A stretch of DNA of 29,674 nucleotides from a virus, in IMG/VR virus record IMGVR_UViG_3300046007_001385, positions 1 through 29,674 of that record. One strand, 5' to 3'. The notes below the pieces were generated by a model that had not been told where the DNA came from, made no database searches, and saw only the letters and a list, made by a program, of their open reading frames with translations. Positions 1 through 29,674 of this stretch are shown here, piece by piece; within the stretch, counting starts at the first letter, position 1, and the number at the start of each line of letters is the position of its first letter. The position numbers and the translations under genes were made by a program.

Positions 1-30
1 AGAGAAGCTCGCCATTCAACTAGCGCCAGA

Positions 31-115
31 CGCTAAACCGCCTAAACCCTTGCGGCGCAATGGATCTCAGCACAGCTACGGCAGGCGGTTTAGCGAGGGT
101 TTAGCATTGGTTTAG
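31..115. promoter_or_regulatory. GGTTTAG iteron cluster, candidate packaging (cosB/pac-like) site
   Basis: Five copies of the heptamer GGTTTAG lie just before the small terminase gene. Three are on the plus strand at 87-93, 98-104 and 109-115, spaced exactly 11 bp apart. Two are on the minus strand at 33-39 and 42-48. A perfect 13-bp inverted repeat (31-43 against 83-95) includes two of them. In lambda, small terminase binds repeated sites between the cleavage site and Nu1, so this is a plausible terminase binding array. An operator or replication iteron set is the alternative. The rest of 1-114 shows no convincing gene or promoter. Confidence 0.55.
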
Positions 116-645
116 TGATTAAAGTACCTGTGCTGGTCAGCTTTGCTGAGTTTGCAATCTTGAAGGGCTGCACAAAAGGTGCGGTTACCCACGCCAGCAA
201 AAGCCGAATCGCTGCTGCCATCGTTGACAAGGACGGCCAGCGATGGCTCGACCGTGATCTGGCGCTGGAGCTGTGGAACAAGAACACCAGGGCCACGGCC
301 AATAGCAAGGTGTCACCACCTGCGGATCCAACACCACGCGAGCTGAAGCGCCGGGTGGAGGCGTTGCCGGATGATGAGATACCGGATCTGAATGAAAGCC
401 GCGCAAGGCGTGAGCACTACCAGGCCGAGCTGGCCAAGTTGCAGGTGAGCCAGCAGCGCCGCGAGCTGATCAGTGCAGACGAGGTGAAGAAGGAAGCGTT
501 CGCGCTGGGGCGCAGCATCCGTGAAGCACTGGCCAACCTGGCGGACCGCCTAAGCCACCAGCTGGCCGGCGAGACGGATCCGGTCGTGATCCATGAATTG
601 CTCAGCCAGGAGCACCGCGCGGCGCTGTCGGAGCTGAGCGAATGA
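115..645 (+). CDS. terS: Terminase small subunit (Nu1-like)
   Basis: A 176-residue protein directly upstream of, and overlapping by 4 bp (ATGA), the large terminase gene. The N-terminal part (about residues 5-55: SFAEFAILKGCTKGAVTHA, then a DGQRWLDRDLALELW segment) looks like a DNA-binding winged-helix/MerR-like domain, as in Nu1-type small terminases. The rest is charged and helical (ARREHYQAELAKLQ...), typical of the oligomerisation part. The start is a GTG that overlaps the last GGTTTAG repeat; no clear Shine-Dalgarno sequence is visible. The role, inferred from family and position, is to recognise the viral packaging site and deliver the concatemer to the large subunit. The close repeat cluster upstream supports this. 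Confidence 0.8.
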   Translation: MIKVPVLVSFAEFAILKGCTKGAVTHASKSRIAAAIVDKDGQRWLDRDLALELWNKNTRATANSKVSPPADPTPRELKRRVEALPDDEIPDLNESRARREHYQAELAKLQVSQQRRELISADEVKKEAFALGRSIREALANLADRLSHQLAGETDPVVIHELLSQEHRAALSELSE

Positions 646-2489
646 ACGCATACCGCGGCGGATTCCTTGATGGCCTGCGACCTGATGCGCAGCTGACGGT
701 CAGCGAGTGGGCCGATCAGTACCGAATGCTGAGCAGCAAGGCCAGTGCGGAGCCAGGTCCGTGGCGGACAGGGCGCACGCCATACCTGCGCGAACCGATG
801 GACTGCCTGAGCACAGGGAGCACTGTGCAGCGTGTGGTGATGATGTTCGCGGCGCAGACCGGCAAGACCGAAGCCGGCAGCAACTGGCTTGGCTATGTCA
901 TCCACCATGCACCGGGACCACTGCTGGCGGTGCAGCCCACGGTTGAGATGGCCAAGCGCCTGAGCAAGCAGCGCCTTGAGAGCATGATCACCGATACGCC
1001 AGTGCTGGCAGAGCGGATCGCACCAAGCCGCAGCAGGGACAGTGGCAACACGATGTTCAGCAAGGAGTTTCCAGGCGGAATGCTGCTGCTGACCGGCAGT
1101 AACTCAGCCACTGGGCTGCGATCGACGCCGTGCCGCTACATCTTCCTCGACGAGGTGGACGCCTTCCCTCTGGACGTTGACGGCGAGGGCGATCCGGTCA
1201 GCTTGGCCGAGAAACGGGCGACGACGTTCGCGCGGCGGAAGATCCTGCTGACCAGCACGCCGACCATCAAGGACTTCAGTCGTATCGAGGCGGAGTATGA
1301 ACGCAGTGATCAGCGCCGTTACTTTGTGCCATGCCCAAGCTGCGGCGCGATGCAATGGCTGAAGTGGTCGCAGCTCAAGTGGGAGAAGGATGATCCGAGC
1401 AGCGCGGCGTACGAATGCGAGGCGTGCAAAGATCGATTTGGGGAATTGCACAAGCCTGCCCTACTACGTGGTGGTGAATGGCGCGCCACTGCACCTGGCG
1501 ATGGCGGCAAGACTGCTGGCTTTCAGCTGAGTGGACTCTATTCACCGCTCGGCTGGCTTAGTTGGGGCGACATGGTTGACGAGTTCATGCGCAGCAAGGC
1601 GGATGCGCCGATGCTTAAGAGCTTCGTCAATACGCGACTGGCTGAGACGTTCGCAGAGGACTACGCCAGCAAGTTGAGCGCCACTGGATTGATGGAGCGC
1701 TGCGAGCATTACAAACCCGGCACTGTGCCAGATGGTGCGTCGGCCATCACGGTTGGCGTTGACGTGCAGGACAACCGCCTGGCGATCAGCGTCTGGGCAT
1801 GGGGACGCGATGAGGAAGGCTGGCTGCTGGATCACCAGGAGATCCACGGCGACCCGAGCCGGGCGGATCTATGGAAGCAGCTGGACCAGCTGGTGCTGCG
1901 CGAGTGGCCGCACGCGCAGGGCCATGGCATCCGACCGCATGTGGTGGCGATCGACAGCGGCGGCCATTTCACGGCTGAGGTTTACCAGTACGCGCGCGAG
2001 CGTGGCCGGCAGGGCGTGATTGCGATCAAAGGCGCCAGCCAGCGCGGCAAGCCGCCGATCGGCAAGGGCAGCCGGGTGGATCTCAACGCCAAGGGTCAGA
2101 CCATGAAGCGCGGCGCGGTGGTGCATCCGGTCGGCAGCGACACGATCAAGACCACGCTGTTCGGTCGGATCAGGCATAGCGAGCCTGGGCCCGGCTACCT
2201 GCACTTCCACATGGATGCAACGGTTGACTACTTCGAGCAGTTGACCGCCGAGAAGCAGGTGATGCGATACAACCGCTCAGGATTCCCGGTGCGCGAATGG
2301 GTTAAGAAGCCATCAGCGCGGAATGAGGCGCTGGATTGCTTGGTGTATGCCTATGCCGCGCTGTGCCATCTCTACACGCGCTATGACCGCAAGACGATAT
2401 GGGATCAGCTGGACAAGCCAGCAGAAGCACGCGCTAAGCCGTCGCTAAGATCAGCTAAGGCTGGGTCAGCCTTCCTTAGCAACTGGTAG
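642..2489 (+). CDS. terL: Terminase large subunit, GpA (lambda) family
   Basis: 615 residues, normal for the GpA family. The ATPase domain has a Walker A-like AAQTGKTE (about 70-77), Walker B YIFLDE (166-171) and a coupling motif TSTPT (204-208). A zinc-binding pair CPSC (231/234) and CEAC (259/262) follows, as in GpA proteins. The C-terminal nuclease domain has acidic residues in GVDVQDN (D374) and AIDSGG (D438). The protein cuts concatemeric DNA and drives it into the prohead. It overlaps terS by an ATGA junction and is followed 2 bp later by the connector gene. GpA-type enzymes usually cut at a cos site, which suggests cohesive ends for this virus (inference). Confidence 0.96.
   Translation: MNAYRGGFLDGLRPDAQLTVSEWADQYRMLSSKASAEPGPWRTGRTPYLREPMDCLSTGSTVQRVVMMFAAQTGKTEAGSNWLGYVIHHAPGPLLAVQPTVEMAKRLSKQRLESMITDTPVLAERIAPSRSRDSGNTMFSKEFPGGMLLLTGSNSATGLRSTPCRYIFLDEVDAFPLDVDGEGDPVSLAEKRATTFARRKILLTSTPTIKDFSRIEAEYERSDQRRYFVPCPSCGAMQWLKWSQLKWEKDDPSSAAYECEACKDRFGELHKPALLRGGEWRATAPGDGGKTAGFQLSGLYSPLGWLSWGDMVDEFMRSKADAPMLKSFVNTRLAETFAEDYASKLSATGLMERCEHYKPGTVPDGASAITVGVDVQDNRLAISVWAWGRDEEGWLLDHQEIHGDPSRADLWKQLDQLVLREWPHAQGHGIRPHVVAIDSGGHFTAEVYQYARERGRQGVIAIKGASQRGKPPIGKGSRVDLNAKGQTMKRGAVVHPVGSDTIKTTLFGRIRHSEPGPGYLHFHMDATVDYFEQLTAEKQVMRYNRSGFPVREWVKKPSARNEALDCLVYAYAALCHLYTRYDRKTIWDQLDKPAEARAKPSLRSAKAGSAFLSNW
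2433..2480. repeat. GCTAAG repeats and 7-bp hairpin at the end of terL
   Basis: Three GCTAAG copies at 2433, 2444 and 2454 (11 and 10 bp apart) and one inverted CTTAGC at 2475-2480 lie inside the last codons of terL. A perfect 7-bp stem with a 3-nt loop occurs at 2457-2473 (AAGGCTG, GGT, CAGCCTT). There is no T-run, so it is not an obvious terminator. The first copy (GCTAAGCC) differs by one base from the inverted iterons near position 33 (GCTAAACC). Confidence 0.4.
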
Positions 2490-2491
2490 CA

Positions 2492-3064
2492 GTGAACATC
2501 CCTGCGACAATTCGAGCCGGTGACACGGTGAAATGGCGGGATGATGCCAGCGTGGATGCGTTCGGCAATGCCGTCACAAGCGGCACATGGACGCTGACGT
2601 ATTACCTGCGCACCAATACTGCAAGCGAAGGCGCAACGATCACCGGCACCGCATACGGCCAAGGCTGGGAGCTGACCATTGCCGCGGCCACTAGCGTCGG
2701 GTTCGATGCAGGGCAGTGGTACTGGCAGGCGATCGCAACTGCCGGCAGCGAGAAGCTGACGCTCGGTGCTGGCCAACTTGATGTACTGGCGGCGTTGAAC
2801 TACGCCGGATCGCCTGGCGCGTTTGATGGCCGCAGCCAGGCCCGGAAGGATCTTGATGCAGTGCAAGCTGCAATCCGCGCAATGATTACAGGCGGCGCTG
2901 TGCAGCAGTACAGCATTGGAAGCCGCAATCTGACAAAGATGAGATTGGAAAGCTTGCTGCAGCTGGAGGCCAAGCTCAAAGCTGATGTGAAGCGTGAGCA
3001 GGCTGCCGAGCTGGCGGCCAATGGCCTGGGCAATCCGCACAACCTATTCGTGAGGTTCAGCTGA
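2492..3064 (+). CDS. Head-tail connector protein with gpW-like C-terminus
   Basis: 190 residues between the large terminase and portal genes, where lambda carries W. The N-terminal half (about 1-105) looks like a beta-sandwich (IRAGDTVKWRDDA..., GTWTLTYYLR, AGQWYWQAIA), a style seen in prophage head-completion proteins. The C-terminal half (about 115-190) is helical and resembles gpW: a long helix, a short beta turn (GGAVQQYSIGSRNLTKM), then a second helix. The start is GTG at 2492, 2 bp after the terL stop. It probably sits at the portal in head completion. The two halves suggest a fusion of an adaptor domain to a gpW-like module. Function is inferred from position and the C-terminal pattern. 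Confidence 0.6.
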   Translation: MNIPATIRAGDTVKWRDDASVDAFGNAVTSGTWTLTYYLRTNTASEGATITGTAYGQGWELTIAAATSVGFDAGQWYWQAIATAGSEKLTLGAGQLDVLAALNYAGSPGAFDGRSQARKDLDAVQAAIRAMITGGAVQQYSIGSRNLTKMRLESLLQLEAKLKADVKREQAAELAANGLGNPHNLFVRFS

Positions 3065-4596
3065 TGGCCAAGAAGCGCAGACAACAGGCGACACCATCAG
3101 CACCGCGGCGGCGGATGTACCAAGGCGCGCAGTTCAGCAGGCTGACTGCTGACTGGGTGACAGGCAACACCAGCGCCGACAGCGAGATTTACGGCAGTGC
3201 GCAGAAGTTGCGCGATCGCGCGCGGCAGCTGTGCCGGGATAATGACTACGCGCGGCAAGCATTGCGCGCGATCGAGGGCAACGTGATCGGGCAGGGCATC
3301 CCGTTTCAGTCGCAGGTGCGGATGCAGCGCGGCGGCAGGCTTGATACCAGCATCAATGATGCGATCGAGGCGGCATGGCGCCAGTGGACAACTGCACGGC
3401 ATTGCCACACCGGCGGCAAGCTGAGCTTCGCCGACATTGAAAGGTTGGTGATCCGCGCCTGCGCGGAGAGCGGCGAGGTGTTCATCCGACTTGTGCGGCA
3501 GAGCTTTGGTGGCAGCACCATCCCGCTGGCGATGGAGGTGATCGAGGCGGATCAGCTGGATGATGGTCTCAATGGCCGCAGCCAGCAGGGCAACGAGATC
3601 CGCATGGGCGTGGAGGTGGACGGCTGGGGCAGGCCGATCGCGTATCACTTCCTGGCGTATCACCCCGGCGACTATCAGTTCAGCAACCAGCAGATCAGCA
3701 CGCAGCGCCACAAGCGCATCCCGGCTGAGGAGATCATTCACCTTTACCGCGCCGAGCGCCCCGGCCAGACGAGAGGGGTCACATGGTTCGCCAGTGCAAT
3801 CCAACGACTGCATCACCTGGCGGGTTACGAGCAGGCCGAGGTGGTGCGTGCTCGAGCCAGCAGTGCGCTCATGGGCTTCATTACTAGCCCCGAGGGCGAG
3901 CTGATTGGCGATGACGTGATGGACGGCGAGCGCGTCTCAAACTTTGAACCCGGGGTCTTCAAATACCTGAATCCCGGCGAATCGGTCACGGTGCCGAGCC
4001 TTGATAGTCCAGATGGTCAGTTTGAGCCATTCCTACGCGCGATGCTGCGCGCCATGGCTGCCGGCATCGGCTGCAGCTACGAGACGATCTCGCGCGACTT
4101 CAGTCAAACCAACTACAGCAGCAGCCGGTTGAGCCTGATCGAAGACCGCGACCACTGGCGGATTCTGCAGTCGTGGATGATTGAGAACTTCCATCGCCGC
4201 GTGTTTCACGAGTGGATTGAGCTGGCAGTGCTGAGCAATGCGCTATTGCTGCCCGGCTACGAGCTGGCACCCGATCGCTTCAAGGCTGCGCGTTGGATGC
4301 CACGCGGCTGGGCATGGGTTGATCCTGCCAAGGAGGTGGCCGCATACAAGGAAGCGGTGCGGTGTGGCTTCAAGACGCTGGGCGAGGTGGTTGCAGAGCA
4401 GGGCGGGGATCTCGAGGAGATCTTCGTGCAGCTTGAATCCGAGCGCTTGCTGGCAGAGAAGCATGGCCTTGTGCTTGACATTGATCCTGGCAAGGTGAGC
4501 GGCGCAGGCCTTACGCAAGCGCGCCCACCGGGCTCAATCATTCCGCAAGACCCATACGCACCCGAGGCAAACGCAGCACCGGAGCAGGGCATCTAA
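3064..4596 (+). CDS. Portal protein, lambda family
   Basis: 510 residues with typical lambda gpB-type portal segments: a basic N-terminus (MAKKRRQQ), ARQLCRDNDYARQALRAIEGNVIGQGI (about 53-79), SGEVFIRLVRQ, MEVIEADQLD, and the core around PFLRAMLRAMAAGIGCSYETISRDFSQTNYSSSRLS. The C-terminus is proline- and alanine-rich. Twelve copies should form the ring at the unique capsid vertex through which DNA passes and to which the connector and tail attach. Translation is coupled to the preceding gene through a TGATG junction, and to the protease-capsid gene by one shared base (TAATG). Confidence 0.95.
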   Translation: MAKKRRQQATPSAPRRRMYQGAQFSRLTADWVTGNTSADSEIYGSAQKLRDRARQLCRDNDYARQALRAIEGNVIGQGIPFQSQVRMQRGGRLDTSINDAIEAAWRQWTTARHCHTGGKLSFADIERLVIRACAESGEVFIRLVRQSFGGSTIPLAMEVIEADQLDDGLNGRSQQGNEIRMGVEVDGWGRPIAYHFLAYHPGDYQFSNQQISTQRHKRIPAEEIIHLYRAERPGQTRGVTWFASAIQRLHHLAGYEQAEVVRARASSALMGFITSPEGELIGDDVMDGERVSNFEPGVFKYLNPGESVTVPSLDSPDGQFEPFLRAMLRAMAAGIGCSYETISRDFSQTNYSSSRLSLIEDRDHWRILQSWMIENFHRRVFHEWIELAVLSNALLLPGYELAPDRFKAARWMPRGWAWVDPAKEVAAYKEAVRCGFKTLGEVVAEQGGDLEEIFVQLESERLLAEKHGLVLDIDPGKVSGAGLTQARPPGSIIPQDPYAPEANAAPEQGI

Positions 4597-6959
4597 TGGC
4601 CAACATCAACGGCACCGAGATCAACCTGATGCCAACCGCTGGGATGCGCGACGAGGCTGAGCGTTACCGCGCATGGAAGGCCGAAGGCGAGCAGGGCGGC
4701 ACTGATGTGGCAGCCACCAGAGCATCGCAGATCCTGAGTGGCGATGAGTTGTCACCTGACACCGTGATCACCATGGCTGCATGGTTTGCGCGGCATGAAG
4801 TGGACAAGCAAGGACAGGGCTTCAGCCAAGGCGAAGACGGCTACCCATCACCTGGCCGCGTGGCATGGGCGGCATGGGGCGGCGATGCTGGCCAAAGCTG
4901 GTCTACATCCAAGGCCGATAGGATTAAGGCATTGCAAGATCGCACAATGGAAAGACCGTATCCCAATGAACACGCGGCGCGATTGACCGATCCTGATCAA
5001 TACGATGAGATTCGGCGCGTGAATGATGAAGGCGGCCCTGGCGTTGATTTCATCTATGGGATCAAGGATGGCAATACCGAGCTGCAGGCCATTCGCTTCG
5101 ATGCAGCACGATTCAGCGCCGACGAGGCCCGGCAATGGCTGAGCGACCACGACATGCAAGAGATTCTGTTTGAGGTGGCAACCGGTGAGCGGATGCAGCG
5201 CTCGGAACCGGTGTCATTCACGCGTTCAGCGCAGATCGCAGAAGATGACCGCACGCTTGAGTTCCCATTCTCAAGTGAGTATCCCGTTGCGCGTTACTTC
5301 GGCAATGAGATCCTGGCCCACACCCGCGAGGCCGTTGATCTTGCCCGTCTGAATGATGGCGCGCCGCTGCTGTTCAACCATGACCCAGACAAGCTGATCG
5401 GCGTGGTTGAACGCGCATGGGTGGATGAGGGCCAGAAGCGCGGCTACGCGCGCGTGCGCATGAGCCGCAACCCATTTGCGCAGGAGGTGATGAATGATGT
5501 TCGAGATGGCGTACTGCGCAATGTGAGCTTCGGCTATGCGATCAACGATATGGAGCAACGAGGTGAAGACTTTATCGTGACGCGATGGAGCGCGCACGAG
5601 CTATCGCTAGTGTCAATTCCTGCCGACCCTACAATCGGAGTAGGGCGTTCACTGGATGCTCCGGTCGCGGCCACAGCCGCATCACTTGTCCCAACTTCTA
5701 CCGACATGGAAGACACCACCACCGATCTGATGGCGGTGCGGGCTGAAGCGGCTTCAGAGGCTGCCAAGGCTGAGCGCACCCGCATCTCTGGCATCACTGC
5801 TATCACTGAGAAGCACGGCATGGCCGACCTTGGCCGCCAGCTGGTTGAATCCGGCCGCAGCCTTGATGAGGCCCGCGCTGCTGTGCTCGATCAACTTGGC
5901 AGCAAGGCGCAACCTGTCAGCGAGTCCGCTGGCGACATTGGTCTCAGCGCCAAGGAAACCCGTGAGTTCAGCTTCCAGCGCGCGATCAACGCACTGGCCA
6001 ACCCTGGCGACCGCAAGCTGCAGGAGGCCGCGGCCTTTGAGCGCGAGTGTTCCGAGGCTGCCGCTGCACGCGCCGGCAAGGTTGCTCAGGGCATCATGGT
6101 GCCGAGCGAGGTGCTGCGCCGTGATCTGACCGTTGGCACCGCATCCGGCGCTGGCGATCTGGTCGGTACTGACTTCCGTCCTGGCAGCTTCATCGAGCTG
6201 CTGCGCAACCGTTCGGCACTGGCCGGCCTTGGCGTCACCAGCCTGACCGGGCTGACCGGCAACGTGGCAATCCCGCGCCAGACCGCTGCGGCGACCGCCT
6301 ACTGGGTGGCTGAATCGGGTTCGCCCACCGAGAGTCAGCAAACCGTCGATCAGGTCAACCTTTCGCCAAAAACCGTAGGCGCCTTCACCGACTACAGCCG
6401 CCGCCTGATGCTGCAGGCCAGCATCGACGTGGAGCAGATGATCCGCCAGGATCTTGCCACTGTGCTGGCGCTTGAGATCGACCGCGTGGGACTCTACGGC
6501 CTGGGCAACACCAGCCAGCCACTTGGCATCAAGCTGACCACCGGCATCAACACCGAGGACTTCGGTGCCGCCACCCCGACCTATACCGAGGTGGTGAGCA
6601 TGGAATCCAAGATCGCCGCGGACAACGCCGACATCGGCGCCATGGCGTATCTGATGAATGCCACAATGCGCGGCAACCTGAAGACCAAGGACAAGGGCAC
6701 CGATACCGGCGCCTACGTGTTCGAGCCTGGCGGCACTGTCAACGGCTACAGCGCCGTCGTCAGCAATCAGGTTGAATCTGGCGATGTGTTCTTCGCGGTG
6801 TGGAGCCAGCTGATCATGGCGATGTGGAGTGGATTGGATCTCACCGTGGATCCCTACACCCACAGCACCAGCGGCACCGTGCGCGTGGTGGCACTGCAGG
6901 ATGTGGACTTTGCGGTCCGTCACCCTGAAGGCTTCTGCCGCGGCAACAACACCCTGTGA
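4596..6959 (+). CDS. Prohead protease-major capsid protein fusion (HK97 type)
   Basis: 787 residues in one frame, about the sum of a protease and a capsid protein. Residues about 1-110 form a cassette of unknown function found in phage structural proteins (ARHEVDKQ, YPSPGRVAWAAWGGDAG). Residues about 120-200 are another conserved phage segment (PYPNEHAARLTDPDQYDEIR). Residues about 205-355 are an HK97-type serine protease, with candidate catalytic H262 (LLFNHDPD), S311 (RNVSFGY) and E335 (HELSLVSIPADP). Residues about 365-455 are helical and charged, like a scaffold/delta domain. Residues about 460-787 are the HK97-fold capsid protein (GDLVGTDFRPGSFIELLRN, AYWVAESG). The protease should release itself and mature the capsid by self-cleavage. 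No internal stop or clear internal ribosome site was seen. Confidence 0.93.
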   Translation: MANINGTEINLMPTAGMRDEAERYRAWKAEGEQGGTDVAATRASQILSGDELSPDTVITMAAWFARHEVDKQGQGFSQGEDGYPSPGRVAWAAWGGDAGQSWSTSKADRIKALQDRTMERPYPNEHAARLTDPDQYDEIRRVNDEGGPGVDFIYGIKDGNTELQAIRFDAARFSADEARQWLSDHDMQEILFEVATGERMQRSEPVSFTRSAQIAEDDRTLEFPFSSEYPVARYFGNEILAHTREAVDLARLNDGAPLLFNHDPDKLIGVVERAWVDEGQKRGYARVRMSRNPFAQEVMNDVRDGVLRNVSFGYAINDMEQRGEDFIVTRWSAHELSLVSIPADPTIGVGRSLDAPVAATAASLVPTSTDMEDTTTDLMAVRAEAASEAAKAERTRISGITAITEKHGMADLGRQLVESGRSLDEARAAVLDQLGSKAQPVSESAGDIGLSAKETREFSFQRAINALANPGDRKLQEAAAFERECSEAAAARAGKVAQGIMVPSEVLRRDLTVGTASGAGDLVGTDFRPGSFIELLRNRSALAGLGVTSLTGLTGNVAIPRQTAAATAYWVAESGSPTESQQTVDQVNLSPKTVGAFTDYSRRLMLQASIDVEQMIRQDLATVLALEIDRVGLYGLGNTSQPLGIKLTTGINTEDFGAATPTYTEVVSMESKIAADNADIGAMAYLMNATMRGNLKTKDKGTDTGAYVFEPGGTVNGYSAVVSNQVESGDVFFAVWSQLIMAMWSGLDLTVDPYTHSTSGTVRVVALQDVDFAVRHPEGFCRGNNTL

Positions 6960-7174
6960 TGTTGATTCAAATCCTTAAGGACACGTCCATCAGAGGCGTG
7001 GCCGTCAAGGCAGGGCAGGTGGTTGATACCGAGCAATCGGACGCCACCGCTCTGATCAACATGGGCAAAGCGCAGCCGGCTCCGATTGTGGAGCCGGTCC
7101 CGGCAGTTTGCCCGCAGCCTTTCCGCAAATCATCCCGCAAGAGGACCAATGGCAATCTTCCAACAGACACTTGA
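6959..7174 (+). CDS. Small protein after the capsid gene, unknown
   Basis: 71 residues starting at ATG 6959, which overlaps the capsid stop (TGATG). The first 45 residues form a compact module (QILKDTSIRGVAVKAGQVVDTEQSDATALINMGKAQP) of the kind often found as a small accessory gene next to phage capsid genes. The tail is proline-rich, then basic (FRKSSRKRTNG). It overlaps the next gene by 26 bp. I do not recognise a specific family. A head accessory role is inferred from position only. Confidence 0.6.
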   Translation: MLIQILKDTSIRGVAVKAGQVVDTEQSDATALINMGKAQPAPIVEPVPAVCPQPFRKSSRKRTNGNLPTDT

Positions 7175-7526
7175 GAAGCTGCAGCATTTCACGCTGCTGG
7201 CTACTACCACCATCACCGGCACCGGCAACCAAACCGGCGTCGATCTCCTGGAGTACGACGGCGACATTCAGATCATCCTGGCCGGCACTGCTGCTGGCGC
7301 CAGCGCTGATCTGACGTTCCGCATCGAGGAATCTTCCGACAACAGCACGTTCACTGCTGTGACCGGTGGCACTTTCACTGCGATCGGCAACGCTGCCTAC
7401 AAGGAAGTGAAGACGCTCAACCACGACGACCTGAAGCGTTACATCCGCCTGAGCTGCACAGCCGAGACGGGCACCGCTTCCAGTGCTGTTACCTGCTTCG
7501 GCTTCGGACTGAAGAAGTACGGCTGA
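7149..7526 (+). CDS. Candidate capsid decoration protein
   Basis: 125 residues predicted to be almost all beta strands (TTITGTGNQTGVDLLEYDGD, DLTFRIEESSDNSTFTAV). It ends in RYIRLSCTAETG...CFGFGLKKYG, a pattern I associate with small proteins just downstream of HK97-type capsid genes. The start ATG 7149 is preceded by AAGAGG about 5 bases upstream, a good Shine-Dalgarno match; an upstream GTG at 7086 would add unrelated residues. It is the last gene before a strong terminator, so it should be expressed at the same high level as the capsid. This fits a decoration (gpD-like) role, which remains inference. Confidence 0.6.
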   Translation: MAIFQQTLEKLQHFTLLATTTITGTGNQTGVDLLEYDGDIQIILAGTAAGASADLTFRIEESSDNSTFTAVTGGTFTAIGNAAYKEVKTLNHDDLKRYIRLSCTAETGTASSAVTCFGFGLKKYG

Positions 7527-7541
7527 GCTGCTCAATGCTGG

Positions 7542-7566
7542 CCCCGGCCTCGGTCGGGGTCTTTTT
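7542..7566 (+). terminator. Rho-independent terminator
   Basis: A GC-rich stem at 7542-7559 (CCCCGGC, loop CTCG, GTCGGGG with one G-T pair) is followed by TCTTTTT at 7560-7566. It sits 15 bp after the stop of the candidate decoration gene, in one of the few intergenic gaps of the late operon. It probably lets a fraction of transcription pass to the neck and tail genes. Confidence 0.85.
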
Positions 7567-7591
7567 AGACTGAGTGCATCGCTATCGCATC

Positions 7592-7930
7592 ATGCCTGAG
7601 CCAGTCGGTACATTCAGCGGCTTTGAGGTTGAAAGCCTCGGCACGTTGACCAGCGCAGGCGCTGGCAGCGCAGTGCAATGTGGCGGCGTCAGCATGACAT
7701 TTCAGATCACTGTCAGCAACATCGGCACCAATGTGGTGATCCGATTTGAAGGCAGCCTTGATGGCAGCAGCTACTTCAATCTTGATCAAGCCGGTACTGA
7801 TACCACGATCACAGCCAATGGCACATATGGCTATGCGCTGAGCGGTTGTCCGGTGAAGTACATAAGGCTGCGGCTTGTCAGCCTGAGCGGCGGCACACCT
7901 AGCGTCACCGGCCTGGTGGGGGCAGCATGA
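7592..7930 (+). CDS. Small beta-rich virion protein, unknown
   Basis: 112 residues from ATG 7592 (a GTG at 7574 would add 6 residues). It is beta-rich: FEVESLGTLTSAGAGSAVQC, VVIRFEGSLDGSSYFNLD and VKYIRLRLVSLSGG. The layout (strand pairs, an E/D-S-x-D-x-S-x-F motif, then a K/R-Y-I-R-L strand) resembles the gene at 7149, so the two may share a fold. The stop overlaps the next small gene by ATGA. It is the first gene after the terminator, so it starts the lower-expressed neck/tail segment. A virion role is inferred from position and style. Confidence 0.55.
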   Translation: MPEPVGTFSGFEVESLGTLTSAGAGSAVQCGGVSMTFQITVSNIGTNVVIRFEGSLDGSSYFNLDQAGTDTTITANGTYGYALSGCPVKYIRLRLVSLSGGTPSVTGLVGAA

Positions 7931-8067
7931 ACTTACGCACTGGATTGCGGCAGAGCATTCGCCTATCAATCCGCTCCAGCATTACAGCGGCGCCAGCAAC
8001 AGACGCAACAGATGATGCGTTCTACCTGCCATGGCTTGAGCTATACGTTGACCCGCTGGCATTCTGA
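7927..8067 (+). CDS. 46-residue protein, unknown
   Basis: A short open frame from ATG 7927 to TGA 8065-8067. It overlaps its upstream neighbour by ATGA and its downstream neighbour by TGATG, so it exactly fills the gap in the operon. The N-terminus is basic and amphipathic (MNLRTGLRQSIRLSIRSSI), followed by an acidic turn and a hydrophobic end (FYLPWLELYVDPLAF). No known family is recognised. The precise double junction is the main evidence that it is real. Confidence 0.6.
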   Translation: MNLRTGLRQSIRLSIRSSITAAPATDATDDAFYLPWLELYVDPLAF

Positions 8068-8345
8068 TGGCTATCACCGAGAACCTGGATGCGTTCCTTG
8101 ATGACTTCGGCGTGACATGCACAGCCGGAGCTGTGACTGCGCTGGGCATTCTTGACATGCCATCTCAGGTGCTGCTAAGCGACGCAATCCTGAGCACTGA
8201 CTACACCTTGACCGCACGCGCATCCAGCTTTGGCAGTTTGAAGTATGGCGACGCAATTACGGTGGCAGGCACTGCCTATACGGTGCGTGAGACGCAGTAC
8301 ATTGATGATGGCGCAATGGTGCAGCTAGCACTACAGAAGACATGA
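8067..8345 (+). CDS. Head-tail joining protein, lambda gpFII-like
   Basis: 92 residues fitting the gpFII-type connector pattern: DAFLDDFGVTCTAGAVTALGILDMP, then LTARASSFGSLKYGDAITVAGTAYTVRETQYIDDGAMVQLAL. The middle GD-x-I-T-V-x-G-x-x-Y-x-V-R-E signature and the ending D-D-G-A-x-x-x-L-x-L are typical. The length matches the family (about 100). The protein should cap the connector and provide the tail docking surface. It is coupled to both neighbours by overlapping stop/start codons. Confidence 0.75.
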   Translation: MAITENLDAFLDDFGVTCTAGAVTALGILDMPSQVLLSDAILSTDYTLTARASSFGSLKYGDAITVAGTAYTVRETQYIDDGAMVQLALQKT

Positions 8346-8974
8346 GCGCACCGATTCGCAGCAATACTCGCGCGGCTTGGATCGCAGGCAATCCGATTCT
8401 GCTGGCTGGTGAGTTTGGCCGCGAATCAGACACCGGCAATATCAAGATCGGCAATGGCACGCAACGTTGGAGCCAGCTGCCGTATCACGGCTGCCCTGGC
8501 TATTGGGGCAGCTTCTGGGATTCCACCTCGCAATATGTGGCGACGATCAACACGCCAACCGCAATACTGCTGCGTTCTGGCGACTTGAGCAACTATGGCG
8601 TTGCAGTTGCATCAGGCGGTCGCATCACAGTGCTGCATCCTGGCGTTTATAGCATCACATTTTCAATCCAGTTCACCAATAGCGATAACAGCATCCATGA
8701 CATCAACGTATGGCTGCGCAAGAATGGCAGCGGCAGCAGCGGTGATGTAGCAGATTCAGATAGCCGCTTTAGTATCATCGCGCGGCATGGCAGCACTGAT
8801 GGCAACATCATCGGCACGGTGAACTATGTGCTGAAGCTGGCCGCAGCTGATTACATTGAACTGATGTGGGCGGCAAGTGATGTTGATGCTTACATCCACG
8901 CCGAAGCTGGCAATGCCACGCATCCGGCGATTCCGGGCATCATCTGCACAGTCACCCAAGTTGCCAGCGCCTGA
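8342..8974 (+). CDS. Neck-located fibre-like protein (Mtd-N-like plus jelly roll)
   Basis: 210 residues. The N-terminus (about 5-48: SNTRAAWIAGNPILLAGEFG, SDTGNIKIGNG, WSQLPY) matches the short fold at the N-termini of many phage tail fibres and tropism determinants (Mtd-N-like). The rest (about 55-208) looks like a C1q/TNF-like jelly roll (RITVLHPGVYSITFSIQF, DINVWLRKNG, YVLKLAAADYIELMWAA). Such proteins usually bind sugars or proteins. Its place between the head-tail joining gene and the tail terminator gene is unusual, because fibre genes normally sit after the tail-tip genes. It could be a neck whisker/collar fibre or head decoration. The start overlaps the upstream stop (ATGA). Confidence 0.7.
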   Translation: MSAPIRSNTRAAWIAGNPILLAGEFGRESDTGNIKIGNGTQRWSQLPYHGCPGYWGSFWDSTSQYVATINTPTAILLRSGDLSNYGVAVASGGRITVLHPGVYSITFSIQFTNSDNSIHDINVWLRKNGSGSSGDVADSDSRFSIIARHGSTDGNIIGTVNYVLKLAAADYIELMWAASDVDAYIHAEAGNATHPAIPGIICTVTQVASA

Positions 8975-8977
8975 ACC

Positions 8978-9403
8978 ATGACAACACGCCGCGAAAGCAT
9001 ACTGGCCGCCATCGCATCATCGCTGGCTGGTACGACAGGCGTCAGCACGCGCATCTACCGCAGCAGGGTGGAGCCGATCACACGCGGCGAATCACCGGCC
9101 ATTGTGGTGGAGCCGATCTCAGACCAGGCGGTGATCAGCAACAGCCATTGCAAGACTGACTGGACGCTGACGGTGCGTGTGGCGATCATCGTGCGTGGCG
9201 CCATACCGGATCAGGCAGCTGATCCGATTGCCGAGAGTATGCACGCCAAGATCATGGCAGACCAATCAGTAGGTGGCTATGCCATGGCCATCGAGCCGCG
9301 CGGCGTGCAGTTTGACATGATCAGCGCAGACCAACCTGGCGGTGTGATCGCTTGCGACTATGAGGTGAGGTACAGGACTGGCCTTGCAAGCTTGGTAAGC
9401 TAG
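8978..9403 (+). CDS. Tail terminator/completion protein (gpU/gpZ-like)
   Basis: 141 residues with an N-terminal helix (TTRRESILAAIASSLA), then a strand/helix pattern around GESPAIVVEPISDQA and DWTLTVRVAIIVRGA, and a final strand EVRYRTGLAS. This is the usual make-up of phage tail terminator or minor tail U/Z proteins. The gene lies between the neck genes and the tail tube gene, the expected position. It should cap the tail tube and join it to the head. Family assignment rests on pattern and position, so gpU and gpZ cannot be separated here. Confidence 0.6.
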   Translation: MTTRRESILAAIASSLAGTTGVSTRIYRSRVEPITRGESPAIVVEPISDQAVISNSHCKTDWTLTVRVAIIVRGAIPDQAADPIAESMHAKIMADQSVGGYAMAIEPRGVQFDMISADQPGGVIACDYEVRYRTGLASLVS

Positions 9404-9405
9404 TG

Positions 9406-9585
9406 ATGGCAAAACCTAGACTATCCGTGAGCAACAAAAAGCTCCCGCCACTGCCATCTGCCGGCGGCACTTATGTGCTGAACGACAAAGGCACCGAATG
9501 GACATTGCACCAGCAAACCTCCGACCCGCTGATTCCCGCGACCGATGGCACTGACACGCAACCGCCTGCTGCTGGCGAAATCTGA
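9406..9585 (+). CDS. 59-residue protein, unknown
   Basis: Starts at ATG 9406, 2 bp after the previous stop, and overlaps the tail tube gene by 41 bp. The sequence is polar and proline-rich (MAKPRLSVSNKKLPPLPSAG, then LIPATDGTDTQPPAAGEI), with one short beta-like segment (GTYVLNDKGTEWTLHQQ). No family is recognised. It may be an assembly accessory to the tail tube protein, from position only. Confidence 0.5.
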   Translation: MAKPRLSVSNKKLPPLPSAGGTYVLNDKGTEWTLHQQTSDPLIPATDGTDTQPPAAGEI

Positions 9586-10480
9586 ATCGAGCTATGGCGT
9601 GGTGCCGTCACCGGCGCCAGCCGGTACTGATGCGGTACTGATCAGCAATCTTGAAGTGTCACCGCTCCAGCTTGAGCTGAAGGACCGCGAGCTGGTGCAG
9701 GGCTACCTGGGCAACACAGCGCAGGTGGTGGGACAGACCAGCGTCGGCGTGAACTTCAGCGTGGAGCTGGCAGGCAGCGGCACTGCAGGCACTGCACCGC
9801 GCTGGGGCTCACTGATGAAGGCATGTGGGTTCTCGGAGACTATTGTCACCAGTACCAGCGTGACCTATGCGCCAGTGAGCAGCAGCTTCAGCAGCGTGGC
9901 GCTGGACTTCAGGAACGATGGCATCAAGCACCTGATCTTGGGCGTGCGCGGCAATGTGGCGATTGAAATGAGTGCCGGTGAAATTCCTAAGTTGAATTTC
10001 ACTTTCATGGGGATCTATGGGGCGCCAACTGCTACAGCAAATCCGGCAACAACATTTTCCAATCAATCAACGCCGGTCGCAGTCAATGCCGACAGCACCA
10101 CCAGCGTTAGCGTGCATAGCTACTCCGCGTGCATGAATGCGTTTAGCCTTGATATGGCGAACAATATGGTGTTCCGCCAGTTGGCAGGTTGCACAAAGCA
10201 GGTCATGATTACGGATCGCGCGCCAAGCGGCTCGATCACGGTTGAACTTCCTGCGCTTGGCACAAAGGATTTTTATACCATCGCAGCTGCGCAGACTGCT
10301 GGCGCCATCAGCTTCCAGCATGGCCAAACCGCTGGCAACATTGCCACATTCACGGCCAGCAACTGCGCATTTGATTCACCAACGCTGGAAGACGGCGATG
10401 GTATTCAGCACATTGTGCTGCCATTCCGTCCGCTGCCTGGCAGCAGCGGTAACGATGAAGTTTCCATTGCGCTGACCTGA
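9545..10480 (+). CDS. Major tail tube protein
   Basis: 311 residues directly upstream of the tail assembly chaperones, the expected site for the tube protein. The start (MALTRNRLLLAKSESSYGVVPSPAPAGTDAVLIS) is typical of phage tube proteins, followed by strands rich in S, T, G and V with the LKDRELVQGYLG and NFSVELAGSG segments. The C-terminal part (about 215-311) looks like an extra beta domain (ITVELPALGTKDFYTIAAAQ) common in these proteins. Hexamer rings stack around the tape measure protein. It ends in a TGATG junction with the next gene. Confidence 0.8.
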   Translation: MALTRNRLLLAKSESSYGVVPSPAPAGTDAVLISNLEVSPLQLELKDRELVQGYLGNTAQVVGQTSVGVNFSVELAGSGTAGTAPRWGSLMKACGFSETIVTSTSVTYAPVSSSFSSVALDFRNDGIKHLILGVRGNVAIEMSAGEIPKLNFTFMGIYGAPTATANPATTFSNQSTPVAVNADSTTSVSVHSYSACMNAFSLDMANNMVFRQLAGCTKQVMITDRAPSGSITVELPALGTKDFYTIAAAQTAGAISFQHGQTAGNIATFTASNCAFDSPTLEDGDGIQHIVLPFRPLPGSSGNDEVSIALT

Positions 10481-10860
10481 TGGGTTTCATCCTTGAGCAA
10501 ACGCCGACCTTCTCCTGGCCGATCACGGTTCGGGAGCAGGTAGACAACGGCCGCTACCGCACACATACGTTTGAGGCAGTCTTTAAGCGGCTGCCGCAGA
10601 GCAGGCTGGAGGATCTTGCAATCAACTTCCAGCAGCTGCGCCATGCCGTCAAGAATGACGACCTGATTGATCGGATCCCTACCAGGGAGATTGCCAGCGA
10701 GATCCTGGTGGGTTGGAGCGGCATCTTCGAGGCCGACAACACCACGCAGATCCCGTACTCAGAGGAGACCAAGGCGCAGCTGCTGGAGGTGGCCACTGTT
10801 GCTGAGATGTTGGTGCAGACCTACATCGAAAGCGTGGAGAAGGCCAAGGCAAAAAACTGA
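10480..10860 (+). CDS. Tail assembly chaperone, short form (gpG-like)
   Basis: 126 residues between tail tube and tape measure genes, the place of lambda G. It has a beta N-terminus (MGFILEQTPTFSWPITVRE, THTFEAVFKRLPQ) and a helical, charged C-terminus ending KAKAKN. The last sense codons form the slippery run AAAAAAC (10851-10857), immediately followed by the TGA stop. Most ribosomes should make this short form. A fraction should shift -1 and continue to 11192, giving a long form of 237 residues. Both forms bind the tape measure protein and recruit tube subunits in the lambda system. Confidence is high because sequence pattern, position and frameshift signal agree. Confidence 0.9.
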   Translation: MGFILEQTPTFSWPITVREQVDNGRYRTHTFEAVFKRLPQSRLEDLAINFQQLRHAVKNDDLIDRIPTREIASEILVGWSGIFEADNTTQIPYSEETKAQLLEVATVAEMLVQTYIESVEKAKAKN

Positions 10861-10890
10861 CCGGCGCCGTGGATCACCTTTTCCGCGGCG
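10851..10890 (+). promoter_or_regulatory. -1 programmed frameshift site: slippery heptamer plus hairpin
   Basis: The heptamer A AAA AAC (10851-10857) is in the correct register (codons AAA, AAC, then stop TGA). After a 7-nt spacer, a 9-bp stem forms between 10865-10873 (CGCCGTGGA) and 10882-10890 (TCCGCGGCG), with one G-T pair and an 8-nt loop. A -1 shift reads on as LTGAVDHLFRGEK into the downstream frame with no stop. These are the standard parts of a G/GT-type frameshift signal. Confidence 0.92.
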
Positions 10891-11192
10891 AGAAGCCAAA
10901 CGATGACCTGCTGGCTGACGCGGCAGAGTATGGCATCGAGCTGCCGGAGGCTATGTTTGCGCCGCAGCATTTCAAGCTGTGGCCTGAACATGCTGAGGTG
11001 GTCGATCTGTTTCTGCGGTGCATGACGCAGTGGCGTTCTACCAGCAATGGCGTGATCGGTCTGGACTATGGCGTGGTGCTGCAGCTTGCTAGCCTGTATA
11101 AGATCAGCGACCCGGCTGTAGTGCTGGAGGATTTGCAGGTGATGGAACTGCACGCCAGGGCGCAGATCAACAAGCAGATGGAGCAGCGCTGA
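10869..11192 (+). CDS. T-extension of the frameshifted tail assembly chaperone (gpGT-like)
   Basis: A 107-codon open frame, -1 relative to the G-like gene, that runs up to the tape measure start (TGATG at 11190-11194). It has a GTG at its beginning but no ribosome binding site, and the frame is open back to the slippery site at 10851. It should therefore be made mainly as the C-terminal part of a fusion starting at 10480 (237 residues). The segment FKLWPEHAEVVDLFLRCMTQ and DYGVVLQLASLYKI resemble the DUF1799-like T domains. It should bind tail tube subunits while the G part binds the tape measure. Confidence 0.85.
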   Translation: MDHLFRGEKPNDDLLADAAEYGIELPEAMFAPQHFKLWPEHAEVVDLFLRCMTQWRSTSNGVIGLDYGVVLQLASLYKISDPAVVLEDLQVMELHARAQINKQMEQR

Positions 11193-13966
11193 TGGCCGTG
11201 ATGGAAGCGCTGCTGAAGATCAAAGCATCGGTTGATGGCGAAGGTGCTGTGACGGCACTCGCCAAGGGCATGGGTGGCTTGAAGAAAGGTGCAGAGAATG
11301 CCAGCAGCGGCCTCGGTGGAATGCTCAAGAGCGCCGGCGGCCTGAGCGGTGCGCTAGGCAGCCTGGTGCCATTGGTGAGCGGCGTTGGCCTGGCGGCCAT
11401 GGCCAAGGGCGCCATTGATGCAGCGGACAATCTGAATGACCTGTCGCAGAAGACAGGCGTCAGCGTTGAGAGCTTGAGTCAATGGCAGCAAGCGGCTGAA
11501 GCAGGAGGGACAACTATTGATGTCGTTGTGAAGGCAATGACAAACCTGTCTCGTGGGATGGTTACAGCTGCCGGTGCAACTGATGAGTATGGGCAAACAG
11601 CTGAGCAGGCGCTGCAGGATGCGACGCAGGCAGTAGAAGATGGCGAGGATCGCCAGGTTCAGGCGGTCCAGGATGCTGCCGACAAGCGGCTGGCGGCACT
11701 TGAAAAGGAATCAGACGATCGACTGCGAGAAATCAACAAGCGATACAAAGCAGAAGCAAGACTGCTGGGTGATTCGTTTGATGATCAATCAAGACAGGAA
11801 GCCGATGCAGCAAAAGATAGACAGCAGCAGGAGGAACGCGCAATAAAGCTTCAGTTTGATGCGCGTGCCAAGGCAATCAAAGACATCGAGTACCTGACTG
11901 ATCAGCAGAAGGAAGCAAAGCTGCAAGCATTGCGCGACGAGGAAGACAGTGTGCTGAAGGCGTTGGATCGTGGCTACCAGCAGCAGCAGACGCAACGCAC
12001 GCGGCAGTTTCGTGATGCACAGCAGCAACAGGAAGATGCGCTTGAAGAGCGCAAGCGTGCCGAAGAAGAACAGATCAAGACCCGAATCAATACAGAGAAG
12101 AACCTGACCAAGGAGCACGCTGATGGCCAGGTGAAGCTGATCAAGCAATCAAGCAAAGAACAGATCGAGTCCTTGAAAGAACTGGCTGAAGGGCCAAAGG
12201 GTGTAGCTGCAGCATTAAAAGAGCTTGGCATCAGCTCAGTGGATGCTGCGGGCAAGCTAAGAAATCCAAGCGATGTGATGAAAGACATTGCCGACAAGCT
12301 GAGCGCAATGCCAGATGGAGCGAAAAAGACAGATCTGGCATTTCGGCTGATGAAAAAATCAGGCGGCGAAATGATACCCGTATTAAATGGCGGCAGGGAG
12401 TCTATTGAGAAGTTTATCCCTACGATAACAACAAAGTTCGCTAAGCTTGCCGATCAGTTCAACGATAAAACAGTTGAGCTGATGGCCAACATGATGCAAA
12501 TCAGCGTGAAGCTTGGCACTGCATTGATGCCAGTGCTCAGCACAATCACTGATCTGGTCATCCGGCTGGCCGCTGGTTTCAGCAGCCTGCCGGATTGGAT
12601 GCAAGGCACCATCGCAGCCGCTGGCGGCCTGGTGATCGCGCTCGGGCCGCTGGTGCAGGTGATCAACGGTGTGCTCATGGCAGGCAGATTCCTGATGGCG
12701 CTTAAGATTGGCGCCACCATCGCCACCTGGGCATCTGCTATTGGCCCCGCGATGGGCGTCATCAGCGCTGCATTCTCAGGCCTGCTGACCTTCCTGAGCG
12801 GCACCGTGCTGCCAGCGTTGCTGGCGTTCTTCTCTGGCCCTGTCGGCTGGACAGTGCTGGCCGTGGCGGCGGTGGTGGCGATGGCCATTGCATTCCGCGA
12901 GCCGCTGGGCAAGTTCATTACCTGGCTTGGCAGTGTGTTCAAAAAAGGATGGGATGGCTTTGTGAAGAACATTCTGGAGAAGCCAGTCAAGGCGTATTTC
13001 AAGTGGTGGCGCGGCAACTGGGAATCGGCGGTGAAATTCGTGACTGGATTGTTTTCAGGTATTGGCAAAGCATTGAAGGCGCCTTTAGATGGCATCGTCA
13101 GCATTTTTAGGAATACACTGCGACTTGTTTTTAGGAATCTTGAGAACGCATTTAATCGCTTTGTCATTAAATACAACAATCTCGTTGGCAACATAAGGAA
13201 GTCGGGATTCGGCGGGCTTTTGGGATTACTCCCGACTATTCCATTGCTGAACATTCCCAAGTTTGCTCAGGGTGCTTATGTTAGCAAGCCGACAGCTGCG
13301 ATCATTGGTGAGGCTGGGCCTGAGTATGTGATCCCAGCAGCGCAAATGGAAGCGATTAACAATATGTACGCACAAAGGCTAAAAGACATGCTGGCCTTTA
13401 ACGAACGGCAATTCCAACAAAGGATCGCCTTCGCTACCGCTGGCGGCGCCATGGCAACGTCCGCCGGTGCGGCTGCCGTGACAGCTAATGCACAAGCTCA
13501 ACTTGACGCTGCCAACAGGGATGCTCAGATGAAGACTGAGATGGCAAAAGCCCAGAAGATTAGCAATCTTACTAGAGAAGGTAATCAAGTACTTAAGCTG
13601 TCGGCCGCTCAAGCCAGTAATGCGTTGACTACTTGGCAGCCAATGCAAGCTGACATGAAGGAGGAGCAAGCAAAGGTGAACGAGTGGATGAAGGTCCAGC
13701 GGGACACTATGAGCAACCTTTTGGATACAGGTTTTAATACACTGATCAATGCTACTGCTTCGGCTGTAGAGGCTTCACGAGTAAACGTTGACATCAGGCA
13801 AGATGCCCAAGCCGTGGTAAACATTGCGACTGGTCCTGTACTCCGCTTTAACGACGAAGATTACGTGAGGATCGACGATCTGCGCTCTGCTATGCAGTTC
13901 ACTGCCAAAAGCGTATTTGACAGCTTGCGCAATCCTTCGACGCGTATTGCATTGGGTCTGGTCTGA
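11192..13966 (+). CDS. Tail tape measure protein
   Basis: 924 residues, the longest gene here. At the known ratio of about 0.15 nm per residue this predicts a tail of roughly 140 nm. The N-terminus has the small-residue-rich helix (about 35-75) and ALIDAADNLNDLSQKTGVS-like motif of tape measures. Residues about 145-332 are a long charged coiled coil (QQQEERAIKLQFDARAKAIK). Residues about 338-400 hold the canonical LGISSVDAAGKLRNPSDVMK, IPVLNGG segment. A hydrophobic stretch spans about 468-567. GEAGPEYVIP near residue 704 is a widespread tape measure C-terminal motif. The protein sets tail length and may enter the host membrane during DNA delivery. Confidence 0.95.
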   Translation: MAVMEALLKIKASVDGEGAVTALAKGMGGLKKGAENASSGLGGMLKSAGGLSGALGSLVPLVSGVGLAAMAKGAIDAADNLNDLSQKTGVSVESLSQWQQAAEAGGTTIDVVVKAMTNLSRGMVTAAGATDEYGQTAEQALQDATQAVEDGEDRQVQAVQDAADKRLAALEKESDDRLREINKRYKAEARLLGDSFDDQSRQEADAAKDRQQQEERAIKLQFDARAKAIKDIEYLTDQQKEAKLQALRDEEDSVLKALDRGYQQQQTQRTRQFRDAQQQQEDALEERKRAEEEQIKTRINTEKNLTKEHADGQVKLIKQSSKEQIESLKELAEGPKGVAAALKELGISSVDAAGKLRNPSDVMKDIADKLSAMPDGAKKTDLAFRLMKKSGGEMIPVLNGGRESIEKFIPTITTKFAKLADQFNDKTVELMANMMQISVKLGTALMPVLSTITDLVIRLAAGFSSLPDWMQGTIAAAGGLVIALGPLVQVINGVLMAGRFLMALKIGATIATWASAIGPAMGVISAAFSGLLTFLSGTVLPALLAFFSGPVGWTVLAVAAVVAMAIAFREPLGKFITWLGSVFKKGWDGFVKNILEKPVKAYFKWWRGNWESAVKFVTGLFSGIGKALKAPLDGIVSIFRNTLRLVFRNLENAFNRFVIKYNNLVGNIRKSGFGGLLGLLPTIPLLNIPKFAQGAYVSKPTAAIIGEAGPEYVIPAAQMEAINNMYAQRLKDMLAFNERQFQQRIAFATAGGAMATSAGAAAVTANAQAQLDAANRDAQMKTEMAKAQKISNLTREGNQVLKLSAAQASNALTTWQPMQADMKEEQAKVNEWMKVQRDTMSNLLDTGFNTLINATASAVEASRVNVDIRQDAQAVVNIATGPVLRFNDEDYVRIDDLRSAMQFTAKSVFDSLRNPSTRIALGLV

Positions 13967-14427
13967 TGGCACGCGCGCAAGCCCAGTACCTTCGGATTTA
14001 CTCAGCTGCTGGTGTCACCATCAACCGCTGGCAGAGCTACTACAGCAAGGCCGTGTTGCTCAATGGTGATCTCTGGCTCAGCGTTGCATTCACAGCGCAG
14101 GGCTTTACAGAAGGCGCCAGCGGCGTTGAATCTGACATCAGCATCACAGCGCCAGCGACCGGCATTGTGGTGGCGGCATTTGAAGCAGCACTTCAGAATG
14201 CCTACCTGGTGGATCTGACCACCTATCAGTTCGATGCGCTCAACGGCAACGATGTCCCGCAGACAGGGCAGGAGCTGATCGCGTCATACACCGGTCAGGT
14301 GGTGGGCGGCAGCGGCAGCCTGACCAGTCTTGAGATGACCCTGGGCGCACCGGTTGCTGCTGTTGGCGCTCAGGTGCCACCACGCACGCTGACCAGCGCG
14401 ATCATGGGCACTGGGTTTCGGCCATGA
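13966..14427 (+). CDS. Distal tail/minor tail protein, unknown family
   Basis: 153 residues, TGATG-coupled to the tape measure and ATGA-coupled to the tail-tip hub gene. It is beta-rich (QYLRIYSAAGVTINRWQSYY, DLWLSVAFTAQGFTEGA), with a repeated-looking VVAAFEAALQNAYLVDLTTYQFD segment and the C-terminus RTLTSAIMGTGFRP. In lambda order this position holds gpM/gpL. A role in the distal tail, linking tube and hub, is inferred from position. The family could not be named with confidence. Confidence 0.6.
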   Translation: MARAQAQYLRIYSAAGVTINRWQSYYSKAVLLNGDLWLSVAFTAQGFTEGASGVESDISITAPATGIVVAAFEAALQNAYLVDLTTYQFDALNGNDVPQTGQELIASYTGQVVGGSGSLTSLEMTLGAPVAAVGAQVPPRTLTSAIMGTGFRP

Positions 14428-16127
14428 CATTCAGGGGATCAACCACTTCGCTCAGCGCTCCATCAGCCGCGCCTACCGGTGGCGGCAAAGCGCTTGACAT
14501 TCCGTTTTTTGCGCAGGACCTGAACCCGGCGCCGGTCATGAGCATTCAGACCGGCATCGTGCCACCACCTGCCACGTCGCCACCGGCGGCGGTGACCAGG
14601 CCGCTGGATGTGGCACAGAAAGCCGCCAGCCTGGGTGATGTGGTGCCGATCGTCTTCTGCCGCCAGGTGGCCGGTATTGGCGGTGTGCTGATCAGCCCCA
14701 GCGCCACTGAAGCGCGATTCGTGAACAGCGCCACCAATCAAGTCACAGCGTTCTACTTGCTGGTCTTGGGCGAGGGATTGATGGATTCGATCCCGGTGCG
14801 TGATGTGTTCTCCGGCGGTTGCCGCCATGGCAGCCACACCCAAACGTTCAACCGTCGCGCCGGTGATTGGATCCCAGAGAATGCCATTGTGCAGCGCAGT
14901 GGCTACACGCTGCCAAACTGCCCGCAGAACTGCGGCAGCATTGGCAGCTACCCAGGCATCTCAACGCTCAGCTTCTCGCGGCAGGTGGCTGATGGCTCGA
15001 CGCTGTGGGACCGGCAGGTGCATCTGTTCATCCGCGGCGGCATGTATGTGCAGCGGTTGACGGATCAGGCCTTTGGCCCCAGCGATAACTTCGCAGACCT
15101 GACCAACTGGCTGCTTGCCAACATCGGCGGATTGAATGCCAACCTGATCGATACAGCAGGCCTGACCACGGTCGCGCGATTCCTCGGCGCCAATGGTTTG
15201 AAGTGTGACTGCGTGCTGAAGGAAAGCATCAACTACGAGGAGCTGATCACGAAGTGGGCGCCCTACTTTTTGGTGCGTGCCAGCCGCGTGCAAGGCAAAC
15301 GCGGCCTGAAGCCGCTGGTGCCAACGCTGGAGGATGGCTCAATCAACACCACCAGCTCAGTGGCGGTGTATCAGTTTGATGAGGATACGATCCTGCTGGA
15401 TTCGTTCCGCATCGAATACAGCGACCTGACGCAGCGGCAGCCGTTTGTAGCGCAGGTGATGTGGCGCCAGCAGGCAGAAGATGACATCGGCATCATCCGC
15501 ACCGTGGAGCTGCGTTACTCCGACACCGCACGCACGAACCTATCAATCGAGACGCATGACCTCAGCGAGTTCTGCACCAGCGGAATGCACGCTGCCAGGT
15601 TTGGCGCCTACCTGTTGGCCAGCCGCGTGAACATCACCCACTCAGTCACGTTCAAAGCAAGGCCCCAGGCGCACAACGTCAGCGTGAGCGTTGGCGACTT
15701 GGTGCGCGTCAAGCTGCCGCGCGCATCGGTAGGCGTTGGCGAGGCTGTGCATGACTTCCTCTATGAGGTGGTCACCATGGGCAAATCGCTGGAAGGTGTG
15801 GTGAGCTACGAGTGCATCCACCATCCAGTAGATACGCTGGGAAGAAGCATCGTGGCAGTTGCGGTGGCCAATGTTCCCTATACAGCTGGGCTGGTGGATA
15901 CCACCAAGACCGGCCCCAGCTGCGATGCTGATGCCGGCCGCGCGACGGATTCAACCATCCCTGCCGAGGTTTACATCCAAGTGATCGACCCACCGGCACC
16001 GCTTGATCCTGCTGTTGAGGATGCTGTGGTGCCATCAGATGAGGTGCTGATCGGCAATGTGCCAGTTCAAAGCACAGCGAGTGGCACCGTGACCAATCCA
16101 GACGACGGCCTGGATAGCTACGGATGA
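14424..16127 (+). CDS. Tail tip/baseplate hub protein (gpJ-like role)
   Basis: 567 residues downstream of the tape measure region. A proline-rich N-terminus (about 1-65) is followed by DVVPIVFCRQVAGIGGVLISP (about 72-92), a segment often seen at the start of phage hub/host specificity proteins. Further segments (GISTLSFSRQVADGSTLWDR, YFLVRASRVQGKRGLKPLVP, FRIEYSDLTQRQPFVAQVMWR) look like hub domains. The C-terminal SVGDLVRVKLPRASVG...YEVVTMGKSLEGVVSYECI is typical of hub ring proteins with an OB-like fold. It probably closes the tail tip and carries the fibres encoded next. Eight or so cysteines cluster at about 105-260, which is uncommon. Confidence 0.7.
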   Translation: MTFRGSTTSLSAPSAAPTGGGKALDIPFFAQDLNPAPVMSIQTGIVPPPATSPPAAVTRPLDVAQKAASLGDVVPIVFCRQVAGIGGVLISPSATEARFVNSATNQVTAFYLLVLGEGLMDSIPVRDVFSGGCRHGSHTQTFNRRAGDWIPENAIVQRSGYTLPNCPQNCGSIGSYPGISTLSFSRQVADGSTLWDRQVHLFIRGGMYVQRLTDQAFGPSDNFADLTNWLLANIGGLNANLIDTAGLTTVARFLGANGLKCDCVLKESINYEELITKWAPYFLVRASRVQGKRGLKPLVPTLEDGSINTTSSVAVYQFDEDTILLDSFRIEYSDLTQRQPFVAQVMWRQQAEDDIGIIRTVELRYSDTARTNLSIETHDLSEFCTSGMHAARFGAYLLASRVNITHSVTFKARPQAHNVSVSVGDLVRVKLPRASVGVGEAVHDFLYEVVTMGKSLEGVVSYECIHHPVDTLGRSIVAVAVANVPYTAGLVDTTKTGPSCDADAGRATDSTIPAEVYIQVIDPPAPLDPAVEDAVVPSDEVLIGNVPVQSTASGTVTNPDDGLDSYG

Positions 16128-16681
16128 GCACCTTCCCTGCGCTGGTACCAAGCAGCCGGACGTTCACGCCGGGGAGCTACCCGAACACCGCCTACCAAGG
16201 CGTGAACGGCATGGAGAACCGCGTGCGGCATTCCAACGTGCTGATCGACTCGACGCTGCAGCTCGAGTTCATCGGCCTGAGCGAGGCGCAGGTGTTGGCG
16301 ATCCTGCTGCACTACCAGGCGCGCCGCGGGCCATACGGCAACTTTGGATTGCCGGCTGAGGTGATGAGCGGCGTGAGCAACGTGGCTGATTATTCGTTGC
16401 AGGGTTACGCATGGAGCTATGTCGAGCCGCCAATGGTTGAGGATTATCCCTGCGGCAGCCATGGTGTCAGCGTGACGCTGAGCAGCTCCGTGGCACCTAC
16501 GGCGGACATCCTGCCGTTCACTACGACCATTGCGATTGGATTGAGTGCTGGTCGTGGCGTGGCTGCCAATGGCACATCACAGACGCTGACGCTGGCGCTA
16601 TCAAGAGCTGGCGCACCTGGCGTGATTGTTGAAGTGCCTGCGCTGGTTGCTGTGTTCAGACTGCGGTTCCCGGTTTCGTAG
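16124..16681 (+). CDS. Tail protein, set A copy 1
   Basis: 185 residues, ATGA-coupled to the hub gene. The N-terminus (FPALVPSSRTFTPGSYPNTAYQGVNGMENRVRHSN) and the core EFIGLSEAQVLAILLHYQARRGPYGNFGLPAEVMSG, AWSYVEPPMVEDY are typical of a small tail protein placed next to hub genes. The core aligns with residues about 55-130 of the gene at 18233 (HYRGQQGSFVSFLLPAEIWAG, MRWRYQEPPEE), so the two are paralogues. The C-terminal 50 residues are a beta-rich tail. It may be a tail-tip component like gpM/DUF2460 proteins, but this is uncertain. Confidence 0.6.
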   Translation: MSTFPALVPSSRTFTPGSYPNTAYQGVNGMENRVRHSNVLIDSTLQLEFIGLSEAQVLAILLHYQARRGPYGNFGLPAEVMSGVSNVADYSLQGYAWSYVEPPMVEDYPCGSHGVSVTLSSSVAPTADILPFTTTIAIGLSAGRGVAANGTSQTLTLALSRAGAPGVIVEVPALVAVFRLRFPVS

Positions 16682-16683
16682 CC

Positions 16684-17202
16684 ATGGCTGTAACTGTTCA
16701 CCTATTTAACATCTCCGACGTTGTTCGCTATGGGATTATCCAGAAGGATAAGACTGTTGCTTTTGCAGGCAGAAACCCCTTTTACTTGACCCTTAGAAGC
16801 GTTGGTATAGCGTCTACAACTGGTGGCTATGCGTTGTTGCGCGAATGGAACGGCACCTATTCCAGCGCAGGCGCAAACGAGTTGCCTACTGGCAATGGTT
16901 ACACCAAGGGCGGAAAGGCATTGCAGAATGTGCGAGTTAACTACGCATCAGGCGAATTGACAATGGCGGCCGATGATGTTGGATGGAGCGCAACCGGATC
17001 CGGCATCGCCGCACGATCTGCATTGTTGTGCTACGAGCTACCGCAGGCCAGGTCAAACAATGGAGCATCGCTTAATGATCCGTACACCGCATCAATAGCG
17101 CTTGCGTTGATTGATTTTGATGCACTGCTGACTGCCAGTAATGGCACAGCCTTTACTGTGCAGTGGCCATCTGCTGGCATTTTCAAATTCACCATGGCAT
17201 AA
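16684..17202 (+). CDS. Tail fibre/adhesin-like protein, set B copy 1
   Basis: 172 residues starting MAVTVHLFNISDVVRYGIIQ. The start has no clear Shine-Dalgarno sequence and lies 2 bp after the previous stop. It shares with the next gene the MAVTV start and the motif NELPTGNGYTKGGKALQNVRVNY. Related GYT-x-(G/S)G motifs recur in the set C proteins. It is beta-rich with a low-charge surface, consistent with a virion-exposed protein. Its DNA is visibly richer in A and T than the hub gene. Exact function is unknown; an adhesin or fibre-associated role is inferred from context. Confidence 0.5.
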   Translation: MAVTVHLFNISDVVRYGIIQKDKTVAFAGRNPFYLTLRSVGIASTTGGYALLREWNGTYSSAGANELPTGNGYTKGGKALQNVRVNYASGELTMAADDVGWSATGSGIAARSALLCYELPQARSNNGASLNDPYTASIALALIDFDALLTASNGTAFTVQWPSAGIFKFTMA

Positions 17203-17206
17203 AGCA

Positions 17207-17803
17207 ATGGCAGTAACCGTCAACATCTACCAGCAGTCTGCCATTCGGTATCTTGCAACTTATGGCATGGATCAGCAAGACGCAAAAACCTTCTGGTTCA
17301 AAAAGCTAGGAACGGTGTTCGCTCTGCTGTGCAGCACTGATGTTGCGCAGTTCGACAGCAGCTACACCGGCCGCGTCGACCAGCTGCTGGGTAGTGGCGT
17401 AACAGAACTGCCGACCGCCAACGGCTACACCAAAGGTGGTCAGTACGTGCAAAACCTTTACACCTACTATAACGGCCCTGGCCCGTTTGACTTTCTCCAA
17501 GAGTCTAGTTTAATTCGCGGCAGCAAGCTTTTAGAATTGCGGCCTGCGTCTCAAAGATTCCCAGGTTCAGGTGACACAATCAACTGCTTTAGGTGGGTGC
17601 CATCAGGCACGCTAAGCGCAAAATCATTGCTGCTTTGTTTGCAGACTCCCTTGGATGCAGCGAGTTCATCGGAGCCAATTTATAGCGCATCGTACCCGCT
17701 GGCAATGGTTGATTTTGGCGGCACTGTTACGGGCACGCCTGGATCTGTGCTAGCAGTTCCTTATCCAATCGTGGCTACTGCAATTCGCTGGACAATAGAC
17801 TGA
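17207..17803 (+). CDS. Tail fibre/adhesin-like protein, set B copy 2
   Basis: 198 residues from ATG 17207 (MAVTVNIYQQSAIRYLATYG), 4 bp after the previous stop; the frame is open further upstream, but that extension lies inside the preceding gene. It shares TELPTANGYTKGGQYVQNLYTYY and the MAVTV start with copy 1, but the middle differs (LELRPASQRFPGSGDTINCF). A duplicated and diverged pair is the simplest explanation. The C-terminal part of both ends in a final strand after LAMVDFGG/LALIDFDA. Probably a surface-exposed tail component. Confidence 0.5.
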   Translation: MAVTVNIYQQSAIRYLATYGMDQQDAKTFWFKKLGTVFALLCSTDVAQFDSSYTGRVDQLLGSGVTELPTANGYTKGGQYVQNLYTYYNGPGPFDFLQESSLIRGSKLLELRPASQRFPGSGDTINCFRWVPSGTLSAKSLLLCLQTPLDAASSSEPIYSASYPLAMVDFGGTVTGTPGSVLAVPYPIVATAIRWTID

Positions 17804-17822
17804 ATCACCAGGAGCGTGCAGC

Positions 17823-18233
17823 ATGGCTTCCTTTGTCTACAACTCGGTGCTGACTGATCTGGTCAACGGTGATCTGGATTTTGCGGTTGACAGCTTCAAG
17901 CTGTTGCTAGTTGGCGTCGGCTACACGGCCAGCAAGGACGGGCACGATCGGCGCAATGATGTGAGCAGCGAGATCAGCGGCACTGGTTACACCGCTAGCG
18001 GCAACGCCACCACCTGCACCATCACCAACGACACCAACAAGAAGATTCTCACCTTCTCGTCGGTGTCGTGGCCATCAGCCACGTTTACAACTGCAGGCGG
18101 CGTGATCTACAAAGCGCGCGGTGGTGCCAGCAGCGCCGATGAACTGATTGCCTACCTGGATTTCAGCGGTGAGGTGGTGTCAACCGGCGGCACCTTCAGC
18201 GTCAGCACCAGCGTGATCACGCTGTCGAACTGA
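17823..18233 (+). CDS. Tail protein, set C copy 1
   Basis: 136 residues with a clear Shine-Dalgarno sequence (AGGAG at 17810-17814) upstream of ATG 17823. The start MASFVYNSVLTDLVNGDLDF, the DSFKLLLVGVGYT strand, SEISGTGYTASGN and VIYKARGGASSADELIAYLDF mark a family of small beta-rich virion proteins seen in tail regions. The gene at 20247 is a close relative, sharing most of these motifs and near-identical DNA at the start codon and at the GTGYT motif. Function is unknown; probably a tail-tip or fibre component. Confidence 0.6.
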   Translation: MASFVYNSVLTDLVNGDLDFAVDSFKLLLVGVGYTASKDGHDRRNDVSSEISGTGYTASGNATTCTITNDTNKKILTFSSVSWPSATFTTAGGVIYKARGGASSADELIAYLDFSGEVVSTGGTFSVSTSVITLSN

Positions 18234-18877
18234 TGGCCACATTCTGGGAGGAATGGGACTGGCAGCCGCAGGAGCCATTCCTCTATGGCGCGGTCACCAC
18301 AGCGTCATACCCAACGCTGACGCCAACCGGCCGCAGTTACAGCATGGGCCGCTTTGCCGTCTCGCGTGAGGTTGGCTTTGGTGGCGGGCAGGTGAAGTTC
18401 CTGCACAGCAGCCGCGTCAGCAACCTCACCATGGAGCTGAGCTATGAGAACCTGACCCAGGCCGAGATGGCCAGCATCCGCGATCACTACCGCGGGCAGC
18501 AGGGTTCATTCGTCAGCTTTCTGCTGCCGGCTGAGATCTGGGCAGGCCAGTCCAGCGTGTCCAACATCGTGCCGGCTGGGATGCGCTGGCGTTACCAGGA
18601 GCCGCCAGAGGAGTCGCAGAAGCGTGGTGGGTATGTGGACACCACCGTGTCGCTGGTGACGGATGGCACATGGCTGCCGAGCATTGAGCCGCTGCCTGGC
18701 TTCGAGCTTGGCGTGAATGTGATCTGGAATCCAGGCGCTGCAACGCAGACCGGCGAGATCGACCTGGTGGTAAATGTGGCGTGGGTCGCTGGAGCGGCTA
18801 CTGGAACCGCAGCTGATGATGATGGCTTTGCGGCGTCGCTATTCTGGAATGAAGATCAATACACCACCTGGCGGTGA
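18233..18877 (+). CDS. Tail protein, set A copy 2
   Basis: 214 residues, TGATG-coupled to its upstream neighbour. The core SNLTMELSYENLTQAEMASI, HYRGQQGSFVSFLLPAEIWAG and MRWRYQEPPEESQ resembles the same region in the gene at 16124. It carries a longer acidic, beta-rich C-terminus (about 155-214) with a short internal repeat: LGVNVIWNPGAATQTGEIDL, then VVNVAWVAGAATGTAADDDG. The repeat suggests growth by tandem duplication. Likely a tail-tip component; partner unknown. Confidence 0.6.
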   Translation: MATFWEEWDWQPQEPFLYGAVTTASYPTLTPTGRSYSMGRFAVSREVGFGGGQVKFLHSSRVSNLTMELSYENLTQAEMASIRDHYRGQQGSFVSFLLPAEIWAGQSSVSNIVPAGMRWRYQEPPEESQKRGGYVDTTVSLVTDGTWLPSIEPLPGFELGVNVIWNPGAATQTGEIDLVVNVAWVAGAATGTAADDDGFAASLFWNEDQYTTWR

Positions 18878-18880
18878 TCA

Positions 18881-19249
18881 ATGGCAGCGCCCAACATCAA
18901 ATCAGGCAGCTCGGTCACGACGGTCGTCGGTAAGACCGTGGGTTATGCCGTCACCACCTCGATGGCTGCGGCGCTGAGCAATGGTGCCAGCAGCGGCAAG
19001 GTGCTGAAAATCAATTCGGTGTACTGCGCCAACGTGGACGGCGCAGCAGCTGCTGACATCAGCCTGGAGCATTACAACGGCACCACCGGCTTCGCCATCG
19101 GCAAGACCATCGCCGTGCCAGCGGATGCCACGCAGGTGCTGGTGACCCGCGAGGCGTACATCTACCTGGAGGAAGGCCACAGCCTCCGCGCACAGGCCAG
19201 CGCTGCCAGCGACCTGGAGCTGGTCATCAGCTACGAGGACATCAGCTGA
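18881..19249 (+). CDS. Small tail protein, unknown
   Basis: 122 residues (MAAPNIKSGSSVTTVVGKTV) with alternating beta strands: VLKINSVYCANVDGAAAADI, LEHYNGTTGFAIGKTIAVPA and YIYLEEGHSLRAQASAASDL. This is the pattern of a small beta-sandwich protein found with phage tail/fibre genes. It lies 3 bp after set A copy 2 and ends in a TGATG junction with the next gene. No specific activity is visible. Confidence 0.6.
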   Translation: MAAPNIKSGSSVTTVVGKTVGYAVTTSMAAALSNGASSGKVLKINSVYCANVDGAAAADISLEHYNGTTGFAIGKTIAVPADATQVLVTREAYIYLEEGHSLRAQASAASDLELVISYEDIS

Positions 19250-19821
19250 TGCTCGGTTTTAACGGTGGATTGATGGGCGTCCAGCGCACCCCAACGCAGG
19301 GCGTAGCGTCTGGACTGTGGTTTCAAAACGAGCAAAGCGTGGCGAAGCGTGATGGGTCTTGGCCGGGTTCGGGAGGCTACAGATACTGGCGGTTTGCCAA
19401 TTTTGCTAGCACTGCATTAGACAGTGATTCGTTTGATCTGACAGAAGTTGAATTAAATGATGGAAATGGTTTAATTACTGGAATTACCGCCACCGCAAAC
19501 TTCCCGTGGTACATTGGCAGTCCGTCTATAATTGTTGACGGTACAAAATCAACTTCTAACAGAGCACTGCGAGATGTCTGGTCTATTATTCAACAAGCTG
19601 CAACACTCACATTTGATCTGGGATCAGCCAAATCACTTAGTTCTTTGAAAGTGTTTTCACTCTATCACTCATCTTCCAGTGCGCAGCGTTTCCCTGCATC
19701 TTTTGATTTACAGGTATCCAACAATGGAAGCACTTACGCTTTCTATTCAACGGTAACTATTGGCACAAGCTTTACGCATCTTGGCGGCGATGTTTATTCA
19801 AGTTCGCTTATTTCACTGTAA
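19249..19821 (+). CDS. Candidate receptor-binding protein with F5/8 C-like domain
   Basis: 190 residues. The first 40 (MLGFNGGLMGVQRTPTQGVA, then GLWFQNEQSVAKR) are of a type found at the N-termini of phage tail-attached proteins, probably the docking part. The remainder (about 45-190: YRYWRFANFASTALDSDSFD, LSSLKVFSLYHSSSSAQRFP, FDLQVSNNGSTYAFYSTV) resembles discoidin/F5-8 type C sugar-binding domains. Its DNA is much richer in A and T than neighbouring genes (for example 19430-19480), suggesting recent acquisition of the binding domain. Followed 3 bp later by a chaperone gene, as for many fibres. Confidence 0.65.
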   Translation: MLGFNGGLMGVQRTPTQGVASGLWFQNEQSVAKRDGSWPGSGGYRYWRFANFASTALDSDSFDLTEVELNDGNGLITGITATANFPWYIGSPSIIVDGTKSTSNRALRDVWSIIQQAATLTFDLGSAKSLSSLKVFSLYHSSSSAQRFPASFDLQVSNNGSTYAFYSTVTIGTSFTHLGGDVYSSSLISL

Positions 19822-19824
19822 TCC

Positions 19825-20247
19825 ATGAGTACGCTCTACTCCCACCGCCAAGCTACCCCAGCACCCCTGCCGCACCGCATCCGCTTTGCGGACGGCAGCA
19901 CCCGCACGGACGCCAGCACCTTCACGCCTGACGAGCTGGAGCGTGCGGGCTACTTCGGCCCCTACGAGCGACCTGAGTGCAACCCAAAGCTGGAGACCAT
20001 CGACTGGGACGGTGAGGCGCTTGAGTACATCGTGCGTCCCTACAGCTTCGATGAGCTGCAGGCGCAGTACGCCAAGATCCGCCAGCAGCGCATCCAGCTG
20101 CTGCAGTCTTGCGACTGGACGCAGATCGCCGACTACGACCTTGGCGCCGATCGTGACGCATGGGCCGCCTACCGCCAGGCCCTGCGCGACCTGGCCGATG
20201 CTGACAATCCGTTTGACATCACCTGGCCGCAGTCGCCTGCACCCTGA
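19825..20247 (+). CDS. Tail fibre assembly chaperone-like protein
   Basis: 140 residues. The C-terminal part (about 85-140: RIQLLQSCDWTQIADYDLGA, then WAAYRQALRDLADADNPFDI, TWPQSP) is the hallmark of phage tail assembly chaperones (DUF4376/Phage_TAC-like), which help fibres fold. The N-terminal half has RIRFADGSTRTDASTFTPDEL. Position immediately after the candidate receptor-binding gene fits a dedicated helper. It ends in a TGATG junction with the next gene. Confidence 0.75.
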   Translation: MSTLYSHRQATPAPLPHRIRFADGSTRTDASTFTPDELERAGYFGPYERPECNPKLETIDWDGEALEYIVRPYSFDELQAQYAKIRQQRIQLLQSCDWTQIADYDLGADRDAWAAYRQALRDLADADNPFDITWPQSPAP

Positions 20248-20663
20248 TGGCTTCCTTCGTCTACAACTCCTGTATCGATGACATGGCGCGCAACGCCATC
20301 GATTTCGATACCGACAGCTTCAAGGTCTTGCTGGTCTCCTCGTCCTACACACCAGACAAGGACACCGACCTCAAGCGCTCTGCCGTCACCAATGAAGTCA
20401 GCGGCACTGGTTACACCGCTGGCGGCATCAGCGCGCCTGTCACCGTCACCAAGGACACCGCCAACGACAAGGTGACCATTCAGTTTGCAGCGGTTTCCTG
20501 GACTAGCAGCACCATCACCGCACGCGCCGCGGTGTATTACAAATCCCGCGGCGGACTAGCAAGTGCTGATGAGCTGGTTGCCTACAACGACTTCAACAGC
20601 AACATAACCACCAGCAACGGCACCTTCTCCCTGGCGGCCAGCACGCTCACGCTGCAGAATTAG
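20247..20663 (+). CDS. Tail protein, set C copy 2
   Basis: 138 residues, paralogue of the gene at 17823. Shared features are MASFVYNS at the start, DSFKVLLVSSSYT, NEVSGTGYTAGGI, AVYYKSRGGLASADELVAYNDF and a final T-L-T-L-x-N strand. The DNA around the start codon and around the GTGYT motif is almost unchanged between copies, whereas the middle differs more. It closes the tail region; the lysis cassette begins 24 bp later. Function is unknown, with a virion role inferred. Confidence 0.6.
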   Translation: MASFVYNSCIDDMARNAIDFDTDSFKVLLVSSSYTPDKDTDLKRSAVTNEVSGTGYTAGGISAPVTVTKDTANDKVTIQFAAVSWTSSTITARAAVYYKSRGGLASADELVAYNDFNSNITTSNGTFSLAASTLTLQN

Positions 20664-20687
20664 ACTGTCGGCAGCTGACAACTTTCG

Positions 20688-20831
20688 ATGACACCGGAAG
20701 ACATCACCAGCATCGCCGTGGCATTGCTGGCTGGCTCTGAACTGCTGGCAATCGTGCCTGGCGTTCGCGCTAACAGCTGGACCCAGCTGATCCTCGGTGC
20801 ACTGCGTGGCATTGCCTCCCGCAAGCGGTGA
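20688..20831 (+). CDS. 47-residue membrane protein, holin candidate
   Basis: A short open frame, MTPEDITSIAVALLAGSELLAIVPGV..., with one hydrophobic helix (about 8-26), a polar stretch (RANSWTQ) and a basic C-terminus (RGIASRKR). It overlaps the next gene by a GTGA junction. It begins the lysis cassette in front of the endolysin, so a holin or holin-partner role is likely. The single membrane helix and short length are compatible with a pinholin or class III-like holin, but the family is not recognised. Confidence 0.5.
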   Translation: MTPEDITSIAVALLAGSELLAIVPGVRANSWTQLILGALRGIASRKR

Positions 20832-21088
20832 CTGAGCCAACGCACGGCGAGATCCTCCGCGCCATCGGCGTGCTGGAGGGCCAACTCAAGCAGCTGCTGG
20901 ATGCCGCCATCACCGATGTCCGCGAACGCAACAGCATCGGTGAACGTGTCGGCAAGCTTGAAAACAAGATGGCGCAGGTGGTGATCCTCGCCTTTCTCGC
21001 CGCAATGCTCACCCCCATCGCCTGGACCGAAATCAAAGGGGCCTTTGCTTACCGGCAGCCTATGCCCCAACACATGCACCGCCCATGA
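20828..21088 (+). CDS. Single-span coiled-coil membrane protein (XhlA-like layout)
   Basis: 86 residues from GTG 20828 (MTEPTHGEILRAIGVLEGQL). The N-terminal half is helical and charged (LEGQLKQLLDAAITDVRERN, GERVGKLENKM), followed by one membrane helix (AQVVILAFLAAMLTPIAW, about 49-66) and a short histidine/proline-rich end. A cytoplasmic coil followed by one membrane span is the layout of XhlA-type lysis proteins. It overlaps the 47-residue gene by GTGA and the endolysin by ATGA. Role as holin or holin partner is inferred. Confidence 0.55.
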   Translation: MTEPTHGEILRAIGVLEGQLKQLLDAAITDVRERNSIGERVGKLENKMAQVVILAFLAAMLTPIAWTEIKGAFAYRQPMPQHMHRP

Positions 21089-22251
21089 GCTTCCAACCAC
21101 TACGCCTAAGCGATCTGTTTAAGTTCTACCGCGGCCTTCCGCATCAGATGGCCGCCGTAAGTGAATTGGAGGCCGCAATCAACAAGCGTGCGCCGCACAT
21201 CCTGAGCAAGGATCAAGACTGGTTCAAGACCTGGAGCGTCCCAGGCAAGCAGACCGACTTAGCTGATGCGATCCAGCTAATCAAGGAATTTGAAGGCTGC
21301 CATCTTAGCGCCTATCCAGATCCGCTAAGCGGCGGCGATCCGTGGACGATCGGTTATGGCACAACGCGCTATGGCGCTGGTGATCCCGTAAAGCGCGGCG
21401 ACAAGATCAACGTAATCGAGGCCGATATGCTTCTCCGCCTTGAGGTGGACCGCATCGCAGAACGCCTGCGCGCGATCCCGCACTGGGCAAGCATGGCCGA
21501 TCCGCAGCGCTGCGCGTTGATCAGCTTCGCCTACAACCTCGGCACCGGGTTCTATGGCAGCGCTGGCTTCGACGCCATCAGCGCAGCACTCCGTGATAAG
21601 GATTGGCCATCGGTGCCAGCAGCCATGCTGCTCTACCGCAACCCTGGCAGTGCCGTTGAGGCTGGCCTGCTGCGGCGGCGGAAGGCCGAAGGCGCACTCT
21701 GGCAGAAGGGCACACCGCAACCGCAACAGCAGGGCATCCTCCTGCGTGTGCCGTATGAGGCGCAGAATGATAATGCCAGCGGCACCGGCTACCGCGAGTG
21801 TTTCAGCAGCAGCGCTGCCATGGTGGCCAAGTTCTACGGCAAGGTGAGCGGCGACGATGCCTATAACAAGATCCGCGCACGCTTCGGCGACACCACCGAC
21901 GCGCAAGCGCAGATCAAGGCGCTGCAATCCTTAGGACTTACAGCGCGGCTGCGCACCAACTGCAACTCTGCCGTGATCGACACCGAACTGCAGGCTGGTC
22001 GCCCCGTGATGGTCGGCTGGCTGCACAAGGGGCCTGTCGGCGCACCCACAGGCGGCGGCCATTGGTCCGTAATCATCGGAGCAACCAGCGGCGCCTACAT
22101 CCACAACGATCCGAACGGCGAGGCCGACATGGTAAACGGCGGCTACGTCAACCACGCCAAAGGCGCAGGCATCGCCTACAGCCATAAAAACTGGTTGCGC
22201 CGCTGGGAGGTTGATGGCCCCGGTACCGGATGGGCCATGCTGGTGTCATGA
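21085..22251 (+). CDS. Two-domain endolysin: muramidase plus C39-like peptidase
   Basis: 388 residues. The N-terminal leader (about 1-55) is followed by a GH24/T4-type lysozyme domain (about 60-206): LIKEFEGCHLSAYPD gives Glu70 and Asp79 at T4-like spacing, then PWTIGYG with Thr88, and AYNLGTG. The second domain (about 218-388) looks like a C39-type cysteine peptidase: GYRECFSSSAAM (Cys239), GGGHWSVIIGA (His326), HNDPNG (Asp342). The protein should cut glycan strands and possibly the peptide part of peptidoglycan. No signal peptide is visible, so it probably needs the holin candidates upstream. Confidence 0.88.
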   Translation: MSFQPLRLSDLFKFYRGLPHQMAAVSELEAAINKRAPHILSKDQDWFKTWSVPGKQTDLADAIQLIKEFEGCHLSAYPDPLSGGDPWTIGYGTTRYGAGDPVKRGDKINVIEADMLLRLEVDRIAERLRAIPHWASMADPQRCALISFAYNLGTGFYGSAGFDAISAALRDKDWPSVPAAMLLYRNPGSAVEAGLLRRRKAEGALWQKGTPQPQQQGILLRVPYEAQNDNASGTGYRECFSSSAAMVAKFYGKVSGDDAYNKIRARFGDTTDAQAQIKALQSLGLTARLRTNCNSAVIDTELQAGRPVMVGWLHKGPVGAPTGGGHWSVIIGATSGAYIHNDPNGEADMVNGGYVNHAKGAGIAYSHKNWLRRWEVDGPGTGWAMLVS

Positions 22252-22601
22252 CCTGGGCAAAGTGGCTGGTTATTTCATGGTCCATTGAAGAAGAGCTGCG
22301 CATTGAGGCGCAATCACGCGCAGCATTCACGCATGAAAACGCTGATGATATACGCAAACTATGCGCATCAGTCATCAAGCAAAACGCATACCAAGCGCAA
22401 CTGATCAAGCAAGCGACTGCTTATATCTGCGAGCTGGAACTAGCTGCGATGATAAACCAACCGCAGCCGCAATCGGCGCATCGTGCGGCGATGCCGATCG
22501 CCCACCGCGCTGCGCGTTACACCAAGCTCCTTGGACATTTCGTGTTGAGTTTGCTGCGTCGCCCCAATGCCGTAATACCCACAGACGATCTTTCTATCTA
22601 A
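22248..22601 (+). CDS. Small helical protein overlapping the sigma gene, unknown
   Basis: 117 residues from ATG 22248 (ATGA junction with the endolysin). The first 64 residues form a plausible helical protein (MTWAKWLVISWSIEEELRIE, SVIKQNAYQAQLIKQATAYI). The last 53 residues (PQPQSAHRAAMPIAHRAARY...) lie wholly antisense to region 4 of the sigma factor and look unlike the first part. Either the tail is a real overlap or the gene lost its original stop codon. No family recognised. Confidence 0.45.
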   Translation: MTWAKWLVISWSIEEELRIEAQSRAAFTHENADDIRKLCASVIKQNAYQAQLIKQATAYICELELAAMINQPQPQSAHRAAMPIAHRAARYTKLLGHFVLSLLRRPNAVIPTDDLSI

Positions 22602-23306
22602 GTCATTCAACTCCATCAGCGACAACTGCAACTGCTCGCCATACTCCTGGTGCAGCTCTTCAGGTGCTGGTTCATCGGCAATCAAATCGCCTAGCGCTGA
22701 ACCTGTATCGCTTACCTGTTGATCCAAGCTTGAATGCGGAATGTTTCGCATCACGTAGCTTTGCACTTCATGCTGCGTGATGCCAAGTGCATTGGCGCAT
22801 TCAGCAGTTGTCATTGACTTGCCATGCTGTTGCATGTGCTCGCGTTGCAGCTTGGCGATCTTGTACGTCGTATCTAAGATGTGCTGCGGCACACGAATCA
22901 ATCGCTCCTTGGTATCAATCGCGCGTGTGATTGATTGCCGCACCCACCAATAGGCATAGGTGCTGAACTTGTAGCCTTTGGTGCCATCGAACAATTCAAC
23001 AGCGCGATTCAAACCGATGGCACCTTCTTGGATGAGGTCCATCAGTTCCAGGCCATTGCACTTCAATCGAGTGGTGTAACGCTTGGCGATGTGAACCACC
23101 AGCCGCAGGTTGCAGTTCATCATGGTGTCACGCGCGCGCTGGCCGCGTTTGATCGCACGCAGCTCAGCTTTGGTGCGTTCGCCTTTCATCGCTTGCAGTT
23201 CAATCATGCGCCGCACCTGGCGAGATAGCTGGATCTCCTGCTCACCAGTCAATAGCGGGAACCGGCCGATCTCGGCTAGGTAATCCTTCATTGAATCAGC
23301 GCTCAT
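22440..23306 (-). CDS. Phage-encoded RNA polymerase sigma factor (sigma-70, cyanobacterial group 2-like)
   Basis: 288 residues from ATG 23306. It covers region 1.2 (about 4-35: MKDYLAEIGRFPLLTGEQEI), region 2 (about 60-130: NLRLVVHIAKRY, LMDLIQEGAIGLNRAVELFD, YKFSTYAYWWVRQSITRAI), region 3 (about 138-205: RVPQHILDTTYKIAKLQREH) and region 4 (about 225-285: DLDRKIVCGYYG, HTH LGVTRSAVGDRHRRTMRRLR). The style matches cyanobacterial group 2 factors, and region 1.1 is absent. It should bind host core polymerase and direct it to phage promoters. It is the last gene of the leftward operon. Region 2.4 is WWVRQSITRAIDTKE, close to the host consensus, so promoter choice may be near that of the host. Confidence 0.92.
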   Translation of the reverse strand: MSADSMKDYLAEIGRFPLLTGEQEIQLSRQVRRMIELQAMKGERTKAELRAIKRGQRARDTMMNCNLRLVVHIAKRYTTRLKCNGLELMDLIQEGAIGLNRAVELFDGTKGYKFSTYAYWWVRQSITRAIDTKERLIRVPQHILDTTYKIAKLQREHMQQHGKSMTTAECANALGITQHEVQSYVMRNIPHSSLDQQVSDTGSALGDLIADEPAPEELHQEYGEQLQLSLMELNDLDRKIVCGYYGIGATQQTQHEMSKELGVTRSAVGDRHRRTMRRLRLRLVYHRS

Positions 23307-23475
23307 GGTTCAGGTCATCAGTGTTGTCCCATTCAGGCACCAGCGTCGCGCTCAGGAATTGGGTATCGGGGCATAGTTCCTTGGCGCTGGTGATGGCGTG
23401 CGCAAGATCACGGGCCATCAGGTGGAGCGGTGCGGCATGGCTGAAGGCCACGCGGTACAGCTGGAGTGGCTTCAT
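23296..23475 (-). CDS. 59-residue protein, unknown
   Basis: A short gene on the minus strand from ATG 23475 to TGA 23296-23298, overlapping the sigma start by 11 bp and the upstream gene by ATGA. The sequence MKPLQLYRVAFSHAAPLHLM, then ARDLAHAITSAKELCPDTQF and LSATLVPEWD, resembles small phage proteins I have seen in cyanobacterial viruses. It has a mixed beta-alpha-beta pattern. Function unknown. Junctions and coding-like sequence support it as a gene. Confidence 0.6.
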   Translation of the reverse strand: MKPLQLYRVAFSHAAPLHLMARDLAHAITSAKELCPDTQFLSATLVPEWDNTDDLNHER

Positions 23476-23891
23476 GGCACCGGCTCGATGGCGGGGTGGC
23501 CCCAGCGGGCTAAGGCGGCGCGGGCGTAAGGACGCCAGCTCAGGGCTTCACCGCCTTGGTCAATATCAATGAACAGCTCATCCAGTTCCTTATCCGTCGG
23601 ACCCTGCGGCTCGGGCTGGGCGTGTTGCCAGCGGCTGTCGGGATGGCTCAAGATTGCCTCCGCCAACGCAGCAGCGCCTTTGTCGTGGTTGCCGTCAACC
23701 CTACGGATGATTGCAGCCAAACGCAGAATGTCATCTACTTCGGGCATTGGCCCCTGCGGCTCGGGCTGGGCCAGCGCGGCGCGGGCGCGAGCGATAGCAG
23801 CGTTCCAGCATTGCCTCCAGTTGGCGTAATCACCAGGCTCTGCTTGATCTAACTCAACCAGCTCTTGGCACAGCGCACGAAAGTCAGTCAT
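23472..23891 (-). CDS. Modular small protein with two AQPEPQGP linkers, unknown
   Basis: 139 residues from ATG 23891; an upstream start at 23915 would extend across the preceding gene. Three helical modules are visible: TDFRALCQELVELDQ...NAAIARARAAL, then EVDDILRLAAIIRRVDGNHD...AEAILS, then DKELDELFIDIDQGGEALSW...ALARWG. They are joined by two copies of AQPEPQGP, encoded by a 20-bp exact DNA repeat (23602-23621 and 23752-23771). This looks like modules strung together on a shared linker. No enzyme motif is visible. It overlaps neighbours by 4 and 8 bp. Confidence 0.55.
   Translation of the reverse strand: MTDFRALCQELVELDQAEPGDYANWRQCWNAAIARARAALAQPEPQGPMPEVDDILRLAAIIRRVDGNHDKGAAALAEAILSHPDSRWQHAQPEPQGPTDKELDELFIDIDQGGEALSWRPYARAALARWGHPAIEPVP
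23602..23771. repeat. Pair of 20-bp direct repeats encoding AQPEPQGP linkers
   Basis: The same 20 bases (starting CCCTGCGGCT on the plus strand) occur at 23602-23621 and at 23752-23771, 150 bp apart. In the minus-strand gene they encode the two linkers between modules. They could allow module loss or gain by recombination. Confidence 0.8.
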
Positions 23892-24117
23892 TGCCACCCT
23901 CCAGCTCGGCGGCAATGGCTAGGAGTTGATCGCGCACTTTGCAGCGATAACGGATGGCGGCAAGTGATAGCGATCCCTTGTCGATGTCGCCTGGCTCCGG
24001 CACCACCTGATCCGCAGCAGCTCGCAGGGCGGCGGCGGCAATCTCATCGGCAGGCGCAGGGCAAATTTCGCGCACTGCGTCGTACACCGCCTGCGCTTGT
24101 GGTGATAGTTCAGTCAT
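23884..24117 (-). CDS. 77-residue helical protein, unknown
   Basis: ATG 24117 overlaps the upstream stop by 4 bp; its own stop overlaps the next start by 8 bp. The sequence MTELSPQAQAVYDAVREICP, IAAAALRAAADQVVPEPGDI, RDQLLAIAAELEGG is a mostly helical, alanine-rich, acidic pattern that I associate with small proteins of cyanobacteria and their viruses. No catalytic or DNA-binding motif is visible. The function is unknown. Confidence 0.55.
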   Translation of the reverse strand: MTELSPQAQAVYDAVREICPAPADEIAAAALRAAADQVVPEPGDIDKGSLSLAAIRYRCKVRDQLLAIAAELEGGND

Positions 24118-24449
24118 TCAGGTAGCGCCTCCAGTGCGCGACGGATTTGAGATAGGTCGCAGCCTCTGCCGTGCATGGCCAGGTCTGCGTTAAGCGTGTC
24201 GAGCTGAAGCAACGCCTGCTTTTTCAAGCTCGGCGGCTTGGGGCGGCGGGCGGCGCGGAGTGAGTCACCGCATTCCGCATACCCTTGGGTCCACTCACAG
24301 CACGCCTCCAGCTCCTGGTCGGCGCCAGCGGCATAGGCGTGGTTGATCAGCCAAATCTCTCGGGTGACACCTGTATCTCGAATGCCATGTGGAGCTGAGT
24401 TGCGCAGTGATGTCACCAGCTCCGGCGGTGGGGTAATCGAATCAGTCAC
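24114..24449 (-). CDS. 111-residue protein, unknown
   Basis: GTG start at 24449, overlapping the upstream 39-residue gene. Sequence blocks ITPPPELVTSLRN, AYAAGADQELEACCEW and LRAARRPKPPSLKKQALLQL, ending QIRRALEALPE, resemble recurring small cyanobacterial/phage proteins. It shares the modular helical style of the two genes downstream. An accessory role in the early operon is all that can be said. Confidence 0.55.
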   Translation of the reverse strand: MTDSITPPPELVTSLRNSAPHGIRDTGVTREIWLINHAYAAGADQELEACCEWTQGYAECGDSLRAARRPKPPSLKKQALLQLDTLNADLAMHGRGCDLSQIRRALEALPE

Positions 24450-24561
24450 AACAGCACCTCACAACAAAGGCCATGCACATGGTCATCAACGCCAGCCAAG
24501 GATGATTGCCGAGCACCAAACAGGCCGTGGCAATCATCAGTAGCCAGATCAGGTAGTACAT
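24442..24561 (-). CDS. 39-residue membrane peptide, unknown
   Basis: An open frame from ATG 24561, sharing one base with the SSB stop, to TGA 24442-24444, which overlaps the GTG start of the next gene. The product MYYLIWLLMIATACLVLGNH... is nearly all hydrophobic, with one or two membrane segments and a CCCD end. The precise junctions at both sides suggest that it is translated. Function unknown. Confidence 0.5.
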   Translation of the reverse strand: MYYLIWLLMIATACLVLGNHPWLALMTMCMAFVVRCCCD

Positions 24562-24902
24562 CAAAATAAATACTCGTCAGCCTTGACACGCGGCAGGAAC
24601 TCGAACCGTTGCACGCTCAATACGTGCTTGCGGCGTTTGGTGCCAGTGTCTTTGTCCTGCCATTCCTGCATCCGCAGGTTGCCAGATACAAAGATCGAAT
24701 CACCTTTCTTCAGCTTGTCCACGATGATCTCAGCGGTCTTGCCCCATGCTTCAACATCAATCGCATTGTTGATGTATTCGCCGTTTTTGTCTTTGCCTTC
24801 CTGAATGCCACCGCCGAAGTTGCAAACCATAGTGCCGCTTTCAAATGCTTTCAGCTGTGGATCGCTGATGATGCGAACAATGCCGGATGCGTAGAGACTC
24901 AT
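24561..24902 (-). CDS. ssb: Single-stranded DNA-binding protein
   Basis: 113 residues with the OB-fold pattern of SSB: start MSLYASGIVRIISDPQLKAF, then VCNFGGGIQE, NAIDVEAWGKTAEIIVDKLK, KGDSIFVSGNLRMQEWQDKD and HVLSVQRFEFLPR. It is shorter than most bacterial SSBs and lacks the long flexible linker; it ends in ADEYLF, a much reduced version of the acidic, phenylalanine-ended tip that recruits partners. It should coat single strands during recombination and replication. ATG 24902 overlaps the stop of the HTH gene. Confidence 0.85.
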   Translation of the reverse strand: MSLYASGIVRIISDPQLKAFESGTMVCNFGGGIQEGKDKNGEYINNAIDVEAWGKTAEIIVDKLKKGDSIFVSGNLRMQEWQDKDTGTKRRKHVLSVQRFEFLPRVKADEYLF

Positions 24903-25114
24903 GGGTTGATTGGTGTGATGGAGTTGGATTCTTCAAAGGCCAGCACGTCAGCCAGCGGATACTGCACCCGTGGCGTGCCGGCTGGCGTAGCGAGGCGCGG
25001 CAGGGTCACATAGCGTGGTCCCGAACCGCGCGCGCGCTGGCCTTTGATCGTGCTCGGCTTGACGCCCCATCGGGCGGCTAGCTGCTCAGTGGTGAGGTAC
25101 GGCTCAGTCATCAT
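24899..25114 (-). CDS. Small HTH protein (MerR/AlpA/excisionase-like)
   Basis: 71 residues from ATG 25114 (25111 is also possible; 25117 would be TTG). The sequence TEPYLTTEQLAARWGVKPST, IKGQRARGSGPRYVTLPRLA, VQYPLADVLAFEES is the usual helix-turn-helix pattern of MerR-superfamily DNA-binding proteins such as AlpA or excisionases. It may regulate the early operon or bend DNA for recombination. No integrase is visible, so an excisionase role is not supported here. It overlaps bet (11 bp) and ssb (4 bp). Confidence 0.7.
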   Translation of the reverse strand: MMTEPYLTTEQLAARWGVKPSTIKGQRARGSGPRYVTLPRLATPAGTPRVQYPLADVLAFEESNSITPINP

Positions 25115-25859
25115 CAAATGCGCCTAAGTCAGCTGGTACGGTCAGTTCAGCCTCGCGGCTGAGTGCCAGCTGCATCAGCTGATCATTCTGCTCATCGCTT
25201 AGTTCACCCTTGCGGGCCTCCATGCGTGTGGTCAGCTTGGCTAGGTCGTCGATGGTCTTGGCCTTGGCAATGGCAGCCTTGCCAGCTGCAAACAGCTTGG
25301 TATCACCGGCAGGCGTCGGCACTGCCGCCACTGTCACCGGCTCGATCGCCTGCTGCTCCATCTCATCGGTGCTGTAGACGCCGCTGAGGTTGGCGGGGAA
25401 TGCCTTGCGCAGTGCCAATGCCTCCGAGCACTTGGCGATCATTGCGGCTGGCATCTTGGACCACAAGCCCTGGCCGGCGTTGTAATCCGCGAAGCGTGCC
25501 ACGCCGGTGAATGGATGCGATGAACCCTTGCGCCAGATCGTGGTCTTCGCTGCAGCTGGCGGCTTGGCGCTGATCCATACATCAGACCACTGGCCATCAT
25601 CACCGCACCATTCAGTGTGGCTGCCGTCCAGCTCGCCGGTGCGCTCAGCAATGGCGCGCAAGCCATCAATGCCGGCCTGAATGGTCATGCGCCCACTGCG
25701 TCGGATGGCGTAAATCTGCTTTGAGAACGGGTCCAAGCCAGTCCGCTGGCAGGCGTAGGCGAAGAGGCGCAGCTCATCGCTGCTGCAGCCTGGCGCGATG
25801 GTGGTAGCGATCAGCTGCGTCTGCTCTGGTGTCCAGAGCGCAAGGGAGCTAGAAGTCAT
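25104..25859 (-). CDS. bet: Single-strand annealing recombinase, Bet/RecT-type
   Basis: 251 residues starting MTSSSLALWTPEQTQLIATT at 25859. The Bet-family core is visible: SSDELRLFAYACQRTGLDPF, KQIYAIRRSGRMTIQAGIDG, LRAIAERTGELDG, then TTIWRKGSSHPFTGVARFAD, GLWSKMPAAMIAKCSEALAL and RKAFPANLSGVYSTDEM. The C-terminal 80 residues are acidic and helical, ending in FDDD. The frame is open upstream to 26162, but that part is antisense-like shadow within the exonuclease gene. It anneals complementary single strands made by the exonuclease encoded just upstream. Confidence 0.9.
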   Translation of the reverse strand: MTSSSLALWTPEQTQLIATTIAPGCSSDELRLFAYACQRTGLDPFSKQIYAIRRSGRMTIQAGIDGLRAIAERTGELDGSHTEWCGDDGQWSDVWISAKPPAAAKTTIWRKGSSHPFTGVARFADYNAGQGLWSKMPAAMIAKCSEALALRKAFPANLSGVYSTDEMEQQAIEPVTVAAVPTPAGDTKLFAAGKAAIAKAKTIDDLAKLTTRMEARKGELSDEQNDQLMQLALSREAELTVPADLGAFDDD

Positions 25860-26631
25860 CAGATGTGATGGTGTCAGAGGTCTGCAGTGCCCACCGCGGC
25901 AGGCTGATGGTCTGCGTGCTGTAACCGGGCCATTCGCTGATCGCGCGGCAGTCTGCGATGGTGTCCAGGTTCTGCCGCCGCAGCACGATGGCATGATCCA
26001 TGGCGTCGTTGTCCAGCTCGTAGACGCCGACACAGAACGGATAGGTCTTCTCCACTGCGATGAACACAAACCGCCGCGCGAAGGTGCCGGCCTGGTAGTG
26101 ATCGGCCTGCACGTGGTACCGCCAGTGCGCCACCGATCTGGCAAAGCCGGCAGGGCTGGCATCGGTGGTGGTCTTGAGATCTACCAGCGTGTCATTGGTC
26201 ATCCAGTCCGGGCGGCACTTGCAGCGCAGGCCGCTGATCGTGTCATCCCACCAGAAGGACTGTTCAGCCTTGCCGGTCTTGAGCAGCGCAGCAGCATCAG
26301 GATGGCTGCGCACGCTGGCGCTCATGGCCATGGCCTGCTCCATGTCGGCGGCTGACACCGGCTCGATGCCAGCGGCCTCCATCTCAGCAGCAGCGGCCTT
26401 GCCTTCCTTGGTGCGGCGATCGGGCGCAATGCCGTAGCGCGCACTCAGCTCGTCAGGCTCAAGCACTGCGCAATGCACAAGGCTGCCGAGTCGCATGGCC
26501 GCAGTAGGCGGCACCACCGGGCGGTTCGGATCAATGAACCGCTTCCAGTAGTGATAGGGGCTGGCGGCAACAGCGTGCAGATGACTGGCGCTGATCGCCG
26601 GGTCGGCGTGGTACTCGGCGTTGCTGGTCAT
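25849..26631 (-). CDS. RecE-like exonuclease (PD-(D/E)XK)
   Basis: 260 residues. The start (YHADPAISASHLHAVAASPY, HYWKRFID) is typical of the RecE/DUF3799 exonuclease family. The nuclease core has AMRLGSLVHCAVLEPD with His53, Glu124 (KAEQSFWW), Asp142 (CRPDWM), Asp151-Leu-Lys153 (LVDLKTTTDA) and HVQADHYQAG. It should degrade the 5' strand of double-stranded ends to feed the Bet protein. Its stop overlaps the Bet start by 11 bp, and its start overlaps the upstream stop by 4 bp. Confidence 0.85.
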   Translation of the reverse strand: MTSNAEYHADPAISASHLHAVAASPYHYWKRFIDPNRPVVPPTAAMRLGSLVHCAVLEPDELSARYGIAPDRRTKEGKAAAAEMEAAGIEPVSAADMEQAMAMSASVRSHPDAAALLKTGKAEQSFWWDDTISGLRCKCRPDWMTNDTLVDLKTTTDASPAGFARSVAHWRYHVQADHYQAGTFARRFVFIAVEKTYPFCVGVYELDNDAMDHAIVLRRQNLDTIADCRAISEWPGYSTQTISLPRWALQTSDTITSDDF

Positions 26632-26822
26632 GCGTTACCTCGCGCTTGGCGGTGGAGGAACGTCTGCGGGCCGTAGCACTGCTGCAGCTCCGGGAATGCC
26701 AGCAGCAGGCGCTGGCGGTTGCTGGGGTCAGCGTGAAGCCCAGCATCAGCAAGGCGGCGCATAAAGCCACCGCCGTATGCGATGGCAGCCTGAAGCGTCC
26801 AGTAGGAATCAGAGGAGGTCAT
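26628..26822 (-). CDS. 64-residue protein, unknown
   Basis: ATG 26822 overlaps the stop of the upstream micro-gene (ATGA), and its stop overlaps the exonuclease start. The sequence MTSSDSYWTLQAAIAYGGGF, MRRLADAGLHADPSNRQRLL, LAFPELQQCYGP has a helical, basic pattern common in small phage proteins placed near recombination genes. A longer frame to 26984 exists, but its extra part lies in other genes. Function unknown. Confidence 0.6.
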   Translation of the reverse strand: MTSSDSYWTLQAAIAYGGGFMRRLADAGLHADPSNRQRLLLAFPELQQCYGPQTFLHRQARGNA

Positions 26823-26935
26823 TTGCGGATGTAGGACTGCGTGCCGGAATGAGTGGCGGGTGGGACGTCGGCGGCCTGAATGCCAATGAATGCAACAGTG
26901 GCCGCGGCGATCAGGAAGCAGATGGCGTTGCTCAT
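26819..26935 (-). CDS. 38-residue membrane or secreted peptide, unknown
   Basis: From ATG 26935 to TGA 26819-26821, overlapping both neighbours by 4 bp. The product MSNAICFLIAAATVAFIGIQ... has an N-terminal hydrophobic helix and a polar tail (PPATHSGTQSYIRK). It could be a membrane micro-protein or a secreted peptide. Nothing more can be said from sequence. Confidence 0.5.
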   Translation of the reverse strand: MSNAICFLIAAATVAFIGIQAADVPPATHSGTQSYIRK

Positions 26936-27108
26936 GCCAGCACCTTGCGGACGGCGTAACGGCTGCAGCACAGACGATCAGCAATACACCGCTGGCTCAT
27001 GCCTTGCTTGTGCCAGCGGCGGATGCGCTGCTCGCGGCTCTCGGTGAGCCAGAGGATGACAGCTACTACCAGCAGCAGAGGCAGCAGCAGGTAAAAGATT
27101 GGTTCCAT
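26932..27108 (-). CDS. 58-residue membrane-anchored HTH protein
   Basis: ATG 27108 gives a hydrophobic N-terminal helix (MEPIFYLLLPLLLVVAVILW) followed directly by a basic helix and a resolvase/transposase-like HTH: REQRIRRWHKQGMSQRCIAD, RLCCSRYAVRKVLA. The frame is open further back to 27156, but ATG 27108 gives the clean membrane start. A membrane helix with a DNA-binding-like domain is an unusual pairing in so short a protein. It might tether phage DNA or a regulator to the membrane, but this is speculation. Confidence 0.55.
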   Translation of the reverse strand: MEPIFYLLLPLLLVVAVILWLTESREQRIRRWHKQGMSQRCIADRLCCSRYAVRKVLA

Positions 27109-27152
27109 GGTTGGGGTCGCAATGAAGGCGGGACTCTTGCCCCGTGCAACCA

Positions 27153-27506
27153 TCATACACCCTGCGCATCCCCTGTCAACCGTGCCGCATCCTCAACGCT
27201 GCGCGCGACGCCGGCGATGCCGCCTGCTGCCTGCACCGCCTCCAGCCATTGCCGCTGCTCCGGGCGCAATCGGCCGCTGGCGCTCTTCACCTCGATGCTG
27301 GTGAATACGGCCACCTGCTGGCCCACCATGTCCGGCGTGATCGTGCGCGTGGTCCAGCCGATCAGATCAGCGCTGCCAACCGCCAGGCCAAACTGCACCG
27401 GGCGGCCATGCTGGTCACGCAGTGTGCCGGTGTTGTTGCGGTAGAGGCGCACCGGGCCGCGGCTGAGGGCAAGGCGGATGTGCTGCTGGATCTGTTGCTC
27501 GGTCAA
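27153..27506 (-). CDS. VRR-NUC domain nuclease
   Basis: 117 residues from TTG 27506, which overlaps the helicase stop (TTGA). The whole protein is one VRR-NUC domain, as in the short phage forms: RLYRNNTGTLRDQHGRPVQF, GSADLIG (Asp47), IEVKSASGRLRPEQRQWLEA (Glu72, Lys74, Gln84) and AGGIAGVARSVEDA. These are the catalytic metal-binding residues of the PD-(D/E)XK superfamily. Related proteins act on branched DNA, so a role in resolving recombination or packaging intermediates is likely. A 44-bp gap to the next gene is the largest in this operon. Confidence 0.87.
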   Translation of the reverse strand: MTEQQIQQHIRLALSRGPVRLYRNNTGTLRDQHGRPVQFGLAVGSADLIGWTTRTITPDMVGQQVAVFTSIEVKSASGRLRPEQRQWLEAVQAAGGIAGVARSVEDAARLTGDAQGV

Positions 27507-28849
27507 GCGATGCCATGCCTCTTCGCCAGTCTGGCCTGGTACACCCTCTCAGCCCAGCCGCGTTTATAGCCGCGTTTCTGCGCTAGCTGGCGGAGATCCT
27601 CCAGTGACTGCGCGGTGCCTTGCTGGCGTTTGCGTTGGCGGGCGGCCATCTCTACCAGCTGCCCGTCCACCTGCTCCAGCTCGCGCACCTCAGCGGCAAA
27701 CGTATGCCCGCACTCGCCGCACACCCGCGCCTGGCTGGCCATCGCGGCGTAGCACTTCGGGCAGACCTTGACCGATGGCGCCTTCTCGCGGTCTTGTTTT
27801 TTCAGGCCCTCCAGTGTCCACTCTCGCGGCTCCAGGTGATGCCCTAGCCGCAGGCAGTTGCCTACATGGTCGAGCACCACAGCCACCTTGCTGCCAGATG
27901 GTCGCAAGCATCGGCCGATCATCTGCAGGTGGAGGCCCACGCTGGCCGTGGGTCGCAGCATGATGCAGCCGCCCACGCTCGGCACGTCCACCCCTTCACC
28001 GATCAATGCGCAGGAAGTCAGTATCTTGATCTTGTTAGCGCCCAGCTGTTTCAGCAGGTGGCGCCTGGTGACGGCATCCATGGTGCCGTCGATACTGGCG
28101 GCAGCAATGCCGCTGGCATTAAACAATGCCGCCACTGCCTCGGCGTGCGCCACGCTGCAGCAGAACGCGATGGCGGTCTGACCGCTCAGGTGCTGCCGGT
28201 AGTGGCTCACGCAGTCGCCATGGATTGCCCGCACCTGCTGTTCCGCGTCGCGCTGGTCGAAGTCACCCATCCGCTTGCGCATCCCGGCAACGCTGAAGCC
28301 CGGCGGTGCCAGCACCCGCGCAGCTGCTAGGTAGCCGTTGTCGGTCAACCACTGCGCGCTCGGGCCTTCGACCATGGCCTGGTAATGCTCGCCAAGGCCC
28401 CGGCCATCACCGCGGATCGGCGTTGCTGTCACCCCCAACAGCTTGGCGGTGTTGAAGTGCTCCACCACTGCCGCCCACGTGCCAGCCGTGGTGTGGTGGG
28501 CCTCGTCCACCACGATCAGCTGGAACATGTCCCGCGGCAGCAGGTGCAGTCGCCGCGCCACGGTTTGGACGCTGGCCACCTGAACCGCATGGCTCAAGTC
28601 CATGGCGCGATTGGCGGCGATGATGCCGTGGTGCATCGGCAGGCTGCGGCTGGCCTGATCCAGCAGCTCCGCGCGATGCACCAAGATCAGCACGCGGTTG
28701 CCTTTGCGGCTGGCAGCATCAGCGATGTAGGCAAAACAGACGGTCTTGCCGCCACCAGTGGGCAGCACCGCCAGCACGCTGCGCTTGCCCAGCTGGTACT
28801 GCAAGCGGATGTCGGTTACCAGCTGCTGCTGGTAGGGGCGGAGGGTCAT
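27503..28849 (-). CDS. SF2 DEAD/DEAH-box helicase with zinc ribbon
   Basis: 448 residues. Motifs: Q-like LRPYQQQL at the start, Walker A LPTGGGKT (about 29-36), DEAH box VVDEAHH (about 113-119), TATP (141-144), and motif VI QMIGRCLRPS (309-318). A zinc ribbon follows, CPKC (363/366) and CGEC (377/380), then a basic helical C-terminus (QRKRQQGTAQSLEDLRQLAQ). The arrangement resembles UvrB/RecG-like phage helicases rather than replicative DnaB types. It should unwind DNA or remodel recombination intermediates. It sits between the methyltransferase and VRR-NUC genes with ATGA/TTGA overlaps. Confidence 0.9.
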   Translation of the reverse strand: MTLRPYQQQLVTDIRLQYQLGKRSVLAVLPTGGGKTVCFAYIADAASRKGNRVLILVHRAELLDQASRSLPMHHGIIAANRAMDLSHAVQVASVQTVARRLHLLPRDMFQLIVVDEAHHTTAGTWAAVVEHFNTAKLLGVTATPIRGDGRGLGEHYQAMVEGPSAQWLTDNGYLAAARVLAPPGFSVAGMRKRMGDFDQRDAEQQVRAIHGDCVSHYRQHLSGQTAIAFCCSVAHAEAVAALFNASGIAAASIDGTMDAVTRRHLLKQLGANKIKILTSCALIGEGVDVPSVGGCIMLRPTASVGLHLQMIGRCLRPSGSKVAVVLDHVGNCLRLGHHLEPREWTLEGLKKQDREKAPSVKVCPKCYAAMASQARVCGECGHTFAAEVRELEQVDGQLVEMAARQRKRQQGTAQSLEDLRQLAQKRGYKRGWAERVYQARLAKRHGIA

Positions 28850-29674
28850 ACCAGCTCTCCCTGCTTATGCGATTCGACTGCGGTCAGGTTCTTTACCGCG
28901 CAGTTGAAGTAGCTGGGCTTCAGCTCAAAGCCGACAAACTGCCGCCCCATCTGCAAGCTGACATAACCCTCGCTGCCGATACCGGCGAATGGGCTCAGCA
29001 CCACGTCGCCGGGATTGCTCCACAGCTGCAGGCCGCGACGGATCACCTCCAGCTGCAATGGGCAGATGTGCCGCTCATCCTCATTGGCGCGAGCGCTGCG
29101 GTATTGGAGCGTGTCCGATGGGTTGATGTCCATCCACACCGGGCTGGCATAACGCTGCCAGATGTTGATGCTGTCCTTGATCGCATCGCCAGTCTTGGCC
29201 GGTGGATCCTCGCCAGCGAACTCAGTAAACGGTCCAGCGCACGGCTCAGGATTGTCGCCAAGCTTGCGCACCGTTACCAGATAGTCAGGGATGCCCTGGC
29301 GGCTGAGGGCCGAGTCCTTGCGAATCTGCTTGTGCAGCAGTCCGATCGCTTTCGTGCGCTGCATTGCGGTCACCGGATCCTTCCAGATGCAGACCTCGGA
29401 ATGAAATACGAAGCCAGCAGCCTGAAAGATGCGCAGCATGTCGCCGCGAAAGTCCTTCACACCAATGAACCCATCGCGCTCTTTGCTGCTAGGCAGGTTC
29501 ATGCAATGGAAGCTGATCAGTCTGCCGGGCATCATCACGCGATGTAACTCCTTGGCCAAGTAAACGAAGTGATCGAAGAACTCCTGATCGTTGCGACTGT
29601 TGCCCATGTCGCGGTCGCTATTTGAGTAGGTATAAAGCGACGCGAACGGCGGGCTGAAGATGCTGTAGTGGATA
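28846..29674 (-). CDS. DNA N4/N6 methyltransferase, 5' end outside the window (partial)
   Basis: The open frame continues to the window edge, so the N-terminus is missing; an ATG at 29607 is internal. The first visible residues include SIFSPPFASLYTYS, whose SPPF matches catalytic motif IV of amino-methyltransferases. The SAM-binding motif (LSPFAGIGSEGYVSLQMGRQ, FVGFELKPSYF) comes near the C-terminus, the beta-class order. It should methylate adenine or cytosine exocyclic amino groups, probably to protect phage DNA. No matching restriction gene is visible. It overlaps the helicase start by ATGA. Confidence 0.9.
   Translation of the reverse strand, partial: IHYSIFSPPFASLYTYSNSDRDMGNSRNDQEFFDHFVYLAKELHRVMMPGRLISFHCMNLPSSKERDGFIGVKDFRGDMLRIFQAAGFVFHSEVCIWKDPVTAMQRTKAIGLLHKQIRKDSALSRQGIPDYLVTVRKLGDNPEPCAGPFTEFAGEDPPAKTGDAIKDSINIWQRYASPVWMDINPSDTLQYRSARANEDERHICPLQLEVIRRGLQLWSNPGDVVLSPFAGIGSEGYVSLQMGRQFVGFELKPSYFNCAVKNLTAVESHKQGELV

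Follow-up and report, generated by a model that had tools for sequence, protein, structure and literature searches.

A lambda-like siphovirus of picocyanobacteria carries, as the last gene of its early operon, a complete sigma factor that belongs to a phage clade apart from the sigma factors of cyanobacteria. In this protein the reader of the promoter -10 element is unchanged and two residues of the -35 reader have been replaced, although close relatives keep both. We consider it probable that such a sigma, made from the early operon, binds the host core enzyme and redirects the polymerase to later phage promoters, and the protein described here may steer it to promoters that are poorly read by host sigmas.

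Sigma factors of this kind are already known from isolated cyanosiphoviruses, where earlier authors noted their genes (PMC6157547, PMC3751600), and the paper on phage P-SS2 proposed that a phage sigma modulates host polymerase in a sigma-based switch (PMC2784084). New here are the separation of a phage clade from the host sigmas, the loss from the -35 helix of the equivalents of E585 and R588 of Escherichia coli sigma70, and a conserved promoter at the head of the gene chain that the sigma gene closes.

Results

Genome layout and position of the sigma gene

The window, by which we mean the whole stretch of DNA analysed, is a viral contig of 29,674 bases from a cos-type phage. Its plus-strand late genes converge on a minus-strand chain that ends with the sigma gene (Table 1). 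An earlier note on this DNA had called the phage lambda-like, which holds for the head module, with its gpA-type terminase, lambda-family portal and capsid, and had placed the sigma gene at the end of the early operon, where we also find it, last in the minus-strand chain and behind a canonical promoter of host type. The window contains an excisionase-like gene and no recognisable integrase gene. In the endolysin (21085-22251, plus strand), a papain-like cysteine peptidase domain (Peptidase_C70/C39_2) comes after a phage lysozyme domain. Beyond the endolysin gene, a plus-strand open reading frame of 123 amino acids (22230-22601), for which PHROGs gave no match, overlaps the 3' end of the sigma gene on the opposite strand by 162 bp with its own 3' part; small convergent open reading frames likewise abut or overlap the 3' end of the sigma gene in phages S-CBS1, KBS-S-2A and S-LBS1.

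Table 1. Positions of features in the window and, in the last three rows, in related contigs.
Feature	Position	Strand	Remarks
Cos-proximal left end	1-114	+	Inverted repeats CTAAACCGCC...GGCGGTTTAG just before terS
Rightward (late) block	115-22251	+	TerS, gpA-type TerL, head-tail, lambda-family portal, capsid, tail, endolysin
Terminator-like hairpin	22296-22313	-	Just past the sigma stop codon; weak, such matches being at chance level regionally
Phage sigma factor gene	22440-23306	-	Regions 1.2-2-3-4; single open frame, 288 aa
Region 4.2 recognition helix	22491-22517	-	aa 264-272, TRSAVGDRH; E. coli sigma70 583-591, TRERIRQIE
Region 2.4 (-10 reading)	22884-22976	-	aa 111-141; conserved residues GYKFSTYAYWWVRQSITRAID as in host sigmas (alignment)
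Minus-strand early block, whole	29607 down to 22440	-	Sigma gene last
Early chain between promoter and sigma	23296-27152	-	Genes abutting or overlapping
SSB	24561-24902	-	Small ORFs in same chain
Excisionase-like small DNA-binding protein	24899-25117	-
RecT-like annealing protein	within 25104-26162	-
DUF3799/PDDEXK exonuclease	25849-26631	-
Canonical sigma70 promoter	27152-27179	-	TTGACA-N16-TATGAT, upstream of sigma-ending chain; 0 in 100 shuffles
VRR-NUC endonuclease	27153-27506	-
Helicase	27503-28849	-
DNA methylase	28846-29607	-
35-bp dyad before primase	L246 7290-7324; L181 4366-4400		Also L203, G001, G002, L247, L061, L068, L045
Primase-clamp noncoding island	L246 4450-4700; L181 7035-7320	L246: -	Also G001 (L334), L252, L281, L265
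DNA polymerase III beta-type clamp	L181 7521-8558		Rightward operon; all three Pfam domains

At least 12 contigs with TerL proteins 92-100% identical begin at one and the same base about 647 bp ahead of terL, with GGTAAGTTC or a sequence close to it; this start is common to the window and the contigs L166-L210, and other contigs read across the point. Since independent contigs start at the same base we take it for the cos end, the window beginning about 6 bp inside it. The inverted repeats CTAAACCGCC and GGCGGTTTAG ahead of terS resemble terminase-binding sites. A relative complete from cos to cos (G001, 34,577 bases), together with the overlapping kin L181 and L246, supplies the right end that is absent from the window. 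Its plus strand carries genes for a primase-helicase and a phage-encoded DNA polymerase III beta-type clamp and a further gene, and they lead across cos into terS. Judged from these kin, the start of the rightward operon lies some 5-6 kb ahead of terS on the circular map, in sequence that the window lacks.

The sigma protein and its relatives

Four Pfam sigma-70 domains follow one another in the protein, all above their gathering scores: region 1.2 (amino acids 4-34), region 2 (63-134), region 3 (146-215) and region 4 (230-280). PHROGs place it in phrog_351, RNA polymerase sigma factor, and the best NCBIfam model is TIGR02997, the cyanobacterial RpoD/SigA family (E 4.9e-77), although its score of 259.1 bits lies under the model cut-off of 384.5. 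An AlphaFold2 model (mean pLDDT 79.8) matched sigma chains of RNA polymerase in Foldseek (E 1e-15); as a whole it superposes badly on them (rmsd about 23), presumably since the positions of the domains are free without the core enzyme, and the helix-turn-helix helices 253-260 and 264-286 are predicted to be intact. The gene is under purifying selection, with dN/dS of about 0.09-0.12 in comparison with L010 and L011 and near 0.2 for more distant pairs, and in region 4 this selection is weaker than over the whole gene yet present. That the phage carries a complete sigma factor, as the earlier note had it, is thus borne out by the frame, the domains and the selection on them, and homology leads us to expect that the protein, in which the core-binding regions are retained, binds core RNA polymerase.

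A scan of viral contigs yielded at least 599 relatives. Both the family (PHROG 351) and the tree (in its final form without S-LBS1) place the protein with the sigmas of isolated phages, to which it is 47% (S-CBS1), 43% (KBS-S-2A), 42% (S-CBS3) and 32% (S-LBS1) identical. In S-CBS1 (gp27), KBS-S-2A (CPKG_00011) and S-LBS1 (A33) the gene directly follows the endolysin at the end of the leftward operon, as in the window, whereas in S-CBS3 (gp29) it lies near this slot rather than in it; the genomes of S-CBS1, S-CBS3 and S-LBS1 are of lambda type and similar to that of the window phage. The place of the sigma gene in the early operon is constant across genomes that are otherwise mosaic. Two relatives with TerL 77% identical, G012 (L341/L342) and G014 (L343-L345), have no sigma gene in their records of 35-41 kb, and in G012 a tyrosine integrase occupies the convergent slot just after the endolysin. 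From its description, ORF113 of the Prochlorococcus siphovirus P-SS2 is also a siphovirus-borne group 2 sigma (PMC2784084); that genome is larger and its sigma stands at a different position.

A phage clade apart from host sigmas

We carried out the phylogeny with host sigma factors that the earlier note had suggested, leaving the -35 helix columns out of the alignment. The 43 phage sigmas form a single clade separated from 33 cyanobacterial sigmas of groups 1 and 2 by a branch with support 98/95, and the window sigma lies within an eight-row clade (100/98). It therefore stands outside the host group 2 radiation, and the separate phage clade rejects a recent capture from a host. The phage rows were picked by similarity to the window protein, which biases the sample towards its lineage. 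As far as the sequences go, the tree shows a long phage history for that lineage and does not imply one origin for every cyanophage sigma. Region 4 of the deposited S-LBS1 sigma (L005 21999-22952) is strongly diverged, and the protein ends in a long and unusual tail; these features give it a very long branch (about 3 changes per column in the first tree), and it was excluded from the final tree. The concern that the gene is present only as a host gene, on a contaminating contig, is ruled out by phage genes on both sides, by the same arrangement in more than 10 related viral contigs and by an identity of only about 42% to the closest bacterial gene among the matches listed.

Residues that read the promoter

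Amino acids 53-280 of the window sigma align with residues 370-599 of E. coli RpoD (4jk1_X). In region 2.4 the equivalents of F427, Y430, W433, W434, Q437 and T440 are all present (FSTYAYWWVRQSITR), and this sequence is host-like in every aligned row. The recognition helix of region 4.2 differs: residues 265, 266 and 269 correspond to R584, E585 and R588, of which the first is kept and the others are replaced by S266 and G269. R584 and E585 of sigma70 contact -35 bases, and substitutions of E585 and R588 relax -35 specificity at -33 (PMC2613000).

S266 and G269 are invariant in the window clade (8 of 8 rows), whereas every host row (33 of 33) has E or D at 585 and R at 588. The same positions are changed in other ways in a second phage lineage (L346 and L351, and by inspection also L386 and L390-L392), and the tree requires two independent changes of the helix. 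Because most of the phage clade keeps the RER-RQ pattern, as do S-CBS1 and KBS-S-2A (S-CBS3 has REAIRQ), altered -35 reading is not a general property of these sigmas. For the window sigma, the two substitutions predict that TTGACA would be read in other than the usual way.

These residues also bear on how the protein should be classed. With the cyanobacterial group 2 sigmas (TIGR02997, SigB-E type) it shares regions 1.2-4, the AYWW of region 2.4 and about 40-42% identity; those sigmas keep the equivalents of E585 and R588, and the window sigma has neither. The earlier labels "cyanobacterial-type" and "group 2-like" stand, but the separate clade and the two lost -35 residues set the protein apart from a plain group 2 sigma. 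Strict membership of host group 2 fails on three features: the pair E/D585 and R588, the TIGR02997 cut-off and the placement in the tree.

Promoters in the window and its kin

The promoter ahead of the sigma-ending chain is the only near-perfect sigma70 promoter in the window and is conserved at the corresponding place in L007, L013, L014, L015, L016, L181, L247, G001 and G002. All 14 of the close-kin contigs, whose records reach 1.9-4.3 kb upstream of terL, lack a promoter of that strength on the plus strand of this stretch, and so do the 5.6 kb ahead of terL in G001. Canonical promoters are very rare in these genomes, at one or two per 30-35 kb (at least 10 of 12 matches). Ten of 13 terL relatives at 77-80% identity also have no canonical promoter upstream of terL; several of them have no sigma gene, so that little can be concluded from a missing sigma70 promoter. 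The earlier note had remarked that the late operon shows no obvious promoter, and our scan of the window likewise found no convincing one, but the observation says little, mainly because the right end is incomplete and the rightward operon starts outside the window.

Promoter scans of the window and its kin found no target promoter for the sigma. A TATAAT upstream of the sigma gene in L016 and G001 was rejected, as it is not conserved in the closest kin of the window. Of the promoter-like elements where the rightward operon of the kin begins, the best conserved is a 35-bp dyad, TTGC-N6-TA-N11-TA-N6-GCAA, lying between the divergent operons and before the primase, which can be read as a pair of divergent promoters that overlap (TTGCNN-N17-TANNNT on either strand). 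Phage loci contain eleven distinct forms of it, whereas 1.35 Mb of host DNA gave a single match, which is not palindromic. Phages with canonical -35 helices and those with altered ones share the same dyad; as it does not track the sigma helix, we have downgraded it as a target, and it is more likely a bidirectional early promoter or operator read by the host. Each of these genomes has one AT-rich noncoding island, TATNTATA, which lies in the gap between the primase and clamp genes and keeps its position in the kin. As a late promoter it is a weak candidate, and it could equally well be the AT-rich unwinding element of an origin. Short repeats are found in the same gap, the word differing by phage (GTTAGG, GTAAG, TTTGCGTCCGCCT, GGTAGGAC).

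Discussion

In the mechanism that we favour, host polymerase with its own sigma would transcribe the early operon from position 27179 on the minus strand. The phage sigma, produced from the last gene of this operon, would bind host core RNA polymerase, and the resulting enzyme would move to later (middle or late) phage promoters with an ordinary -10 element and a -35 element that is non-canonical or dispensable. Redirection of host polymerase to late genes, suggested in the earlier note, is thereby kept as the most economical reading, although the target promoter was not found. Such a sigma switch would take the place of Q-type antitermination in lambda: Q occupies the same regulatory place, as an early product that opens the late genes, but acts by antitermination, whereas the phage sigma would act by initiation. 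An early-made sigma that switches transcription is the general logic of the late sigmas of SPO1 or T4.

The likeness to the T4 late sigma gp55, which acts with the gp45 sliding clamp, is an analogy of working only, in that a phage sigma is made before the late genes. gp55 lacks region 4, which the window sigma has, and the tail of the latter, LRLVYHRS, is without a clamp motif. The kin of the window do encode their own beta-type clamp. Sigmas of the KBS-S-2A lineage (L004, which is KBS-S-2A itself, L066, L075 and L077) end in QLPLIP, QLTLVQ or QLTLIQ, resembling beta-clamp binding motifs, and a C-terminal tail of this kind occurs in none of 110 host sigma sequences. By analogy, clamp-coupled transcription as in T4 is possible in this lineage.

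A more far-reaching version of the switch can be offered only tentatively. The later promoters might form a private class, with a normal -10 element and a -35 element that is absent or unread by host sigmas, serving as an exclusive switch for the late genes. At least two cyanophage lineages would then have recoded the -35 helix independently, as different dialects, and in some lineages the switch would perhaps be coupled to the clamp as in T4, given the beta clamp of the kin and the QLTLVQ-like tails of KBS-S-2A type.

The protein might instead be an ordinary helper of group 2 type, which reads the canonical promoters of the host, raises the supply of a sigma loyal to the phage and takes polymerase away from the host. 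The host-like region 2.4 and the RER-RQ kept by most relatives would fit, and canonical promoters are what the authors of the P-SS2 paper assumed for their group 2 sigma (PMC2784084). We nevertheless think a helper role rather unlikely for the window sigma, in whose lineage the loss of both the E585 and R588 equivalents is fixed, and in whose genomes there is hardly a canonical promoter for it to read.

It is less plausible still, and in our judgement improbable, that the sigma acts mainly on host genes, for example as a stress-type auxiliary gene that keeps the host metabolically supportive, with the late genes of the phage left to the host sigma. Its ancestry is cyanobacterial, and the group 2 sigmas of hosts are alternative factors that are not essential (PMC5780444); moreover, in cyanophage Ma-LMM01 every expression class includes SigA-like promoters, so that a host sigma can serve late genes (PMC5780444). 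Against a role of this kind stand the long vertical history within one phage clade, the fixed position in the early operon across mosaic genomes, and a re-shaped -35 helix that is found in none of the host rows. The loss of canonical -35 helix residues independently in two phage lineages might suggest that the protein is decaying, or cannot initiate transcription and does no more than compete for core enzyme. We regard this as very improbable: purifying selection acts on the gene as a whole and, though more weakly, on region 4, S266 and G269 are invariant in the clade, and the helix-turn-helix is predicted to be intact.

Redirection to later phage promoters thus seems to us the probable function of this sigma. 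With cyanosiphovirus sigmas annotated in several isolate genomes, a defined residue change turns promoter reading into a testable question. If private promoters are indeed read, these phages would offer a simple orthogonal transcription system for cyanobacteria, and an example of a regulatory switch by which lambda-type phages can do without antitermination.
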